This document shows positions 1-64,000 of a stretch of 64,000 nt of DNA, one piece after another. Location of the stretch: positions 95,747-159,746 of IMG/VR virus record IMGVR_UViG_3300044691_000566, one strand, 5' to 3'. The stretch's first letter is position 1, and each line of letters begins with the position of its first letter. This DNA is from a virus. A program made the translations under genes and the position numbers. The notes under the pieces are model-generated. The model searched no databases. It was given only the letters and a program-made list of their open reading frames with translations, and was not told where the DNA came from.

Positions 1-2118
1 ATCCACCACTGGGACCTGGCCTCCCCCGAGGAGAAGGCACAGGGCAAGCGCTGGTACCCCGACGCGCACCTGGTGGCTCGATCCATTGCCCGACTGGACA
101 CCCGCATCAAGACCGACAAGGAGGCCGCCCACAAGGGCGGCGGGGTCCTGAGCGCGTACAGCCCGCAGCAGAACTGGTGGGCCAACCAGCACAACGCGGC
201 GCGGTCCTTCCACGAGCAGCGGGCCCTGGGCAAGGGCGAAGGCATCATGATCATGGCCAGCCACGCCAAGGCGGCCCAGCGGATCATGGACGGCGAAGAC
301 AGCCAGAAGGTGCTGAAGGGGCCGAAGACCTCCGACTTCGCATCCCTGATCGAGCACGGCGGCAACGACGAGCACGGCAACCCCTCGCAGAAAGTCGTCG
401 TCGACCGGCACGCCCTTTCGGTGGCCGCCGGACGCCGCCTGAAGGCCGACGACGTCAACGGCTTCCCCTCCCAGAGTCGGCACTACTACGAGCACGCCGC
501 CGAGCACTACCGCCGCGCGGCAGCCGTCATCTCCGACCGGGAGGGACGCACCGTGCCCCCGCACGAGGTCCAGGCCACCACGTGGCTGGTGCGCCAGCGC
601 CTCAACGCCGAACAGGACAGCTCCCCCGGCCAGAAGGGGCGCGACTCCCTCCAGCGCAAGCACAAGGACGAGTGGCAGGGCCTGACCCATGAGCACGCCC
701 CGGAACTGCACGAGCCGCCCACGAACTCTCATGTGGCCGGGGCCAACGGGGACCTTCCGGAGGGTCTGCACTTCACTTACCACGGTGGACCGGACTACAA
801 GTACCACGTACTGCGCGCCCACACTCCTGATTACAAGCAGGCCGGGAAGTTGGAATGGACGAAGAAGCGTGAAGAGTACTGGGACGAGAAGGGGCCCGCC
901 GACTTCCAGCCCGACAAGCAGTGCGACCACTGCAACATGAACGGTCACGGCGATTCCTGGCACGTCAAGCCCGCCGGTCACATCAATTGGATCGGCGTGG
1001 TCCCTGAATATCAGCGTCGGGGGGTGGCTTCGGCCATGCTGGATCACGCTGCGGCCAATTACGACCCGGCTCCGGTGCACACTGCGCACACCACCGACAG
1101 CGGCAAGGGCCTCCAGCAGAGCCGAAGTGCCGTCCTGCCGAACGACTCCCAGCGCCTGCTGGGCCGCAAGCTGGCCTACGGCGAGCAGCGGGCCCCCGAA
1201 GACGTCGACACCCTGCGTGAGGACGCCTGCCCGGTGTGCGGCGACCGTGACGCCTTCAACGGCGCCACATGCCAGGTGTGCGGCTACGTCGCGCCCCCGA
1301 AAATGTTCCAGGACCCGGACTTGGAGAAGGCCCGGCAGATGGACCTGCGGAAGGACATCGCAGAGTTCAACGATCCGGCCAGCCCCGACCAGCTCGGACC
1401 CGACGGCCAGCCCGTCGCCAACCCGATGGACCCGGCAGCCCTGGACGAGAACGGCAACCCGGTCAACCCCGACGCTGCGGACCAGCAGGCGCAGCCCGGC
1501 ACGCTCCCCGGTGAGGTACAGGCCGAGGTGCAGCCGGGCGGTGACCCGATGGGCGGAGGATCGCCCATGGACCCCGACGCGCTCGGGCAGGACGGCCAGA
1601 TCCCCGAGGAAATGGGTGCGCCGGTCGATCCGGCCATGCTCGGGCCCGACGGCCAGCCGCTGCAACAGCCCGGCCAGCAGCAGATGGTCGGACCGGACGG
1701 GATGCCCATCGGTCCGCAGGCGCTGCCGCCTGACGCGACCACCAGTGAAGGCCAGCCGTTCACCCCGGGGCCCGACATGCCCCAGGGACCGGGCCAACCG
1801 GCAGGACCCCAAGGCCCGGCCGGGCCCGAGGACCTGGACCAGGACGGACAGATCCCCAACCCGGACGCGGGCCAGGGAGTCCCCGGAACCCCCGGGGACG
1901 GTGTACCGGATCTCCAGTGCCCGGCGTGCGGCTTCACCGTGGACGCCACCGCGCCGGTCTCGGTGGACATGGACACCTCGATCATGCCGCCGAGCGGACA
2001 GGCCACCCCCGACGGCGTCCAGGCGGGCGACGTCTGCCCCAACTGCGGTACCGCACAGCTCATCAGCCCCGCCGAGGGGCAGGGCGAAGTACCGCCTCCG
2101 ATGCCCGCACAGATATGA
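1..2118 (+). CDS. Multidomain head-region protein with GNAT-like motif and zinc ribbons (5' partial)
   Basis: The frame is open from base 1, so the start lies to the left; the GTG at 73 is only an internal candidate. The first 240 residues resemble actinophage head-region proteins of the DUF7178 kind (W/Y-rich, AYSPQQNWWANQ). Around residues 308-345 a Cys/His cluster (CDHC) is followed by VPEYQRRGVASAML, which looks like the acetyl-CoA loop of GNAT acetyltransferases. A zinc ribbon (CPVCG...CQVCG) sits near 410-425. A long Pro/Gly/Asp/Gln-rich tail has degenerate MDPxxLGxDGQP repeats, and a last zinc ribbon (CPACG...CPNCG) sits near 640-682. It lies at the left end of the capsid genes, so a virion-associated role is inferred. 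Acetyltransferase activity is not shown. Confidence 0.7.
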   Translation: MHHWDLASPEEKAQGKRWYPDAHLVARSIARLDTRIKTDKEAAHKGGGVLSAYSPQQNWWANQHNAARSFHEQRALGKGEGIMIMASHAKAAQRIMDGEDSQKVLKGPKTSDFASLIEHGGNDEHGNPSQKVVVDRHALSVAAGRRLKADDVNGFPSQSRHYYEHAAEHYRRAAAVISDREGRTVPPHEVQATTWLVRQRLNAEQDSSPGQKGRDSLQRKHKDEWQGLTHEHAPELHEPPTNSHVAGANGDLPEGLHFTYHGGPDYKYHVLRAHTPDYKQAGKLEWTKKREEYWDEKGPADFQPDKQCDHCNMNGHGDSWHVKPAGHINWIGVVPEYQRRGVASAMLDHAAANYDPAPVHTAHTTDSGKGLQQSRSAVLPNDSQRLLGRKLAYGEQRAPEDVDTLREDACPVCGDRDAFNGATCQVCGYVAPPKMFQDPDLEKARQMDLRKDIAEFNDPASPDQLGPDGQPVANPMDPAALDENGNPVNPDAADQQAQPGTLPGEVQAEVQPGGDPMGGGSPMDPDALGQDGQIPEEMGAPVDPAMLGPDGQPLQQPGQQQMVGPDGMPIGPQALPPDATTSEGQPFTPGPDMPQGPGQPAGPQGPAGPEDLDQDGQIPNPDAGQGVPGTPGDGVPDLQCPACGFTVDATAPVSVDMDTSIMPPSGQATPDGVQAGDVCPNCGTAQLISPAEGQGEVPPPMPAQI

Positions 2119-2126
2119 GGAGAGGC

Positions 2127-2360
2127 ATGCCCAGGCCGATCGACGCAGAGCTGAACAGCTCACCGTTCCGCATCAACTTCGAGGTCACCCTCGCCGACGG
2201 CACCAGCGTGGCGTCCCGGGGCTTCATCCCGGAGGAGAGCTGGAACGCCCTGAACGACGAGCAGCGTCTCGCCGAGGTGAGGGCCGGTCTGGAGGCCACC
2301 ACGGCGGCCATCTTCGCTCTGGTCGAGAAGCACGGCTTCCCGGACGTGACCGTCGGATGA
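2127..2360 (+). CDS. Small hypothetical protein
   Basis: 77 residues. ATG 2127 is preferred over ATG 2115 because GAGGAGAGG lies just upstream. The sequence is mixed beta then helix (FRINFEVTLADG, then a helical NDEQRLAEVRAGL stretch), with no family recognised. It follows the stop of the previous gene by 8 bases and overlaps the next gene by 4 (ATGA), so the three are probably cotranslated in the head operon. Confidence 0.7.
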   Translation: MPRPIDAELNSSPFRINFEVTLADGTSVASRGFIPEESWNALNDEQRLAEVRAGLEATTAAIFALVEKHGFPDVTVG

Positions 2361-2575
2361 GCGGCGACATGGCGACCACGGCCGTGATTACGGTCGAAGG
2401 CATCGAGTACTACCCGTGGGACGTCTGCGGTGCCCCCGACGGCTGCGTGATGGGCCGCGAGCGGGGCTACGTCAAGAACGGCGTGATTCACGTGCGGGCG
2501 GACATTCAGCCGCCCGCCGAAGGCTGGGGCGAGCACATCTGTTCGGGCACCTGCTCTCGTCCTGTCCTGGTGTGA
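2357..2575 (+). CDS. Small Cys-rich hypothetical protein
   Basis: 72 residues from ATG 2357, overlapping the previous stop; ATG 2369 is an alternative. Four cysteines in two pairs (VCGAPDGC and HICSGTC) could bind a metal. No family was recognised. It ends just before a leader hairpin that precedes the next gene. Confidence 0.6.
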   Translation: MSGDMATTAVITVEGIEYYPWDVCGAPDGCVMGRERGYVKNGVIHVRADIQPPAEGWGEHICSGTCSRPVLV

Positions 2576-2579
2576 CCCA

Positions 2580-2598
2580 GGCCCCGTAAGGGGTGAAG
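2580..2598 (+). promoter_or_regulatory. Structural-gene leader hairpin, copy 1
   Basis: CCCC (2582-2585), loop GTAA (a GNRA tetraloop), GGGG (2590-2593), then TGAAG. It sits about 50 bases before the start at 2647. Related hairpins precede at least seven other structural genes in the window (see findings). Confidence 0.45.
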
Positions 2599-2646
2599 AC
2601 CACCGCCCACGGCCTCCGTGAGCCCGCATCCGAGGAAGTACATCTC

Positions 2647-3567
2647 ATGGCATCTGGTAACCGCCCGCTCATGCAGGCCATGGCGTCCCAGCAGAAGACG
2701 CTGGAGGCCACCCGCCAGCACATGGCCAGGGTCACTGCCCGCAACGCCGAACTGGAGCGTCAGTTCGCCATCCAGGGCCTCCAGCTCGCGTACGTGGCGC
2801 GGCTGGCGGGGGTGACGAAGGAGGTCGAGGCGATCAAGCGCCAGGCCGACATCGACAACCCGGCGCAGCCCGTGCCCAACCCGCCCTCGGAGGCCCCGGT
2901 GGAGACCACCGAGCAGGCCGCCACCCCGGAGGCGTACGACAACCCCAACCAGATCGGGCAGACCCCCGGAGCCAACCAGGGCGTCGCGGCCGAGACCACC
3001 GCCACGCCGATGGACCCGGGCGTGACCCTGCCGACCGCGCCGTACAACCAGCTCCTCAACGTCTCCGCCCCGGTGGCCGGAACCGAGACCCACACCCCGC
3101 CGGACACCACGCGCATCGAGACCGACGTCCGCGTGGGCGACCCGATGAACCCGGAGACGGCCTACCCGCTCAACCCGGCGTTCGGGCCGTCCGCGCAGCA
3201 GGGCACCACCCCGCCGCGTGACGGGGAGATGAGCCAGACCGGTTCCCGCAACCGGACCCTGGCCTCCATGCGCCTGGCCCGTCACCGGATCACCGCCGGT
3301 CTGGTCCGGGGTGACGAGTTCGCGGTGGCCGCCTCCATCGAGGGCGACCAGAACCTGAGCGACGCGATGATCCGCCACGAGATCGCCACCCTGTCGCAGG
3401 TGACCAAGGCCGCCGCGCGGCAGGCCCGGCCGCAGGGCCTGGTGCCGCGCTCGGCTTCCGGTGTGCAGCGCACCACGCCGTCCCTGGTGACGCAGCCCGC
3501 CCCCATCACGTCGGTGGCGGGGTCCGTGGGCGCCTACGACGAGGACGCCGAGAGCCTTTTCGACTAG
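2647..3567 (+). CDS. Scaffold-like head protein
   Basis: 306 residues from ATG 2647, preceded by GAGGAAG at good spacing; a GTG at 2593 would add 18 residues but falls inside the leader hairpin. Residues 1-70 are helical and coiled-coil-like, 75-200 are Pro/Thr/Ala-rich and look disordered, and 205-265 are helical again (RTLASMRLARHRITAGL, then an acidic segment). The C-terminus is acidic (DEDAESLFD). Composition and place, between the left-end head protein and the decoration/capsid genes, suit a scaffold or internal head protein. There is no recognisable homology, so this is inference. Confidence 0.55.
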   Translation: MASGNRPLMQAMASQQKTLEATRQHMARVTARNAELERQFAIQGLQLAYVARLAGVTKEVEAIKRQADIDNPAQPVPNPPSEAPVETTEQAATPEAYDNPNQIGQTPGANQGVAAETTATPMDPGVTLPTAPYNQLLNVSAPVAGTETHTPPDTTRIETDVRVGDPMNPETAYPLNPAFGPSAQQGTTPPRDGEMSQTGSRNRTLASMRLARHRITAGLVRGDEFAVAASIEGDQNLSDAMIRHEIATLSQVTKAAARQARPQGLVPRSASGVQRTTPSLVTQPAPITSVAGSVGAYDEDAESLFD

Positions 3568-3583
3568 GGTCTCTCCTCGGATC

Positions 3584-3628
3584 GCAGCCCCCTCACAGCG
3601 CTATGGGAGGGGGCTGCGGCATGTTTTC
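3584..3628 (+). terminator. Rho-independent terminator
   Basis: 11-bp stem GCAGCCCCCTC / GAGGGGGCTGC (3584-3594 and 3607-3617) followed by TTTT at 3624-3627. It separates the scaffold-like gene from the decoration and capsid genes, which therefore probably have their own promoter or rely on read-through. Confidence 0.75.
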
Positions 3629-3650
3629 AGGCCCTTGATCCTGTCTTCCC

Positions 3651-3681
3651 CGGCCCGAGCCCTCGAAAGGGGTGAGAAGGG
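3651..3681 (+). promoter_or_regulatory. Structural-gene leader hairpin, copy 2
   Basis: GGCCC...GGGCC outer arms enclose CCCT-CGAA-AGGG and then GGTGAGAAG. It is part of a 120-base leader before the gene at 3748. Confidence 0.4.
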
Positions 3682-3692
3682 CCTGTCTCGTA

Positions 3693-3724
3693 TCGGACAT
3701 CGAGCAGACGGCCCATATGTCCGA
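3693..3724 (+). promoter_or_regulatory. Leader hairpin before decoration/capsid genes
   Basis: Perfect 8-bp inverted repeat TCGGACAT / ATGTCCGA with a 16-base loop, ending about 15 bases before the ribosome binding site (GGGAGGG) of the gene at 3748. It may stabilise the capsid mRNA 5' end or be an operator. Confidence 0.4.
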
Positions 3725-3747
3725 ATAGACGAGATGGGAGGGAAAGC

Positions 3748-4272
3748 ATGCTCCGTACCCGTATGGCGACTTCGTACATCAAGCGTACGATTCGACCGCT
3801 TTATGGTTGGACGCAGGCGACGCCCGCTTCCTGCTTCCTGGACGCAGCTTGGGACCGTTCCGTCCCGATCTGGCCTGGAATGGTGTTCATGAAGACCGCC
3901 GGGGAGAACGTGTCCCTGATAGGCGCGACCAGCAGCATCCCCTACGGCCTGGGCGCCCTGTACGTCGGCGGCGACGGCATCGACGAGCCGCTGGACTCGG
4001 GCATCAACACCTTCTCGGTGTGGAAGCTCGCCCCCGACGCCGAGTTCGAGATCCTCGCCCCCGCCTTCGACACCACTCAGGCGTGGGTCGAGCCGGGCGA
4101 CGGCACCGAACAGCTCATCTACGGTGCCGCCACCGGCACCGGTCGTGGCAAGCTCGCGCTCGCCACCAACGGGTCGGTCGTGACTGCGCTCACCGTGCAG
4201 CCGGTCGCCCGCCTCCTGAAGGTCAACTCCGCGACGAAGATCACCATCGGTGGACTTCGTCAGAAGTACTAG
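3748..4272 (+). CDS. Probable capsid decoration protein
   Basis: 174 residues from ATG 3748 with a strong GGGAGGG site. The sequence is beta-rich with many Gly/Thr/Ser and few charges (GTGRGKLALATNGSVVTALT), typical of small head-stabilising proteins. It ends 13 bases before the major capsid gene, where decoration proteins are commonly found. The assignment rests on position, size and composition rather than a recognised motif. Confidence 0.55.
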   Translation: MLRTRMATSYIKRTIRPLYGWTQATPASCFLDAAWDRSVPIWPGMVFMKTAGENVSLIGATSSIPYGLGALYVGGDGIDEPLDSGINTFSVWKLAPDAEFEILAPAFDTTQAWVEPGDGTEQLIYGAATGTGRGKLALATNGSVVTALTVQPVARLLKVNSATKITIGGLRQKY

Positions 4273-4285
4273 GAGCTGACTGACG

Positions 4286-5275
4286 ATGACGACTCAGACT
4301 CTCGCCGCCACCTCGTCCCTGCGCGGCCGTATCGCGCGCAAGTCCGACGACTACGCCAACGCCATCATGGAGCGCCGCAAGAGCAACGCGCCGCTCACCC
4401 ATGAGGCCAAGGTCAAGAAGATGGCGTTGATCCTCTCCGACGAGACCAGCGGCATCCGCCGCCTGGGCGTCGGGATGGTCGGCCCCATCCAGCTCAAGCT
4501 GCGCTACCAGGGCATCACCAGGAACGTGCTGGTGGAGGACCCGGTTACCCCGGGTACCCCCGTCGAGTACGACGTCTGGGATGATCTTGGTCAGGCGTAC
4601 ATCATGTCCGGCACCGAGGGCGAAGTCCGTGTGACTCCGTTCGAGGGCAAGCGCGTTCCGGTGCGGTTCTTCCGTATCGCCTCGCGCCCGGCCATCCGCA
4701 AGGAGGACCTGTTCTACCTGCGTATCAACGCAGTTGAGCAGGCCCAGGACGAGACCAAGCAGGCCATCCTCAAGCAGGAGGACACCCGCCTGCTCGTCCT
4801 GCTCCAGGCGGCGCTGACCGACTACGCCACCCGGCCGGACCACACGGTCACCCCGAACCACAACATCACCGAGGCGTCGGGCTACCTGACGCCGGGCTCG
4901 CTGTACTCGGCCGTCGCCATGACGGACATGCACGAGTTGCAGAGTGCCAGGATCTTGATCAACCCGTTCGACTTCCGGGACCTCTACCGCTGGGACATCA
5001 ACCAGACCGGCTGGGCGTTCAAGGACCGGGTCGTCGCGGGCGAGACGATCACCTCGTTCGGCGAGTTCCAGATCCAGCGGTCGATCATCGTGCCGCAGGG
5101 CAAGGTCTTCCTCACCCCGGAGCCCAACTTCTTGGGCGTTTTCCCCGTTTTGTACTCCTTGGACGTCGAGGAGAACCACATGGTGGAGGCGTTCTGGAAG
5201 GGCTGGGTGTTCGACGAGATGGTGAACATGACCATTTTGAACGCAAGGGGAATTGCCACGATTACCAAGGCTTAG
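4286..5275 (+). CDS. Major capsid protein
   Basis: 329 residues. The layout suits a HK97-fold shell protein: a charged helical N-arm (residues 10-60), a beta-rich E-loop-like region (80-130), a long spine-helix-like stretch (INAVEQAQDETKQAILKQED), and a C-terminal P/A domain with ILINPFDFRDLYRW and VFPVLYSLDVEENH, which resemble actinophage myovirus capsid proteins. No separate protease or cleavage site is evident. AGGAGCTGAC precedes ATG 4286. The convergent HNH gene begins 15 bases after the stop. Confidence 0.85.
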   Translation: MTTQTLAATSSLRGRIARKSDDYANAIMERRKSNAPLTHEAKVKKMALILSDETSGIRRLGVGMVGPIQLKLRYQGITRNVLVEDPVTPGTPVEYDVWDDLGQAYIMSGTEGEVRVTPFEGKRVPVRFFRIASRPAIRKEDLFYLRINAVEQAQDETKQAILKQEDTRLLVLLQAALTDYATRPDHTVTPNHNITEASGYLTPGSLYSAVAMTDMHELQSARILINPFDFRDLYRWDINQTGWAFKDRVVAGETITSFGEFQIQRSIIVPQGKVFLTPEPNFLGVFPVLYSLDVEENHMVEAFWKGWVFDEMVNMTILNARGIATITKA

Positions 5276-5290
5276 TCCCTGGTGTCCGGT

Positions 5291-5827
5291 TTAGCCCAAG
5301 TGGCCCCACCGGGCACCAGTGACGAGTCGGGAGATCGCGCCCTGGCCAACCCCGTAGACGGCGGCGAGAGCCCTCTGGCTTTCGCCGCCGTCGGCGTATC
5401 TGCGGCGTATCTCCAGAACCTGCCACTCCTCCAGCTTGGCGGCAGCGTTGCCTGACCCTCGTGAAGAGGTGCCGTGCAGGATCTTGTCAGCTTCGTTCTC
5501 CCCAGAAGTGCCCCAGACGAGGTTCTCCTGCCGGTTGTCCGTAGAGTCACCGTTCAGGTGGCGCCCCTCCTGGCCCGGCTCCGGAAGACCCACAAAGGCC
5601 CCCAGGACGAGCTGGTGGACCAGGCGCTGGGCTCGGACACCGTCGATCGACATCATGATGTTCAGGTAGCCCCCGCCGTGACGGCCGGGCTTGAGTATGC
5701 GGCCCTGGACGTAGTGCCGCCGGGTCTGGCGCGACAGACTGCGCACGCGGCCAAGCGACGACACCTCGTAGAACTCATCGAACTCCGGTATGGGGACCGG
5801 CTTCCACTCTTCAGTCATGCGAGGCAT
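5291..5827 (-). CDS. HNH homing endonuclease with NUMOD4 domain
   Basis: 178 residues. Residues 5-55 form a NUMOD4 DNA-binding module (EEWKPVPIPEFDEFYEVSSL), 55-115 an HNH module (GRHLNGDSTDNRQENLVWGT), and 130-175 a helix-turn-helix tail (GESQRALAAVYGVGQGAISR). Free-standing HNH genes of this type are homing endonucleases. This one lies opposite to and directly behind the capsid gene. A promoter-like TTGACG (5855-5850), 16-base spacer, TACAAG (5833-5828) would start transcription near 5821, so the second ATG at 5818 may be the real, nearly leaderless start. Confidence 0.85.
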   Translation of the reverse strand: MPRMTEEWKPVPIPEFDEFYEVSSLGRVRSLSRQTRRHYVQGRILKPGRHGGGYLNIMMSIDGVRAQRLVHQLVLGAFVGLPEPGQEGRHLNGDSTDNRQENLVWGTSGENEADKILHGTSSRGSGNAAAKLEEWQVLEIRRRYADGGESQRALAAVYGVGQGAISRLVTGARWGHLG

Positions 5828-5860
5828 CTTGTAGTACAGGACTTGACATCGTCAACTCCA

Positions 5861-5970
5861 AACGAAGGCCCCCGGATTTAAAAATCCGGGGGCCGTTCCC
5901 CTGCCCAGCCATGCCACGCCCAGCCAAACCCCACCGTGCCGGGCCATACCATGAGGCCCTGACTCTATCA
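5861..5970 (-). ncRNA. GGYNN-repeat small RNA unit (minus array, 1)
   Basis: Reading the minus strand: extended -10 TGATAGAGT at 5970, then 11 phased GGYNN pentamers, then a terminator with arms GGCCCCCGGATT / AATCCGGGGGCC (5867-5894). No good -35 is seen. The hairpin is close to the promoter of the HNH gene and may insulate it. Confidence 0.6.
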
Positions 5971-5975
5971 TCTCC

Positions 5976-6078
5976 AACGACTGAGGGGCTCCCCGTAGGA
6001 AGCCCCTCCCATGCCTTGCCACGCCGAACCGGGCCCTGCCTTGCCCTGCCAGGGCATGCCAGGGCCTTGACCCTGTCA
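5976..6078 (-). ncRNA. GGYNN-repeat small RNA unit (minus array, 2)
   Basis: Promoter TTGACA (6098-6093), exactly 17 bases, CAGGGT preceded by TGA; then 11 pentamers (one imperfect); then stem GAGGGGCT / AGCCCCTC at 5983-6008. One of the clearest promoters of the family. Confidence 0.65.
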
Positions 6079-6098
6079 TCTCCAATGGCACCTGTCAA

Positions 6099-6207
6099 AC
6101 GACTGAGGGCGCCACCCCGAAGGATGACGCCCTCCCATGCCCCGCCTGGCCCTGCCAGACCTCGCCACGCCGAGCCTCGCCCAGCCCCGCAAGACCTGAC
6201 TCTGTCA
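6099..6207 (-). ncRNA. GGYNN-repeat small RNA unit (minus array, 3)
   Basis: Promoter TTGACA (6227-6222), 17 bases, CAGAGT with TGA before it; 11 perfectly phased pentamers; hairpin GAGGGCGCCA / TGACGCCCTC (6105-6134) with one mismatch. Confidence 0.65.
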
Positions 6208-6225
6208 TCCCTGCCCGCATCTGTC

Positions 6226-6324
6226 AAAGCTGAGGGCGATCACCCGTAGATGATCGCCCTCCCATGCCCTGCCCGGCCAAGCCGAGCCGCGCCATGCCTA
6301 GCCCTGCAAGACCTGACTCTATCA
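6226..6324 (-). ncRNA. GGYNN-repeat small RNA unit (minus array, 4)
   Basis: Extended -10 TGATAGAGT at 6324, no convincing -35; 9 pentamers; 11-bp hairpin GAGGGCGATCA / TGATCGCCCTC (6232-6261). Confidence 0.6.
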
Positions 6325-6436
6325 GCCCCAATGACGAAGGGGCCCGAAGGACCCCTTCTCCCTGCCCTGCCCGGCCTAGCCCCACCGCGCCAGACCTTGC
6401 CCAGCCGTGCCTAGCCACGCGGCCCTGACTCTATCA
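6325..6436 (-). ncRNA. GGYNN-repeat small RNA unit (minus array, 5)
   Basis: The TGA of TGATAGAGT is also the stop codon of the minus-strand HTH gene. 12 phased pentamers follow, then hairpin GAAGGGG / CCCCTTC (6336-6358). This is the first unit of the five-unit minus array, which fills the whole gene-free stretch 5828-6433. Confidence 0.6.
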
Positions 6437-6748
6437 GGACTTCTCCGGCGTCGGCTTGGGCGTGTGGATGCCGGTCTTCCGGACCCACCCGGCCTCGAAA
6501 TCCTCCACCTGGTCCTTCGTCCACATGCGGCCCATGCGCAGCACCCGCCAGGGCTGGCCCAGGCGCCCGGTGGCCAGCTCGTCGGCCCGCTGCTTGGTCA
6601 CGCCCCAGCGGTCGGCCAGCTCGGCGAGCCCGAAGACCTGCATGTCCTCCAGGAGTTCCGCCACCCGCTGGAGGACCACGTCCTCGGCCTGCTCGCTCAG
6701 GTGGTCGTCGAAGGTGGGGGTACCCGGGAGTTCACGCTGATCGTTCAT
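6434..6748 (-). CDS. Small helix-turn-helix DNA-binding protein
   Basis: 104 residues from ATG 6748; an in-frame upstream start would give 114 residues. The core VFGLAELADRWGVTKQRADELATGRL followed by WRVLRMGRMWTKDQVEDFE is an excisionase/MerR-like winged helix-turn-helix. It is preceded on the minus strand by GACGATGTCAAG, a string also found before the HNH gene, so the two may share a regulator. It could be a repressor or a cofactor of an unseen regulator. Confidence 0.65.
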   Translation of the reverse strand: MNDQRELPGTPTFDDHLSEQAEDVVLQRVAELLEDMQVFGLAELADRWGVTKQRADELATGRLGQPWRVLRMGRMWTKDQVEDFEAGWVRKTGIHTPKPTPEKS

Positions 6749-6864
6749 ACGTCCAGTGGAACACATACGCCTTGACATCGTCTACCCCATCGTGCCACGC
6801 TCCATCTGCACGAGAGGGCCTTGCTCCGCCCCCACGGACCCCGGTCCGTGGCCCCTCGTCGCCG

Positions 6865-6904
6865 AAAGACCCCGGCTCGGACCCCCTGGCCGGGGTCTTT
6901 CCTG
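6865..6904 (+). terminator. Bidirectional terminator between divergent genes
   Basis: 12-bp stem AAAGACCCCGGC / GCCGGGGTCTTT (6865-6876 and 6889-6900) with A-rich and T-rich flanks, usable on both strands. The rest of 6749-6961 holds the minus-strand promoter region and the leader of the gene at 6962; no further gene is seen. Confidence 0.65.
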
Positions 6905-6961
6905 TTGGACCGGCAGCGACTCCGCGTAAGGGACGAGAACCCCTCACGAACGGAGACCCCC

Positions 6962-7501
6962 ATGCCTGTCGGCGGAACGATCGTCGCGCGCAACCGGATG
7001 GACAGCATCACCGTCCTCGCCTCGGACATCAAGGGCACCCACTCGGTGGAGTGGGCCGCCTACAAGGACCCTTCCGGAGATGACATTCAGTTCATCCCCG
7101 AGGAGGTCCTGGCCTCCGTCGCCTTCAAGAAGGCCCTCGCCAGGGGCGTCGTGGAGCTGCTGGAGGACGAGTCCGACCCCGAGGTGGTGCTGGCCCTGGG
7201 CAAGCAGGTCGACGCGTTCAAGCGCCGCCAGGAGGGCGCCAAGGAGACCGCCGAGGCGCTGATCGAGAAGCCGACCACCCGGGACACCGTCCGCGCCTTC
7301 TGCGTCGGACCGGACACCCGGGGCACCGGTACCTGCGAGGAGGCGGTGGCCATCTCGGAGAAGCTCCTCAAGGACGTGCCGCCCCTCTGCACCCGTCACC
7401 AGAACCTCGCGCACCAGTACGTGCCCGAGGTCGACACCAAGGGCGACGAGACCAAGACGAAGTGGGTCCGGGTCATCATCGGGTCCCGCGAGCGTGACTG
7501 A
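6962..7501 (+). CDS. Hypothetical virion-region protein
   Basis: 179 residues from ATG 6962 with CGGAG upstream. Residues 1-40 are beta-rich, 40-95 helical and charged, and 110-145 hold three cysteines and a histidine (FCVGPDT, TCEEAV, LCTRHQ) that might bind metal. It lies at the start of a plus-strand block of virion-type genes and overlaps the alternative start of the next gene. No family was recognised. Confidence 0.65.
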   Translation: MPVGGTIVARNRMDSITVLASDIKGTHSVEWAAYKDPSGDDIQFIPEEVLASVAFKKALARGVVELLEDESDPEVVLALGKQVDAFKRRQEGAKETAEALIEKPTTRDTVRAFCVGPDTRGTGTCEEAVAISEKLLKDVPPLCTRHQNLAHQYVPEVDTKGDETKTKWVRVIIGSRERD

Positions 7502-7514
7502 GAAGGGCGGACAG

Positions 7515-7859
7515 ATGACCGAGCAGGAGACCGGCCAGGTCCCCGAAGCCGTGGAGGACGACACCCCCGTGGCCTCCACGCACGTCCCGGACCCGACCGC
7601 CATGTCCGGCACCCTGGAGACCTCCGGGACCGGTGGGGGCCGCAACGAGCGCATCACCGGCACCACCAACATCTTCGGCCGGATCGAGCGGGACATCGTC
7701 GCGGTGCGCAACGTCGTCCTCAAGGACGGCGAACGCGTCGTGGAGACGGTCGAGCACGTCCTGCGCAAGGAGCCCGACCCGCAGGAGGACGCCGGGAAGG
7801 CGACGGCGGCCGACGGCAAGCAGGCCGGGAAGACCACCCCGGCCGCCAAGAAGAAGTAG
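7515..7859 (+). CDS. Hypothetical protein with Lys/Ala-rich tail
   Basis: 114 residues from ATG 7515 (GAAGGGCGG upstream); GTG 7494 is a weaker start overlapping the previous gene. The N-terminus is acidic and Thr/Pro-rich, a central helix reads IERDIVAVRNVVL, and the tail is basic (PAAKKK). The low-complexity ends suggest a disordered virion-associated or DNA-binding protein. Function unknown. Confidence 0.6.
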   Translation: MTEQETGQVPEAVEDDTPVASTHVPDPTAMSGTLETSGTGGGRNERITGTTNIFGRIERDIVAVRNVVLKDGERVVETVEHVLRKEPDPQEDAGKATAADGKQAGKTTPAAKKK

Positions 7860-7883
7860 CCGAGCAGAGAGAGAGCAGCACCC

Positions 7884-9278
7884 ATGACGACACCGCCCGG
7901 ATACTCGGGGCAGGAGATCGACACCGAGGGCGTATACGGCAACGCGGGTGCTGCTCCTCGGGGTACCCAGAACCTGGTCTCCAACACGGAGACCGCCACC
8001 CCGGCCGGTGCCGCATACGGTGGCGGCGCCAACGTCGTGACCGGCGGCACCCTCACCGGCACCCCGGACACCGAGGGGATCGGCACGGGCGCCAACGGCC
8101 CGTACGTGCCCAACCCGCCGCCGCTGCTCACCGGCACCCTGGACACCCAGACCCTGGGCTGGCCGCTGACCTCCGGGGTCACCCAGGCGTACCGGGCCCC
8201 CAACACCACCATCGGCCTGGTCGGTGCGGCCGGTGCGTTCGACACCACCCGCACCGACACCCCGATCACCGACGGCTCGATCCGCAACGACTACCAGCAG
8301 AACCTGAGCGGCACCCTGGAGTCGGGCAACATCGGCGCCATCGGCCCCGTCAGTGCCCTCGTGCCGGTCGCCCCCTCCGGCACCCCCACGGTGGCCGCAG
8401 GCGCCCGTACCGCGACCGTGACGTGGTCCACGGTGGCCGACCCGGACGCCACGGCGCCCGTGCTCGGATACGTGATCATCGGCTCCACGGGCGGCACCAC
8501 GTACACGGGCCGGGGCGTCACCACCGCCGTGGTGACCAACCTGGTCCCCGACCTGCCGTACTCGTTCCAGGTGCTGGCCCGGAACCGCAACGGCAACGGC
8601 CCGCTGGGCACCGCCTCCGCCACGGTGACGCCGTACAACCCGGACGAGCCGGACGTCGGCAAGCCCGGCGGCCTGGACCCGTACTGGGCCCAGAACCCGA
8701 TCTACGGCCCCGACGGCACCGTGAAGGCGGGCTCGGGCCTCGCGGGACGCCCCGCCGCGCCCACGAGCGTCGTCCTGACCGGCAATGGCACCGTGGGCGG
8801 CGTGGTGGCCACCTGGGTTGCCCCGGCGACCGGCGGCACCGTGAGCAGCTACACCGTCACCCTGTCCTCGGGACAGACCAAGTCGGTGTCGGCCAGCACC
8901 CTGACGACCACCTTCACCGGGGTCGCCAACGCCACCGCGATCACCGCGACGGTCACCTCGGTGGGTTCGGTGGCCAACGCCACCTCCACGGCTTCGGCTG
9001 TCTTCGGCAAGCCCACGGCCCCGGCGGCTCCCACCGCCACCAGCCCGTCGGCGGGCACCATCCACGTGGTGTGGACCGCCCCGACTTCGGGCGCCCCGAT
9101 CAACTACATCGTCACCCTCGCCGGTCAGGACACCACCTCCCACACGGTGGCGGGCACCATCTTGACCAACGACTTCACCGCCCTGACCACCGGCCACGTC
9201 GACACCGTCACGGTGGGGGCGCAGGGGTCGGTGTCCACCACCACCTCGGCCGCCTCCGGCAACGTCACCGTCACCTGA
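7884..9278 (+). CDS. Fn3/Ig-like domain virion surface protein
   Basis: 464 residues. Residues 1-150 are Gly/Thr-rich and unlike known domains. Three beta-sandwich domains of fibronectin-III type follow: about 155-250 (ATVTWSTV, SFQVLARNRNGNGPLG), 289-372 and 373-464 (PTATSPSAGTIHVVWTAP). Such domains decorate capsids or tails and bind carbohydrate at the cell surface. The domains are Ala/Thr/Val-rich and divergent from one another. A strong terminator follows at once. Confidence 0.75.
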   Translation: MTTPPGYSGQEIDTEGVYGNAGAAPRGTQNLVSNTETATPAGAAYGGGANVVTGGTLTGTPDTEGIGTGANGPYVPNPPPLLTGTLDTQTLGWPLTSGVTQAYRAPNTTIGLVGAAGAFDTTRTDTPITDGSIRNDYQQNLSGTLESGNIGAIGPVSALVPVAPSGTPTVAAGARTATVTWSTVADPDATAPVLGYVIIGSTGGTTYTGRGVTTAVVTNLVPDLPYSFQVLARNRNGNGPLGTASATVTPYNPDEPDVGKPGGLDPYWAQNPIYGPDGTVKAGSGLAGRPAAPTSVVLTGNGTVGGVVATWVAPATGGTVSSYTVTLSSGQTKSVSASTLTTTFTGVANATAITATVTSVGSVANATSTASAVFGKPTAPAAPTATSPSAGTIHVVWTAPTSGAPINYIVTLAGQDTTSHTVAGTILTNDFTALTTGHVDTVTVGAQGSVSTTTSAASGNVTVT

Positions 9279-9287
9279 TCCGGCCGC

Positions 9288-9322
9288 GAGGAGCCCCGTA
9301 CACCGCGTACGGGGCTCCTCGT
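9288..9322 (+). terminator. Strong terminator hairpin
   Basis: Perfect 14-bp stem GAGGAGCCCCGTAC / GTACGGGGCTCCTC with a 5-base loop. There is no long T tract; in high-GC actinobacteria such hairpins are still usually terminators. Confidence 0.6.
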
Positions 9323-9370
9323 ACCGCTGCCGGTCGTCGCATCATGCGGTCCTGTCGGGCGCCCCCGGTC

Positions 9371-9387
9371 CCCCCGGAAGGGTTGAA
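9371..9387 (+). promoter_or_regulatory. Structural-gene leader hairpin, copy 3
   Basis: CCC-GGAA-GGG (GNRA-type loop) followed by TTGAAG, about 30 bases before ATG 9416. Confidence 0.4.
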
Positions 9388-9415
9388 GGCCACCACCCAG
9401 CGGATCGGGAGCGGA

Positions 9416-10063
9416 ATGTCCACCACCAGCCAGCACGTGGGATACAAGATCCCGGATGGGTCGGACCCCTTCCTGCGGACCGACTTCGTCCAGAACCTCA
9501 ACCTCCAGGACCAGTACACGGGCGACTGGATCTGCACGAGCACCACCCGACCGGCCTGGGGCAGCGGCCAGGCGGGCATGAAGATCGTCGAGACGGACAC
9601 CCGCCGCACCCTGATGTGGACCGGCACCACGTTCCGGGAGATGCTCTACGGCCCCGCCGTCTGGTGGGGCTCCATCCGCCCCAACGCGACCATCTCCCAC
9701 GGCACGGTGGTGTCCTACACCGTCGGCACGTTCACCGTGAACCGCCCCGGCACGCTGCTCGGGTTCGCCAACACCGAGTACGCGATGCCCAACACCGGCT
9801 ACATCGGCGCCTCCACCCGCGTCACCATCGACGGCGCGGTGGCGAGCTGGGACACCTCCGGCGTCGACTTCATTGAGACCAACTTCCCCAGCGGCGGCAC
9901 CGACTTCTGGGGCGTCACCATCCCGGCCATGGGCGTCCGCAACATATCCGCCGGAACCCACTCGGTCGGCATCCAGATCCTGGGCACCGTCACCGGCACC
10001 AACACCCTCAAGATCGTCTCCAACCGCACGCTGGCCATGTTCGTCAACGCGACCGACCGCTAG
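9416..10063 (+). CDS. Hypothetical virion protein
   Basis: 215 residues from ATG 9416 (GGGAGCGGA upstream). It is beta-rich with many Thr/Gly/Trp (TLMWTGTTFREML, GAVASWDTSGVDFIETNF) and has no recognised domain. The composition resembles fibre or head-spike beta-sandwich proteins. It is followed after 9 bases by the next virion gene. Confidence 0.6.
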   Translation: MSTTSQHVGYKIPDGSDPFLRTDFVQNLNLQDQYTGDWICTSTTRPAWGSGQAGMKIVETDTRRTLMWTGTTFREMLYGPAVWWGSIRPNATISHGTVVSYTVGTFTVNRPGTLLGFANTEYAMPNTGYIGASTRVTIDGAVASWDTSGVDFIETNFPSGGTDFWGVTIPAMGVRNISAGTHSVGIQILGTVTGTNTLKIVSNRTLAMFVNATDR

Positions 10064-10072
10064 GACCGCCAC

Positions 10073-10942
10073 ATGGCGCTCTTCTGGAACGACCGGCAGT
10101 ACGTCTCCCAGTACGCGGTGGACGTGGTGGGCATCCACCTGCTCCGCAACCAGGTCCCGGTGGACGCCGACTCCGGCGTCGCCCTCACCATGGTCTCGGA
10201 GAACACCGGCAGCGAGGTCTTCTCCCGCGCCGCCACCCACAACGCGACCGGCGACTACTCGGCGTCGTTCAACAGCGTGGAGACCTCTGTCCCCGGGTCC
10301 TACACGCTGGCGTGGACCTACGTCCTGACCGGGCAGCCGGAGTACCTGGAGTCCGGCATCGAGGTCGGCCCGGCTGCCCCCTCGTACGACAATCTCGCGC
10401 CGGGGATGAAGGACATCGTGGAGGGGGTCATGATCCGCATCGCGGACACCATCGACTCCCCGGGCGGTGGCCCGAATTTGTTGACATATGTCCAGAGCAA
10501 GTTCGGCCGGGGCCGGATCGCCGAGCTGATGCGGATCGCCCTGGGCCGCCTCAACACGGTCGCCCAGCCCCATCAGACCTACACCCTGGACGGCAATGGG
10601 GGCGCCACCTTCCCCTTCGCCCAGTGGGGTCCGCTGCTGGAGGCCGTGACCTGGGCGGAGACGCTCAAGCATCTGATCCGCAGCTACAACGAGCAGCCGA
10701 ACTTCATCGGCTCCGGCAACATCTCCCGCCTGGACCGCCGGGACTACGTCCAGCGCTGGCGCGACTCCCTCATGGACGAGGAGGCCGCGATCAAGGGGCA
10801 GCTCGATGTCTTCAAGATCGCGTCCATGGGCCTGGGCCGACCGGCTGTGCTGATTTTCGGGGGCGTCTATGGTCGGTACGGGCCCACTCGCATGTCGGGT
10901 AGCGTGGCCGCGCGGCCCCGTTACTGGACGAGATTCTACTAA
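10073..10942 (+). CDS. Hypothetical virion protein
   Basis: 289 residues. An N-terminal beta domain (1-105; LAWTYVLTGQPEYLE) is followed by a helical domain (125-250; GRGRIAELMRIALGRLNT, RRDYVQRWRDSLMDEEAAIKG) and a Gly/Arg/Tyr-rich C-terminus (YGRYGPTRMSG). The join of beta and helical parts is like connector or fibre-attachment proteins, but no family is recognised. It is the last gene before the plus-strand small-RNA array. Confidence 0.6.
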   Translation: MALFWNDRQYVSQYAVDVVGIHLLRNQVPVDADSGVALTMVSENTGSEVFSRAATHNATGDYSASFNSVETSVPGSYTLAWTYVLTGQPEYLESGIEVGPAAPSYDNLAPGMKDIVEGVMIRIADTIDSPGGGPNLLTYVQSKFGRGRIAELMRIALGRLNTVAQPHQTYTLDGNGGATFPFAQWGPLLEAVTWAETLKHLIRSYNEQPNFIGSGNISRLDRRDYVQRWRDSLMDEEAAIKGQLDVFKIASMGLGRPAVLIFGGVYGRYGPTRMSGSVAARPRYWTRFY

Positions 10943-10960
10943 AACCGGACATTACGGCCA

Positions 10961-11070
10961 TGATAGGGTCAGGTCCTGCAAGGCACGGCAGGGCTAGGCG
11001 AGGTCTGGCAGGGTACGGCTGGGCACGGCAGGGGGAGGGCGATCACCTACGGGTGGTCGCCCTCCGTTGT
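10961..11070 (+). ncRNA. GGYNN-repeat small RNA unit (plus array, 1)
   Basis: The clearest repeat. After the extended -10 TGATAGGGT (10961-10969), GG recurs every 5 bases from 10982 to 11037 (12 steps), written GGCAC GGCAG GGCTA GGCGA and so on. A 14-bp hairpin closes the unit (GGAGGGCGATCACC at 11034-11047, 3' arm to 11065). Because the period is 5, no constant reading frame results. The expected RNA is about 90 nt. It lies 18 bases after the preceding gene. Confidence 0.65.
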
Positions 11071-11187
11071 TGACAGATCCAGTAGGACATGACAGAGTCA
11101 AGTCGTCCTCATTCACCTGGGGCGGGCGTCGGTCGATCCGTGGTGCTCCCTTTCGCAACAAGGGCACGGATTGACCGACGTCTTTGT
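11070..11187 (+). ncRNA. Variant small RNA unit: same promoter, long hairpin instead of repeats
   Basis: Promoter TTGACA (11070-11075), 17 bases, CAGAGT (11093-11098). In place of pentamers there is a 16-bp stem, arms 11127-11142 and 11165-11180, with one G-U pair and an inner CCCTT/AAGGG pairing, followed by TCTTTGT. No ORF with a ribosome binding site was found. Confidence 0.5.
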
Positions 11188-11204
11188 ACTCCCGTCGGTA
11201 ACCC

Positions 11205-11295
11205 TGATAGAGTCAAGTCCTCGGCACGGCTAGGTAGGGCAGGGTTTGGTAGGGCAGGGAGAAGGGGTCCTCTACGGAGGACCCCTTCGTTTTGC
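11205..11295 (+). ncRNA. GGYNN-repeat small RNA unit (plus array, 2)
   Basis: TTGTAC, 18 bases, then TGATAGAGT (11205-11213); 8 pentamers; hairpin AAGGGGTCCTC / GAGGACCCCTT (11262-11287) with a TTCGTTTT tail. It lies just upstream of the DUF397 gene; a separate TAGAGT at 11310 may be that gene's own -10. Confidence 0.6.
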
Positions 11296-11344
11296 CCCCG
11301 CAGGCCCGGTAGAGTCCGGCCTCCACCGTCAGAGAGGACCCTCA

Positions 11345-11554
11345 ATGCCCGACAGCGAGATCATCAGGGACTGGTACACCTCCAGCGCCTGCGGGGCGAA
11401 CAACTCCTGCCTGGAGGCCCGCACTTACGCCGACGGGTCGGTCGAGATCCGCAACTCCCAGGACCCGAAGGGCACCCTCCTCCGGTTCACCGAGGACGAA
11501 TGGTCCGCCTTCCTCGTGGGCGCCCGCGCCGGGGAGTTTTCCACCGGGGCATGA
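11345..11554 (+). CDS. DUF397 family protein
   Basis: 69 residues, the usual length of this family. The family signature is complete: DWYTSSACG, a Cys near 20 (NNSCLEART), VEIRNSQDPKGTLLRF, then a C-terminal EDEWSAFLVGARAGEF. DUF397 proteins are small partners of Xre-type regulators encoded next to them in Streptomyces (the WhiJ/BldB-type developmental systems). Here no Xre partner is adjacent. A decoy for a host regulator is a reasonable inference, not shown by sequence. GAGAGGACC supplies the ribosome binding site. Confidence 0.85.
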   Translation: MPDSEIIRDWYTSSACGANNSCLEARTYADGSVEIRNSQDPKGTLLRFTEDEWSAFLVGARAGEFSTGA

Positions 11555-11556
11555 CC

Positions 11557-11648
11557 TGATAGAGTCAAGTCCTCGGCTAGGCATGGCGGGGCTCGGCTTG
11601 GCACGGCAGGGAGAAGGGGTCCACTACGGTGGACCCCTTCGTCGTTGG
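11557..11648 (+). ncRNA. GGYNN-repeat small RNA unit (plus array, 3)
   Basis: TGATAGAGT (11557-11565) two bases after the DUF397 stop; 8 phased pentamers; 11-bp hairpin AAGGGGTCCAC / GTGGACCCCTT (11614-11639) with tail TCGTCGTT. The hairpin is followed at once by the ribosome binding site of the next small gene, so read-through could express that gene. Confidence 0.6.
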
Positions 11649-11656
11649 GAGGACGG

Positions 11657-11836
11657 ATGCGCATCGGTCAGGAGCCGCCCCGGCGGGAGAAGCTGCGGGG
11701 CTACGTGATCACCGGCTGCATCAAGTGCGGCGGCCGGTCCAAGTGGATCCGGCGTGGACCGCACGACTGCTGCTTGCGCAAGGACATGAGCCGGGCCCGG
11801 GAGAAGCAGGAATGGCGCCGGACCCTCAGGGATTGA
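11657..11836 (+). CDS. Small zinc-finger protein
   Basis: 59 residues from ATG 11657 (GGGAGGA upstream; TTG 11645 possible). CIKCGG and CC-type cysteines 15 residues apart (PHDCCLRK) suggest one zinc site, flanked by Arg/Lys-rich helices (SRAREKQEWRRTL). A nucleic-acid-binding role is likely but not specific. Its TGA stop is the first part of the next TGATAGAGT promoter. Confidence 0.6.
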   Translation: MRIGQEPPRREKLRGYVITGCIKCGGRSKWIRRGPHDCCLRKDMSRAREKQEWRRTLRD

Positions 11837-11940
11837 TAGAGTCAAGTCCCTGGCAAGGCTGGCCAAGGCCCGGTAGGGCACGGCTTGGCCCGGCAGGGCA
11901 GGGAGAAGAGCCCCACTACGGTGGGGCTCTTCGTCGTTGA
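11834..11940 (+). ncRNA. GGYNN-repeat small RNA unit (plus array, 4)
   Basis: TGATAGAGT begins with the stop codon of the zinc-finger gene; 11 pentamers (one imperfect, GCCAA); 11-bp hairpin AAGAGCCCCAC / GTGGGGCTCTT (11906-11931). Confidence 0.6.
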
Positions 11941-11956
11941 CGGACCCCGCAGTTCA

Positions 11957-12074
11957 TGACAGAGTCAAGTCCTGCATGGCCGGGCGGGACGTGGCGCGGT
12001 GTGGCATGGCTAGGTAGGGCCGGGCAGGGCATGGGCTGTGGAGATGGGGCCTCTTTCGGGAGGCCCCATCGTCT
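11957..12074 (+). ncRNA. GGYNN-repeat small RNA unit (plus array, 5)
   Basis: Promoter TTGACG (11937-11942), 17 bases, CAGAGT (11960-11965); about 11 pentamers with one imperfect; hairpin GATGGGGCCTC / GAGGCCCCATC (12043-12070). No coding sequence lies between this and its neighbours. Confidence 0.65.
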
Positions 12075-12178
12075 TGATAGAGTCAAGTCCCTGGCTGGGC
12101 TTGGTATGGCTGGGCTTGGCGTGGTGAGGCATGGCAGGGGGAGAGGGCCCGGATTTTTAAATCCGGGCCCTCCGCCAT
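12075..12178 (+). ncRNA. GGYNN-repeat small RNA unit (plus array, 6)
   Basis: TGATAGAGT (12075-12083) directly after the previous hairpin; 10 pentamers; 12-bp hairpin GAGGGCCCGGAT / ATCCGGGCCCTC (12143-12172) whose loop is TTTTAA. It isolates the array from the operator-promoter just downstream. Confidence 0.6.
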
Positions 12179-12182
12179 ATGG

Positions 12183-12227
12183 TTGACACTCCAGGAATCC
12201 TTGGAGTACAGTCACCTTCGCCAGAGA
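12183..12227 (+). promoter_or_regulatory. Operator-promoter, site 1 of 3
   Basis: TTGACA (12183-12188), then the 18-base palindrome CTCCAGGAATCCTTGGAG filling the whole spacer (12189-12206), then TACAGT (12207-12212). The leader motif GCCAGAGA starts at 12220, 13 bases after the palindrome. A palindrome between -35 and -10 is the classic place for a repressor. Confidence 0.75.
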
Positions 12228-12250
12228 ACGCCGAGCCCCAGGGAGGGCCC

Positions 12251-12829
12251 ATGCAGGTCCGTTTGACTCTTACCGGAACCACATCGCTGCTCATGCACAA
12301 CGCGCGGCTGTCCGACCCGTTGGACCCCTACACCAAGATGCTCAAGGCCATCTCCTCCAAGCGCACCAAGACGGAGGACGACCACGACGACATGGCGCGC
12401 GTCGAATTCCTCGGCGGCCTGTACTTCGACCCGGAGGCCGGGCCGTACGTTCCCGGCGTCAACGTCCACCGCTGCCTGGTGGAGGGCGCCAAGCTCAACA
12501 AGCTGGGCCGCCACGTGGAGCGCGGCATCATCGCCCTGGACGAGATCTGCCCGCTGGGCTACGCGGGGCCGCGCACGGAGGAGGCGCTGTGGAAGGACAA
12601 AAACTTCGTCTCCCGGCTGTCCGTCGGCGTCACCACCTCGCGCGTCATGCGCACGCGCCCCGAATTCCCGGTGTGGGGCCTGGAGGCCGACATGCTGGTG
12701 GACACCGGCCAGCTCGACCTGGAGCAGGTCCGCACCATCGCCGAGAAGTCCGGACAGATGATCGGTCTCGGCGACTACCGTCCCCGGTTCGGGCGATTCA
12801 CCGTCGAGGTCGTCGAACTCCAGGGCTGA
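12251..12829 (+). CDS. Conserved phage early protein, possibly RAMP-like
   Basis: 192 residues from ATG 12251 with GGGAGGG. Its type is seen in many phages near replication/recombination genes: N-terminal TGTTSLLMHNARLSDPLDPY, central GPYVPGVNVHRCLVEGAK, C-terminal IGLGDYRPRFGRFTVEVVEL. The beta-strand N-terminus and the Gly-rich FGRF end recall RAMP/Cas7 ferredoxin-like folds, but this is a visual impression only. It is driven by operator-promoter 1, shared with the DinG-like helicase and the gene at 53615, so an early nucleic-acid role is likely. Confidence 0.6.
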   Translation: MQVRLTLTGTTSLLMHNARLSDPLDPYTKMLKAISSKRTKTEDDHDDMARVEFLGGLYFDPEAGPYVPGVNVHRCLVEGAKLNKLGRHVERGIIALDEICPLGYAGPRTEEALWKDKNFVSRLSVGVTTSRVMRTRPEFPVWGLEADMLVDTGQLDLEQVRTIAEKSGQMIGLGDYRPRFGRFTVEVVELQG

Positions 12830-12868
12830 TCCCGCCAGAATCTGTACCACCGAACAGAAGGAGGACGA

Positions 12869-13432
12869 ATGGCCGCCAAGCCGTTCGAGCCCAAGGGCGA
12901 TGTCGCCCGCTGGGTCCCCGTCTACGAGAATCTGCGCGACCTGGAGCCGGGGGTGCTGGTCACGTACGAGCAGCTCTCGGAGTGGGCCGGAGTCGATGTC
13001 CGGCGCGACCGCAGCCCCCTCGTGCAGGCCGAGGACAAGCTCCTGAAGGAGCACGGGCGCGGCGTCGCCAACGAGCGGGGCGTGGGGTACCGGATCATGC
13101 TGGCCTCCGAACACGGTGAGGCCGCCCGGCGCCAGACCCGGAAGGCCGACCGCCGGATCAGGAAGGCCATAACCCTTCTGACCGTGGCCGACCGCAATCA
13201 CCTGACCCCGCAGCAGCGGCAGAAGTACGAGAGTCAGGCCGGGGCTCTCCAGGCCGTCCGGGACATGACCAACCGCCTGGCGCGGCGGACGGCCGCGCTG
13301 GAGGAGGGTCTGAAAGCGGTCCGTCGGGAGACCAAGGAGACCACGGCCGGTCTGTCCGACCGCTTGGAGCGGCTGGAGGCCCGGTTCGCGAACGTTCCGG
13401 GCGATGCCCCGGCGGACAGCACCACGACCTGA
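12869..13432 (+). CDS. Winged-helix plus coiled-coil DNA-binding protein (probable)
   Basis: 187 residues with GAAGGAGGA ahead of ATG 12869. Residues 10-85 look like a small helix-turn-helix domain (LVTYEQLSEWAGVDVRRD, GRGVANERGVGYRIM). Residues 90-180 are helical with heptad character (LARRTAALEEGLKAVRRETK) and probably oligomerise. It is the second gene of the operator-1 transcript and could be its regulator or a replication accessory protein. Confidence 0.55.
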   Translation: MAAKPFEPKGDVARWVPVYENLRDLEPGVLVTYEQLSEWAGVDVRRDRSPLVQAEDKLLKEHGRGVANERGVGYRIMLASEHGEAARRQTRKADRRIRKAITLLTVADRNHLTPQQRQKYESQAGALQAVRDMTNRLARRTAALEEGLKAVRRETKETTAGLSDRLERLEARFANVPGDAPADSTTT

Positions 13433-13469
13433 TAAGGTCACCCCCATCGGGATTTTAAAATCCCGCACA

Positions 13470-13506
13470 GACGACAGGCCCGTTCATGGGGAACGGGCCT
13501 GTCGTC
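13470..13506 (+). terminator. Strong terminator hairpin
   Basis: 16-bp stem GACGACAGGCCCGTTC / GAACGGGCCTGTCGTC with a 5-base loop, just after a second palindrome GGGATTTTAAAATCCC (13449-13464). It separates early genes from the tailspike gene. Confidence 0.65.
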
Positions 13507-13524
13507 ATGTCCGGAGTCCTCCAA

Positions 13525-13553
13525 GCCCGGCGAAGAGGTGAAACCGCACCTCT
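13525..13553 (+). promoter_or_regulatory. Structural-gene leader hairpin, copy 4
   Basis: GCCCGGCGAAGAGGTGAAA followed by pairing AGAGGTG / CACCTCT (13534-13540, 13547-13553), ending 10 bases before GTG 13564. Nearly the same string, GCCCGGTGAAGGGGTGAA, precedes the gene at 15491. Confidence 0.45.
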
Positions 13554-13563
13554 GGAGGACGTC

Positions 13564-15336
13564 GTGCCGTACACCGTCACCCTCAACCCCGGGCTGGTCG
13601 ATGTGGCGCTGCCCGGCGGCGTCCTGGCCCAGGGCAGCCACTCCTACACCTTGACGGACGAGCAGTTCCTGATGCTGAGCCCCACGGCCGCAGCAGTGCT
13701 GTTCTCCGCCTCCGGCCAGACCGGCGGGGGCTCGGCCTGGTCGATCGACCCCACCGCCTACGGCGCCAAGGGGGACGGCAAGATCGTCACCGACGGCGCC
13801 ATGACCTCCGGGTCCGCTGTCCTGACTTGCGCCACGTCGACCCCTTTCGTCTCGGCGGATGCCACCGCAGGCAAGCTGGTCATGGTCAAGGGCGCCGGGC
13901 CCAACGGCGTGACCTGCCTGATCACCACGGTCAAGACCTTCACCGACTCCGGGCACGTGGTGCTCAACGCCAGCGCCGCCACCACGATCAGCAACGCCCT
14001 GGTCATGTGGGCCACGGACGACACGGTGGCCTTCCAGGCGGCCATCGACGCCGCCGTGGCGTACGGCCTGGCGCACAGCTACACCGCGACCATCAAGGTC
14101 CCGGCGGCCACCGGCCGGTTCTACGGCATCGGCGGGGCCCTGAAGACCGGCGGCGCCACCAAGGGCAACAGCCAGCTCACGCTGCCGGTGGTGCCCACCA
14201 CCGGGGACAAGCTGACCATCGTCTTCGACGGTCCGGGGGACAGCTCCGCCGTGCAGCACTGGCAGCAGCTCGTCCCGCAGACCGGCGGCGCCACCCTGGT
14301 CAGCTTCTTCGTGCACGCCTCGTCGTCGGCGCAGATCACCAGCATCAACAACGGCGGCAACTCCGCTGTCATCGGCGGCCCGTCCCAGCCGGGCGGCTTC
14401 GGCGTCAACCCGGGCGTCTACACCAACGTCAACGCGGTCTTCCGCAACCTCTCGATCCTGACCAGCCACAGCGCCTTCGGCCTGACCCTGAGCGCGCTGG
14501 ACCTGTCCGGCATCGCCAACGCCAGCCTGGAGAACTTCGCCTACGGCACCGCCGGATCGGTCACCGGCACCGACTACGTGAGTCCCGGGGTCTTCGCGAC
14601 GGGCCTGTCCATCGGCCTGTTGATGCCCGCCTCCGGCAACAACGACAACTGCGTGGTCCGCAATGTGACCTGTCACGGCGGGTTCACGTACGGGTTTTTC
14701 GCCACCGAGCACTGCGACATCTCCGCGATGCGCATCCTGTACTGCTGGGCGGCCTTCTGCCCGGTCGGCACCTACTACAGCTCGGTCGGCTCCACGCACG
14801 CCATCGTCGCCACCAATCTGAGCATCGAGTCGTGCACCTACGTCCTCTACGTCATCGGCGCGGGCGGTGGCGGCCTGGGGCCCTTCCTGCACCTGAGGAT
14901 CGACACGGAGACCTCCACCCCCCGGTTCGGCGACAACAACGGTGGTGTCGGCCTGGCCGCCGCACGCGGGGACGTCTACCTGAGCGGCCTCTACACGGCG
15001 GCGTCGCTGACCCTGGACAACCCGGTGGGCTTCGACATCATCGACGGCCAGCGGTCCTACCCGGTGATCTCGGTCGCGGCCAACTACGCCGTGCTGACCA
15101 CCGACGAGGTGATCCAGGTGGACTGCACGGCAGCCGCCCGGACCGTCACGCTGCCGACGGCCGTGGGCCGCAACCGCCGGATCCTGATCACCAAGATCGA
15201 CTCCAGTGCCAACGCGGTGGTCGTCGCCACCACGGGGGGACAGACCGTCAACGGTGCTGCCCCGGCGACCATCACCGGTCAGTGGACCTCGAAGGAGTAC
15301 TTCCCCACCCCGGCCGGGGTATGGATCGCCCGATGA
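13564..15336 (+). CDS. Beta-helix tailspike / depolymerase-like protein
   Basis: 590 residues from GTG 13564 (CTGGAGGAC upstream). After a small N-terminal domain, YGAKGDG at residue 66 marks the start of a pectate-lyase-like right-handed beta-helix, the standard opening of phage tailspikes and polysaccharide depolymerases. Asn/Gly-rich helix rungs follow (NNDNCVVRNVTCHGGF, ATNLSIESCTYVLYV), and a C-terminal beta domain ends in YFPTPAGVWIAR. No catalytic residues can be assigned by eye. It lies away from the other fibre genes, behind its own terminator and leader hairpin. Confidence 0.75.
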   Translation: MPYTVTLNPGLVDVALPGGVLAQGSHSYTLTDEQFLMLSPTAAAVLFSASGQTGGGSAWSIDPTAYGAKGDGKIVTDGAMTSGSAVLTCATSTPFVSADATAGKLVMVKGAGPNGVTCLITTVKTFTDSGHVVLNASAATTISNALVMWATDDTVAFQAAIDAAVAYGLAHSYTATIKVPAATGRFYGIGGALKTGGATKGNSQLTLPVVPTTGDKLTIVFDGPGDSSAVQHWQQLVPQTGGATLVSFFVHASSSAQITSINNGGNSAVIGGPSQPGGFGVNPGVYTNVNAVFRNLSILTSHSAFGLTLSALDLSGIANASLENFAYGTAGSVTGTDYVSPGVFATGLSIGLLMPASGNNDNCVVRNVTCHGGFTYGFFATEHCDISAMRILYCWAAFCPVGTYYSSVGSTHAIVATNLSIESCTYVLYVIGAGGGGLGPFLHLRIDTETSTPRFGDNNGGVGLAAARGDVYLSGLYTAASLTLDNPVGFDIIDGQRSYPVISVAANYAVLTTDEVIQVDCTAAARTVTLPTAVGRNRRILITKIDSSANAVVVATTGGQTVNGAAPATITGQWTSKEYFPTPAGVWIAR

Positions 15337-15338
15337 CC

Positions 15339-15430
15339 TGATAGAGTCAGGGCCTCGGTATGGCTGGGCCGGGCTCGGCTGGTCGGGGCATGGCAGGGGA
15401 GGCCCCCACTTCGGTGGGGGCCTCAGCCGT
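15339..15430 (+). ncRNA. GGYNN-repeat small RNA unit (single)
   Basis: TGATAGAGTCAGGGCC right after the tailspike stop; 9 pentamers (one imperfect); 11-bp hairpin GAGGCCCCCAC / GTGGGGGCCTC with a TTCG loop (15399-15424). It doubles as a terminator for the tailspike gene. Confidence 0.6.
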
Positions 15431-15445
15431 GTCCGGGGTCCGGCG

Positions 15446-15472
15446 AGCCCGGTGAAGGGGTGAAGAGATCCC
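15446..15472 (+). promoter_or_regulatory. Structural-gene leader hairpin, copy 5
   Basis: GCCCGGTGAAGGGGTGAAG with CCC / GGG pairing, followed by GGGG...CCCC, about 20-45 bases before GTG 15491. Confidence 0.4.
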
Positions 15473-15490
15473 CTTGACCCGGAGGCCGAC

Positions 15491-15916
15491 GTGGCGCGGT
15501 GGCTGTTCCCCTCTGACCGTCTGGTCTTCCGGTACGGCACGCCCGGAACTCCTCTGTACTCGCCTGCGGCCGAGAGGGTCGTCATCTGCACCGACTCGGC
15601 CGGAACGGCCCTCGCGGGCATCCAGGCGCCCGACGGGACCACGATCGACGCCACCTTGAGCATCGGCCAGGACTGCCTGATCCCCGAGTTCCTGGGCCCC
15701 GACGGCCTCACCACGCTGTACGCCAGGAACAGCGCCGGGATCGTCTCCAAGCTGTACGCACAGTCCGGCCAGTTCTTCGCGGGCTCCGCGATCAACCTGC
15801 CCAACGTCACCGCGCCCCCGGCCACCCCGACCGGCGGCGGTGTGCTCTTCGTCCAGGCGGGAGCACTGAAGTACAAGGGCAGCTCCGGCACGACCACCAC
15901 CATCGCTCCGGCCTAG
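15491..15916 (+). CDS. Small fibre-tip-like virion protein
   Basis: 141 residues from GTG 15491 (CGGAGG upstream). An N-terminal beta domain (1-90) precedes a linker and the end GGGVLFVQAGALKYKGSSG, a pattern common at C-termini of phage fibre and minor tail proteins. It follows the tailspike and may bind it or the virion. Function inferred from context only. Confidence 0.55.
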   Translation: MARWLFPSDRLVFRYGTPGTPLYSPAAERVVICTDSAGTALAGIQAPDGTTIDATLSIGQDCLIPEFLGPDGLTTLYARNSAGIVSKLYAQSGQFFAGSAINLPNVTAPPATPTGGGVLFVQAGALKYKGSSGTTTTIAPA

Positions 15917-15924
15917 GAGACACC

Positions 15925-16632
15925 ATGCCCCTGGGGATCCCGCAGCCGAGCGGCATGGTGCCGCACAGCCGCAGCACCATGCAGCCGTACTACATTCGCG
16001 AGCCCCAGCGGTGGGCCGTCGACCAGGAGCGCCAGCGGCACCTCCAGGCGCTGTACTCGGTCGGCGAGTGGACCATCTTCTGTCTCATGTGGCACCTGGA
16101 GGACTTCCAGAACGGCCTCGTGACGCGGTGCTCGGTCTGCTACAACCGCTTCTCCCAGGCGTACAAGCAGGGCGAGCGCAACAAGTGCCCGGACTGTTTC
16201 GGGACGACTTTCGAGGGCGGCTTCAAGGCGATCATCGTGCGCCCGGCGATCTTCGGCGACACCGACGAGGCCACCAAGTACCAGGCGCGTGGCGTCGTGG
16301 ACTCCGACGACCTGGACATGGAGTCGACCCCCGACTTCCGTGTCCGGAGCGGGGACTACTGCTTCCGCTCCACGGGCCACAGGTTCTTCCTCCGGGTGCC
16401 GGAGCGCGTGACCCTGCGGACCGGCTTCGCCACCCCGTACCAGCGCTCCATGGCCGTCGGCTACAACCACGCGCGGGCCTCCCTTGAGGACCGCAGCGCG
16501 GTGGCCTACACCATCCCTCCCAACGAGGCCGACCTGATCCAGATCCTCAGCGTCGCGGTCACCGAGCCGGTGTCGTTCGGGGCTTTCGAAGTGATCAGAA
16601 GCCCCCTGATCCCCATCGACGACCTCGCGTAA
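15925..16632 (+). CDS. Zinc-binding head-tail connector candidate
   Basis: 235 residues. Two CxxC pairs (CSVC near 70, CPDC near 88) form a probable zinc ribbon embedded in VTRCSVCYNRFSQAYKQGERN and followed by GTTFEGGFKAIIVRP, a signature seen in virion-region proteins of actinobacterial myoviruses. The rest is beta-rich (RVRSGDYCFRSTGHRFFLRV). Position between head and neck genes suggests a neck or connector part. Confidence 0.55.
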   Translation: MPLGIPQPSGMVPHSRSTMQPYYIREPQRWAVDQERQRHLQALYSVGEWTIFCLMWHLEDFQNGLVTRCSVCYNRFSQAYKQGERNKCPDCFGTTFEGGFKAIIVRPAIFGDTDEATKYQARGVVDSDDLDMESTPDFRVRSGDYCFRSTGHRFFLRVPERVTLRTGFATPYQRSMAVGYNHARASLEDRSAVAYTIPPNEADLIQILSVAVTEPVSFGAFEVIRSPLIPIDDLA

Positions 16633-16642
16633 GGATTTTAAA

Positions 16643-17401
16643 ATGTCGCTGCTGTATGCCCGGGTACGCCGGGAGGCCATGGCCTGGCGCAATGAGAGTG
16701 GCGAGCACCACCCCGTGGTGCATCCCGTCAAGCACGTCGGGTTCGCCGGGCACGTGGGCCAGTCCCCCGAAGGCCGTGAGGAGTGGGGGATGGGGGACGA
16801 GGACGAAGACGAGGATGAGGGCGGCTTCGACGAAGACCTTCGCGACAGTGTGCGGCCCGAGCCGACGCCAGAGGAGGAGGAGCACAACGACCTCCACGGG
16901 GAGTACCCGGAAAGCTTCTACGACCGGCACGACGAGGCGTACGACCACGCCCTGGACCAGCGGCAGCGGAAGAACCATGAGGAGAACCGTCCTGACGATA
17001 CGGACGACGAGCTGATGGACTTCATCGGCAATCACGGCACCGACAAAGAGTTCTGGCACAAGCACGCCACCCACGGACCCGTGGACATCAAGCAGCCGGT
17101 CTACGCCACCCAGTCCCACGTCTCCCAGACCCACCTGGACAAGTACCGCCACGCCCCGAATGCCCCCACCCACCGGGACAAGGGCGACGACAGCTACCTG
17201 GGCGACGAGTCCCCGCTGATGGTCACCCACCGAGGCGCCCTGCACACCATCGAAGGCCATCACCGGGTCGCTGCCGCTCTCCAGCGCGGCGACAGCCACA
17301 TACCCGCCTGGCACTTCAATGCCGACGAGCACGGTGGCCTGCCGGACTCCGAGGGCCACATGCCGGACCACGAGGACTACGAGGAGCACTGGAGCGCATG
17401 A
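16643..17401 (+). CDS. ParB-like fold virion-region protein
   Basis: 252 residues, start in GGATTTTAAAATG. The N-terminus MSLLYARVRREAM and a segment VVHPVKHVGFAGHV recur in the next gene. An acidic linker (DEDEDEDEGGFDED) separates it from a C-terminal ParB/sulfiredoxin-like domain: QPVYATQSHVSQ, then HTIEGHHRVAAALQRGD at about 203-216. This GHHR motif is the nucleotide-binding signature of ParB-like folds. The gene overlaps the next by 4 bases. Confidence 0.65.
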   Translation: MSLLYARVRREAMAWRNESGEHHPVVHPVKHVGFAGHVGQSPEGREEWGMGDEDEDEDEGGFDEDLRDSVRPEPTPEEEEHNDLHGEYPESFYDRHDEAYDHALDQRQRKNHEENRPDDTDDELMDFIGNHGTDKEFWHKHATHGPVDIKQPVYATQSHVSQTHLDKYRHAPNAPTHRDKGDDSYLGDESPLMVTHRGALHTIEGHHRVAAALQRGDSHIPAWHFNADEHGGLPDSEGHMPDHEDYEEHWSA

Positions 17402-17877
17402 GCACCCTGTGGGCTCAGGCGGCCTGGGTCCAGGACGACGCCGAGGACGAGTCGACGCACCCCGAGGTGCGGCCGGTGGAGAAGGCCGGGTTCGCCGGGT
17501 GGGTGACCTCCCCCGGGATGGAGGAGGAGGGCGACCAGCCCCACCACCACAACGAGCCGCTCATGGACCACCTGCTCTCCCACGGCGGGGATGAACTGAG
17601 GGAGATGTCCCAGCACGGCCGGATCCCCCTCAACGAGCCCGTGTACGGCACCCAGAGCCACGTGACCGAGCGGGGCCTGGCCAAGCACGCCTTCCCCGCC
17701 AAGCACGTCCCCGCCGAGCAGAAGCCCCGCTTCATCCGGCACCAGGGGCGCCTGTACGTGGACGACGGCCACCACCGCGTGGGGGCGGCCCTCCTGCGCG
17801 GGGACCCTTCGATCGAGGGCTACTACTTCAACGCCGACAAGAAGGGCTTCCCGGAGCCCGAGAACAGGTGGTGGTGA
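17398..17877 (+). CDS. ParB-like fold protein, paralogue of preceding gene
   Basis: 159 residues. It matches the preceding product in order: EVRPVEKAGFAGWV near the N-terminus, EPVYGTQSHVTERGL, and YVDDGHHRVGAALLRGD at about 120-136, then YYFNADKKG. The acidic linker is shorter. The pair is a tandem duplication. Small ParB-like proteins of this sort could be ejected or head-associated, but no function is established by the sequence. Confidence 0.65.
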   Translation: MSTLWAQAAWVQDDAEDESTHPEVRPVEKAGFAGWVTSPGMEEEGDQPHHHNEPLMDHLLSHGGDELREMSQHGRIPLNEPVYGTQSHVTERGLAKHAFPAKHVPAEQKPRFIRHQGRLYVDDGHHRVGAALLRGDPSIEGYYFNADKKGFPEPENRWW

Positions 17878-17879
17878 GC

Positions 17880-18623
17880 ATGAGCTTGCTGTGGAGAACT
17901 GCCATGGTCCGTACCGCCTCCTGGGAGCCCCAGGACTCCGAGGAGCATATCCACCCCGGGGACATGGAGGGCGACAAGATCCGGTACGAGCTGAACGACA
18001 AGCACATCGAGGACCTCGCGTCCTCGATCAAGCAGCACGGCTACAGCCCCGAGAGGCACGGCCAGCTCGGGATCAACGTCACCGACAACGGCGAGAACCT
18101 CTACACGCACTCGCGCGGGACCGAGGCCCACCCGGACCACCCGAACGACCACCACGAGCACCTGTTGCACGCCCTGCGCGACGCCGGGCACGGCGAGGTG
18201 CCGGTACACATCCACGACCAGTCCTCGAACGAGTCCGGCACGGCCCCGACGTACTACCACGGCACCACGGAGGAGGATCTGGATCAGGTCTATCCCAACC
18301 ACGGCACCCGGGGCACCTTCGGTAACAACGGCGGCATTCATGAACCCGGCTACGCCTACGCCACCAGTCGGAAATGGGCCGAGCACTACGCCGACCGTGC
18401 AGCCGAAATGCGTGATGGCGTGCGCCCCCACGTCTACCAGGTCGAGCCCAAAGGGCCAGTGGAAGACGACCCTTCCCGCGACGTCCACGGCAACCTGCGA
18501 GGCAACTTCGCCGAGGACATGCGGTCCAAACACGGCTTCCAGGTTGTCGGCGAGGAGGACCTCGGCCATGACGACAACTACGAGGACGAGTGGGGCGAGC
18601 ACGACCACGAGCATGAGGACTGA
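17880..18623 (+). CDS. ParB-like / Arr-type ADP-ribosyltransferase fusion
   Basis: 247 residues from ATG 17880, chosen because MSLLWRTAM matches the start of the paralogue at 16643. Residues 15-110 are ParB-like (DLASSIKQHGYSPE). Residues 124-230 match the rifampin ADP-ribosyltransferase (Arr) pattern: YYHGT with the NAD-site His, GYAYATS supplying an aromatic position, HVYQVEPKGPVEDDP and VVGEED. Arr enzymes transfer ADP-ribose from NAD. A phage protein of this class in the virion gene block recalls T4 Alt, which is packaged and modifies host RNA polymerase; that parallel is inference. Confidence 0.7.
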   Translation: MSLLWRTAMVRTASWEPQDSEEHIHPGDMEGDKIRYELNDKHIEDLASSIKQHGYSPERHGQLGINVTDNGENLYTHSRGTEAHPDHPNDHHEHLLHALRDAGHGEVPVHIHDQSSNESGTAPTYYHGTTEEDLDQVYPNHGTRGTFGNNGGIHEPGYAYATSRKWAEHYADRAAEMRDGVRPHVYQVEPKGPVEDDPSRDVHGNLRGNFAEDMRSKHGFQVVGEEDLGHDDNYEDEWGEHDHEHED

Positions 18624-18628
18624 TCGCA

Positions 18629-19336
18629 TTGTTGCTCGAATCGGCCGAGATGAGGCTGTGCGAGACGCCGGACCGGATCATCATGGTGGTGGCCGGACTG
18701 ACCCCGGGCCGTGCCCGCTCATGCGCTCTGGCGGCCGTACGCGAGTGCCGCAGGAAGATGCCCAAGATGAGCGGCGCCTCAGCGGCCCGGCTCCAGCCCC
18801 TGTACGGCAAGGGCTACTTCGGGATCTGGTGGGCGGACAGCTACGTGTTCTTCCAGGACCACGGCATCCGGCCTTTCACCATGCGGTCCCTGGCGGGCAA
18901 GATCATCCCCATGTGGATCGACGACCCCACCGGCAAGGAGCGGTCCAAAAACCCCAAGGCCAAGGTCCGCACCACGATGTCCGGCAAGATCCAGGTGCTG
19001 ATCTTCCGCAAGGCGGCCAACATCGGCCAGCGGGTCACCAAGTACGGCCGGGACGCGGGAGGCAACCGTGTCGTCGTCTCCGACAAGCCCGCGTCCTATC
19101 CGGGTGCCCCGGGCCGGATCGGCGTGCGGGAGGCCGGGAGTCCCAACACCCGGGCGGGCAAAGCGGGCGGCCAGATCGCCAAGGGCAACGTCGGTGTGCG
19201 CTGGCGGCACCCGGGCACCGCACCCCGGCTGTTCCTCAACAACGCGCTGACGCTGGCGGCGCAGTGGAACGGCATCCTCCCCATCCGCGTATACCTGTGC
19301 GACCGCACCTGGCGGTTGCAGGTGAAGGTGAGCTGA
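18629..19336 (+). CDS. Tail completion / neck protein (HK97 gp10-like)
   Basis: 235 residues from TTG 18629 with GAGGA upstream; ATG 18650 is an alternative. The C-terminal RWRHPGTAPRLFLNNAL is the hallmark HPGT...FL..AL motif of gp10-like head-tail joining proteins. A middle part (GIWWADSYVFFQDHGIRPF) is consistent with the same family. It is followed by the tail terminator-type gene and the sheath, the usual order. Confidence 0.7.
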   Translation: MLLESAEMRLCETPDRIIMVVAGLTPGRARSCALAAVRECRRKMPKMSGASAARLQPLYGKGYFGIWWADSYVFFQDHGIRPFTMRSLAGKIIPMWIDDPTGKERSKNPKAKVRTTMSGKIQVLIFRKAANIGQRVTKYGRDAGGNRVVVSDKPASYPGAPGRIGVREAGSPNTRAGKAGGQIAKGNVGVRWRHPGTAPRLFLNNALTLAAQWNGILPIRVYLCDRTWRLQVKVS

Positions 19337-19340
19337 CCCC

Positions 19341-20003
19341 ATGTACGTCGCCCCACTGAAGACGCTGCTGAACGAGGCGCTCAACCTGACCTTCGACGGT
19401 CAGTACCCGGTGCCGGAGTTCCGGGGCATCCACATCGGCCTGGAGTACCCGGTCGACCAGCAGATGTACCCCTCGGTGTGGATCGACTTCGAGGACACCC
19501 AGCCGCTGCTGCGGGCAGGCATCGGGCACCTGGAGTACGTCAACCCCAGCGACGGCGTGACCCCGGTGGCTCCCTTCACCCGCTGGCGTTTCACGGGGTA
19601 TGTCTCCCTCACCGCCGTGGCCCTGACCTCCCTGGAGCGGGACCGGCTGTACGACGAGCTGGTCCGGGTGGTGGCCTTCAGCAATGAGGACGGCGTGGTC
19701 GGCCGCTTCAAGACCACCATCGCCAGCAACGACCTGATCGCCGCCACACTCAACACCGACAAGATCGAGGCCCGGGGCAACGCGGCGGCTCCCGGCACCC
19801 CCTGGGGCACCGACGAGATCATGTACGAGAAGTCCCTGAACCTGGAGCTGATCGGGGAGTTCGTGCCGGATCCGGCCACCGGGACCCTGGTCAGCCTCTC
19901 CCGGATCGTGATGATCCCGACCGAGGAACTGCCGGGCCACCTCACCTACGTCCCGGACAACGGCGTGGATCTCTCCTCCGGCCAGTTCTCCGAGTGGCAC
20001 TGA
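19341..20003 (+). CDS. Tail terminator-like protein
   Basis: 220 residues. The start MYVAPLKTLLNEALNLTF and the pattern SVWIDFEDTQ, RWRFTGYVSLTAVALTSLERDRLYDELVRVV, fit small alpha/beta tail terminator proteins (gpU/gp15 type) that cap the tail tube. Place directly before the sheath supports this. It is slightly longer than most relatives because of an extra C-terminal strand region. Confidence 0.6.
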   Translation: MYVAPLKTLLNEALNLTFDGQYPVPEFRGIHIGLEYPVDQQMYPSVWIDFEDTQPLLRAGIGHLEYVNPSDGVTPVAPFTRWRFTGYVSLTAVALTSLERDRLYDELVRVVAFSNEDGVVGRFKTTIASNDLIAATLNTDKIEARGNAAAPGTPWGTDEIMYEKSLNLELIGEFVPDPATGTLVSLSRIVMIPTEELPGHLTYVPDNGVDLSSGQFSEWH

Positions 20004-20025
20004 CCCTCCTGTCCTTCGGGACCCC

Positions 20026-20047
20026 GCTCCCCGGAAGAGGTGGAAGC
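20026..20047 (+). promoter_or_regulatory. Structural-gene leader hairpin, copy 6
   Basis: CTCCCC-GGAA-GAGGTGGAAG, with GAGGTGG / CCACC pairing possible to 20060. It lies 35-57 bases before the sheath start TTG 20083. Confidence 0.4.
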
Positions 20048-20082
20048 ACGATCTGACCACCGTTCCGGAGGGGTGGAACACC

Positions 20083-21648
20083 TTGCCCGACTTCACCAGT
20101 TACGTCCCACCGGGCGTATACGTCCAGGACACCTCGCAGCCGGTGGTGACGCCCACCACCGTTGCCACCAACGTCGTGACGGTGATCGGCCCGGCGCAGG
20201 GGTACCAGACCCAGACGGACGCGGTCCAGGTCTACTGGAACTCGAACACTCTGCTGACCCAGCGCGGGGCCTTCGTGACGGCGGTGACCGGTCCTCCGGT
20301 CATCGGTGCCCCGGTGGTCAAGAACGCGGCCGGGCTCGTCATGACCTACGCCATCGACTACACCTTCATCGTCGACTCCTCGGGCGGTGGGGGCGCCGCC
20401 AACGCGGTGACCTACATCAAGCGCCTGGGTACCAGCGGGAGTCCGTCGGCGACCTCCCCCAACGGCCTGGTGGACGGCGCTGTCGTCTTCGTCACCTACA
20501 GCTACGCGGACGCGGACTACTTCACTCCGCAGTCGTTCACCGACCCGAGTCAGATCTCTGCCACCTACGGGGCGGCTCTGACCAGCACGGCGCCCGCCAA
20601 CCCGAACAGCTCCCAGGTCCTGTGCGCCCTGACCCTGGCCGCCCAGCTCGCCATGGCCAACGGGGCCAGCACGGTGCTCGCCCTGGCCACCAACCCGGCC
20701 GACGGCCCGATCCGGGACCAGTTCGTCGCGGCATATGCCAAGCTCCAGGCGAAATACCAGGCGTCCCTGCTCGTCCCGCTGTTCGTGGACGGCTCGCCGC
20801 AGGCCAGCGGGTCAGCAGACGCCCACAGCGCGGACGCGGTCCTCGCCCTCATCCAGGACGTCAACGCCCACTGCGTGAACGCGTCGGCCGACGGCTACGG
20901 CCGGATGGCCTTCGTCGGCGTGGAGACCAATTACGACGCCACCACGCGGCCGTTCAGCACGGTGGCCACCACCGTCTCCTCCAAGCGGACCGTGCTGGCC
21001 TACCCCAACCAGCTCAGCTTCTACAACTCGCTGCTGGCGCAGACCACCACGGTCTCCGGCTACTACCTGGCAGCGGCCATGGCCGGGCGTCTGGCCGGTG
21101 GCGATGTGGAGCGCGGCCTGACCAAGATCTCCGTCACCGGGTTCAACGGTCTGCCCGCCGTCCTGGCGCAGCAGCAGACCAAGGCGTTCAAGGACTCCCT
21201 GTCCAAGGCGGGCGTCTCTGTCCTGGAGCAGATCCAGTCCGGGGCCCTCCAGATCCGCCACGGCGTGACCACGGACATGTCGGGCCTGACCACCCGGGAG
21301 ATCTCCCTGGTGCGTGTGGGCGACGTCCTGTTCGAGCTGGTGCAGACCGGCATGGACTCTGCGGGACTGATCGGGCAGCCGATCGACGCGGACATGACGA
21401 CCAAGGTGAAGGGCGCCCTCACCGGGGTCCTGGAGACGGCCGTCAGCAACAACGTCATCGACTCGTACGGCAACGTCGTGGTGCGCCAGCAGCCACTGCC
21501 GAGCGGTGACCCCTCGATCATCGAGGCCCAGTTCGCCTACGCCCCGGCAATTCCCGCGAACTACATCACCGTCTCGTTCGCCATCGACCTGACGTCGGGC
21601 GCGTTCACCAACACCACCGACACGACGACCACCCCGACCTCCGGCTGA
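20083..21648 (+). CDS. Contractile tail sheath protein
   Basis: 521 residues from TTG 20083 preceded by CCGGAGGGG. The start DFTSYVPPGVYVQDTSQP is the classic sheath N-terminus, and the C-terminal domain (VLEQIQSGALQIRHGVTTD, REISLVRVGDVLFELVQTGM) matches the conserved sheath core that interlocks around the tube. Length is normal for the family. This gene fixes the phage as contractile-tailed. Confidence 0.9.
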   Translation: MPDFTSYVPPGVYVQDTSQPVVTPTTVATNVVTVIGPAQGYQTQTDAVQVYWNSNTLLTQRGAFVTAVTGPPVIGAPVVKNAAGLVMTYAIDYTFIVDSSGGGGAANAVTYIKRLGTSGSPSATSPNGLVDGAVVFVTYSYADADYFTPQSFTDPSQISATYGAALTSTAPANPNSSQVLCALTLAAQLAMANGASTVLALATNPADGPIRDQFVAAYAKLQAKYQASLLVPLFVDGSPQASGSADAHSADAVLALIQDVNAHCVNASADGYGRMAFVGVETNYDATTRPFSTVATTVSSKRTVLAYPNQLSFYNSLLAQTTTVSGYYLAAAMAGRLAGGDVERGLTKISVTGFNGLPAVLAQQQTKAFKDSLSKAGVSVLEQIQSGALQIRHGVTTDMSGLTTREISLVRVGDVLFELVQTGMDSAGLIGQPIDADMTTKVKGALTGVLETAVSNNVIDSYGNVVVRQQPLPSGDPSIIEAQFAYAPAIPANYITVSFAIDLTSGAFTNTTDTTTTPTSG

Positions 21649-21665
21649 TCTGAGGGGATTTTAAA

Positions 21666-22172
21666 ATGCCGCAAACCAAGGTGAGGGTCGTCGGCTCGGG
21701 CTACACGACCTTCTTCTACAAGGGGAAGGCCATCGCCTTCTGCGAGGGCGTGGAGGACTCCGGCCAGCGGGCCTTCTCCGACCTCGGCCAGCCCTACCAG
21801 TTCATCCAGCCCCTGGGCGCCACGCATCCGGTGGAGATAGCCACCTCGCGTGTCCTCCAGGGCGGCACGCTGATGCTCACCATCCGCGAGCTGTGGAACA
21901 CCCTCGTGTGGGAGCAGCTCTCCGGTCTGGCCGGGACCAAGAACATCGTCGACATCTTCGCGGTCCTGGCCAACGACCCGAACTACGTCACCTGCCAGTT
22001 GGTGATCAAGCCTCCGGGCACCCAGAACAACCCGGGCGCGTGGCGCGGCAAGAACTACCACAACTGCGTCGTCGTAGACATCAACGACGGCGACACCATC
22101 ACGGTGGGGTCACTCGCTGTAACCAAGGGGATCACTGTGGCCTATACCCATACGAGTGCGCTCAACAAGTAG
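21666..22172 (+). CDS. Tail tube protein
   Basis: 168 residues starting in GGGGATTTTAAAATG, 17 bases after the sheath stop. It is beta-rich, of usual tube length, with an N-terminal GSGYTTFFYKGKAIAF and VLQGGTLMLTIRELWNTLV. The sheath-then-tube order is diagnostic. The last 11 bases overlap the 3' end of a convergent HNH gene. Confidence 0.8.
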   Translation: MPQTKVRVVGSGYTTFFYKGKAIAFCEGVEDSGQRAFSDLGQPYQFIQPLGATHPVEIATSRVLQGGTLMLTIRELWNTLVWEQLSGLAGTKNIVDIFAVLANDPNYVTCQLVIKPPGTQNNPGAWRGKNYHNCVVVDINDGDTITVGSLAVTKGITVAYTHTSALNK

Positions 22173-22635
22173 CGAAGCGGTCGGAGCTGAGTAGACCCCG
22201 GTTGCGCAGCTCCATGCAGGTGCGGCAGCGGCGGCTCCCGTCGGAACGGATCATGGTGTTGGAGGAGGTGAAGGCGTGGCCACGCAGACAGTGCGTCTTG
22301 CGCGCGTTGAGCGCGCACACGCCGTTGCCCCGTATGACGTTGACGGTCCCCGGCACGATCTCCATGTGGGCCGTGAAGTTGACGCAGTGCTTCATGGTGC
22401 AGCCCCAGGCCCGCACATGGTCGATCGTCATATGATCCGGGACGGCCTTGACGAAGTGGTGAAAGCCCCAGCGGTGGGCGGGCCAGATGCGGCCCTCCAC
22501 CCGGAACTGGCCGTACCCCCACCGATCGGTGCCCGCCGTCCACGGCCAGCACTCGGTGCTTCCGCGCCGGTCCACATGGGACCAGAAGCGGGCTTCGTCG
22601 TCTCCTTTGATGAAGGCGCGCGAGAGCTTGGTCAT
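22162..22635 (-). CDS. HNH endonuclease
   Basis: 157 residues from ATG 22635. WSHVDRRGSTECWPWTAGTD and YGQFRVEGRIWPAHRW precede the HNH core TIDHVRAWGCTMKHCVNF followed by HMEIVPGTVNVIRGN, then a zinc-type end (CLRGHAFT, RCRTCMELR). It is the common phage HNH type. Inserted opposite to the tail genes between tube and chaperone, it is probably a homing gene. It is unrelated in layout to the NUMOD4-HNH gene beside the capsid gene. Confidence 0.8.
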   Translation of the reverse strand: MTKLSRAFIKGDDEARFWSHVDRRGSTECWPWTAGTDRWGYGQFRVEGRIWPAHRWGFHHFVKAVPDHMTIDHVRAWGCTMKHCVNFTAHMEIVPGTVNVIRGNGVCALNARKTHCLRGHAFTSSNTMIRSDGSRRCRTCMELRNRGLLSSDRFATC

Positions 22636-22670
22636 AGTCGGATGGTTACCACATATATGCGGAGCGTGAG

Positions 22671-23204
22671 ATGAATTCGGGACCCACGTCCTACGATCCG
22701 ACGACACTGGGGGCCCAGTCGGAGGACGAGCCGGGCACGCTCCGGGATGATCAGGGCAACGTTCTGCCGACGTTCGACCCCAAGCATGCAGAGTCCTTCA
22801 CCGGCTTGCTGTACCTGGGGGCCCTGTCGGACACCTTCGACTGGCTCGGGCACACCTTCAGCATCCGGACCCTGCGGGACGGCGAGAAGCTGGCCGTCGC
22901 CACGATCATCAAGCCGTACGTGGAGACGATGGGCGCCGACCGGGCCTACGCGGACGCCATGGTCGGCATGTGCGTCACAGGCGTGGACGGCGACGACCTC
23001 CCCGTCCCCATCGGCGAGACCAGGCGGGCCCACGAGTGGGGGTACCAGCGCTTCGAGTACGTCAAAGACAACTGGTTCTCGTACACCACCGACGTGGTCT
23101 TCAACCGGTATCTGATGCTCGAAGACCTGGCCCGTCAGGTTCTGGACGCCATGGGAAAAGCATCGGCCCCCGAGGACTCGAACCCTTCGTCGAACGGCAT
23201 CTGA
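22671..23204 (+). CDS. Tail assembly chaperone, short form (gpG-like)
   Basis: 177 residues from ATG 22671. It lies between the tube and tape-measure genes. Helical segments (DGEKLAVATIIKPYVETMG, NRYLMLEDLARQVLDAMGK) suit tail chaperones. Near its 3' end G GGA AAA (23153-23159) in frame is a canonical slippery heptamer; the -1 frame is open to 23668. The protein should bind the tape measure during tail assembly. Confidence 0.8.
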   Translation: MNSGPTSYDPTTLGAQSEDEPGTLRDDQGNVLPTFDPKHAESFTGLLYLGALSDTFDWLGHTFSIRTLRDGEKLAVATIIKPYVETMGADRAYADAMVGMCVTGVDGDDLPVPIGETRRAHEWGYQRFEYVKDNWFSYTTDVVFNRYLMLEDLARQVLDAMGKASAPEDSNPSSNGI

Positions 23205-23668
23205 GACTCGCTCAGGCCCGGGGGCTCCTCAGCGGCGACAACTTGTCGGACGTCGCTCTGCTCGGGCTGGACTATCTCGCTTTCGCCGACGGCCTGGTGG
23301 CGGCCGACCTCCGGGCGCAGGCGGATGCGCGGCAAACGGCCCTCCTGAACACCATCGTGCGCGGGGCGCTGGTCGCCTCCGGCAACTACGAGGAGAAGGT
23401 CCTCTTCGAGGACTACTTCCCGGCGCCGGAGATCCCCGACGGCATCGCCACCACCAGCGATGCGGACGTGGATCTGGACTACAGCGGTGTCGACTTCGGG
23501 ACCCCGGACGAGAGCGAGATGGAGATCCTCCAGCGCATGCTGGCCGACACCATGGTGACCGTCTCCGGAGTGGACGGGGCGGACGAGTCGGAAGCTCCCG
23601 CATCAGGTCTTCCGGCGCCGCGTGAGATCGCCCTCGCGGACATCGAGCAGGACAGGGAGTGGGTGTGA
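22671..23668 (+). CDS. Tail assembly chaperone, -1 frameshift long form (gpGT-like)
   Basis: Slippage at 23153-23159 joins 163 residues of the short form to 169 residues read in the -1 frame (join 22671-23159 with 23159-23668), giving about 332 residues. The extension contains GLEPFVERHLRLAQARGLL, a helical LLGLDYLAFADGLVAADL segment, and an acidic C-terminus. The extension has no good independent start. Its stop overlaps the tape-measure ATG (TGATG). The arrangement is that of lambda G/GT. Confidence 0.75.
23153..23159 (+). promoter_or_regulatory. -1 ribosomal frameshift slippery site GGGAAAA
   Basis: Read G GGA AAA in the zero frame and GGG AAA after slippage, so both tRNAs can re-pair. 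It lies about 45 bases before the zero-frame stop, the usual place in tail chaperone genes. Confidence 0.8.
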
Positions 23669-26196
23669 TGGCGCAGGGCGAACCGGACAACGGCGTCAAC
23701 GGCAATCTGGACCTGGGACGGCTCTTCGAGCTGATGATCCGCAGCCAGGAGGCCCAGACGCGGATCCTCAACGACATGCGGGACTCCGCCCAGCGCAACC
23801 TGCACATGGCCCAGACCTTCATGACGTCGCCGGGAGCCGCCCAGCAGGCCCAGCAGGCCCGTTACGGCATGAACGGCGACCCGCGTGCCGGGCAGACGAC
23901 TGCCCCGGGCGGCAACAACCGCGTCTGGAACGTCACCTCCCAGGGGGAGGCCGCCCCGGGGCAGCCGCAGGGGCTGATCGGCACCCCCGTCCAGCCGCCG
24001 GGACCTCCGGTGGGGTCCACCACGACGGGGGGCGACGGGGAGGGCCTCACGATGGCGGGAGCGCCCGCGAGCTTCTCCACGATGAGGACCGAGACCTCCA
24101 AGCAGCTCCGCAACTCGGTCCGCAACGCCGCCTTCGGGGTGTGGTCCTCCTCGTGGCAGGCCGGAGGGGGACGCGGGAACGGCGGTGGCCAGGGCGGGGG
24201 AGGGGGCGGCGGTGGCGGCGGCCAGATGGGCCCCGGGCCCTACGGCATGGGTCCGCAGGGGCTGCCCCCCAACCCGATCTACATTGGCGGCCCCGGCTCC
24301 CCCCTGGGCCCCTACGGTCCGTACGGCCCCTACGGTCCTGCCGGACCCGGTGCGGGCGGCGGCCTCGGCGGTGGCGGCCATGGCGGCGGCCATGGCGGCG
24401 GTCACGGCGGTGTCGCGGCCGGAGGAACCTATGGCGGCCTCCAGAGCGGTGGTGGCGGAGGTGGCGGTGGTCAGGGTGGCCACGGCGGCGGTGGTGGCTC
24501 CGGCATCGGCGGCTGGCTGAGTAGGAACGTGCCCTTCGTGGGTCTCGTCACCTCGGGACTCGCCGAGATGAGGAGCCAGCGGGACAAGAACGCCTATTAC
24601 CAGAACGTGGAAGGCGGCTCGAACTTCGCCGGTTTCGGCGAGCGTGCGCACGAGGAGGCGTACGCGGCGTCGACCGGTGCCGTCTTCAGCGGCGACGAGG
24701 CCCGGACCGCCTTCAAGGGCGTGACCCGGCTCGGCTTCAACGGCCGGGTCGACCCCGTCTTCTCCCGTCAGGGCGGCCGTCAGAATGCCCTGGATTTCGC
24801 GTATCACGCGAAGACGTCCTACGGCGCCTCGGTCAACGAGTCGCTGAGCACCTTGGAGAAGGTCTCCCAGAATTCGACGTTGAGCCTCAACGGCCTCAAC
24901 AAGGCCCTCAAGGACATCTCCGACACGGCGGGCAAGGCGGGCGTCAACGCTCAGATGGCCCGTGCGCAGTACATGGCGCTGCTCCAGCAGGGGGTGCAGG
25001 CCGGATACGGCGCGGGCGCGGTCCCGACCGCCCAGAACATTCAGATGGGCAAGACCAGCCTGGGCCGGTCGTACCAGGACGTCGACCTCAGCGGCCAGAT
25101 GTCCCAGCAGTACACGTACATGGCGTCCTCCAACATGGGGATGACCTACAACCAGTACACCGCCATGCAGACCACCAACCCGCTGGCGGCGGCGCAGGGC
25201 CGCGCCGGGGAGAACCTGGCGCTGCTGTCCCAGATCTTCTCCCAGGAGGAGATCAACTGGGTCAAGGACAAGGCCAACTCCCTCGGGGGCAAGCTCGATC
25301 CGGACTCCGCGCTGAGCATCGTGCCGGAGTTCCTCCAGAAGTTCCCGAACCACAACATCTCGGTCATCCAGCAGCAGCTCTCCGCCTTCGGGATCGTCAC
25401 CACCAGCGACCCCCAGAAGGCCCTCGCGTACGCCTTCAACCTGATCGGCGGCAACAACGGGGACCTGGCCAACGCGCAGAAGACCAGCGCCAGCACGGCC
25501 CCCATGTCCGCCTCGGCCGCCAAGGCCGCATCGGCCAACTCCAGCAGCGGTCTGATCAAGGGCTTCAGCACCAAGATCGACAACGGCTCCAGCGTCGCGG
25601 CACAGATCGGCGGCACCCTCCTGGGCGTGGCCACGGGCGGCCTCGACCGCAGCGTGGGCAACGACAAGGGCGACAGCTCGGCCATGAAGAGCTACAAGGG
25701 CGTCGTCCAGGGCAACAAGGGGCAGCGCAACCCCGTCATCGAAAACCTGCTCCAGAGCGTCAAGGATCCCGACAAGGCCAAGGTCGTCGTGCACACAGGC
25801 GGCGGCCAACGGGTGATGAGCCTGTCCGACGCGATCAAGAGCCACTCCACGGAGCTGTCCTCCGGCTCGGTGTCCTTCGTCTCCGGCGACGAGACCGGCA
25901 AGTCCATCGCGGACATCGTCGGCACCGGCAACGTCAACACCTCGGCCGACTGGACCAGCGAGGCGTCGGGATCCTCCGGCAAGACCGGGCAGGCGCTGAC
26001 CGACTGGCAGAAGACCCACAAGACCGACTCCACGGCCGGGACCGGCTCCGGTACCGGCGCCAACGGCCAGGTCGTGGTGGACCTGACCGACGCGGCCAAG
26101 CAGCTCCTGAAGATCAGCTCGGCCACCGGCATCGCCGGGGCCAACGGCGAGGGCGCCCCGCCGCTGAACTCCTACAACTGGAATGCGAGCCGCTGA
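23668..26196 (+). CDS. Tape measure protein
   Basis: 842 residues from ATG 23668 (ACAGGGAGTG upstream). It follows the frameshifted chaperones. Residues 1-65 are helical (LFELMIRSQEAQTRILNDM). Residues 170-285 are extremely Gly/Pro/His-rich (GGGHGGGHGGGHGG, YGPYGPYGP), then a long helical part follows with ISDTAGKAGVNAQMARAQYM and WVKDKANSLGG. At about 0.15 nm per residue this would span roughly 125 nm of tail. The Gly-rich insert is unusual. No muralytic domain was noticed here; those are in the hub protein downstream. Confidence 0.75.
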   Translation: MAQGEPDNGVNGNLDLGRLFELMIRSQEAQTRILNDMRDSAQRNLHMAQTFMTSPGAAQQAQQARYGMNGDPRAGQTTAPGGNNRVWNVTSQGEAAPGQPQGLIGTPVQPPGPPVGSTTTGGDGEGLTMAGAPASFSTMRTETSKQLRNSVRNAAFGVWSSSWQAGGGRGNGGGQGGGGGGGGGGQMGPGPYGMGPQGLPPNPIYIGGPGSPLGPYGPYGPYGPAGPGAGGGLGGGGHGGGHGGGHGGVAAGGTYGGLQSGGGGGGGGQGGHGGGGGSGIGGWLSRNVPFVGLVTSGLAEMRSQRDKNAYYQNVEGGSNFAGFGERAHEEAYAASTGAVFSGDEARTAFKGVTRLGFNGRVDPVFSRQGGRQNALDFAYHAKTSYGASVNESLSTLEKVSQNSTLSLNGLNKALKDISDTAGKAGVNAQMARAQYMALLQQGVQAGYGAGAVPTAQNIQMGKTSLGRSYQDVDLSGQMSQQYTYMASSNMGMTYNQYTAMQTTNPLAAAQGRAGENLALLSQIFSQEEINWVKDKANSLGGKLDPDSALSIVPEFLQKFPNHNISVIQQQLSAFGIVTTSDPQKALAYAFNLIGGNNGDLANAQKTSASTAPMSASAAKAASANSSSGLIKGFSTKIDNGSSVAAQIGGTLLGVATGGLDRSVGNDKGDSSAMKSYKGVVQGNKGQRNPVIENLLQSVKDPDKAKVVVHTGGGQRVMSLSDAIKSHSTELSSGSVSFVSGDETGKSIADIVGTGNVNTSADWTSEASGSSGKTGQALTDWQKTHKTDSTAGTGSGTGANGQVVVDLTDAAKQLLKISSATGIAGANGEGAPPLNSYNWNASR

Positions 26197-26897
26197 TGGG
26201 AGTCGCCTCGATCGGCTTCCCCCGGGGAGCGTCGCGCACGTTCCGGATCGACCCGGACTCGATCGACTACAACGTCACGGTGCACACGTCGGTGCAGCAG
26301 ACGGTGGGCGGCCGGGTCATCCAGATCCTGGGCACCTCCATCTCCGACGTCATCGTGCGGGGCTCCATCGGTGAGTCGCACACCCTCGGCCGGGACACCG
26401 ACGGCGAGCACAAGGGGACGTCCTGGAAGCTCGCCGTCGACTTCTTCCTGGCCATGCAGGGCTTGCAGCAGCTCCAGTCCAGCGGTTCGGCCACGCCCGG
26501 TCCCGCCACGAGGTCCGCCTTCCTCCAGCCCCTGACCTTCATCTACGCGCCGAAGAGCCTGCGCTTCCAGTGCTACATCAAGTCCATCGTGGACGCCGAC
26601 GGCGACGGAACAGCCGGTGTGGTGCACAAGGTGGGAAGGGCCAACTACCGGTACACCCTGACCCTGTTCCCGGTGCAGGAGGGCTCCACCAACCTGGTGA
26701 AGGCGGGGACGTCCAACGGTGTCCTGGACAAGGCCCGAGCCGCTGCAATCGACGCGTATATCGGACGTATATCGCAGGGTATCGGCTGGAAGTTCACCGC
26801 CTACAACGGCGGTTCCACTCCCGATGCCTCGTGGAACTCCGACTTCCAGAAATCGAACACGACTGTCACTCCGAATTCGACATTGGGGGGGGCATGA
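26196..26897 (+). CDS. Tail/baseplate hub-associated protein
   Basis: 233 residues, start overlapping the tape-measure stop (TGATGG). It is beta-rich: SRTFRIDPDSIDYNVTVHT, then WKLAVDFFLAMQG and LRFQCYIKSIVDADGDG. Placement right after the tape measure fits a distal-tail or hub-adaptor role. A possibly related fold occurs two genes on (27113), which shares the beta-rich pattern. No named family was recognised. Confidence 0.55.
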   Translation: MGVASIGFPRGASRTFRIDPDSIDYNVTVHTSVQQTVGGRVIQILGTSISDVIVRGSIGESHTLGRDTDGEHKGTSWKLAVDFFLAMQGLQQLQSSGSATPGPATRSAFLQPLTFIYAPKSLRFQCYIKSIVDADGDGTAGVVHKVGRANYRYTLTLFPVQEGSTNLVKAGTSNGVLDKARAAAIDAYIGRISQGIGWKFTAYNGGSTPDASWNSDFQKSNTTVTPNSTLGGA

Positions 26898-27112
26898 CCG
26901 AGCCCACGCACTGGGGCGCCGACGTACCGATCTCCCTGCCTCAGCCGCTGACCGCCGACAACCCGGGCATCATCCCCATGGACGGCTTCTGCTTCACCTC
27001 CAGCGGGCTGTTCTTCGACCTCTCGGACGCCGACTACCAGCGGATCGCGGTGCCCGCGTACGCCCCGGCGCAGCCCAAGCACCAGACCATCCGCTACGAC
27101 GAGGGGCTGTAG
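26894..27112 (+). CDS. Small baseplate-region protein
   Basis: 72 residues from ATG 26894, overlapping the preceding stop. Pro-rich (ADVPISLPQPLTADNPGIIP) with FFDLSDADYQRIAVPAYAP. Short baseplate operon genes like this are common. The next gene starts on the very next base. Confidence 0.55.
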   Translation: MTEPTHWGADVPISLPQPLTADNPGIIPMDGFCFTSSGLFFDLSDADYQRIAVPAYAPAQPKHQTIRYDEGL

Positions 27113-27799
27113 GTGGTCCGGCTCGGGCTCAACACGAGCCTGACCTACCAGTACGGGGGCAAGAACTACGCCTTCAGCGTGCGCACCGCCGAGGTCGACT
27201 TCGGCTCCCAGATGGTCGCCGACGAGGCGCAGGCCCGCACCCGCAGGGCGTTCTACCCGCACACGGTCTCCGCCGTGCCCTTTTCCCTGGTGGTGATCAT
27301 CAAGGGGTACCGGGAGCGTGTGCAGTTCAGCAACTTCCTCAACGACTTCGTCAGCCGGACCCTGGACCCGTCCCTGTCGGTGAGCAGCTTCCCGACCATG
27401 CGCGTGCAGGTGGCCAGCCGGAACTTCATCCGCTGGGGGATCCCGCTGAGCGGCCTGGAGTGGGGGGACCACATCGGCTCGATGGTCTGGACGCCCCGGG
27501 TGGTGTTCGAGACCCACGTGGACCAGAGCCTGGGGGAGACCGTCAAGGACTACAAGTGGGTCTCGTACTTCCAGCTCGACGCCTCAGCCGTGCAGGCGTC
27601 GCCGCAGATCAAGTACTTCTACCCGAGCGGAGTCCAGCTCTCGGGCAGTCAGGTGCCGGACGCGGGGGCCTTTGACAAGGTCACCTCGATCCAGGACATT
27701 CAGAACATCATCAACGGGGGTACCAGCGGCGGTTCCGACGTCGGGTCCGTGGACCCGGTTACCGGGGTCAATCCCATCAACAACGGAATGCCGAGGTAA
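27113..27799 (+). CDS. Baseplate/tail protein
   Basis: 228 residues from GTG 27113, directly after a TAG stop. N-terminal beta strands (LGLNTSLTYQYGGKNYAFSV) and the motif VPFSLVVIIKGYRERVQFSNF precede a WTPRVVFETHVDQ region; the tail is Gly/Ser/Asn-rich. The fold pattern suggests a baseplate hub or distal tail component. No enzyme motif. Confidence 0.55.
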   Translation: MVRLGLNTSLTYQYGGKNYAFSVRTAEVDFGSQMVADEAQARTRRAFYPHTVSAVPFSLVVIIKGYRERVQFSNFLNDFVSRTLDPSLSVSSFPTMRVQVASRNFIRWGIPLSGLEWGDHIGSMVWTPRVVFETHVDQSLGETVKDYKWVSYFQLDASAVQASPQIKYFYPSGVQLSGSQVPDAGAFDKVTSIQDIQNIINGGTSGGSDVGSVDPVTGVNPINNGMPR

Positions 27800-27802
27800 C
27801 CG

Positions 27803-30352
27803 GTGGCCTCCTTCCTGTACGCCCCACAATTGCAAGTCCTCATAGAGACCGGTGGCAACCTCAACCGGGGGAGCACCAAGACCACCGTGCTGGACGTCTC
27901 GGACGACCTGGTCGGCGGTCAGATGACGAGGCGGGTCGACGGCGTCTCCGACTTCTCTTTCACGCTGCTCAACCCCCGCAGGAAGTACGACGAGGTCTTC
28001 ACGCCGAACGACCGGATCACCGTGCTGATGAAGCGCGTGACCTGGGTCCGGGTGTTCACCGGGTATCTCAACCGGGTCCCGCTGCTGACCGCGTGGCCGC
28101 GCAACGTCACGCTGACGGCCTCGTGCTCCCTCAAGCGTCTCCAGTACTGGTACTGGGACCCGGAGTCGGCGTTCACCCAGCAGATGATCATGAACGCTCT
28201 GTCGGCGGCCTCCGGGACCGGGCAGACGTCCGACGGCGGCATGACCAATGTCGTCCTGTCGATTCTGAAGAACGTCGTCGGCTGGCCCGAGTCGAAAGCC
28301 CACATCGCCAAGATCCCCGACGACTGGTTCAAGGTCGCCTACAAGATCGCCGAAGCGGTCAACAAGACGGCCGCCGAGAGCGACCAGCTCGCCCAGCAGT
28401 TCTTCCAGTCCCTGGGGGGCGCCGGGACGGTGGGAACCAACGGCGGCCAGTCCTCTTCGGGCTCTCTCACCGGCAACTACGGCGAATTCAACGGGGCCGA
28501 CCAGAAGACCAACGCGGCCACCATCTACAACACCGGTCGCTCCATGGGCGCCACCGACCGGGACAACATCATCGCTCTGATGACGGCCATGCAGGAGTCC
28601 ACCCTGCACAACCTGACCCACGGCGACCGGGACTCCATCGGCCTGTTCCAGCAGAGGCCCTCCCAGGGCTGGGGCACCGTGGCGCAGATCCTCGATCCCG
28701 TCTACGCCTCCAAGCGCTTCTTCACCGCGCTGTTCAACATCGGCAACCGCGATCAGATGACCACCTCCCAGGCGGCCCAGGCGGTGCAGCGCTCGGCCTT
28801 CCCTCAGGCATATGCCAAGTGGGAGGGTGTCGCGACCCAGATGGTTGCCGACCTGAAGAAGTCCGGCGGCATCAACCCGATCACCTCCTCCGGGGTCCCG
28901 GGCGCCAACGCCATCGGCACCACCTCCAACAAGCAGATCGTCCAGGTCGCCAAGGACCTGGTGACGACCTACCCGACCATCCCGTACACCGAGAAGTACG
29001 GCGGCACCCAGGTATCCATCATCAGCATGAATCCCCCGCCCGGCCTGGACTGCTCGTCCTTCCAGCAGGCGGTGGTCCTGCGGTCCCTGGGCGGCTTGTA
29101 CGGCTTCCCCAGGACGTCGGAGACACAACTCCCCGCCTGCCGCGAGATACCCGTGGACGTGGCCCTCAAGACGCCGGGAGCGCTGCTCTTCAAGGGGTCT
29201 CCGCCGTTCCACGTGGAGATGTCCATCGGGGACGGCAAGAACGCGGTGGGGGCCCACCACACCGGGACGTTCGCCTCGATCGAGGCCACCTCGGCGGCCT
29301 ACTGGGACCACGGCGGCCTGATCCCCCGGGTGGACTACGGGAAGCTGGGCCAGGGGGACGGATCGACGGGCGGCGGCCTGACCACCGGCACCCCTGGCTC
29401 CAGCGCGGCCAACAGTTCCAGCATCTACACCGATCAGTACAGCAACACGCCCGGCTACAACCCGAACGACCCCTTCGACCGTCTTTTCGGGGACACCGCC
29501 TGGGGAGCCCTGGCCGCCCAGAAGAGCGACCCGGCCTACATCATCAGCCAGTCCCTGACCGGCGTGAAGAGCCTGCTCAACGACCAGCCGCTGCTGCCCT
29601 ACCTCAAAAACCTGTTCAGCTCCGGCATGCGGTCGTTCTCCTCGGCCCCCAACGGGGACCTCATCTCATGGTTCCCGGACTACTACGGCCTGTGGGGGAC
29701 CGCCGCGACGATGACCCTCCAGCCGATCGAGATCAAGGACTTCTCCGTCGACTGGGACGACAGTTTCTTCGTCACCCACCAGTTCACCGCGACCACCCCG
29801 CAGGGCGGCGCCGGGCAGAACGTGCTGGACCTGTCCACCGGCCAGGTCTCCTCCCAGGCGAGCGCGGCCCTGGATCCGCTGGTGGTGGCCCAGAGCCTGA
29901 GCTACACCCGGGGCATCGCCTCGATCGACATACCGGCCCTGATGTACGCGCTTTTTAAAATCTCCCCGACGACGGCCCAGGCCGCCAACTTCGCCAAGTT
30001 CATCTACCAGCGCTTCGGGGCCCGCCCCGACTTCCAGAGCCTCCCCAACCTGGTGGGCCCCAGCGCCCAGTTCTTCGCCGCGATCTACTTCTTCATGCGG
30101 CAGTGGGCCTACCAGTACAACGCCGATATCCCGCTGACCTTCATGCCCGAGCTGTTCCCCGGCATGCTGGTCAAGATCCCGGCCTTCTCCTTCCAGGCGT
30201 ACGTCAACCAGGTCACGCACACCTTCCAGATGGGCGACGGCGGCTACTTCAACACCACCATCAACATCTCGGCCCCGGCCAAGCTCAACGACACCGGGGC
30301 AGCGGCCAACGTCCTCATCGGCCTGCCCCGTGCGGGCGGACTGCTCGGCTGA
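27803..30352 (+). CDS. Baseplate hub protein carrying lysozyme-like and NlpC/P60 domains
   Basis: 849 residues from GTG 27803. Residues 1-210 and about 590-849 look like hub domains (SFTLLNPRRKYDEVFTPND; QAYVNQVTHTFQMGDGGYF). Between them lie two wall hydrolase domains. The first, at 237-340, is lysozyme/transglycosylase-like (ALMTAMQESTLHNLTHGDRD, SIGLFQQRPSQGWG). The second, at 390-525, is NlpC/P60 with Cys in GLDCSSF (416) and His in PFHVEMSIGDG (about 470). Such a protein punctures the cell wall at the tip. The domain pair matches secreted actinobacterial hydrolases, so capture from the host is plausible. Confidence 0.8.
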   Translation: MASFLYAPQLQVLIETGGNLNRGSTKTTVLDVSDDLVGGQMTRRVDGVSDFSFTLLNPRRKYDEVFTPNDRITVLMKRVTWVRVFTGYLNRVPLLTAWPRNVTLTASCSLKRLQYWYWDPESAFTQQMIMNALSAASGTGQTSDGGMTNVVLSILKNVVGWPESKAHIAKIPDDWFKVAYKIAEAVNKTAAESDQLAQQFFQSLGGAGTVGTNGGQSSSGSLTGNYGEFNGADQKTNAATIYNTGRSMGATDRDNIIALMTAMQESTLHNLTHGDRDSIGLFQQRPSQGWGTVAQILDPVYASKRFFTALFNIGNRDQMTTSQAAQAVQRSAFPQAYAKWEGVATQMVADLKKSGGINPITSSGVPGANAIGTTSNKQIVQVAKDLVTTYPTIPYTEKYGGTQVSIISMNPPPGLDCSSFQQAVVLRSLGGLYGFPRTSETQLPACREIPVDVALKTPGALLFKGSPPFHVEMSIGDGKNAVGAHHTGTFASIEATSAAYWDHGGLIPRVDYGKLGQGDGSTGGGLTTGTPGSSAANSSSIYTDQYSNTPGYNPNDPFDRLFGDTAWGALAAQKSDPAYIISQSLTGVKSLLNDQPLLPYLKNLFSSGMRSFSSAPNGDLISWFPDYYGLWGTAATMTLQPIEIKDFSVDWDDSFFVTHQFTATTPQGGAGQNVLDLSTGQVSSQASAALDPLVVAQSLSYTRGIASIDIPALMYALFKISPTTAQAANFAKFIYQRFGARPDFQSLPNLVGPSAQFFAAIYFFMRQWAYQYNADIPLTFMPELFPGMLVKIPAFSFQAYVNQVTHTFQMGDGGYFNTTINISAPAKLNDTGAAANVLIGLPRAGGLLG

Positions 30353-30363
30353 TCGGAGAAGGC

Positions 30364-31086
30364 ATGTACCAGTCCGTTCTCGCCAAGCGACAGGGTTCCG
30401 GGTCCTCCGCCGTCGGTTTCGCCTTCACCCTGGTCGACGTCAGCGAGGTCCACCCGGACACGAACATCTGTCTGGTCTCGGACGTGCAGACCGGCGCCTT
30501 CACCCAGGTCGGCCTGGACAAGCGCGACTCCATCGCGTGGCCCCAGGTCGGCGACCGGTGGATCATCGACCGCTCCCTGGGTCACTGGGCGCTGCGCTGC
30601 AAAGTCACCGCGACAGCCCCTCCGGTCATCACCGGATCCCGGAACTCCATCGGCGCCTCGGCCCAGATGCTCCTGGACGCCCTGGAGGAGTTGGGCCTGG
30701 TCAACGACCAGACCACCCCGGCAACGCTGCCGGTCGGCGTCTGGCAGGTGGTGGGCTCCGGCGCTCCGGTGGCCCCCTTCACCGCCCCTTGGGCCAACTA
30801 CGACGCGACGACCTACCAAGGGGCCCGCTACATGATCGAGACCAGCGGGATCGTCCGGGTCGAGGGACTGGCCAAGACCACCGCAGCCGTCAGCGGCGCC
30901 TCCGAGATCTTCGTGCTCCCCCCGGGGTTCCGGCCTCTGAAGCACCAGGAGTTCTGCGTCTTCCGCAACGGCGGCTTCGCCCACCAGTACGAGATCTTCA
31001 GCACGGGATCCGTCCAGCTCGCCAACGTGCCCTCCTCCACCACCGTGGGCTACGTGAACTTGAGCGCCGCGTTCTCCACTCTCTGA
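30364..31086 (+). CDS. Baseplate spike / OB-fold protein (probable)
   Basis: 240 residues from ATG 30364 (GGAGAAGGC upstream). Residues 10-85 look like an OB fold (TNICLVSDVQTGAFTQVGLD, GDRWIIDRSLGHWALRCKV), the fold at the base of tail spikes. Residues 150-240 form a second beta domain (EIFVLPPGFRPLKHQEFCVF). It sits between the hub and the gp25-like gene, where spike or adaptor proteins are found. Assignment is tentative. Confidence 0.5.
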   Translation: MYQSVLAKRQGSGSSAVGFAFTLVDVSEVHPDTNICLVSDVQTGAFTQVGLDKRDSIAWPQVGDRWIIDRSLGHWALRCKVTATAPPVITGSRNSIGASAQMLLDALEELGLVNDQTTPATLPVGVWQVVGSGAPVAPFTAPWANYDATTYQGARYMIETSGIVRVEGLAKTTAAVSGASEIFVLPPGFRPLKHQEFCVFRNGGFAHQYEIFSTGSVQLANVPSSTTVGYVNLSAAFSTL

Positions 31087-31094
31087 TGTCACCG

Positions 31095-31124
31095 CCACCC
31101 CCTCCCCGCTGAAGGGGTGAGGAG
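31095..31124 (+). promoter_or_regulatory. Structural-gene leader hairpin, copy 7
   Basis: CCCC-GCTGAA-GGGG then TGAGGAGG, with outer CCACC / GGTGG pairing. The GAGGAG arm is also the ribosome binding site of the next gene, so folding would hide it. Confidence 0.5.
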
Positions 31125-31130
31125 GTGGCC

Positions 31131-31556
31131 GTGGAGACGTTGGCCCTGTCCGGTGGCGACCTGGTTGTGGGGCCCGGCGGATTGCAGATGCAGAACGGCA
31201 CGGCGAAGATCCGCCAGGATCTCGCGCTTGCCCTGGGGGAGGACTACGGTGCCGACCCGTACCACTCCGGCTGGGGCTCCGTCCTGGGGCAGTATCTGGG
31301 GGAGCCGGTCACCACCGACACCCCCATGCTCGTCCAGGCCGAGGTCAACCGGATCCTTCAGCAGTACATGGGCGGGCAGCAGCAGCAGCTCGCGGCAGCA
31401 GCGGCGAACAACTACCAGCACACCATCAGCACGGCCGAGATCATCCAGACCGTCAACTCTGTGGACGTCTCCGTACTGTACGACTCTGTTCGGGTCGTCA
31501 TCAGCCTGACGACCATGGCAGGCCAGAGCCTGAAGATCTCCCGGACGGTGAGCTGA
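31131..31556 (+). CDS. Baseplate wedge protein, gp25/GpW-like
   Basis: 141 residues from GTG 31131, six bases after GAGGAG; GTG 31125 is also possible. The gp25 family pattern is present: KIRQDLALALGEDYGADPYH, then GWGSVLGQYLG and a C-terminal DSVRVVISLTTMAG strand pair. gp25 joins the baseplate wedge to the first sheath ring. It is followed directly by baseplate J, as in most contractile systems. Confidence 0.8.
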   Translation: METLALSGGDLVVGPGGLQMQNGTAKIRQDLALALGEDYGADPYHSGWGSVLGQYLGEPVTTDTPMLVQAEVNRILQQYMGGQQQQLAAAAANNYQHTISTAEIIQTVNSVDVSVLYDSVRVVISLTTMAGQSLKISRTVS

Positions 31557-33386
31557 GTGGCGACCACCCAAGCAGACATTTTCTCCCAGTTGAAGGCCGC
31601 CCTGGCGGCCTCGATGCCGGAGATGGACACCTCCATCGGCACGCCGATGGCCAAGATCATGGATTCGCTGGCGGCCACCATCGCCGATGCGTACGTGGAG
31701 AACCAGCTCCAGACCTACACCTACGACATCGACAGCAAGACCGGCGCGGATCTGGACGGCTTCTGCCAGCTCTTCGGCATCGCCCGGCTCCCGGCCAAGC
31801 GGTCCTCCGGCACCGTGACCTTCACCCGGGGCTCCAGCAACACCGACGCGATCGTGTTCATCCCGATCAACCTCCAGGTCACCAGCAGCACGGAGACCCC
31901 GATCATCTTCCAGACGGTGACCGGCGCGACCATGAACGTCGGGGTCCTCTCCACCACGGTGCCCATCCAGGCGGTCAACGCGGGCCCGGCGGGCAACATC
32001 GGGCCCAACCTGATCACCAACCTCTCCTCGCCCGTCCAGGGCGTAGCGGCGATCACCAACGTCTCGGCCACCTCGGGCGGCCTGGACCAGGAGACCGACA
32101 CGGCCCTGCGGGCCCGCTGGAAGGCGACCGTGTTCCGCAACATGGCCGGGACCCAGGACATGTTCCTGGGTATCGCGCTGAACGATGCCGACTGCTTCGC
32201 GGCCAACGTCGTCACCGCGACCAAGCCGGTCCGCGAGCAGATCCAGGTGGCCTCCGGGGCCGCGACCAGCACGGTGAACGACGCCAAGTACGTCTTCGGC
32301 ACCCCGGTCAGTTTCGGGACCGACATCGACAACGGCGTGATCTTCGTCGGCGGCCACGACTACACCTTCAACGCGACGATCCCGCCGACGATCACCGTGA
32401 ACAACAGCGGGGCGATCCCCAACGGGACGATCGCCGACCTGGAGTACCAGTACACCCCGGTGTCCAGCCGGTCCGATCCGTCCACGGGCATCGTGAACAG
32501 GATCGACGTGTGGTGCGCGGGGTCCCGGGCGGTCTCCGCGCAGCAGTCCATGGTTTTTAAAAACACGAAGCTGTTCGCGGGTTCCGGCACCTACAACCTC
32601 ACCAATTTCGTCCGGCCGGACGGTACCCACCCGGTCAGCGGCAACGTCTTCATCCCGCTGGCCTTCGGGCCGGTCCTCACCGTCTCGCCGACCATCCTCA
32701 TCGGTCCCACGACGTACGGCCTGGCCACGGTCGCCAACCCTCTGGGCACCGTGACCGGCGGGGTCACCTACGCCTACCAGATCGTCCATGACAACACCGC
32801 CAGCGGCTGGACCCCGCAGTCGATGTTCGGTCTGGAATGGAACGCCGCCAACCTTCCGGCCAACAACGCGGTTTTCACCGTGGGTTCCGACGGCGCCTAC
32901 ACCTACAACCAGGTGCCGACCTCGATCCAGCGGGAGATCGACTCCTGGCGGCTGGCCGGTACCGACGCCCTGGCGCACCAGGCGCAGACGGTCCTGCTCC
33001 GTTTTTCGCTGGCCGTGATGTACGACCGGATCTCCTACCCGCCGCAGGTCAACCAGGCCATGGACGCGGCCCTGTCGGGCTGGCTGAACAGCTTGGGCAT
33101 CAACTCCCAGCTCCAGGTCTCCGACGCGATCAAGGTGCTGCACGGCGTGCCCGGCGTGGACAACGTCCGGTTCCTCAACGGCTCGGACTGGCCCGGCTTC
33201 ACCTTCGGCGGCGCCAACAGCTACCAGGTGGGGATCCAGCAGCTCTCGTCCACCGGGGCGGTACAGACCTCGTACGTCGACAGCTCGGGCCGACCCCATG
33301 ACGTCCTCTTCACGGACTCCCAGGTGCCCCAGTTCGGCGCCTCGCTGTACCAGCAGAAGGCCCAGAACAGTTTCGGCAGCTACTGA
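31557..33386 (+). CDS. Baseplate J-like wedge protein
   Basis: 609 residues from GTG 31557 following the gp25-like stop. The baseplate-J features are clear: DSLAATIADAYVENQLQTYT, DGFCQLFGIARLPAKRSSG, and the conserved GPAGNIGPNLITNL and GGLDQETDTALRARWKATV. It is longer than the usual J protein because of an extra beta-rich insert (about 230-420). It builds the wedge ring with gp25 and the next gene product. Confidence 0.85.
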   Translation: MATTQADIFSQLKAALAASMPEMDTSIGTPMAKIMDSLAATIADAYVENQLQTYTYDIDSKTGADLDGFCQLFGIARLPAKRSSGTVTFTRGSSNTDAIVFIPINLQVTSSTETPIIFQTVTGATMNVGVLSTTVPIQAVNAGPAGNIGPNLITNLSSPVQGVAAITNVSATSGGLDQETDTALRARWKATVFRNMAGTQDMFLGIALNDADCFAANVVTATKPVREQIQVASGAATSTVNDAKYVFGTPVSFGTDIDNGVIFVGGHDYTFNATIPPTITVNNSGAIPNGTIADLEYQYTPVSSRSDPSTGIVNRIDVWCAGSRAVSAQQSMVFKNTKLFAGSGTYNLTNFVRPDGTHPVSGNVFIPLAFGPVLTVSPTILIGPTTYGLATVANPLGTVTGGVTYAYQIVHDNTASGWTPQSMFGLEWNAANLPANNAVFTVGSDGAYTYNQVPTSIQREIDSWRLAGTDALAHQAQTVLLRFSLAVMYDRISYPPQVNQAMDAALSGWLNSLGINSQLQVSDAIKVLHGVPGVDNVRFLNGSDWPGFTFGGANSYQVGIQQLSSTGAVQTSYVDSSGRPHDVLFTDSQVPQFGASLYQQKAQNSFGSY

Positions 33387-34732
33387 TGACGACGCCGATC
33401 TTCCAGCAGAGCACGAGCTTCTTCGACGTCTCCTCGGCCCCCAACACCGGCTTGATCCCCCTCCAGTCCGACCCGGCCGGACCGCTGGTCTCCGGTATCG
33501 ACCGGGCCACCAACATGCTGCTGCCGGACGCCCCGACCATGCAGCAGCTCCGCAACTTCCCCGAAGACCTGTACGACCTGCGCGAGTCCAGCCACCTGGT
33601 GCGGCTGATGAAGGTTCTGCTGGGGGACTCGGGGGCCGGACAGCTCCGCAAGCGCACTCTGGTCGCCCGGCTGGGGGCATCGCTGAGCGGTGCCAACTTC
33701 TTCGACCTGGACCGCTTCTACGGGGCCCTGTTCGGGGCTCTGCGCAGTCCGGCCGAGGCCCTGGCCATCAACCCCATGGACTCCACGGCCACCCCGGACG
33801 AGTGGGACGCCATCATGGCGGCCGACGCCTCCTACCGGGAACGCATCGCCGAACTGGCCAAGGCCATCGCCATGGGCGGTACCGTCCCGGGCCTCCAGCA
33901 GGTCGCTGAGGCCATCGTGCAGGCCCCGGTGGACATCTACGAGTCCTGGCAGCTCCTGGACTCCTACGGCTCCCTGGTGCTCTCCCCGACCAACACCTGG
34001 AGCGACGTCCAGACTTTGTTCCCGACGTGGGGCTCCTTCGCGCCCAGTGACACCTGGAACCACGTGGAGGGGACGATCAGCGTGGGGCGCACCAACACGC
34101 AGACGCGCTCCGAGATCGTCATCAGGCCCCGCAAGGACTACTCCTCCATGCCCGGGGCGGTCTCCGATCTGCCCCGGGACGAAAACGCCCTGATCCGGGT
34201 GCTCCAGAAGCTGCGCCCGGCGGGGACGATCATCACGGTGGACCCGAATCTGGGCAGCCCGCATGTGGCCTACCCGATTTCGGGTCTGGAGGCCGACAGC
34301 GAGTACTGGGAGATCGCCCCCAAGGTGCAGCCGAAGGGCTCGCTCACGGGAGGGATCGCGTCGGTGTACCCGATTTCGGTCAGCCAGGGGGTTTTCGGCG
34401 TCGATCCCATGACGCGCCGGGTGCTGCCCCGGCCGCCGTTCGCCGGGGTGCAGGGCAGCGCCTGGACATACAACCCCCAGATCTCTGCGGCGACTTCGTA
34501 CACCTTTCCTGCGTCTGATCCGCTCAACTCTGTGGCCCCGCAGGACGGGACGCCCTCCCCGTTCGCCGACGACCAGATAGTGGTCTACCGGGACGGAACA
34601 GAGATCCGCTACACGGCCAAGAAGGGCGCCCTCAGTGCCCAGCACGCGCTGGCCGCCCAGGTGGTCTCCGACGGCGCCCTGGTGGCCCATCCGTACACCG
34701 GGGACCGCAAAGCCGTCCCCGGCCACGACTGA
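33386..34732 (+). CDS. Baseplate wedge / tail protein I-like
   Basis: 448 residues, start overlapping the J stop. The order J then this gene and its N-terminal helix-rich half (MQQLRNFPEDLYDLRESSHLV, FFDLDRFYGALFGALR, ADASYRERIAELAKAIA) suit gpI/gp53-type wedge partners. The C-terminal half (200-448) is beta-rich and probably fibre-facing. No catalytic motif. Confidence 0.6.
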   Translation: MTTPIFQQSTSFFDVSSAPNTGLIPLQSDPAGPLVSGIDRATNMLLPDAPTMQQLRNFPEDLYDLRESSHLVRLMKVLLGDSGAGQLRKRTLVARLGASLSGANFFDLDRFYGALFGALRSPAEALAINPMDSTATPDEWDAIMAADASYRERIAELAKAIAMGGTVPGLQQVAEAIVQAPVDIYESWQLLDSYGSLVLSPTNTWSDVQTLFPTWGSFAPSDTWNHVEGTISVGRTNTQTRSEIVIRPRKDYSSMPGAVSDLPRDENALIRVLQKLRPAGTIITVDPNLGSPHVAYPISGLEADSEYWEIAPKVQPKGSLTGGIASVYPISVSQGVFGVDPMTRRVLPRPPFAGVQGSAWTYNPQISAATSYTFPASDPLNSVAPQDGTPSPFADDQIVVYRDGTEIRYTAKKGALSAQHALAAQVVSDGALVAHPYTGDRKAVPGHD

Positions 34733-34744
34733 GAGGGGCACTTG

Positions 34745-37700
34745 GTGACCACCCCCACCGGGATGCCGGGAGACACCGGTCTCCCCACGCTGTCCACGCT
34801 GTATGTGAACGGCTCGCCCCTGGACGCCCTCAACAACGCGTTGCGGCTCAACACCTCTCTGGTGGCCAGCCAGCGCGAGAGCACCGAGCAGCAGTTCTTC
34901 TCCACCCCTACGCGGCCCAACGGGGACACCACCCGGGACGTCTTCGCGGTGTCGCTGTCCACCGCGCAGCGGGTGAACCTGCTCGGTTTCTCCCTGGCCC
35001 ACTTCCCGCAGCGGGCCTGGGTGCAGTACCTGGCCGCCAACGGCGTGTGGACGACCTGCACCCAGCAGAACGGTCTGGCGGCCGAAGCGTCCATCCAGGA
35101 CTGCATCCCGCAGGTGATCTCCTCCGGCGTCTCCGACAACAGCCACCTGCATCCGCAGCATTTCGGCGCCGGGCACTGGACGCCCTACCTTTTTAAAATC
35201 GCTCCGGTCACGGCCTCCCGCTTCCGGATCGTCATGACCCGGATCTCCTCGGAGAACGTCCCCGTCTCCTCCCTGAGCAACCCGGTGGACTACTCCCTGG
35301 GCGTCAAAGACTTCAACATCGGCTACCAGGCCACCACCCGGGCCGACATACCGGTGGTCACGCGGGCCGACAGCGTGGTGACCGAGACCGCCACCATCGC
35401 CTCCTCCGCCGACCTGCTCGGCTCCTCTGTGGAGTACGCGGTCCGGGAGAACCGGGCCACCGACCTCCTGGCCGGTACCGGCGCCATCTGGAAGTGCGCC
35501 CCGCAGCCGCTCGCCTCGGCCGTGGTGAACCTGTACGCCGACACCCGGGACCCCTCCGGGCGCCCGCAGGTGATCGAGAAGTTCTACCTGGAGCCCCTGC
35601 ACACCGGCTCCACGGTGAACATCTACTACTCCCTGGACGTACCCGACCCACTGGTCTTCACGGCCTCCCAGACCCCGCTGGTCTTCCCCGCCACCCGGCC
35701 GTTCGGTGCGGCCCTGCCGCAGGCCGCTGCCGACGGGATCCTCTTCCCGGGGACCCCCTCGTTCCTGGATCTCGACAACACGGTGATCCAGTTCGACTCC
35801 ACCCAGCCGTTCCAGGTCGGCATGCTCGTCCAGCCCCAGTTCCCCTCCACCTCGACCACCCCGGCGGTGGTCTATGACGACGGGGTGCTGAAGGTCTTCT
35901 TCGGCCCGGACCCCCTGGGCACGGTCGGCGGCGCCCTCCTTCAGGCGTCCTTGGGCACCATGCTGCTGAGCTGGCCCGGCCTGACCTTCGACTTCAACAC
36001 CCAGCTCCGGTTCGTCCTGGTCTACGACGGGGCCAGCCTGATGCTGTACGCCCCGGTGCAGACCCTGGGGGACAACACCAACGAGGCCGTCCCCCCGGCG
36101 CCCTACCAGGTCGTCACCGCCATGTCCGGAGGGATCGTCCCGGGCACCAATCCGCCGTCGGTGCTGCGGATCGGGGGGTCTCTCACCGCCGCTCCCCAGA
36201 ACTCGGTCCCGGCCAACTCGCGGCTGGTGTCGCTGTACGTCAAGCAGGGCACCCCGGACGGCCCGGACGTCATAGCCCAGTACTGGAACGCCCCCTCCGC
36301 CTTCGTGGTGACCCCCGAGTACCCCACGGGGCCGCAGACCACCGACAACATGCTGCTGAGGTACGACCCCCGGCAGCAGACCACCGGTCCCGACTCGCTG
36401 AACCCCTACGGGTTCCTCGGTGGACCCGGGGTGGTCTACGAGGATCTGAACTGGACCCCGATCGGCCGGGACTACCAACTCAAGAAGGGGTTCTACGACT
36501 TCCACCCGACCAAGGCCCGGTTCTTCAAGTTCGAGTTCTCCAACCTGATCGCCGAGCCGTACGAGACCGACTCGCCGATGGTCACCACGGCGAAGATCTT
36601 CGCCCAGAACGCCCACGCGCCCACGGCGGCGGCCCAGGCCGCAGCGCAGTCCTCCAACACGGGCGGCTCGGGTGTCCTGACCAACGTGGCGCTGGCGGCG
36701 GTCAACCGGTACGACGACCAGAACCGGCTGACCGCCACGGGCAGCGCGGCGGTGAACACCAACGCGGGATCGAGCACCACCTACCTGCCGACCGAGGCCC
36801 AGTTCGTCACCGACCCTCAGGGCGCCGCGCGGATGGCGCTGGCCGCTCCGTACTGGAACTTCTCCCGGCACCAGGCCAGTCCGACGATGCCCCGGCAGTC
36901 GGCCACCGGCAAGCACTACTACGAGTACGTCACCGTCGCGGCGACTAAGCGCCTGGCATATTTCGTCGGCCTGTCCAAGATCCAGATGTACCGGACCAAC
37001 GTCCAGATCGCCGACGACACCGACGTCTACCTGGAGCTGTTCCACGACGCCGCCAACCTCGTCTACGACCCGGCCATCCCCAACTGGGCACTCCACGACG
37101 GCCTCACCACGCCGCCGTCCCTCAACGTCCCCCTGACGATGACCTCGAAGCCCTACAACAGCTTCCGGACGGTGCGGGCCGTCCAGTTCGCCACCACCCA
37201 GTCGCCGCCCAAGCAACTCCTGCTGGACCCGGACTTCGACGACACCTCGCTCCAGTACTGGCGTCCGCTGGGGGACACCACCATCACCCCGGACCCGTTC
37301 TTCAACACCGAGGTGGGGTCCCTGGTCCGGGTCAACCGCGCCGGAGCCCCCGTGACGTGGTCCTCGATGGAGGAGTTCCCCACCTGGAACGCCATCGAAG
37401 ACTCCGACCCCAACCCGTACGCGCCCACGTGGGACATATTGGAGGGCACCGTCAGCCAGACCTCCCTGGGCGGCATCCAGTCGTTCCAGGCGGTGGAGGT
37501 CTCGGCGATCGGGAAGCTCTACGCGGCGGCCCGGGTGCTGTCCGCCGAGACCCTGGCCGCTCCGCTGATCCTCCAGCTCGTCAACGGGGACGGCACGGTC
37601 CTGGCCGAAGAGTCCGCGAACGTGTCGGCCGGGCAGATCGCCGAATGGTTCATCGAATACGACATCGGCTCGGGCGGCATCCCCACCGGAGTGCGTACCT

Positions 37701-38371
37701 GGAACACCGTGGAGACCCTGGGCACCTGGAACGCCCTGGAGGCCGTCGGCACCTGGAACGACGTCGCCCAGATCCCGGTCGTGGTGGACGTCCACGACGT
37801 CACCGTGCAGCTCTTCCAGAACCAGGCCACCGACGACGTCTGGTACGTCGACAACCTCTCGATCTTCAACGACGCCGTCATGTGGGAGTTCAGCCGGGAC
37901 GGCGGCCAGACCTTCTGGCCCGTCTGGGATATCCGCAACGATCCCCACGGCGTCTTCCAGTTCCCCAACGAGGACGCGGCGATCCCCGGCGGAGGCGCCT
38001 CGATCGTCTGGAGGGTGACCGGAGCGGCACCCGACCTGAGCGTGAACGCGATCCAGGTCCGGCCCTGGTTCGATTCGGTGATGCCCGGCAGTCCCGGCAA
38101 ATACACGGTGCAGCGCGGCGGACCGCACCTGACCCCGCTGGACCAGACCCCGGCGATCGAGGACGACCCGATGTTCCGGGCCTGGCACAACGTCATCCCC
38201 CAGGACTGGTGGTTCATCTACCGCCAGGCCATCCGGCAGAACGTGCAGACGCCGCTGATCACTCAGCGCTCCTACCTGCCCGACACTGTGCCCGAAGGTG
38301 TCGACGAGGGCACTCCGGCCGCCCCGCAGTCCCTGGTCACCCCGCCGTCCGTCGTCTACACCGGTTCCTGA
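34745..38371 (+). CDS. Large baseplate-associated beta-rich protein
   Basis: 1208 residues from GTG 34745 (GAGAGGGG upstream; TTG 34742 possible). It has jelly-roll/lectin-like stretches (FVLVYDGASLMLYAPVQTLG, ARFFKFEFSNLIAEPYETD). Short repeats of the type TWNxxE occur near 878, 894, 984, 994 and 1002 (TWNTVETLGTWNALEAVG). Such repeats often line fibre-attachment segments. Probably a baseplate-to-fibre adaptor; no family recognised. Confidence 0.55.
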   Translation: MTTPTGMPGDTGLPTLSTLYVNGSPLDALNNALRLNTSLVASQRESTEQQFFSTPTRPNGDTTRDVFAVSLSTAQRVNLLGFSLAHFPQRAWVQYLAANGVWTTCTQQNGLAAEASIQDCIPQVISSGVSDNSHLHPQHFGAGHWTPYLFKIAPVTASRFRIVMTRISSENVPVSSLSNPVDYSLGVKDFNIGYQATTRADIPVVTRADSVVTETATIASSADLLGSSVEYAVRENRATDLLAGTGAIWKCAPQPLASAVVNLYADTRDPSGRPQVIEKFYLEPLHTGSTVNIYYSLDVPDPLVFTASQTPLVFPATRPFGAALPQAAADGILFPGTPSFLDLDNTVIQFDSTQPFQVGMLVQPQFPSTSTTPAVVYDDGVLKVFFGPDPLGTVGGALLQASLGTMLLSWPGLTFDFNTQLRFVLVYDGASLMLYAPVQTLGDNTNEAVPPAPYQVVTAMSGGIVPGTNPPSVLRIGGSLTAAPQNSVPANSRLVSLYVKQGTPDGPDVIAQYWNAPSAFVVTPEYPTGPQTTDNMLLRYDPRQQTTGPDSLNPYGFLGGPGVVYEDLNWTPIGRDYQLKKGFYDFHPTKARFFKFEFSNLIAEPYETDSPMVTTAKIFAQNAHAPTAAAQAAAQSSNTGGSGVLTNVALAAVNRYDDQNRLTATGSAAVNTNAGSSTTYLPTEAQFVTDPQGAARMALAAPYWNFSRHQASPTMPRQSATGKHYYEYVTVAATKRLAYFVGLSKIQMYRTNVQIADDTDVYLELFHDAANLVYDPAIPNWALHDGLTTPPSLNVPLTMTSKPYNSFRTVRAVQFATTQSPPKQLLLDPDFDDTSLQYWRPLGDTTITPDPFFNTEVGSLVRVNRAGAPVTWSSMEEFPTWNAIEDSDPNPYAPTWDILEGTVSQTSLGGIQSFQAVEVSAIGKLYAAARVLSAETLAAPLILQLVNGDGTVLAEESANVSAGQIAEWFIEYDIGSGGIPTGVRTWNTVETLGTWNALEAVGTWNDVAQIPVVVDVHDVTVQLFQNQATDDVWYVDNLSIFNDAVMWEFSRDGGQTFWPVWDIRNDPHGVFQFPNEDAAIPGGGASIVWRVTGAAPDLSVNAIQVRPWFDSVMPGSPGKYTVQRGGPHLTPLDQTPAIEDDPMFRAWHNVIPQDWWFIYRQAIRQNVQTPLITQRSYLPDTVPEGVDEGTPAAPQSLVTPPSVVYTGS

Positions 38372-38380
38372 GGAGGCCCC

Positions 38381-39157
38381 GTGCGCGCCCACTACACCCG
38401 TCCGGTCACCGATCAGCAGGGCAACCTCCTGCCGAACGCCCAGATCAACCTGTACGACCCGGCCACCACCAATCCGATCACCCCGGTCGTCTACTCCACG
38501 GACACCGGAAGCAACGTGCTGTCCAATCCGTACGTCTCGTCCACGGGACTGATCGACTTCTACCTGGACGTTCCCGCCCGGGTCCGGATCGGCATCGTCC
38601 AGGGCGGTCTGCCCATGCAGTTCTTCGAGGACGTGGACGTTCTCATGGCCGGATCGGACTCCCAGCACATCGGGACCGGTGCGTCCTCCCTGGTGATCGG
38701 AGTCGGCGCCACGTCGGCGGGTACCACCTCGGCCGCGCTGGGACCGGCGGCCACCTCGGGCGGCAACAGCGCCCTGGCCGTGGGCCCCACGACGAATGCC
38801 CTCGGCGACTACTCGGCCGCCATCGGCTCCGGGGCGGCCACCTCCGGCACAGGGGGCACCGCCGTGGGCCGCAACGCCCAGGGGACGGGCCCGGCGTCCA
38901 CCGCGCTGGGCAACGGCGCCCAGGCGGCAGCACAGAGCGGCGTGGCCCTCGGTGACGGCGCGGTGTCGGCATCCCCCCACTCTTCGGCGATCGGTCCGGG
39001 AGCCCTGACCACCCAGTCCAACCAGGTCATGCTGGGCACCACCGTAGACATCGTGGAGCTGCCGCCGGGCTCGGCCCTGGTGATGAGCGACCCCGGCGGG
39101 ATCCGCTGGCAGATCACCATCAACGCCGACGGGAGCCTGAACACCGTTCTCGTGTGA
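38381..39157 (+). CDS. Tail fibre with YadA-like head repeats, short paralogue
   Basis: 258 residues from GTG 38381. Residues 1-90 form the attachment domain shared by three genes (RPVTDQQGNLLPNAQINLYD, GLIDFYLDVPARVRIGI). Residues 95-220 are a left-handed YadA/Hia-type head with repeating ALGxxA/AIGxxA (TSAALGPAATSGGNSALAVG). This is typical of trimeric adhesins. It ends soon after the repeats and has no receptor domain, unlike its two longer neighbours. Confidence 0.75.
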   Translation: MRAHYTRPVTDQQGNLLPNAQINLYDPATTNPITPVVYSTDTGSNVLSNPYVSSTGLIDFYLDVPARVRIGIVQGGLPMQFFEDVDVLMAGSDSQHIGTGASSLVIGVGATSAGTTSAALGPAATSGGNSALAVGPTTNALGDYSAAIGSGAATSGTGGTAVGRNAQGTGPASTALGNGAQAAAQSGVALGDGAVSASPHSSAIGPGALTTQSNQVMLGTTVDIVELPPGSALVMSDPGGIRWQITINADGSLNTVLV

Positions 39158-39168
39158 TGTCGCTGAGT

Positions 39169-39196
39169 CGTCCTCACCGCTGAAGAGGTGAGGACG
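39169..39196 (+). promoter_or_regulatory. Structural-gene leader hairpin, copy 8
   Basis: Perfect 10-bp stem CGTCCTCACC / GGTGAGGACG with loop GCTGAAGA, directly before GAGGAGGATCC and GTG 39207. The best-formed member of the leader-hairpin set. Confidence 0.55.
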
Positions 39197-39206
39197 AGGA
39201 GGATCC

Positions 39207-42011
39207 GTGGCCCGAGCACACCTGTTCCGCCCCATCACCGACCGTGAGGGGAATCTGCTCTATGGCGCAACGGTGACGGTGCGGGAGACGAACTTCGCCA
39301 TCCCCATCGGCCAGAGCCTGTTCAGCGGGCCGACGGCTCCCGACACCCTGGCCAACCCCTTCACCGCCGACAACGGGGTGATCGACTTCTGGGTGGACGA
39401 GCCGCAGCGTGTCTCGCTCCTGGTGCAGTCCCCCACGGTGGCGGACATTCTGGTCTACCTCGATGCCCAGCCGCCGCCGGAGCAGATCGTCACCACCGAC
39501 TCCCCCCTGGAGATCGTCAACGTCCCCACCACCTCCGGCCAGGTGCTGCTCAGCACCAGCACCCCCGGACAGGTGCAGTGGGGCAACCCGCCCTCCGGTA
39601 CCGGCCTGACCCCGGTGGTGGTGGTCTCCTCGCAGAACTTCTCCACCGGGGGCGACCCGGTGGGCTGGACCTTCGTACAGACCAACGGCGCCGGGCACAG
39701 CTACGATCCGCTGACCGTCCCGCCGGGGACCAACTACCCGCGCTCCCTGAAGATGGTCCAGTCGGCGAACTCCGGCCTGCTCACCCTGACCGGTCCCACC
39801 TTCACGCTGCTGGAGTCCGGGCGCGTCTCGATGTGGATCAAGACGGACATCGCCCCCACCGAGACGTTCACCGTCAAGATCGTGGACGCCTCCTCGGTGC
39901 AGACCACCCTGGCCACCATCGTTCAGGACCAGGACTGGGGGTTCTACTCCTTCAACCTGGCCGCCGGGACCTGGCATCCGCTGCTCACCTACACGGGCGC
40001 CGCCAGCTACAGCGGCACCACCCCGCATTCGGTGTGGACAACCGGCTACATCGCCCAGTACGGCGCCAACATTCCCCCGCACAGCCACAACGGCACCGGC
40101 ACCAATTCGGTGGCCCTGGGCACCGGCTCTACCGCCACCGCCACCGGCTCCACGGCCGTGGGCGCCACGGCGCACGCCACCGGTACCAACGCGACCGCCT
40201 TCGGGTACAACGCCGTGGCCGCCGGGAACAGCGCCGTGGCCGCCGGGTACAACGCCAGTGCGTCCACCGATTTCTCCCTGGCCGTCGGCTCCGGCGCCAC
40301 CGGCAGCGGCACGGCCACCGCGTGGGCCGCCGTGGGCTACAACGCCAACGCGGGCGGCCTGGAGGCCGTGGCCGTCGGCAAGAACGCCACGGTGGGCTCC
40401 GACTACGGCGTGGCGGTCGGCTCCGGCACCACGGTGGGCGCTTCGGCCAGTGCCGCCGTGGCCATCGGCGCGGGAGCCCAGGCCCAGGCCCCCAACTCCC
40501 TCGCGCTGGGCACCGGGGCCTTCGTCCCGTCCTCCCACAACAACTCGATCGCCCTCGGCGCGAACGCGGCCACCAACAGCGCCAACCAGATCATGATGGG
40601 CAACGACGGGGCGATCACCACCGTGCTGGGGTCCCTCCAGAACTACGGCATCGCGTCCCTGGGATCCCCCTCCTCCCGGATCGGCTTCTACGGCTCCCCT
40701 GGCAACATTGCCCAGACCGTGTCCGGCTCCGACGACGGCAACGTGACGCTGAGGACCCTGGTCCAGGCCCTGGCCAGCATGGGCCTGATCGTCAACAACA
40801 GCCTCCAGCAGCCCGCCCCGTTCCGGTCCCCGGTCGGCGTGATCGACTTCTTCTACCACCAGGACCCCGGGGACGGCTCCCTGGGTGTGGCCGACTTCGA
40901 CTTCCAGCCGTACGCCTACGCCCCGCTGGCCTACTCCAGCAAGAACCCCTACCCGTCGGGTCCGCAGTGGTTCGTCGGCGCGGACCACAACGGGTACAAG
41001 GGCTTCGCCACCGGCATCGGCGTGCTGAAAAACATGCTGACCACCAAGCAGAGTTTCGCCTTCGGTATCGCCACTGCCGGTACCGGTAACAGGCTCTGCC
41101 TGGCGCTGCGGCACACCGGGGCGGCCGGGAACGCGGCGGCGGCCGGGTACGTCCTCCTCGACCAGGCGGCCAACACGATCAGTTTCGCGGTGAAGGCGGC
41201 CGGGGTCGATTCGGACACCTTCACGGTCATCGGATCCCCGGTCGACCTCACTTCGATCGGCTCCACGCCCTTCGACGGCAACACGCACACGCACTTCGTC
41301 TCCGCCTCCGGCAACAACGTGATGTGGGCCGACGGGGCCTCCGGCATGCCGATCACGTGGTCCACGGGCACCCTCAACAACACGGGCACCTACATGGGCG
41401 TCGACTTCGCCCAGACCACCACCAAGCTCAACAACGTGTTCTTCCGCCCGCAGGAGACGTGGGACGCCTTCCAGACGACGGGCGCCCTGGTCAACGCGCC
41501 GTCCGGCGAAGCATGGTGGCCGGTGCTGTCCGGAGGGGGGACGACCGCCACCGTGAACACGGCGGCCAACCTCCAGCTCACCGGGGCGACCAGCGGCTCC
41601 GCCATCGCGTACGTGCTGACGGGGACCAACACCACCGGCAAGTGGGCGAACCTCCGCTGGGCGCCCGGTACCACCCCCACCACCGGGATGGGCATGGTCG
41701 GCCGGTACGTCGATCCCAACAACTACTTCTTCATCAACAACAGCCAGATCACCCGGGTCCTGTCCGGCACTCAGACGACCCTGCTCACCCTCAGCCAGAC
41801 CTTCATCGCCGGGGACCGCATGCAGGTGTTCTTCAACGGCACCACGGGCCTGATCCAGGTCTACCGCAACAACAATCTGATCGGCACCACCACCGATACG
41901 AACTTCCTGACCAGCAACCGGTTCGGCCTGGGGATACGCGGCGCCGGTACGGCGAACTTCGGCTATCTGTGGGTCTACGACCAGTACAACCTGGCGGTGA
42001 CGTACAAGTGA
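39207..42011 (+). CDS. Tail fibre with YadA-like head repeats, long paralogue
   Basis: 934 residues from GTG 39207. The N-terminal domain is shared (RPITDREGNLLYGATVTV). A beta-sandwich (150-285) precedes a long YadA-like head (292-460; GSTAVGATAHATGTNATAFG), then an unshared C-terminal part with two concanavalin-like sandwiches (about 560-720 and 770-934; MQVFFNGTTGLIQVYRNNN). The C-terminus is the probable receptor-binding end. Confidence 0.75.
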   Translation: MARAHLFRPITDREGNLLYGATVTVRETNFAIPIGQSLFSGPTAPDTLANPFTADNGVIDFWVDEPQRVSLLVQSPTVADILVYLDAQPPPEQIVTTDSPLEIVNVPTTSGQVLLSTSTPGQVQWGNPPSGTGLTPVVVVSSQNFSTGGDPVGWTFVQTNGAGHSYDPLTVPPGTNYPRSLKMVQSANSGLLTLTGPTFTLLESGRVSMWIKTDIAPTETFTVKIVDASSVQTTLATIVQDQDWGFYSFNLAAGTWHPLLTYTGAASYSGTTPHSVWTTGYIAQYGANIPPHSHNGTGTNSVALGTGSTATATGSTAVGATAHATGTNATAFGYNAVAAGNSAVAAGYNASASTDFSLAVGSGATGSGTATAWAAVGYNANAGGLEAVAVGKNATVGSDYGVAVGSGTTVGASASAAVAIGAGAQAQAPNSLALGTGAFVPSSHNNSIALGANAATNSANQIMMGNDGAITTVLGSLQNYGIASLGSPSSRIGFYGSPGNIAQTVSGSDDGNVTLRTLVQALASMGLIVNNSLQQPAPFRSPVGVIDFFYHQDPGDGSLGVADFDFQPYAYAPLAYSSKNPYPSGPQWFVGADHNGYKGFATGIGVLKNMLTTKQSFAFGIATAGTGNRLCLALRHTGAAGNAAAAGYVLLDQAANTISFAVKAAGVDSDTFTVIGSPVDLTSIGSTPFDGNTHTHFVSASGNNVMWADGASGMPITWSTGTLNNTGTYMGVDFAQTTTKLNNVFFRPQETWDAFQTTGALVNAPSGEAWWPVLSGGGTTATVNTAANLQLTGATSGSAIAYVLTGTNTTGKWANLRWAPGTTPTTGMGMVGRYVDPNNYFFINNSQITRVLSGTQTTLLTLSQTFIAGDRMQVFFNGTTGLIQVYRNNNLIGTTTDTNFLTSNRFGLGIRGAGTANFGYLWVYDQYNLAVTYK

Positions 42012-43909
42012 CGCGCTCCCACCTGCATCTTCCTCTGGTCAACAGCGCGGGGACGATCTTTCCGTACGCCTCGGTGACGATCACCGACGACTCCGGGGGA
42101 CCGCTGCCCGTCGCCACCTTCGTCCAGGCCAGCGGCGGCAATCCGGTCCCGTTCCCGCTGTTCGTCGACCCCGGCGTGATCGACGTGTGGCTGGACGGCC
42201 CGGCCCGCGTGCGGATCGTCGCCGAGGTGTCCGACAACGTCCGGATCGTGCTGGACGGCATCGACGTCCTGCCGCCCCCCGACGAGATCGTGCAGGCTCC
42301 CGCGCCTCTCGCGATCACCGGGGCCGCCACGTCGGTCTACCAGGGCGTGCTGATGTCCTCGACTCCCGGCGGAGGCGCCTTCCGGGTGGCCGACCCGATC
42401 GGCACCCACCAGCACCGGGGCGACTCGGTGGGCTCGGTGGTGCTCACCGGGGAGGACGCGACCGACTTCAACCCGTACCAGTCCTGGATCGGCTACCACG
42501 CCGGGGAGAACGCTGCGGCCAGCTCCGCCGGGTCCTCGGCTCTGGGCCCGCACGCGGCTGTCTACGGCGCCTCCGCGACCCTTCTGGGCGTGGGGGAGGT
42601 CGCCGCCCAGACCTCCACGGGAATGGCGGGGGACACCGCCACCGTGCTGTCCTCCGAGGACAGCAACGCCACCGCCAACTCCACGGCCGTCGGTGCGGCC
42701 AACCTGACCCAGCAGGGCCGGGACATGACGGTCCTGGGCTCCCTCAACGGCCCCTCCACCTCCGGCTCGGTGCCCAACAGCTCCACGGTGATCGGGCCCG
42801 GCAACATCATCGGAGCGGCCGGGGCCCTCAAGATCGGTGCCAACCACCCCACCTCCGGCGCCGGGAACAACCACACCGCCATCGGCGTGGGCAACACGGC
42901 CCAGCAGAACGGCCTCCCATGGGCCGGGGTGCAGACCCCCATCGCCCTGGGAGCCAACAAGACCCTGGCCGGAGACCCCTCCGACGTGACCTCCACCGAC
43001 GACTGGTTCGGCGGGACCGGCCCCCTGGCCGTGGGGACCAACAGCCCGGCCTTCAACCCGTCCCTGATCACGGTGGGGGGCAACATGGCCACCCAGGTTG
43101 CCCTGCGGGTGAACGGCGACACGATCGTCAACGGCCACCGCACCTACTCCAACACCGCGACCACCCTGGGGTTTTTCGGGGCCACCGGTACCGCCCGCCC
43201 CCAGGTGGCCATCAACTCCGGGGACGTCACCAGCACCATGCTGTCGGCCCTGCTCGGCTACCTGTCGAAGCTCGGGCTGATCTACACCACGGCGACCCCC
43301 GTCCTCACCGAATCGGGCACCCACCCCGACGGCGCAGCCCTGGAATTCGCCGAGACCGGCCAGGCCCTCCAGTGGAAGCTCCCCCCGACCTCCGTGGACT
43401 ACCGGGCGGTCAACGCCTTCACGGTGGCCTCCAACAAGGTGGTGCTCAACTCGGCTCTCGCGCCGTTCCCGACCAACGGCCTGCCCGCCTTCTACTCCTG
43501 CGGCCGGGCCGACGTGACGGTTCAGGGGCGTTTCGGTTACAGCGCGGCCACCTCGGGGTTCCCCACCGGGGACCTCTACACGGGCCTGATGGTCCGCTCG
43601 TACCTGGCCACGTCGATCGTGGGCGGCCAGACTGTCGCCGTGCCCACCGGATACCTGGTGGGCCGCTCGGCTGTGTACTCGGTCACCGGCAACACCATCG
43701 GCGCCACAGTGGCCACCCTCAGCGCCTCTCCCGCTGCCGGTGACCTGCTTCAGGCCGACTGCTCCGGCACCTCCGTGACGGTCCGGGTCAACGGGTCCTC
43801 GGTGGCCACGTTCACCGACAGCACCCTCACCACCCGCGTGAAGCACGGGTTCCGGATCCTCGCCAGCACCTCGGCCTGGGCGTTCCAGGTCTCCCCCTTC
43901 GGGTTCTGA
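42008..43909 (+). CDS. Tail fibre with YadA-like head repeats, third paralogue
   Basis: 633 residues from GTG 42008, overlapping the preceding stop. The N-terminal domain is related (LPLVNSAGTIFPYASVTI, GVIDVWLDGPARVRIV). Residues 160-290 are a degenerate repeat head (SSALGPHAAVYGASATLLG), and 430-633 a different receptor-type sandwich. The three fibres share stalk-like parts but differ in tips. Confidence 0.7.
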   Translation: MTRSHLHLPLVNSAGTIFPYASVTITDDSGGPLPVATFVQASGGNPVPFPLFVDPGVIDVWLDGPARVRIVAEVSDNVRIVLDGIDVLPPPDEIVQAPAPLAITGAATSVYQGVLMSSTPGGGAFRVADPIGTHQHRGDSVGSVVLTGEDATDFNPYQSWIGYHAGENAAASSAGSSALGPHAAVYGASATLLGVGEVAAQTSTGMAGDTATVLSSEDSNATANSTAVGAANLTQQGRDMTVLGSLNGPSTSGSVPNSSTVIGPGNIIGAAGALKIGANHPTSGAGNNHTAIGVGNTAQQNGLPWAGVQTPIALGANKTLAGDPSDVTSTDDWFGGTGPLAVGTNSPAFNPSLITVGGNMATQVALRVNGDTIVNGHRTYSNTATTLGFFGATGTARPQVAINSGDVTSTMLSALLGYLSKLGLIYTTATPVLTESGTHPDGAALEFAETGQALQWKLPPTSVDYRAVNAFTVASNKVVLNSALAPFPTNGLPAFYSCGRADVTVQGRFGYSAATSGFPTGDLYTGLMVRSYLATSIVGGQTVAVPTGYLVGRSAVYSVTGNTIGATVATLSASPAAGDLLQADCSGTSVTVRVNGSSVATFTDSTLTTRVKHGFRILASTSAWAFQVSPFGF

Positions 43910-43924
43910 CCCAGAAGATCGCGC

Positions 43925-43973
43925 GTAGACGGGGATTGTTCCAGGTAGCTAATATCCTGTTAGGAACAATCCC
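43925..43973 (+). promoter_or_regulatory. Promoter-like site within an 11-bp inverted repeat
   Basis: Arms GGGATTGTTCC (43932-43942) and GGAACAATCCC (43963-43973) enclose TAATAT (43950-43955), an AT-rich -10-like hexamer; GTAGAC lies 19 bases upstream. It precedes the two-gene helicase operon and could be an operator or an RNA hairpin. Confidence 0.45.
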
Positions 43974-43983
43974 TGGAGGAGTC

Positions 43984-44295
43984 GTGACACTCGACATGAT
44001 GGCGGCGCAGATCGTGATGCGCGCCCGCCAGATCGAGCGCGCCCTGCACGATCCCGGACCCTGGACCATCAGGAACCACGGCCACACCTACCCGGCGCGC
44101 AAGGTCATCGGTGACGACCACGTGACCTTCTATGCCGTCGTGGACATTCACCACCCGGTCCTGGAGCTGTGCGCCGGAGAGCGGTCGATCCAGAACGGGG
44201 GACTGGTGGCCTTCAAGACCGTGGAGAACGTGGAGGGCCCGACCCAGGTCTCCTGGGAGTTCCTGGTGGCCAATTTCGAGCAGGTTGCCGCATGA
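43984..44295 (+). CDS. Small hypothetical protein before helicase
   Basis: 103 residues from GTG 43984 (TGGAGGAG upstream). Helical N-terminus (MMAAQIVMRARQIERAL), then strands (WTIRNHGHTYPARKVIG, VTFYAVVDIHHPVLEL). It overlaps the helicase gene by 4 bases, so it is probably made with it. Not recognised. Confidence 0.6.
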   Translation: MTLDMMAAQIVMRARQIERALHDPGPWTIRNHGHTYPARKVIGDDHVTFYAVVDIHHPVLELCAGERSIQNGGLVAFKTVENVEGPTQVSWEFLVANFEQVAA

Positions 44296-46880
44296 CGGCT
44301 ACGGCGACCGAGGCCCCCTCCGGCCAGTCGCCGGAGGGGGCTCTCTACTTTTCGCCTCGCGGTCTGTACCCGTTCCAGGCCGACCACATAGCGCGGATCT
44401 ACCTGGGCATCCAGTCCGGCATACCGGAGTGGATGATCGTCTGGGACACCGGGCTGGGGAAGGCGGAGCCCATATCCGAGCCCGTGCTGACTCCGGTTGG
44501 CTGGGTTCCCATGGGCGACTTGCGAGTGGGACATCAGGTCATCGCGGCGAACGGCCGACCGGCGAAGATCCTTGCTGTGCACCCGCAGGAGTCCCGCGAG
44601 GTGTACCGAGTGGCCTTCTCCGACGGCTCCTGGACCAGGTGCAGTCCCGAACACCTGTGGACGGTCTCCTACTGGGGACCTGACCGATCCTCGGGCAAGC
44701 AGGTTCGGGTCCGGCGGAGCAAGACCGTCACCTTGCGCCAGCTCATGGCTGAGGGGGTCACCACTCCGAAGGGGCGTCGGAAGTTCTCCATCCCCATGAC
44801 CGCCCCGGTGCAGTACCCGGAGCGCAATCTGCCCATGGACCCGTATGCCCTCGGGGTCGTCCTCGGCGACGGCAATGTGAACCCTCGCGGATATGTCTCG
44901 CTGACCACCGACAAGGAGATCATCGACGCCTTGGCCGTCCCGGGGTCCCGGTACGAACACCGTTCTGCTGGCGTGGCGGTCCTGAACACCAACGCGTGGA
45001 GAGAGGTCCTGACGGGCCTCGGACTGGCCGGACGCCGGGCCTGGGAGAAGTCCGTCCCAGAGATCTACCTGCGAGCCCCAGAGGACAGCCGCAGGGCCCT
45101 CCTGGCCGGTTTGCTGGACACGGACGGGTCGCCGATCGAAGAGGGCGGAGTCGAGTTCTCCACGACCTCAGAGGCCCTGCTGGACGCGGTGATCGAGCTG
45201 ACCGAGTCGCTCGGCGGACAGGCCCGCAGCAAATCGTCTCGGTTCACGACCTACACGCACAACGAGGAGACGAAGCGGGGGCGCAAGTCCTGGCGGGTAA
45301 ACGTCAAGCTCAACGAGCAGCCGTTCCGTCTGGCGCGCAAGATGATCCGCTGGACCGAGCCGACTAAGTACCCGGTCCAGCGAATCATCGAGTCCATCGA
45401 GCGCGTGGAGGATGAGGATTCGGTCTGCATCACCATCGACCGCTCAGACGGCCTCTACCTCACCCGCAGCCACATCGTCACGCACAACAGCCATGCCGCC
45501 ATGCGGCTGACCACCCTCGGCTTCGAGGACGACGCGGTGGACTTCGTGCTGCTGGTGTGCGAGCGGGGGAAGCTCAAGGAGTGGCAGGCGGACTTCGAGG
45601 AGTTCACCACGCTCGACACCCGGATCCATCACGGGCCGTCCCGGAACGGGAAGCTGGCCAAGCTCGGGCTACCTCAGGTCTTGATCACCACCTTCGAGAC
45701 CGGCAAGGCCGATCTGGTGGTGATGGAGAAGACCGGCCGCAAGCGGCGCACGTTCGAGACCGGTCCGCTGCTCACGCGGATACTCGAACACTCCAGACGT
45801 CCCATGATCATCTTCGACGAGGCCGACCGGCTGAGCAACCGGTCGGCCGCAAACTATCGGGCGTATGAACACGTCCTCAGGACCTTCCGTAAGGTTTTTA
45901 AAATCCCCGTCCTCATGCTGACCGGGACTCCGATCCGGCGGGACTGGGAGGGCTCATTCAACCAGCTCCGCCTGCTCCGACCTGCATCAATGCCTCTCGT
46001 AGGGGAGTTCGAAAAGTACTTCGTACGGGGGAGGGACGACTACGGCCGGGCCCGGTACCACGACTACCGCATGCCGGAGTTCGCCAACCTCTGCTCGCCC
46101 ATGCTGCTGGCCAAGTCCAAGACCGACCCCGACGTCATCGCCCAGTTCCCCGTGTCGACCGAGGAGGCGTTCTGGGTGGACCTGGAGGGGGAGCAGAGGA
46201 AGTTCTACGATTTTGTCGCGGAGCTGGACGCCCCGGGTCAGATGGCGGCTCTCCGGCAGATCTGCGCCCACCCGGCGGCCCTCCTCCACTCGGCCACCGA
46301 GGGCAAGTCCAAGCTGGCCAGGGCCCTCGTGGACGAGTTCGGCGAGGACTACATACGCTCGCTGCCCTCGGCGAAAACCGACGCCCTGGTCCGCTACGTG
46401 GAGCCGATCGTCAAAGGTCAGGACGCCAAGGTTCTGGTCTTCACCTTCTTCGGCCCCTCGGTGATACCGCACCTGCGCGCGGCACTGACCGCCCGGCACG
46501 TCCCGGTCTTCACCCACGACGACGAAGACGGCATCGAGAATTTTAAGAAGCACCCGGGGGGTGGCGTCCTGCTCGCCTCCGACGCGGTGGCCCGGGGGAT
46601 CAACCTGCCCGAGGCCAGCTACCTGATCGAGTACGACGTGGCTTCGACGTTCGGCCTGCGGACCCAGCGGCTGAACCGGGCCTCCAGGATCGGCAAGGGC
46701 GGCCCCACACTCACCATCCGGACCATGCTGGCGCGGGAGAGCCTTGAGATCGCGCTGCTGCACAACATGCTGGAGGGCAACGCCCAGGCCGACGCCCTGC
46801 TCGGTCACGGTGTGGACGGCTCGGAGTTCATGACGGCCGCCATGCGGCGGAAGATCCTCACCGAGGGCATGGGGGAATGA
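44292..46880 (+). CDS. SF2/Snf2-like helicase interrupted by an intein
   Basis: 862 residues from ATG 44292. The extein is a SF2 helicase of Snf2 type: Walker A TGLGK ends at residue 57 and continues as SHAA at 400; motif II is DEAD in MIIFDEADRLSN (about 505-516); motif III is LTGTP; motif VI is QRLNRASRIGKGG near 790. The removed segment is residues 58-399, leaving a helicase of 520 residues. Phage relatives act in replication or recombination. It sits alone with a small gene between the tail fibres and the RNA region. Confidence 0.85.
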   Translation: MTATATEAPSGQSPEGALYFSPRGLYPFQADHIARIYLGIQSGIPEWMIVWDTGLGKAEPISEPVLTPVGWVPMGDLRVGHQVIAANGRPAKILAVHPQESREVYRVAFSDGSWTRCSPEHLWTVSYWGPDRSSGKQVRVRRSKTVTLRQLMAEGVTTPKGRRKFSIPMTAPVQYPERNLPMDPYALGVVLGDGNVNPRGYVSLTTDKEIIDALAVPGSRYEHRSAGVAVLNTNAWREVLTGLGLAGRRAWEKSVPEIYLRAPEDSRRALLAGLLDTDGSPIEEGGVEFSTTSEALLDAVIELTESLGGQARSKSSRFTTYTHNEETKRGRKSWRVNVKLNEQPFRLARKMIRWTEPTKYPVQRIIESIERVEDEDSVCITIDRSDGLYLTRSHIVTHNSHAAMRLTTLGFEDDAVDFVLLVCERGKLKEWQADFEEFTTLDTRIHHGPSRNGKLAKLGLPQVLITTFETGKADLVVMEKTGRKRRTFETGPLLTRILEHSRRPMIIFDEADRLSNRSAANYRAYEHVLRTFRKVFKIPVLMLTGTPIRRDWEGSFNQLRLLRPASMPLVGEFEKYFVRGRDDYGRARYHDYRMPEFANLCSPMLLAKSKTDPDVIAQFPVSTEEAFWVDLEGEQRKFYDFVAELDAPGQMAALRQICAHPAALLHSATEGKSKLARALVDEFGEDYIRSLPSAKTDALVRYVEPIVKGQDAKVLVFTFFGPSVIPHLRAALTARHVPVFTHDDEDGIENFKKHPGGGVLLASDAVARGINLPEASYLIEYDVASTFGLRTQRLNRASRIGKGGPTLTIRTMLARESLEIALLHNMLEGNAQADALLGHGVDGSEFMTAAMRRKILTEGMGE
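44463..45488 (+). mobile_element. Full-length intein with LAGLIDADG endonuclease in the helicase Walker A
   Basis: 342 residues. It begins with Ala (AEPISEPVLTPVGWVPMGDL) instead of Cys/Ser, as in Ala1-type inteins, and ends THIS-type: HIVTHN followed by extein Ser. Block B lies in HLWTV. LAGLIDADG helices are seen as YALGVVLGDGN (about 184) and LLAGLLDTDGS (about 269). The insertion splits the ATP-binding loop between Lys and Ser, a favoured intein site. Confidence 0.85.
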
Positions 46881-46968
46881 CGAAGAGGTCCTCCGTAGAG
46901 GACCTCTTCTCCCTGCCGTGCCTGGCCTCGCCTCGCCTAGCCATGCCCCGCAAGACCTGACTCTATCA
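46876..46968 (-). ncRNA. GGYNN-repeat small RNA unit, antisense to flanking genes
   Basis: On the minus strand TGATAGAGT (46968), 8 pentamers and 12-bp hairpin GAAGAGGTCCTC / GAGGACCTCTTC (46882-46909). It points against the flanking plus-strand genes, so it cannot be just a leader or trailer of them. Its hairpin is also placed to end the helicase transcript. Confidence 0.6.
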
Positions 46969-46983
46969 GCCCCAGGAGACCCC

Positions 46984-47268
46984 GTGGTGGACCTCGGTCC
47001 TCTCGACGATCCGGCCTACCAACCCGTTCACGCGCCGCAGGACGGCCGTGTGCCGCCCGTGGTGGCCCGCTGGGGGAAGAACTCCCAGCTCCGCTGGTTC
47101 AGGCGCTTCGGGGCCAAGCTGAAGCTCCGGGAGAACGAGGTCTCCGGGTTCTGGGTCTGGTCCGAGCACCATCGGGGGTCTCACTGCGGAGCGTGCCTCA
47201 ACGAGGAGTACGAGGGCACCGGAGTGATCATGGACGGCTGGTGCTGCTGCCGGGACAGCCGAATGTGA
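46984..47268 (+). CDS. Small Cys-rich hypothetical protein
   Basis: 94 residues from GTG 46984 (CAGGAGA upstream). A basic Trp-rich stretch (LRWFRRFGAKLKLRENEV) precedes a cysteine cluster (HCGAC, WCCC) near the C-terminus that may bind metal. It lies between a small-RNA unit and the large RNA region. No family was recognised. Confidence 0.5.
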   Translation: MVDLGPLDDPAYQPVHAPQDGRVPPVVARWGKNSQLRWFRRFGAKLKLRENEVSGFWVWSEHHRGSHCGACLNEEYEGTGVIMDGWCCCRDSRM

Positions 47269-47269
47269 T

Positions 47270-47993
47270 CGACTTGCTACTACGGCATTCGTTGGAGTAG
47301 CGTCTTCCACGTCAGCCCGAGCCGCACTTGGACGCAGCTCGGTAGGGCGATGCACAGCATGACGGCGGCCAGGGGTCTGAGGAAGTCCCCGGCCGCCCAG
47401 AAGCTCCCATGAGATCAGTCCGACTAGGTAGTTCCGCTGATGGGAAGGCGGGGCGTAACGAATCCGGACCCCTGCGGGGAAGCACGGTCTCATGGGCTCC
47501 CAGGCGCTAAAGCTGAGGTCCAGCCCACCTTGCGCCGAAACGGGTAGGTCGGGACACCTCTATGAGGTGTACAGCTCCTGGTCAGCCCCACCAGGGACCG
47601 CAACGGGGCACCTATACGCACGCGGGGCCAGTCGTGATCGAGCCGGTGAATCGACTGGTCCCGCGTGTCCTCGACCGGTATGGCCTCGTTAGGCCATCCG
47701 CGCGACGGGTCAGCCCCACCCGTGGTCGGAAACGGGGCACCCTGGATCCGCGTCGGTCTCCGTTCCGGCGTGACCGGGTAGATCCGGTTTCATCCCTACC
47801 GGATCAGAAACGGTGAGCCGCGTCCTCTTGCCAGCCCGGAAACAAGGACGTAGGGGAGAGCGCACCAGTTCTAGGATCCCCTTCCGTGCAGGCGGAGGGG
47901 GATGGTGCGGGGCAACGACCGTACAGCCCGAACGGCCCCGGATCGGGCACAAAGAAGGGCCTGGACAACTCGTGGAGTCCGGGCCCTTCTTCA
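47270..47993 (+). ncRNA. Large structured non-coding RNA candidate
   Basis: About 720 bases without a supported gene. Stems seen by eye: CGAGC/GCTCG (47319-47341), GGCGGCC-A-GGGG/CCCCGGCCGCC (47364-47397), long-range CCCATGAGA/TCTCATGGG (47406-47496), ACACCTC/GAGGTGT, CCTGGT/ACCAGG, a 15-bp stem (47618-47632 with 47653-47667), ATGGCC/GGCCAT, ACGGGT/ACCCGT, GATCCGGT/ACCGGATC, and a compound stem near 47862-47918. Hairpins with CAGCCC(C) loops followed by AAACGGG-type strings recur (about 47520, 47580, 47705, 47780). It ends in a terminator. Length and ornateness recall phage GOLLD or ROOL RNAs; identity is not shown. Confidence 0.6.
47952..47993 (+). terminator. Terminator of the large RNA candidate
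   Basis: AAGAAGGGCC (47952-47961) pairs with GGCCCTTCTT (47982-47991), with an inner GGAC/GTCC pairing. A tail TTCTTC supports termination on the plus strand. Confidence 0.65.
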
Positions 47994-48013
47994 TGCCCGG
48001 GAACGAGAGGTCC

Positions 48014-48121
48014 AACAACGAAGGGGACCACCCGGAGGTGGTCCCCTTCTCCCTGCCAAGCCAAGCCCCGCCACGCCATACCCTGCCGCGCCTCGCCATG
48101 CCTCAAGACCTGACTCTATCA
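48014..48121 (-). ncRNA. GGYNN-repeat small RNA unit
   Basis: TGATAGAGT at 48121, just after the stop of the minus-strand miniprotein gene; 11 phased pentamers; 12-bp hairpin AAGGGGACCACC / GGTGGTCCCCTT (48021-48048) with tail TTCGTTGTT. It converges on the large RNA's terminator. Confidence 0.6.
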
Positions 48122-48128
48122 GCCCCCA

Positions 48129-48344
48129 TTACACGGGCGGGTGCGAGTGCAGATGGTTCGTACGCTTCCTGCCGCCGCAGGAGTCCCGGTTCTGGCAGAA
48201 GGCCCCGACACCCCGGCAGTGGTAACAGGTGCTCTCGCCGGGGAGTTCGCTCGTCGGCAGCATCCCCACGTAGTGCTTGCCCTCCGCGACGCGCCCCTGG
48301 CCGAAGCACCCCTGGCAGTGCAGATGGGGTCCGGGACACAGCAT
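48129..48344 (-). CDS. DnaJ-zinc-finger-like miniprotein
   Basis: 71 residues from ATG 48344, overlapping the previous stop (TGATG). CQGCFGQGRV and CYHCRGVGAFC resemble the CxxCxGxG repeats of the DnaJ zinc domain; a further Cys and His-rich tail (THLHSHPP-like) follows. No J domain is present. Such miniproteins might bind zinc and act as small adaptors. Confidence 0.6.
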   Translation of the reverse strand: MLCPGPHLHCQGCFGQGRVAEGKHYVGMLPTSELPGESTCYHCRGVGAFCQNRDSCGGRKRTNHLHSHPPV

Positions 48345-48514
48345 CAGCGGCTACCGCCCCGGACCTGTCCGGTGCCCTTGCAGGTGTCGCAGCGCTCGGA
48401 CTGGACGATGGTCTTGCCGTCTGTGTTCTGCCGCTCGACCATGTTGAAGCCCCGGCCCTCGCAGGATCCGCAGTCCTGGAAGACCTCGGATTTCTTGCCG
48501 CGTCTGAATCCCAT
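48344..48514 (-). CDS. DnaJ-zinc-finger miniprotein
   Basis: 56 residues from ATG 48514 (GAGGGGG upstream). Two clean CxxCxGxG motifs, CGSCEGRGF and CDTCKGTGQV, separated by 19 residues, as in half of the DnaJ zinc domain. The N-terminus is basic (GFRRGKKSE). It is transcribed from its own TGATAGAGT promoter and overlaps the second miniprotein. Confidence 0.7.
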   Translation of the reverse strand: MGFRRGKKSEVFQDCGSCEGRGFNMVERQNTDGKTIVQSERCDTCKGTGQVRGGSR

Positions 48515-48545
48515 GTGTGCCCCCTCGGGCCTCGTCCGTGGACCT

Positions 48546-48575
48546 GACTCTATCAGGGCGTGTTGGTCGCGTCAC
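48546..48575 (-). promoter_or_regulatory. Extended -10 promoter driving the miniprotein genes
   Basis: GTGACG (48575-48570), 17 bases, TAGAGT with TGA before it. It is identical in core to the small-RNA promoters but leads directly into a coding gene, with no pentamers. This supports the reading of TGATAGAGT as a promoter rather than an RNA motif. Confidence 0.65.
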
Positions 48576-48579
48576 GCAG

Positions 48580-48686
48580 AATGACGAAGGGGCACCCCCG
48601 TAGAGGTGCCCCTTCTCCCTGCCGTGCCAAGCCCTACCCTGCCCTGCCATGCCAGGCCGAGCCATGCCAAGGACTTGACTCTATCA
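48580..48686 (-). ncRNA. GGYNN-repeat small RNA unit
   Basis: TGATAGAGT at 48686 begins with the stop codon of the antirepressor; 11 perfectly phased pentamers; 11-bp hairpin GAAGGGGCACC / GGTGCCCCTTC (48586-48615). The next promoter starts within 10 bases of the end. Confidence 0.6.
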
Positions 48687-49565
48687 GGACTTGCGCCCTA
48701 TCGGGATCACGTCGGCGTTGCGGTCCGGCACCGCGCTCAGGGCCGGGCGCTGCTGCTGCTGGCGCAGACGCTGCTGGATCCAGACCAAACCGTCCGGAGT
48801 CACCCTTATCTCCGCAAATCCGCTGGGATTGATCCGGAGCCGGAGATGGATCAGGTGCTCGCTGTACGGCACCGGCTGGCCGTCCCTGCGGCGGTAGACC
48901 ATGCGCACCTCCTCGATCCACCTGAACAGCCGTCCAGGCCCGGTGGAGATCCCCGGGTCCCGGTTGAGGATCGCGGCGGCCTCGGCCACCGAGCAGTCCC
49001 CTTGACCGGCCGCCAGGGCGTTCCACGCCTCCGCCGGAGGCCGCAGCTCCTCCACGAGCTGCTCGGCCCTCTGTTGGGCCTCCAGGGCATCCGCCCAGCC
49101 CCTCAGGGCCTCGGCATGGCTCGGCATCTGCGGAGCCGGGGGAGCAGGCGCGGGAGGGGCGTTCAGGGCCTCCTCGATGGCCTCCATACGCATGGTCTTG
49201 ACCACGAAGTACTGCTGGGCCAGGGCGATCTGGGATTTTTTCACGTCGCCGCTCATGGCGGCGAAATAGCACGCCGCCCGGGTCAGCCGGAAGTCCACGG
49301 AGGGGCGTCCGCCCTGGTCAGGGGTTTGTGTCGGTTTGCCGACATTAACCTCCGGGGTCCGCTTGATCAGCCGGAAGTGGTCCCGGACGTCGTACAGGGA
49401 GTCGGTGCTCATCGCGGTGCGGGCCTTGCCGATCACCCCGTTGAAGTGCCGCCACTGCGTGTATCCCATCAAACCGGCCAACTCCCGGGCGAACCAGTAC
49501 TCTCCGTCGTCGTCCACGTACTTGATCGTGTCGAAGGGGGATGACGCTCGTCTCTCAATTGCCAC
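48684..49565 (-). CDS. Phage antirepressor (DinD/BRO-like N-domain, KilA-C-like C-domain)
   Basis: 293 residues from GTG 49565 (GAGGAG upstream). Residues 8-120 resemble the BRO/DinD N-terminal domain: FDTIKYVDDDGEYWFAREL, WRHFNGVIGKA, DHFRLIK, RLTRAACYFAAMSGD. Residues 165-275 resemble a KilA-C/antirepressor C-domain: AWNALAAGQGDCSVAEAAAIL, GRLFRWIEEVRMVYRR, RVTPDGLVWIQQRL. The middle is Pro-rich. Antirepressors bind and inactivate repressors during induction; no CI-type repressor is in the window. Located on the minus early strand. Confidence 0.75.
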   Translation of the reverse strand: MAIERRASSPFDTIKYVDDDGEYWFARELAGLMGYTQWRHFNGVIGKARTAMSTDSLYDVRDHFRLIKRTPEVNVGKPTQTPDQGGRPSVDFRLTRAACYFAAMSGDVKKSQIALAQQYFVVKTMRMEAIEEALNAPPAPAPPAPQMPSHAEALRGWADALEAQQRAEQLVEELRPPAEAWNALAAGQGDCSVAEAAAILNRDPGISTGPGRLFRWIEEVRMVYRRRDGQPVPYSEHLIHLRLRINPSGFAEIRVTPDGLVWIQQRLRQQQQRPALSAVPDRNADVIPIGRKS

Positions 49566-49668
49566 GTATGCTCCTCAGCGGTTCCCACAGGGCCATCAGG
49601 TGCGGTCGTCCCCGAAGTCCGGAGGGGGCGGCCGTCCTGCTTTCCCGGGATCCTAGGCCCCCAGGCCC

Positions 49669-50754
49669 TTACGCGGTCAAGGGCTGCACCATAAAGGGCT
49701 TCAGCTCCTCGTAGATCAGGTCCTCGGCCTCCCACCGGGTCAGGCCGTCCCGGCGGGCCTCCCGCTTGGACTTCCGGCTGAGGATCCCGACCAGGCGGTC
49801 CCAGCACTGGTTGGTGCCCAGGTCCTCGATCCAGTCCTTCAGCATCCGGACCTCCACGATCCGGTCCCGCCACATGTCGCGGACGGTCCGGCCGACCACG
49901 GTCCCCAGGCGCTTGAGCGCGTTGTGCTCGTGGTGCTGGATCAGGGCCTTGACCGCGCGGCGCCCGAACTTCAGGAAGCTCTCCCGGTGGTCCTCGTGGA
50001 CCATCATCGAGAAGTCGACGGTGACCAGGACCCGGCGGCCCTCCTTGGCCCGGCGGGCGAAGCCGTAGTCCACCAGGCCGCCGACGATCCGCCGGAGCTG
50101 GCGTTCCCCCACACGGAGGATTTTCTCCAGCTCGTCCAGGCCGAAGGTCTGCGCCCTCATCCCCGTCACCATGGCCAGGACCCACCCAGCGTCACCGAAA
50201 TGCTGTCCTCCCCCGTTGTGCTCCGAGGGGTTGGACCAGAGGTCCATGCCCGGGTCCAGGGCCTTCAGCACCTCCGGGGGGATACCGGCCGGATGCCGAG
50301 CACCTCTGGTCTTCTCCTCTTCTTCTTTCAGTACTACTAGCTTTTCAGCACCTATCTCCTGGTCTTTTTTAGAGGTACTTCTAGTAGTAGACCAAGGGTG
50401 CTCGACGTCCGACCGGTACCGCCTGACGTGCAGGGACATGGGCCTGCGCTCGGTCTCGTCGGGGGAGAACTGCCCACGGTTGGTGCAGGAGAGCAGGACC
50501 GTCCCGGCCCCGGCCTCGGGGATGACCTTCAGGATCGTGTCGTCGCAGAGTCCGGACGCCAGCTCGATCTGCCGCAGCCCCTGGGGGTTCTGCATGACCA
50601 GCCCGAGGGCGATGCGGGCCTCGGCGGCAGTGACCGCTCCGTCACTCAGCGCGTGGGCGATGGCGTAGACCGGATGGTCGGTATTGACGACGTCAGGACC
50701 ATGATCGACGTGACTCGTCGATTCGCTTCCGCTACGGTGATCGAACAACTTCAT
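49669..50754 (-). CDS. Winged-helix protein, possible replication initiator
   Basis: 361 residues from ATG 50754. Residues 30-110 are an alpha/beta domain (YAIAHALSDGAVTAAEARIA). A Lys/Glu-rich linker (118-145) is coded by AT-rich DNA. Residues 185-250 form a winged helix (TFGLDELEKILRVGERQLRR, VDYGFARRAKEGRRVLVTV), and the C-terminus is helical. Domain-linker-domain layout with AT-rich DNA in the linker resembles lambda O, where the origin lies inside the gene. Initiator function is inferred. Confidence 0.55.
   Translation of the reverse strand: MKLFDHRSGSESTSHVDHGPDVVNTDHPVYAIAHALSDGAVTAAEARIALGLVMQNPQGLRQIELASGLCDDTILKVIPEAGAGTVLLSCTNRGQFSPDETERRPMSLHVRRYRSDVEHPWSTTRSTSKKDQEIGAEKLVVLKEEEEKTRGARHPAGIPPEVLKALDPGMDLWSNPSEHNGGGQHFGDAGWVLAMVTGMRAQTFGLDELEKILRVGERQLRRIVGGLVDYGFARRAKEGRRVLVTVDFSMMVHEDHRESFLKFGRRAVKALIQHHEHNALKRLGTVVGRTVRDMWRDRIVEVRMLKDWIEDLGTNQCWDRLVGILSRKSKREARRDGLTRWEAEDLIYEELKPFMVQPLTA
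50318..50402. other. AT-rich segment with inverted repeat, origin candidate
   Basis: About 80 bases clearly richer in A+T than the surroundings, with TTCTTCTTTC, TCTTTTTTAG and an inverted repeat ACTACTAG / CTAGTAGT (near 50333 and 50391). It encodes the linker of the winged-helix protein. Confidence 0.3.
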
Positions 50755-50899
50755 TGGGCGGTTCCCGGGATTAGAGATCGGACGGGGGCCGCAACAGGGC
50801 GGCTCTCGTAGGGGGAGCAGGCCCTGGAGGATGCGGGATTGCCGTCCCAACTCCTTGACCTGTGACAGGGATCGTACACGCGAGTGTCCCCTGGACATG

Positions 50900-50938
50900 A
50901 ACCCCCCGGACCGTCTGGTCCTGGGGGTTTCGGTTTTT
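50900..50938 (+). terminator. Terminator in the divergent intergenic region
   Basis: AACCCCC / GGGGGTT stem with inner GACCG/GGTC pairing, followed by CGGTTTTT. It lies in 50755-50982, between the divergent winged-helix and helicase genes; the rest of that stretch holds the minus-strand leader and a palindrome ACACTCGCGTGT. No gene is seen. Confidence 0.6.
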
Positions 50939-50948
50939 AAAATCCCTC

Positions 50949-50992
50949 TTCCACTCCAAGGATCCTTGGTGTAGTCTGGTGCATGCCAGAGA
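50949..50992 (+). promoter_or_regulatory. Operator-promoter, site 2 of 3
   Basis: TTCCAC (50949-50954), palindrome CTCCAAGGATCCTTGGTG (50954-50971), TAGTCT (50972-50977), leader GCCAGAGA at 50985, again 13 bases after the palindrome. The central CCAAGGATCCTTGG is a perfect 14-bp palindrome. Confidence 0.75.
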
Positions 50993-51012
50993 GCGACACC
51001 GAGGAGGGCCCT

Positions 51013-53145
51013 ATGACCGTTGTGGACACCGTGACCCAGCTCCCGCACATACCCGAGAACTTCTCCGTCGTGGAGGGGGCCTTCGCCGCGCACCTGCCGG
51101 GCTACGAGCCCCGCAAGCCGCAGCAGGCCATGGCGAGCGCGATCGAGGTGGCCCTGGCCGACAGCAGGTCCCTCTACGTGCAGGCGGGCTGCGGTACCGG
51201 CAAGTCCCTCGGCGGCATGGTCCCCGCGCTCCTCCAGGCCCTGCACCAGAAGACCCGCCTCATCGTGGCCACGGCCACCAAGGCCCTCCAGGAGCAGTAC
51301 GCCAACAGCGACATTCCGTTCCTCCAGGAGCACTCCGGCATCCCCTTCACCTGGGCGCTGGTCAAGGGCCGCAGCAATTACACCTGCCAGGTCAAGCTGA
51401 ACAGCGACGACATGGAGCACGACGCCACCGCCCAGGCCGTCAAGGCCGAGCTGGCCGCCGACGAGGAGCACTCCGGCGACCGCGAGCACTTCGGTGTCCA
51501 GATCGACGACCTGGCCTGGCGGAAGCTCTCCAGCGGCAGCAGCGAGTGCCCGGGAAAATCCCAGTGCCCGTTCGGCGAGGTCTGCTACGCCGAGAAGGCC
51601 AAGAAGAAGGGCAACGAGTCCGACCTGGTGATCACCAACCAGGCGATGCTCGCCACCGACCTGGTCATCCGGGAGAAGACGCGGAGCGAGAACAGCGACG
51701 GCATCGCGATGCTCGGCGACTACGGCATCGTCCTCCTGGACGAGGGCCACGAGTGGCCGGAGATCGTGGCCAACACGCTGGGCAACGAGTTCACCCCGCG
51801 CGGGGTGCCCTTCCTCCTGCGGGACGCGCTGTCGTTCGTCTCCCTGCACGGCGGCAACGGGGACGACGAGAACCCTGCTGCGGCGGCCATGCAGCAGCGG
51901 GTCGACGAGTGCTCGAAGATCATGAACCAGCTCGACGAGCTGGCCCTCCCGCTGGTCGGCGAGGCCCTGACCCAGAGCTGGTTCGTCGACCACTACGGCC
52001 CCTTCGCGGACCTGAACGACCTGCTCAAGTCGGTCTACCTGGACCTGCGGGGCGTGAAGGTCCGCAACGACGTGGACCGCCAGCAGGGCAAGCTGAAGCT
52101 GCTGCTGACCCGCATCGAGAACACCCTCAAGGTCCTGGAGGAGCTGCTGTTCTCCGAGGACCACGAGCGCGTCCGCTGGGTCGATGGCTACAAGGTCCGC
52201 GAGGAGGACCACTGGCGCCTGAAGGTCGCGCCGGTCGACGTGGCCCCGTTCCTGACGAAGATGCTCTGGGAGGAGACCCCCACCATCGTGATGTCCGCGA
52301 CCCTGTCGGCGGGCAAGGACCGGAACGGCAACGCGGACTTCGGCTACATCAAGCGGACCTCGGGCCTGGAGGACGCCGGGACGGTGGACGTCGGCACCCC
52401 GTTCGACCTCCCGAAGCAGGCCCGCATGTTCGTGCCCGCCCCCACCCAGCCGTCCCCCAAGGAGTACGGCGCCTGGTCCGGCTACGCGATCCGGACGACC
52501 CTGGAACTGGTCGACGCCGCCAAGGGCGGGGCGCTGCTGCTCTACACGAGCCGCAAGGCGATGGAGGCCGCGCACGAGGACCTCAAGGACCGCCTGGAGG
52601 ACCGGGGGTTGACCGTGCTCATGCAGGGCGACGGCCGGAGCAACAAGGAGCTGGCGAAGATCTTCAAGGCGGACACCCACTCGGTGTTGTTCGCTCTGAA
52701 AAGTTTTTTCGTCGGAGTGGACGTCCCCGGTGACGCCTGCCGCCTGGTCATTGTGGACAAGCTGCCTTTTCCGGTCCCTTCCGACCCGATCTTCCAGGCG
52801 CGTGCCCTGGCCGAGGAGCGGGCCGGACGCCGGTCCTTTTCGACCCTGAGCATCCCGATGATGACCCTGTCGCTGGAGCAGGCCGTCGGCCGCCTGATCC
52901 GGACAAAGACCGACAAAGGCGTGGTTGCGATCTTGGACAGTCGCCTGACCAGCACCCCGTACGGCCGGGGCATCGTCACCGCCCTGCCGAACTTCCCGGT
53001 GACCACCAAGATCAGCGACGTCCAGGAGTTCTACGGCGGCCAGACGACTTCCGACCGCCCGGAGTCCACGCTCGCCGACCTGGCGGCCGGGCCCCAGGCG
53101 ACCGTGGGAGAGGTCACCACGGCTTGGAAGAACGGCCTCCGGTGA
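51013..53145 (+). CDS. DinG/XPD-family DNA helicase
   Basis: 710 residues from ATG 51013, chosen because GAGGAGG lies 5 bases upstream and the promoter start falls near 50984; ATG 50983 is less likely. Walker A AGCGTGKS (about 57-64), an Fe-S domain with Cys in NYTCQV and the cluster SECPGKSQCPFGEVCY, motif II DEGH (about 243), and a C-terminal helicase domain (VLFALKSFFVGVDVPGDACR, EQAVGRLIRTKTDKG) define the family. DinG-type helicases unwind forked or R-loop DNA 5' to 3'. It is under operator-promoter 2. Confidence 0.85.
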   Translation: MTVVDTVTQLPHIPENFSVVEGAFAAHLPGYEPRKPQQAMASAIEVALADSRSLYVQAGCGTGKSLGGMVPALLQALHQKTRLIVATATKALQEQYANSDIPFLQEHSGIPFTWALVKGRSNYTCQVKLNSDDMEHDATAQAVKAELAADEEHSGDREHFGVQIDDLAWRKLSSGSSECPGKSQCPFGEVCYAEKAKKKGNESDLVITNQAMLATDLVIREKTRSENSDGIAMLGDYGIVLLDEGHEWPEIVANTLGNEFTPRGVPFLLRDALSFVSLHGGNGDDENPAAAAMQQRVDECSKIMNQLDELALPLVGEALTQSWFVDHYGPFADLNDLLKSVYLDLRGVKVRNDVDRQQGKLKLLLTRIENTLKVLEELLFSEDHERVRWVDGYKVREEDHWRLKVAPVDVAPFLTKMLWEETPTIVMSATLSAGKDRNGNADFGYIKRTSGLEDAGTVDVGTPFDLPKQARMFVPAPTQPSPKEYGAWSGYAIRTTLELVDAAKGGALLLYTSRKAMEAAHEDLKDRLEDRGLTVLMQGDGRSNKELAKIFKADTHSVLFALKSFFVGVDVPGDACRLVIVDKLPFPVPSDPIFQARALAEERAGRRSFSTLSIPMMTLSLEQAVGRLIRTKTDKGVVAILDSRLTSTPYGRGIVTALPNFPVTTKISDVQEFYGGQTTSDRPESTLADLAAGPQATVGEVTTAWKNGLR

Positions 53146-53426
53146 CCCGGCCGGTGCTGTACTTCGTGCTCGCGTGCTCCCGGCACCAGTCCATGGACTG
53201 GTGCCGGGAGCACGACGTTCGCCCTCACCGGCCCGGGGTCTCCATCGATAATCGCGAGGAACCGGTGGCGCTCCACGTCACAGACATCCAGCGGCTCCGG
53301 GGCCTCCAGGGGTCCGGCCCCATTGAGGTCGTCACGACGGGGAACTGGTATCACCTCCGGGCTTCCGGAGAACTGCTGGAGGTCGCCGAGCGCATTGCCC
53401 AGGTCGCCAACGAGGACAGGTCCTGA
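53142..53426 (+). CDS. Small hypothetical protein
   Basis: 94 residues from GTG 53142, overlapping the helicase stop; cotranslated with it. VLYFVLACSRHQSMDWCREHD opens, then strands (PIEVVTTGNWYHLRASGELL). The last TGA is shared with a small-RNA promoter. No family was recognised. Confidence 0.55.
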   Translation: MTRPVLYFVLACSRHQSMDWCREHDVRPHRPGVSIDNREEPVALHVTDIQRLRGLQGSGPIEVVTTGNWYHLRASGELLEVAERIAQVANEDRS

Positions 53427-53541
53427 TAGAGTCAGGACTACATGGTGCGGCTTGGCCTGGTGAGGCGTGGCTAGGCAGGGCAAGGCATGGGTATGGACAG
53501 TGGCTCTCCTCCGGATGGGGGAGAGCCACTGTTGCGTTTTG
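53424..53541 (+). ncRNA. GGYNN-repeat small RNA unit
   Basis: TGATAGAGTCAGGAC starts with the preceding stop codon; 10 phased pentamers; 12-bp hairpin ACAGTGGCTCTC / GAGAGCCACTGT (53497-53532) followed by TGCGTTTT, the best T tract of the family. Confidence 0.65.
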
Positions 53542-53545
53542 GGGG

Positions 53546-53592
53546 TAGAAATACTCCAAGGATTCTTGTAGCATGGCGTCTAACGCCAGAGA
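53546..53592 (+). promoter_or_regulatory. Operator-promoter, site 3 of 3
   Basis: TAGAAA (53546-53551), 17 bases, TAGCAT (53569-53574); half-degenerate palindrome CTCCAAGGATTCTTG from 53554; leader GCCAGAGA at 53585, again 13 bases beyond the 18-base operator span. The weaker right half may mean weaker repression. Confidence 0.7.
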
Positions 53593-53614
53593 TCGTTACC
53601 ACCAGGAGGCACCG

Positions 53615-54358
53615 ATGACCACCACTGCTCTCGTCCCCGTCAGCCGGACCATGCGGACCAAGCTGAGCGACGCCCCGATCGAGGACCTCGCCCAGGAGCT
53701 GCTCGGCGGCATACCGCAGGACGACGCGCCGACGGAATTCCCGGAGGTGCCGACGCCCCTCACCGCGTCCAAGGAGATCCGCGACGCCCTGAAGGTTCTG
53801 TCGGCCAACTTCAACCGGGTGACCCCGGAGGGGCGCCGGAGCTGGACCGACGATGAGACCACTGCCCTCGGCACCGAGCTGTCCGCGATCCAGCAGGTGG
53901 CCAAGCTGATCACCGCCCGCGAGAAGCAGATCAAAGAGCTGGCCCGGATCCACCAGGACGTCGAGGCAGAGGAGCAGGGCCGGGCGTTCCCCAAGGACGT
54001 CTACCTCAACGGCAACCTGGTGGCCTCGGCGACCCCCCGGGACGCCAACGGGCACTACATTCTGGCGGCCCCTGAGGTCTCGCAGGACACCCCGGTCCCC
54101 GGCACGACTTTGCGGTTTTCGAACCAGTTCGTGACCGGCAAGATCACCCGCGACCTGGGGGCGATCGACCGGGCGTTCGCGGCCGGGGAGATCGACGAGA
54201 GGACCTACAAGGCGTGCACCGTCGTCAAGCGGGTGCCGGACCCGGACCGGATCCGCACGTACGTCCTGCGCTCCGGGGACGCCAGCCTGCTGGCGCGGAT
54301 CGTCAAGCGGGGACGGAACTCCTGCTCGATGTACCTGCGCCCGCTGAAGAAGAACTAA
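53615..54358 (+). CDS. Early hypothetical protein
   Basis: 247 residues from ATG 53615 (AGGAGG upstream; the ATG at 53573 lies in the promoter). Helical centre (SAIQQVAKLITAREKQIKEL) with a charged HQDVEAEEQG turn, then beta-rich C-half (VYLNGNLVASATPRDANG, RIRTYVLRSGDASLL). It is the third gene of the operator regulon. It might be a nuclease-inhibitor or recombination accessory protein, but nothing specific is recognised. Confidence 0.6.
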   Translation: MTTTALVPVSRTMRTKLSDAPIEDLAQELLGGIPQDDAPTEFPEVPTPLTASKEIRDALKVLSANFNRVTPEGRRSWTDDETTALGTELSAIQQVAKLITAREKQIKELARIHQDVEAEEQGRAFPKDVYLNGNLVASATPRDANGHYILAAPEVSQDTPVPGTTLRFSNQFVTGKITRDLGAIDRAFAAGEIDERTYKACTVVKRVPDPDRIRTYVLRSGDASLLARIVKRGRNSCSMYLRPLKKN

Positions 54359-54369
54359 TCGACCGCACA

Positions 54370-54406
54370 GGAGCCGGGGGAGCCCACCATGGGCTGCCCC
54401 GGCTCC
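54370..54406 (+). terminator. Strong intergenic hairpin
   Basis: GGAGCCGGGG / CCCCGGCTCC with an inner AGCCC/GGGCT stem; no T tract. It lies just before GTAGGAGGAG of the next gene and may be a terminator or attenuator. Confidence 0.5.
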
Positions 54407-54428
54407 CGCACGTAGGAGGAGCACAGTC

Positions 54429-54887
54429 ATGACGGACACCGGCAACGGCGGACCGCAGGTGACGTTCACCCTGGACAAGATCGAGTCTTTCGGGCTCCGG
54501 CCACAGAAGGATCCCCGGTACGGGATGAGTTTCTACTTGTGGGACCACATGTTCCCCCGGGACGGATCCGGAATGTTGCGCCCCGTCTACACGGTGCAGG
54601 AGACGGCCAGGCTCTTTTTCGGCAAGGGGTCGGACTGGCTCCGCTGGCGGTACCGGGAGGCCCCGCATTACCCCCACGGCTACTTCGTGCTGCGGGGCAT
54701 CCAACTGGAGCCCAAGCGCACGGAGAAAGACAACCGGTACTACACCCTGGCCGACATCGAGCGCATGGCGTACGCGCTGGTCGAGAACAACGCCATCGAC
54801 GGCGACCACCTCTCGGTGATTCTTCAGATCGTGCTGCTGGAAGCGCGGCTCTACCACATCATCGGCGAGCCCTTGAGGGAGAACTAA
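54429..54887 (+). CDS. MerR-like helix-turn-helix protein
   Basis: 152 residues, TAGGAGGAG upstream. YTVQETARLFFGKGSDWLRW followed by a wing and YYTLADIERMAYALVENNAI match the MerR-like HTH proteins common in actinophages. The C-terminal helix (LSVILQIVLLEARLYHIIG) may dimerise. Probably a regulator or DNA-binding accessory in the early operon. Confidence 0.7.
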   Translation: MTDTGNGGPQVTFTLDKIESFGLRPQKDPRYGMSFYLWDHMFPRDGSGMLRPVYTVQETARLFFGKGSDWLRWRYREAPHYPHGYFVLRGIQLEPKRTEKDNRYYTLADIERMAYALVENNAIDGDHLSVILQIVLLEARLYHIIGEPLREN

Positions 54888-55886
54888 GTGGTTGAGAAAT
54901 ACAACAAGCCGGAGCGCAGCCCGGACGCGGAGACCTATGTCGCCAAGGCCGTGGGGGACAACGACCCGAAGAAGATCATCCTGGCGGGCGACACCCACGG
55001 GGACGCCAACCACGTGAAGACCCTGCTGGAGAAGGCCCGGGACATCGAGGCCGACGCGGTCTTCGTCCTCGGCGACTTCGGCATCTGGGACCACCTGGAC
55101 GGCGGGAAGTTCACCGACCAGGTCTCCGTGTTCGCCAACCGGTACGGGATCCCGGTGCTGTTCCTGCCGGGCAACCACGACAACTACGACCTGCTGTTCG
55201 AGTGGGAGGCCACCTACCCGAAGACGGCCGACGGTTTCCTGGAGGTCAAGCCGGGCCTGTTCTACTCGCCCCGGGGCCACCGTTGGACCTGGAACGGCGT
55301 GAAGTTCCTGTCCCTGGGCGGCGCGTACTCGGTGGACAAGGAGTGGCGGGTCCACGATGACGAGGCCAACGTGCGTCGGGCCGAAATGCGACACGACCGG
55401 AACATGATGCTGACGCCCAAGGAGCGTTACTTGCTGCGGGTCGGCCAGTGGTCCTGGTGGTCCCAGGAGGAGATCTCCGAGCAGGAAATGCGGGACGCCA
55501 TGAAGGGCGGCCCGGTGGACGTCATGCTCGCCCACGACAAGCCGCGCGACGCCGTGCCGGGCTGGAACCGCAAGGACCTGACGGAGTGCTGGCCCAACCA
55601 GGAGAGGCTCCAGGCCGTAGTGGCCGCCACGCTGCCCCGGCTGTACGTCCACGGGCACCTGCACTACGCGTACGAGACGACCCTCCCCCGGACCGAGACG
55701 TTCGTGAAGGGCCTGGACTGCGACCCGTCGGCGTCCAAGTCCTCGGGCGGCTCCGGTAAGGCGAACCAGTCGTGGGCCGTCCTGAGCATTCAGGACCACG
55801 ACTACAAGCTGGACTGGCGGGGCAAGGACGGCAGCAGCCATATCGGCAAGGACTTCATCCCGGACCGCGTGGAGCAGGGATCATGA
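54888..55886 (+). CDS. Calcineurin-like metallophosphoesterase
   Basis: 332 residues from GTG 54888, right after a TAA. All metal motifs are present: LAGDTHGD (about 33-40), LGDFG (60-64), PGNHDN (93-98), MLAHDKP, and YVHGHLHY (about 252-259). The family hydrolyses phosphomono- or diesters; phage members may act on DNA ends or nucleotides. It overlaps the next gene by 4 bases. Confidence 0.85.
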   Translation: MVEKYNKPERSPDAETYVAKAVGDNDPKKIILAGDTHGDANHVKTLLEKARDIEADAVFVLGDFGIWDHLDGGKFTDQVSVFANRYGIPVLFLPGNHDNYDLLFEWEATYPKTADGFLEVKPGLFYSPRGHRWTWNGVKFLSLGGAYSVDKEWRVHDDEANVRRAEMRHDRNMMLTPKERYLLRVGQWSWWSQEEISEQEMRDAMKGGPVDVMLAHDKPRDAVPGWNRKDLTECWPNQERLQAVVAATLPRLYVHGHLHYAYETTLPRTETFVKGLDCDPSASKSSGGSGKANQSWAVLSIQDHDYKLDWRGKDGSSHIGKDFIPDRVEQGS

Positions 55887-56296
55887 CCCTCTCCCTCGCG
55901 AATCGGACCAAGCTCCTGGGCCGGGGCATCCTCATCTGTATCAAGTGCGAGGAGCCCAAGAAGGTCGAAGAGTTCGCGCCACAGCGCAGTGGTCCTGGTG
56001 GGTACCGACCCCGTTGCAAGGTGTGCATGGTCGAGGACCAGTTGAAGTACAACCTGAAGTACCTCTACAACGTCTCGCTGGAAGAGTTCCGGGAGATGGA
56101 GCAGCGCCAGGGTGGTCGTTGCGCGCTCTGCGAGAATCCCCCGGAGCCCAAGGAGGATCGGCTGGGCGTTTTCCTGAACCGGAAGACGAAGGCGTTCCAG
56201 GCGCTTCTGTGTGTGAACTGTGTCCAGGCTCTGGGGAAGTTCGGTCATGACCCGGAGCAACTGCGGGTAGCTGCTCGCTTCCTGGAGTCGGGATGA
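55883..56296 (+). CDS. Degenerate endonuclease VII-like protein
   Basis: 137 residues from ATG 55883. The fold signature of recombination endonuclease VII is seen: N-terminal CIKCEEPKKVEEF and RCKVCMVED zinc pairs, YNVSLEEFREMEQRQGGRCA, LC and ALLCVNCVQALGKFGHD. But the catalytic stretch normally reading VDHDHxTGxxRGLLCxxCN here reads DRLGVFLNRKTKAFQALLC, without His, and the final Asn is Val. So it is probably a binding-only or altered enzyme. Confidence 0.7.
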   Translation: MTLSLANRTKLLGRGILICIKCEEPKKVEEFAPQRSGPGGYRPRCKVCMVEDQLKYNLKYLYNVSLEEFREMEQRQGGRCALCENPPEPKEDRLGVFLNRKTKAFQALLCVNCVQALGKFGHDPEQLRVAARFLESG

Positions 56297-57186
56297 TCTT
56301 GCTGGTCGACGCCAACAACCTCTTCATGAGGGCCTGGTTCGCCACCCAGCACGAGGCGATGACGGCCGACGGGGAGTCGACGGCGGCCATGGTGGTCTTC
56401 GTCAACACCCTGACCCGGCACCTGCGTGAGGAGCGGCCGGAGCGGGTGGTGGTGTGCTGGGACGGCGGGGGATCGGACTACCGGCTCCGGCTCTCGCCGT
56501 CCTACAAGGCCAACCGACGGGAGAAGGCCGAGGACTCCCGGGCCTCCCGCGAGCGCAGGACGATCAAGGAGTTCCTTTCCCTGGCCAACATCTTCCACGT
56601 GGAGCGGCCCGGGGTGGAGGCGGACGACCTGATCGCCAAGTACTGGCACGACGCCGACGAGGACGTGGTGGTCGTCTCGGAGGACAAGGACTTCCTGATG
56701 TTGGCGGGACCGACACCTCGTGGGTCTCTTGTGGAGGACGGGGTTTGCAAGATTCTCCGGTCCACCGGAGAGCGATGGGACGAGGCTGACGTTCATCGCA
56801 AGATGGGGGCCCCGCCGCAGCATCTGCCGTCCGTCATGGCCCTTACGGGCGACACCTCGGACAACGTCATCGGGGTGCCCGGGATAGGGCCTGTGCGGGC
56901 CGTACAGCTCCTGGAGGAGGCCGGGTGGTACCTGCGGGCCATCGAGGACCCCAGGGTCCGGGAGATGCTCCCTCAGGTCCTCACCAACCGGGTCCTGGTC
57001 AACCTCCGACTGCCGCTCCCGGGCCTGGAGTTGGCCGCTCCGCCGTACTTCGCGCCGACCCGCAGCCACTCGGCCCTGTACCCGGAACTTCTGGCCTTCC
57101 TGGACCGCTATCAGTTGAAGGGGTTGACGGCAAGGCTGCTCACGACCACGCTCTGGGACGATGGCTCACGGACTGTCGATGGGTAG
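56293..57186 (+). CDS. 5'-3' exonuclease (FEN/RNase H-like)
   Basis: 297 residues, ATGA overlap with preceding gene. Metal-site acids lie in LLVDANNL, VVVCWDGGGSDYRLRL, VEADDLIAKYW and VVVSEDKDFLM; TGDTSDNVIGVPGIGP (about 185-200) is the H2TH/H3TH DNA-binding motif. The family removes RNA primers and flaps. Length is normal. Confidence 0.85.
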   Translation: MILLVDANNLFMRAWFATQHEAMTADGESTAAMVVFVNTLTRHLREERPERVVVCWDGGGSDYRLRLSPSYKANRREKAEDSRASRERRTIKEFLSLANIFHVERPGVEADDLIAKYWHDADEDVVVVSEDKDFLMLAGPTPRGSLVEDGVCKILRSTGERWDEADVHRKMGAPPQHLPSVMALTGDTSDNVIGVPGIGPVRAVQLLEEAGWYLRAIEDPRVREMLPQVLTNRVLVNLRLPLPGLELAAPPYFAPTRSHSALYPELLAFLDRYQLKGLTARLLTTTLWDDGSRTVDG

Positions 57187-57291
57187 CGTTTCAGGTGGTC
57201 AGGGCATGTCGGAGCGTCCGGCCACTTGATACGATCCGGGGGGTCTCCACCCCCTCCGGTCCGCCAGACGAGAGGCGCAGACATAATGCGC

Positions 57292-57334
57292 CCCGCCCCG
57301 CCTGATTCGACCTCAGGACGGGGCGGGATTTTAA
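57292..57334 (+). terminator. Rho-independent terminator
   Basis: CCCGCCCCG (57292-57300) pairs with CGGGGCGGG (57319-57327), followed by ATTTTAAAA. The rest of 57187-57351 has only a small palindrome GGCGCA/TGCGCC and the leader of the next gene. Confidence 0.75.
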
Positions 57335-57351
57335 AACTTGAGGGGGTTTCA

Positions 57352-57771
57352 GTGAGAGTCGGTTCAAACGTCCACGAGCTGGTCACGGACGGTCCGGGGA
57401 AACTCCGGGAGTCACGCAAGAGGACCACCGGGTCGGCCATGTCGGACAAACAGGTGGCCCGAGCGGCCGTGAACGGCCAGATGATCGTCTTCCGTACGGG
57501 GCTCTTCGTCCCGGTGGAGGGCTACATCATCGTGGAGGGCTACGTCGTCGGGATGGACGATTACCACTGGCTCGTGGCGACTCCGAGCGATGACCGGCTC
57601 CCGGTCCAGACGGTCCTGGTACACAAGACCTGTCCCCTGGTGACGTTCATAGATCAGCACCTGGCGGACGAGACCGAGGACGACCGCAAGAAGATCCAGA
57701 CGATCGGCAACGCGTTCTGGGATTACTGCGTCACCACCGGACTGACCCGGTCCGTCCCTGCCACCGCTTAG
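57352..57771 (+). CDS. Small beta-rich protein, possible Sm/Hfq-like fold
   Basis: 139 residues from GTG 57352 (GAGGGGG upstream; longer starts fall in the terminator). After a helical N-terminus, residues 41-98 read NGQMIVFRTGLFVPVEGYII, then EGYVVGMDDYHWLVATPS, then VQTVLVHKTCPLVTF. The spacing of G-V-G-x-D-x-Y and a late V-H-K resembles Sm1/Sm2 motifs of LSm/Hfq proteins, without a full match. Streptomyces has no known Hfq. No family was recognised with certainty. Confidence 0.45.
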   Translation: MRVGSNVHELVTDGPGKLRESRKRTTGSAMSDKQVARAAVNGQMIVFRTGLFVPVEGYIIVEGYVVGMDDYHWLVATPSDDRLPVQTVLVHKTCPLVTFIDQHLADETEDDRKKIQTIGNAFWDYCVTTGLTRSVPATA

Positions 57772-57782
57772 GAGCGCAAACC

Positions 57783-58184
57783 GTGATCGATTTCGACGCC
57801 ATCCGCCGGGCCGCCGCCGGGGAACAGCCGGTGGTGAAAACGACCCCCGCCGCTCCGGTCGTCCAGGAGACCGTCCGCCTCACCCCGGTGGCCGGGGCCG
57901 CCTATCTGATGAAGCCCGACGGGTCCTGGTCCTGGGAGGACCTGAGGGACTACGCCGTGGGGCAGATCGTCATGTACCACGGACCCCAGGTCCGCAACTC
58001 CGTCAAGGAGGCGGCGATCTTCAAGGGGTTCCTGGCCCGGTACGGCGCCAAGGCCGTCCCCATCGCCCGCTTCGCCTTCGAGCAGCAGCGCGGCATGTGG
58101 CAGCGGGCCCCGATCTCGGTGACCCGCTTCGCCAAGGGGTCGGACCCGTACTTCGCCGACATCATCGCCAAGCGCCTGCCGTAG
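57783..58184 (+). CDS. Hypothetical early protein
   Basis: 133 residues from GTG 57783 (AGGAGCG upstream). A Pro/Thr/Val linker (15-40) is followed by a mixed domain (WSWEDLRDYAVGQIVMYHG, FARYGAKAVPIARFAFEQQ). It sits between the possible Sm-like gene and the helicase loader. No family recognised. Confidence 0.55.
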   Translation: MIDFDAIRRAAAGEQPVVKTTPAAPVVQETVRLTPVAGAAYLMKPDGSWSWEDLRDYAVGQIVMYHGPQVRNSVKEAAIFKGFLARYGAKAVPIARFAFEQQRGMWQRAPISVTRFAKGSDPYFADIIAKRLP

Positions 58185-58236
58185 TTGTTCCACGGTCCGA
58201 CCCGCCACGGACCTAAAGAGATCTCTGAGGAGCTCA

Positions 58237-59085
58237 ATGCCTCGCTTGCCCGATTTCAGTCCCCAGTGGGTGCTGGAAGACCCTGATTCGCAGCGCCTGA
58301 AAGCTCAGCACAAGAAGTTGTGGGCCGACCCCCGAACGTCCTGTATCACCTGCCATTTCGAGCGCAGGGCGGACGGGTCGCGGACGTTCCGGTGGTGGAA
58401 CAAGTCGCGTACGGACATTGTGGAGTGGCAGTGCAACTGCACTGCCCAGTGGGTCATGTACCGCTACATGCTCAGCAACGGCATCGGCAAGAACTACCAG
58501 CGGCTTTCCTGGGACGACGCCTCCGACGTACCCAGGGACACCCAGCTCCAGGTGATGACCTACCTGGACAGCTCCGACGCCTACACCGAGCGCGGCATAA
58601 ACCTGATCCTGAACTCGCCCGACGCGGGCACCGGCAAAACCCTGATGTTCATGCTGGGCGCCAAAGGATTGATGCTCCGTCACCACGACGTGTTCGTGGC
58701 CCAGATGAACGACATCGTGGAGATGTACACCTCCGGCTGGCGGGACAAGGCCGCCCAGGACTACTTCGAGTACCGGATCATGAACTGCGGGGTCCTGTGC
58801 ATCGACGACCTCGGCAAAGAATCCGGCGAGAAGGGGATCGACTTCATCGACAAGCTGCTGGACCGCGTCTTCCGCCACCGGGTGGGCGCCGCCGCATCCA
58901 CGTGGGTGACCACCAACCGCACGCGCGAGCAGCTTGAGACGGGCTACGGCAAGTACGTGGCCTCCCTCCTGACGGAGTCGTGCATCCTCGTGGAGACCTC
59001 CGGTCGGGACTGGCGCCCCAGGGCCATGCTCCGCACCCAGGACGAGATCTCGCGGGGCCTGGTCCGGCCCCTGGTGATGCAGTGA
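58237..59085 (+). CDS. DnaC/IstB-like helicase loader
   Basis: 282 residues (GAGGAGC upstream). N-terminal zinc cysteines (SCITCHFERR, WQCNCTAQ) precede an AAA+ domain: Walker A SPDAGTGKT (about 126-134), Walker B GVLCIDDLGKE (about 186-195), sensor TWVTTNRTREQL. Such proteins load the DnaB-type helicase encoded next. It overlaps the helicase gene by 4 bases (GTGA). Confidence 0.85.
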   Translation: MPRLPDFSPQWVLEDPDSQRLKAQHKKLWADPRTSCITCHFERRADGSRTFRWWNKSRTDIVEWQCNCTAQWVMYRYMLSNGIGKNYQRLSWDDASDVPRDTQLQVMTYLDSSDAYTERGINLILNSPDAGTGKTLMFMLGAKGLMLRHHDVFVAQMNDIVEMYTSGWRDKAAQDYFEYRIMNCGVLCIDDLGKESGEKGIDFIDKLLDRVFRHRVGAAASTWVTTNRTREQLETGYGKYVASLLTESCILVETSGRDWRPRAMLRTQDEISRGLVRPLVMQ

Positions 59086-60386
59086 CCACGTCCCGCTCCG
59101 AGGACACCCTCTACTCCTCCCTGACCGATGTGGACGCCCTGGAGCGGATCTTCCAGATCGGACTGAACCTCAAGGCCGTTCCCACCATCGAGATGCGGCC
59201 GGTCGTCCAGTGGGCGATCGACTACTTCGAGCGCTCCGGACAGGCCAAGGCCCCGTCCCGGGAGGCCCTGATGGAGACCTGGGGCCAGGCGATCGAGGAC
59301 GCCGAGGTGGAGATCGCCGAGGACGACGTCGAACTGGACCAGGTCGAGTGGGCCATCGACGCCCTGCACGCCCGCTACGTCGACTACATGTTCCAGAAGT
59401 GGAACAAGGAGTCCGCCATCGCCATGTCGGCGTCTTCGACCATGGATCGGCTCAACGTACTGGAGATGCAGGTCCAGGAGCTGAACGCGCTGCTGCTGTC
59501 CCTGCGGGACAAGACCCTGGAGGTCGAGGGGGTCGACGGTTTCCAGCGCTCCCTGACGGAGTACCACCACCGTGCGGAGACCGCCCAGACCCACCGGGGG
59601 CTGGCGTTCGGCATCCCCGAGATCGACGCGTACACCTACGGCATCCACGAGGGCGAGCTGGCCGTCCTGGCCGCCGGGCCCAAGGTGGGCAAGAGCGTCG
59701 CGCTTGCGTACGTCCTGGACAAGGAGTGGAAGCAGGGGCGCCTGGCCACCTACTACACGCTGGAAAATTCGGTCCGCATGTCCTACGACCGGCTGGTGTG
59801 CATCCGCCTGGGTGTCGACCACGACCGGTACCGGATCGGCGAGTGCATGCCGGAAGAGGTCGACCGCGTCCAGACCTTCATCCACGAGCACGGCGAAGAG
59901 CTGAGAAACCTCATCCGGATCGTCCAGCCCCAGCGCGGCAACCGCACCGTGCAGTGGATCACGCGCCATGCCCGCAGCATCGGTACCCAGTCCCTGCTGA
60001 TCGACCAGCTCACGTTCATGGAGCCCTCCCACCGTTCCCTGAGAGGCCCCGACAAGATCACCGACGTCATGCACGACCTGAAGGACGCCATCGGCGGCCG
60101 GGCCCCGATGTCCGCCCTCCTCGCCCACCAGATTAACCGCGAGGGCATGAAGGAGGCCAAGAAGAACGGGATGCTGGAGATGTGGATGCTCGCCGAGGGC
60201 AGCGAGGTGGAGCGCACGGCGGACTGGGTCTTCAGCCTCTACGCCTCTGCGGATGAACGCCGGGCCCAGATGGCCAAATGGCAGACGCTGGCCACCCGCC
60301 GGGGATCCCGGAACCTCAACGTCCGTCTGGCGTGGCGCCCCTGGCTGAACCAGGTCGAGTTCCTGGACGAGATCGGAGAGGTATGA
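59082..60386 (+). CDS. Replicative DnaB-like helicase
   Basis: 434 residues from GTG 59082. N-terminal helical domain (1-150), then a RecA-like core: Walker A AAGPKVGKSVA (about 196-206), Walker B QSLLIDQLTFME (about 302-313), LAHQINREGMKEAK and an arginine-rich SRNLNVRLAWRPW end. It unwinds the fork in front of the polymerase. The order loader, helicase, zinc protein, primase is a compact replisome operon. Confidence 0.85.
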   Translation: MTTSRSEDTLYSSLTDVDALERIFQIGLNLKAVPTIEMRPVVQWAIDYFERSGQAKAPSREALMETWGQAIEDAEVEIAEDDVELDQVEWAIDALHARYVDYMFQKWNKESAIAMSASSTMDRLNVLEMQVQELNALLLSLRDKTLEVEGVDGFQRSLTEYHHRAETAQTHRGLAFGIPEIDAYTYGIHEGELAVLAAGPKVGKSVALAYVLDKEWKQGRLATYYTLENSVRMSYDRLVCIRLGVDHDRYRIGECMPEEVDRVQTFIHEHGEELRNLIRIVQPQRGNRTVQWITRHARSIGTQSLLIDQLTFMEPSHRSLRGPDKITDVMHDLKDAIGGRAPMSALLAHQINREGMKEAKKNGMLEMWMLAEGSEVERTADWVFSLYASADERRAQMAKWQTLATRRGSRNLNVRLAWRPWLNQVEFLDEIGEV

Positions 60387-60691
60387 GCAACGTGGACGAG
60401 CCCGAAGAGCCGGGTGACGGCGGGGCCCTCCAGTTCGGGCTGCGGCCCTTCCAGCACGAATCCATGTGCCCCAAGTGCGGCTCCACCGGCATCCGGGCCG
60501 TCTACCATCCCTGCGTCGTGCTGACTCTCGGCGACGGGCAGTTCCCCTGCGCGTCCTGGATGCTGTCGGGGATTCTGACCCCGGAGGTCAGCCAGCACCT
60601 GTGCCTGCGGTGTGCGCGCTGCGGCTACGGCTGGCCGACCAAGACCGCCGACGTGGCCCCCGTGGAGGGTCTGGAGGAGGATCTGGGATGA
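60383..60691 (+). CDS. Small zinc-ribbon protein
   Basis: 102 residues from ATG 60383, overlapping the helicase stop. MCPKCGSTGIRAVYHPC and LCLRCARCGYGWP give two CxxC pairs about 45 apart, one zinc ribbon. Located between helicase and primase with 4-base overlaps at both ends; probably a replication accessory. Confidence 0.7.
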   Translation: MSNVDEPEEPGDGGALQFGLRPFQHESMCPKCGSTGIRAVYHPCVVLTLGDGQFPCASWMLSGILTPEVSQHLCLRCARCGYGWPTKTADVAPVEGLEEDLG

Positions 60692-61821
60692 GCTTCTTCG
60701 AGGCGGCAATGCTTCCCGATGCCAGCAAGCTGGCCCTGTGCCAGGAGCTGCTGGCGGAGTTCGGGGCCAACGTGCAGCGGATCAACGACCGGTCCGGTGA
60801 GATGATCCACGGCTGTCTGGTCTCACCGGGCCTGCACAGGGACCAGGACACCAACCCCACCGCGTCGCTGAACTACCAGAAGCTGACGTACAACTGCCTC
60901 GGTTGTGGATCTTCAGGAGGTCTCCTGTGGTTCATCGCCACCTGCCGGGGAGAGTCCTCGCTGGAGGCGCGGCGGTGGCTGGAAAGGGTGGCGGGGCTCG
61001 GCGGCCAGGTCATGGAGCTGGATGCCCTGCTGCGGTTCCTGGACGCCGTCTACGCCCGTCCGGCGGCCACCCCCATCCCGACGTACTCCGAGAAGCTCCT
61101 GGGCGCCTGGGCGTACAGCCACCCCTATCTGCTGGAGGACCGGGGGATCTCCGAGGAGATGTACCAGCGGTTCCGGCTGGGGTGGGACCCTACGACCGAT
61201 CGGGTGGTCCTCCCGCATTTCTGGCGGGGCAAGCTGGTCGGCTGGCAGACTCGCAAGCTGCCCTTCGAGTGGCGCTCGATGTCGGTCGGCGACGACTCTC
61301 CCCTGATCCACTCGGGGATGGCCAACGCGCCGAAGTACCACTCCAGTCCGGACTTCCCCAAAGACTCCACGATTTTCAACTACCAGCCGGGAGCGTCAAC
61401 TGTCGTCATGGAGGCCGCGCTCTCGGCGATGACCCACGAACCCGTCTTCCACTGCGAGGCCGTCTTCGGGGCGACGGTCACGGACCTTCAGATCCGGCGC
61501 CTGGTCAAGCACGACGAGGTCATTCTGTGGATGGACAACGACCGGGCCGGGTGGGATGCGGTGCTGGGACACCCGGAGGAGAAGCCGACCAAGGAGAAGC
61601 CCGAGGGCAAGGAGCGCGTCCCGGGCATGGCCGAACTCCTCTCTGCCTACACCGGGGTTCGGGTGGTGGACTCCCCGTGGCAGCAGGACCCGCAGGCCCT
61701 CCCGACCGACGCGGCAGCGGAGTTGAAAGACGCGGCGGTCCCCTGGAGTATCTGGAGACCCCCCAAGCAGCTCTACTGTTTCGAGTGCAAAGGTCGGGCC
61801 CATTCCGGACCTTGCCCCTAG
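60688..61821 (+). CDS. DnaG-like primase
   Basis: 377 residues from ATG 60688. A CHC2-type zinc finger is seen (HGCLVSPGLHRDQDTNPTAS and YNCLGCGSSGG, about 43-77). The TOPRIM domain has VVMEAALSA (the Glu, about 240) and LWMDNDRAG (the DxD, about 280-288). A short Cys-rich end (CFECKGRAHSGPC) follows. It makes RNA primers for the lagging strand. Length is short but complete for phage primases. Confidence 0.85.
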   Translation: MSFFEAAMLPDASKLALCQELLAEFGANVQRINDRSGEMIHGCLVSPGLHRDQDTNPTASLNYQKLTYNCLGCGSSGGLLWFIATCRGESSLEARRWLERVAGLGGQVMELDALLRFLDAVYARPAATPIPTYSEKLLGAWAYSHPYLLEDRGISEEMYQRFRLGWDPTTDRVVLPHFWRGKLVGWQTRKLPFEWRSMSVGDDSPLIHSGMANAPKYHSSPDFPKDSTIFNYQPGASTVVMEAALSAMTHEPVFHCEAVFGATVTDLQIRRLVKHDEVILWMDNDRAGWDAVLGHPEEKPTKEKPEGKERVPGMAELLSAYTGVRVVDSPWQQDPQALPTDAAAELKDAAVPWSIWRPPKQLYCFECKGRAHSGPCP

Positions 61822-61825
61822 CTGG

Positions 61826-61863
61826 TGCAGAGTTAGTTACACCCAGGAGTAACTAACTCTGCA
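61826..61863. promoter_or_regulatory. Perfect 15-bp inverted repeat, AT-rich
   Basis: TGCAGAGTTAGTTAC (61826-61840) and GTAACTAACTCTGCA (61849-61863) with an 8-base spacer. Much richer in A+T than its surroundings and without a T tract, so an operator or replication site is more likely than a terminator. It precedes the gene at 61891 by 28 bases. Confidence 0.6.
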
Positions 61864-61890
61864 AGATCAAATCCAGAGGTCGGAGGACCT

Positions 61891-62043
61891 ATGAGGAAGT
61901 ACGGCAGCGCCAACCCCATGGAGCTGGACGACGACGGCAATCCGGTGCCGCTCCGGCGTACGGCTTCGCGTCCCTTGACGTCGGATGACGTCTCCGACAT
62001 CGAGTACGAGGACGGTCCGGCCGTCCAGGAGCCGGAGGAGTAA
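61891..62043 (+). CDS. Small acidic protein
   Basis: 50 residues from ATG 61891 (CGGAGGACCT upstream). MRKYGSANPMELDDDGNPVP then an acidic C-half (DIEYEDGPAVQEPEE). Too small for a family call; acidic tails like this often mimic DNA or contact SSB partners. The next gene begins on the next base (GTG 62044). Confidence 0.6.
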   Translation: MRKYGSANPMELDDDGNPVPLRRTASRPLTSDDVSDIEYEDGPAVQEPEE

Positions 62044-62910
62044 GTGCCCGCACGATCCCCGCTGGACCTGTTCGGCATCCTCCCGCAGTACAAACTGTTC
62101 GCTCCGGCCACGCCGGAGCGGTCGATGGTGCCCGATGACCAGGATTCGGGTCTGTGCTTCCAGGTCCCGGTCCGGCGCGGCATGGGCCCGGATCTCTGGT
62201 CCACCTCCACGGCGTTGGTCCCGGTCCAGCGCATCTGCCATGACGTCAACGGCTATTACCGCGAGCTGGGGGTGAACTGGCGGGCCACCCGCAGAGAGTT
62301 GGCCGTGGCGTACATGGCCCGCAACGGCATGGCCTCTTCCCGGCTGACGTACATCTTCAAGCAGCTCCTGAACCCCAAGGTCCGCGAGGCGTACGACCGT
62401 ACGGGGCCCGGGGGAGAGTTCTTGGACGACTACACCCAGACGGACTTGAAGCGCCGGGCGTCCGATGAGGCTGTCCGGCGGTCCACGCTGGGGCAGACGG
62501 CGTCGGCCGACGACATCATGGACGAGTGGGGGTATGTGACGGTCCCCGAGGATGGAATTGACAGCGTCAGCCCCATGGGGAAGGATCGGGGGCAACGCCG
62601 GAACGGCCCCTGGAATTACTCCTATTACGCCTGGAAGACCAGCGGCTACCTCCAGAACGAGGAGCGGCTCCAGCAGTGGCAGGAACTCCTTTCCATGGCG
62701 GCGGCCCGGCAGCGTGTGGCACCCGTGTTGGCCATCGGCCTGACCGCGATGTCAGACCGTCCCTTCATGCTGGAAGACATCAACGGCAAGCCGGTGGTCT
62801 TCTTTCCTGAAGAATCTCAACCCGATCTCTCGGTCGCGGAAGATGCGATCGAGCATTCTCTCCAATTCTCCCCGAATCCCCTCGAATCCTCCGAAAGTGA
62901 AATCTCGTGA
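62044..62910 (+). CDS. Degenerate J-domain protein
   Basis: 288 residues from GTG 62044. Residues 65-130 resemble a J domain: VNGYYRELGVNWRATRRELA, then LTYIFKQLLNPKVREAYDR and GGEFLD. The HPD loop that stimulates Hsp70 is absent, so it is J-like in fold only. The rest (150-288) is unrecognised and ends acidic. It might link to the DnaJ-zinc miniproteins on the minus strand. Confidence 0.65.
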   Translation: MPARSPLDLFGILPQYKLFAPATPERSMVPDDQDSGLCFQVPVRRGMGPDLWSTSTALVPVQRICHDVNGYYRELGVNWRATRRELAVAYMARNGMASSRLTYIFKQLLNPKVREAYDRTGPGGEFLDDYTQTDLKRRASDEAVRRSTLGQTASADDIMDEWGYVTVPEDGIDSVSPMGKDRGQRRNGPWNYSYYAWKTSGYLQNEERLQQWQELLSMAAARQRVAPVLAIGLTAMSDRPFMLEDINGKPVVFFPEESQPDLSVAEDAIEHSLQFSPNPLESSESEIS

Positions 62911-63836
62911 CGATAGACCAGATCATCGAGAGCGACGACGATCTCATTGAGCGTGGCGACGACGACGAGCGCAGCGCCAGCTACCGGCAGGTCCCCTGGT
63001 GGTACATCAAGAACGAGGGCGACACCGCGATCCTCCGCCTCCTGGAGGAGTCCCCGGACTGGCGCAAGGTCCTCACGCACCGGTTTTTCCCCACGAAGCC
63101 GGAGCCGGAGGGCCACGAGGGCAAGTGGCCGGACATGATGCCCGCCACCTGCCGTGCGGGCGGCAAGATCGGCCAGCGGTACCCGCAGGGCTGCGCCATC
63201 GACCGCTCGGGCTACAAGGGCAAATACGGCAAGGGCTCCACGGCCGAGATCGTCCACTACACGATGGCCGTGGAGCGTGAACGGTACGAGGACGCCAACG
63301 GTCGCCGGAGGTACCGGGACAAGTCGATCCAGGTCCCGGCCTTCGACGACGAGGGCAACGAGATCGAGGGCCAGACCCTGGAACTGCCGTCCATCGTCCT
63401 GATCGGCGAGACCATGTTCCGGATGATGAGCAGCGTCAAGGGGACCGGTGAGGCCCTGAGCAGCCTGCGCACCCAGGACCTCCAGATCAAGCTGATCAAG
63501 AATCCCAGCGGCAAGAACGGGCTGATCGCCCAGGTCATCCCCCTGGACAAGGACCCGTCGATCCAGCCGGGCACCGAGCACTGGGAGATCTACCAGCACG
63601 CCCAGCAGCTCTGGAAGCCGGGCGGCCTCGTCCTCAACCGCGAGATCCTGAGCCGCGCCAGCGAGGAGTACTGGAACAGGTTCTTCCTGCTGCCCGACGG
63701 CAAGACCTTCGCCCAGCACCAGATCGAGCGGGGTGCCCCGGCGGACCTGCCCACCGCCACCGCTTCGGCCGCCTCGGTGCAGACGCCGGACGCCGACAAG
63801 CTCGCGGCCATGAAGGCCCGCATCACCAAGAGCTGA
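62907..63836 (+). CDS. Possible single-stranded DNA-binding protein
   Basis: 309 residues from GTG 62907, overlapping the previous gene by 4. Residues 25-220 could hold an OB fold with a zinc-like Cys pair (ATCRAGGKIGQRYPQGCAID), aromatic strands (WYIKNEGDTAILRLLEES, WEIYQHAQQLW) and a basic centre. Position after primase and J-like gene suits a gp32-like SSB. The C-terminus is not strongly acidic. Low certainty. Confidence 0.4.
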   Translation: MTIDQIIESDDDLIERGDDDERSASYRQVPWWYIKNEGDTAILRLLEESPDWRKVLTHRFFPTKPEPEGHEGKWPDMMPATCRAGGKIGQRYPQGCAIDRSGYKGKYGKGSTAEIVHYTMAVERERYEDANGRRRYRDKSIQVPAFDDEGNEIEGQTLELPSIVLIGETMFRMMSSVKGTGEALSSLRTQDLQIKLIKNPSGKNGLIAQVIPLDKDPSIQPGTEHWEIYQHAQQLWKPGGLVLNREILSRASEEYWNRFFLLPDGKTFAQHQIERGAPADLPTATASAASVQTPDADKLAAMKARITKS

Positions 63837-63849
63837 CCTCCTTGCCCCT

Positions 63850-63886
63850 GACGGCCGCCCACCCGATCGTGGAGTGGGCGGCCGTC
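63850..63886 (+). terminator. Strong terminator hairpin
   Basis: 13-bp stem GACGGCCGCCCAC / GTGGGCGGCCGTC (63850-63862, 63874-63886), without a T tract. It ends the replication operon. Confidence 0.6.
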
Positions 63887-63908
63887 CTGATCGTGCTCGG
63901 GGGGACCC

Positions 63909-64000
63909 ATGCGCATCATCGAGTCGTACGCCAGTCATGGTCTCGTGATCGAGATGGACGGCCGCACGTATCCGTGCCCGGCCCTCCTGGAGGACGACGA
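63909..64000 (+). CDS. Hypothetical protein (3' partial)
   Basis: Starts at ATG 63909 behind CGGGGGGA and runs off the window after 30 residues (MRIIESYASHGLVIEMDGRT...). Too little is present for identification. Confidence 0.5.
   Translation, partial: MRIIESYASHGLVIEMDGRTYPCPALLEDD

Follow-up and report, generated by a model that had tools for sequence, protein, structure and literature searches.

A candidate non-coding RNA gene of about 720 nt in a large contractile-tailed phage carries an H-type pseudoknot that recurs in unrelated phages

The window, a stretch of 64,000 nt covering positions 95747–159746 of a 159.7-kb IMG/VR virus record (GC about 67%), contains a structured, gene-free region that we read as a candidate non-coding RNA gene of a large contractile-tailed phage. 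In this RNA, conserved 5′ and 3′ blocks would flank a middle that evolves fast and holds several copies of a phage-specific H-type pseudoknot, a reading to which we assign a probability of about 0.6. The analysis demonstrated that the pseudoknot exists, that unrelated phages share it and that the region is syntenic with one in a relative. From the sequence, we infer that positions 47270–47993 form one transcript ending at about 47993. The nearest annotated relatives of the record's contractile-tail sheath are actinophage myoviruses, at about 30% identity. The features of the region, all on the + strand, are as follows.

46984–47268 (+): 94-aa ORF P0003 upstream of the RNA region, with no match to a protein family; in L227 a homologue of it stands ahead of the counterpart RNA
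47270–47993 (+): candidate non-coding RNA gene of about 720 nt; gene-free, highly structured, with a syntenic gene-free counterpart of about 715 nt in G001/L227
47283–47318 (+): 5′ conserved block, CGGCATTCGTTGGAGTAGCG..CACGTCAGCCC, common to the relative
47364–47397 (+): hairpin with 11-bp arms, from the inverted-repeat search
47516–47545 (+): pseudoknot copy A, weaker, S1 AGGU/ACCU and S2 GCCC/GGGU, from the sequence and direct repeats
47576–47609 (+): pseudoknot copy B, S1 UCCUGGU/ACCAGGG, L1 CA, S2 GCCCC/GGGGC, from repeats, pseudoknot search and covariation
47619–47667 (+): long hairpin with 16-bp arms, CACGCGGGGCCAGTCG/CGACTGGTCCCGCGTG, from the inverted-repeat search
47705–47738 (+): pseudoknot copy C, S1 ACGGGU/ACCCGU, L1 CA, S2 GCCCC/GGGGC, from repeats, pseudoknot search and covariation
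47781–47816 (+): variant D, 8-bp S1 GAUCCGGU/ACCGGAUC and a possible S2 UCAUC/GGUGA, from sequence and fold, with S2 predicted
47821–47855 (+): 3′ conserved block, CGTCCTC..CAGCCCGGAAA..AGG..AGGG, common to the relative
47919–47948 (+): variant F, S1 CCGU/ACGG and S2 GCCCGA/UCGGGC, from the pseudoknot search
47944–47999 (+): terminator-like inverted repeat with loop aactcgtgga, 23-nt arms, 87% complementary

The first-pass annotation had described 47270–47993 as gene-free and rich in stems, and both points held: hairpins and inverted repeats are present, and no ORF with coding-like codon-position GC was found on either strand between 47269 and 48128. The region begins 1–2 nt past the same-strand ORF P0003. 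Downstream, the opposite strand encodes a Bro-N/KilAC antirepressor and two short ORFs rich in cysteine, one of which has a DnaJ-type zinc domain scoring just below the Pfam cut-off; downstream genes on that strand lie at 48129–48514. The same part of the window encodes an SNF2-type helicase containing a LAGLIDADG intein (44169–46880). An intergenic cassette is also repeated here, consisting of a terminator-like hairpin, a TGCCATGCC-rich stretch and then CTGACTCTATCAG, at sites that include 46881–46969, 48010–48122 and 48544–48687. Allowing at most two mismatches, 15 such sites were found in the window versus 0.7 expected. The cassette, possibly a regulatory or operator element, is present in the relative G004 and absent between the same genes in G001.

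The region was compared with that of the relative G001 (155,979 bases), whose sheath is 76% identical and in which helicase, 94-aa ORF, gene-free region and antirepressor follow one another in the same order. Its gene-free region (about 715 nt, fold z = −4.3) ends in a strong inverted repeat of its own. Three collinear blocks are shared, at 47283–47318, 47821–47855 and the terminator loop 47968–47983, and the two sequences align poorly elsewhere. Each block alone scores within the range of shuffled sequences and not above the best shuffles, so the case for homology rests on block order and positions. The pseudoknot search of the G001/L227 region found no clear copy of the module, which therefore belongs to the variable middle of the RNA. 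The suggestion of a new large phage RNA family is thus supported in part, by a syntenic counterpart of similar length in one relative.

Both ends of the region carry possible transcription signals. The 5′ block lies just upstream of, or overlaps, TTGCTA-15-GAGTAG, a possible candidate promoter that matches poorly (TTGACT-15-TAGTAA in L227), and the promoter scan of the element called none. At the 3′ end, the strong terminator proposed earlier stood as regards the inverted repeat, whose loop ACTCGTGGAG recurs in the terminator loop of the relative; however, its T-rich stretch sits within the stem and the scan for consensus terminators left it out, so we take termination here as probable at most. 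The 3′ strand of variant F overlaps a terminator arm, and the two compete.

Direct reading bore out the description of hairpins with CAGCCC loops followed by AACGGG(G), which form direct repeats of 29 nt in three copies starting at 47517, 47580 and 47708. Copies B and C fold as a compact H-type pseudoknot with S1 NNGGU/ACCNN, L1 CA, S2 GCCCC/GGGGC and no L2; L3 ends in AAC and is followed by A, and the S1 base pairs are variable, closed by GGU/ACC. The variant noted at 47780 exists but is weaker, with a possible S2 (UCAUC/GGUGA) that includes a G-U pair. An alternative nested fold of copy C, GGGU-CA-GCCCC with GGGGC-ACCC, is the minimum-energy fold of the isolated fragment. This nested option, in which the S1 5′ strand pairs with the ACC just 3′ of S2, is available to copies B and C, L002 and L188, and is missing in most other members.

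Exact-pattern scans of IMG/VR recovered the module in L002, L004/L005/L007, L006/L014, L008, L010/L017/L018/L019 and L016. A looser pattern, which fixed pyrimidines and purines in S2 and left pairing unforced, added L175, L178/L183 and L188 with S2 GUCCC/GGGAC, as well as the doubtful L184 (S2 GUCUU/AAGAC), which the conservative count excludes, its position being in the open start of an 832-aa frame. The results revealed a compensatory change across phages in S2, from GCCCC/GGGGC to GUCCC/GGGAC, and free variation of the outer S1 pairs. In the alignment of 11 members (L184 excluded), 89.4% of pair cells were standard, both-sided changes occurred at four S1 pairs and one S2 pair, and pairing fell to at most 46% when partners were slid along the alignment. 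The covariation score was 0.300 compared to 0.117 in shuffled alignments and was reached by none of 500 shuffles. This covariation covers the module; the whole RNA of about 720 nt is known from two sequences. Since S2 was fixed in the pattern that retrieved the CCCC/GGGG members, it is the GUCCC/GGGAC group that supplies the evidence for S2, whereas S1 pairs beyond GGU/ACC are independent of the search pattern. Among distinct matches to the unforced-pairing pattern, S1 extended by 2.8 bp on average where S2 was fully paired versus 0.4 bp in the rest (P = 6.6 × 10⁻⁵), in a test that is independent of how S2 was chosen; the few chance coding matches from bacterial genomes in the pooled set work against this difference. 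Judged by the compensatory changes in both S1 and S2, the module is an H-type pseudoknot, in line with the proposal that loop C-runs pair with downstream G-runs as repeated pseudoknots.

The module was found in about ten unrelated phage lineages. The strict pattern gave 16 matches in 84,980 species genomes, nearly all in coding sequence; 396 actinobacterial genomes gave one such coding match, which was already known, and the plasmid scan found none. These scans indicate that the module is essentially restricted to phages and rare or absent in bacterial genomes and plasmids. A lone chromosomal copy lies between two genes of Luminiphilus syltensis (L158, reverse strand, about 2023) and is perhaps a prophage remnant or chance. 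Matches of short motif queries to deposited phages, which were partial or lay in annotated coding sequence, were treated as chance, as were almost all matches to a shorter C-run pattern, which were unpaired; a further variant scan left only L169. The DNA similarity search of the element against deposited phages found none.

The genomic settings of the module differ between phages. A start codon follows it at a distance of 14–31 nt in L002, L006, L175 and the groups around L004 and L010, most of these copies falling between early, co-directional genes. The gene preceding it in the L010 group (L010/L017) encodes a single-stranded-DNA-binding protein. Three near-identical tandem copies, spaced about 55 nt apart, occupy the reverse strand of L175 at about 12000–12150, within the leader of the gene that comes first beyond a divergent repressor-like one. 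L169 (1187–1531) carries a permuted tmRNA, then a pseudoknot variant directly after the tag stop codon, then a terminator-like hairpin; its tag would be ANRLAMAA in our own reading. The strict motif was absent from 30 alphaproteobacterial permuted tmRNAs, and host tmRNAs were rejected as its source, as four of them lacked it. Two tRNA genes lie just downstream of the module in L188. In L016 it belongs to a structured, gene-poor stretch, with a tRNA-Gln gene about 190 nt further on, and is followed immediately by a possible tRNA-like fold (10308–10413; 7-bp acceptor, T-arm GTTCGATTC) that ARAGORN did not call.

In L178/L183 the module occupies a gene-free region of about 1 kb before a replication-type gene, beside other pseudoknot candidates. 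This region is mosaic and apparently structured, and its modules also appear between genes of Pseudomonas, Klebsiella and Escherichia phages and of one cyanobacterial phage, with L233, L234, L236, L237 and L238 among the records sharing them. Rfam matched nothing in such regions besides nearby tRNAs, and these sequences appear to make up another, so far undescribed, set of phage RNAs.

We weighed the candidate RNA gene against other explanations of the region. The predicted fold energy (about −368 to −370 kcal/mol) was the lowest in absolute terms among 40 windows, with a z-score of −6.6 or −4.9 in two runs; however, 39 other 724-nt windows of the same GC-rich phage gave a mean z of −1.6 (sd 2.2, minimum −7.8). 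The z-score is unexceptional for this genome, and fold energy is weaker evidence than it appears. A GC-rich non-coding spacer with chance stems, which this background would suit, is nevertheless very improbable. The element holds four pseudoknot candidates versus 0–2 in 12 shuffles, and the relative has its syntenic counterpart of similar length. What we find convincing against chance is that unrelated phages repeat the motif and vary it by compensatory changes; the element itself holds two copies with 22 specified bases each. A long 3′ UTR, or the leader of a longer transcript, would make the pseudoknots cis-regulatory elements with no separate gene, as the copies in short co-directional gaps before start codons, the start of the region right behind a same-strand ORF and the absence of a called promoter would allow. 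We consider this unlikely, since the downstream genes run on the opposite strand, the region has a terminator-like repeat of its own at its end, and a leader of 720 nt with several copies would be unusual. Prophage replication in actinophages can also depend on a non-coding RNA (PMC7157519), and the region might be such an origin RNA, as in non-RepA mycobacteriophages; this is the least probable reading, as the known origin RNA adjoins parABS, no AAA_31/ParA match was found in this record (G000) or G001, and the other contexts of the motif do not fit.

Comparison with known RNA families bears on the remaining explanations. Rfam gave no match for the whole window at gathering score, no believable match for the element at E ≤ 10, no match for the RNA of the relative at E ≤ 5 and nothing for the module; membership of GOLLD or ROOL, raised by the first-pass annotation, was therefore not borne out. 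A cage- or oligomer-forming ornate RNA that works like GOLLD or ROOL with an unrelated sequence is a rather doubtful alternative. It would account for the similar length, the strong structure and the several pseudoknots of a phage-encoded RNA, and for a more conserved 3′ part beside a variable remainder, the pattern described for GOLLD (PMC12286853). Against it, neither covariance model matched, and the 64-kb window has no tRNA gene, whereas GOLLD lies near tRNA islands; only weak T-arm-like matches occur about 90 kb away (52.6–52.9 kb of the 159.7-kb record). Multiple pseudoknots in a large phage RNA also recall ROOL, but a repeated short H-type module is no feature of ROOL as described in PMC12286853. 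Type III antitoxins are built from several RNA repeats (PMC8860590); ToxI and CptI are arrays of H-type pseudoknots. A ToxI-like antitoxin, or a decoy of one, whose repeats neutralise a host ToxN-like nuclease would suit the repeated pseudoknots, including the tandem copies in L175. It is improbable: type III repeats are evenly spaced while the window copies are 63 and 128 nt apart, the strict pattern found no such arrays in bacterial genomes, and ToxN_toxin (PF13958) matched none of 14 motif-bearing phage records or relatives, in a test whose control was likewise silent. P0003, the ORF neighbouring the RNA, matched no family.

Two further families share features with the module. The STAXI motif (RF01728) comprises two or three repeats of a pseudoknot and is often located close to genes for single-stranded-DNA-binding proteins (PMC2864571); the module is likewise repeated (copies A, B and C; three in tandem in L175) and in the L010/L017 group follows such a gene. 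STAXI differs in its frequent UUCG tetraloops, which the module lacks, and even at E ≤ 10 its model gave nothing in 10 records that bear the motif or are related; an F plasmid region considered as a STAXI example was discarded, as it had no STAXI match. Like a permuted tmRNA (RF04321), L169 has the module right after tag and stop, at the place of a pseudoknot, but neither tag nor tRNA-like domain was seen in the window RNA, with no match by ARAGORN or Rfam; phage two-piece tmRNAs (PMC9004378) were among the systems compared. The window RNA was filed under none of the families compared because, for each, at least one tested defining feature is missing from it, and the module looks like a new viral RNA element outside Rfam.

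For the candidate RNA gene and its pseudoknot, we propose that the module most likely acts as a compact, stable recognition or roadblock element. It could be bound by a common host factor, such as the ribosomal or RNA-decay machinery, or could block exoribonucleases. Single copies would shield or control adjacent phage mRNAs and the end of a phage tmRNA, and several copies in one RNA would provide a long-lived multivalent platform or a decoy for the host factor. The varied contexts that share the module speak for a host target in common and against a function bound to a single gene. More tentatively, and with clearly less confidence than in the RNA gene itself, the module may be a mobile phage RNA element reused in mRNA leaders, beside tmRNA and in large non-coding RNAs, in every case against the same conserved host target, for which the window RNA would serve as a decoy or scaffold with several copies.

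That phages of different hosts retain one pseudoknot through compensatory changes, while it is hardly seen elsewhere, implies that it meets a common target in the infected cell. The settings of this pseudoknot before start codons, after a tmRNA and in multi-copy large RNAs offer several independent systems in which to search for that target, and the window RNA would add a type of large phage RNA beside GOLLD and ROOL.
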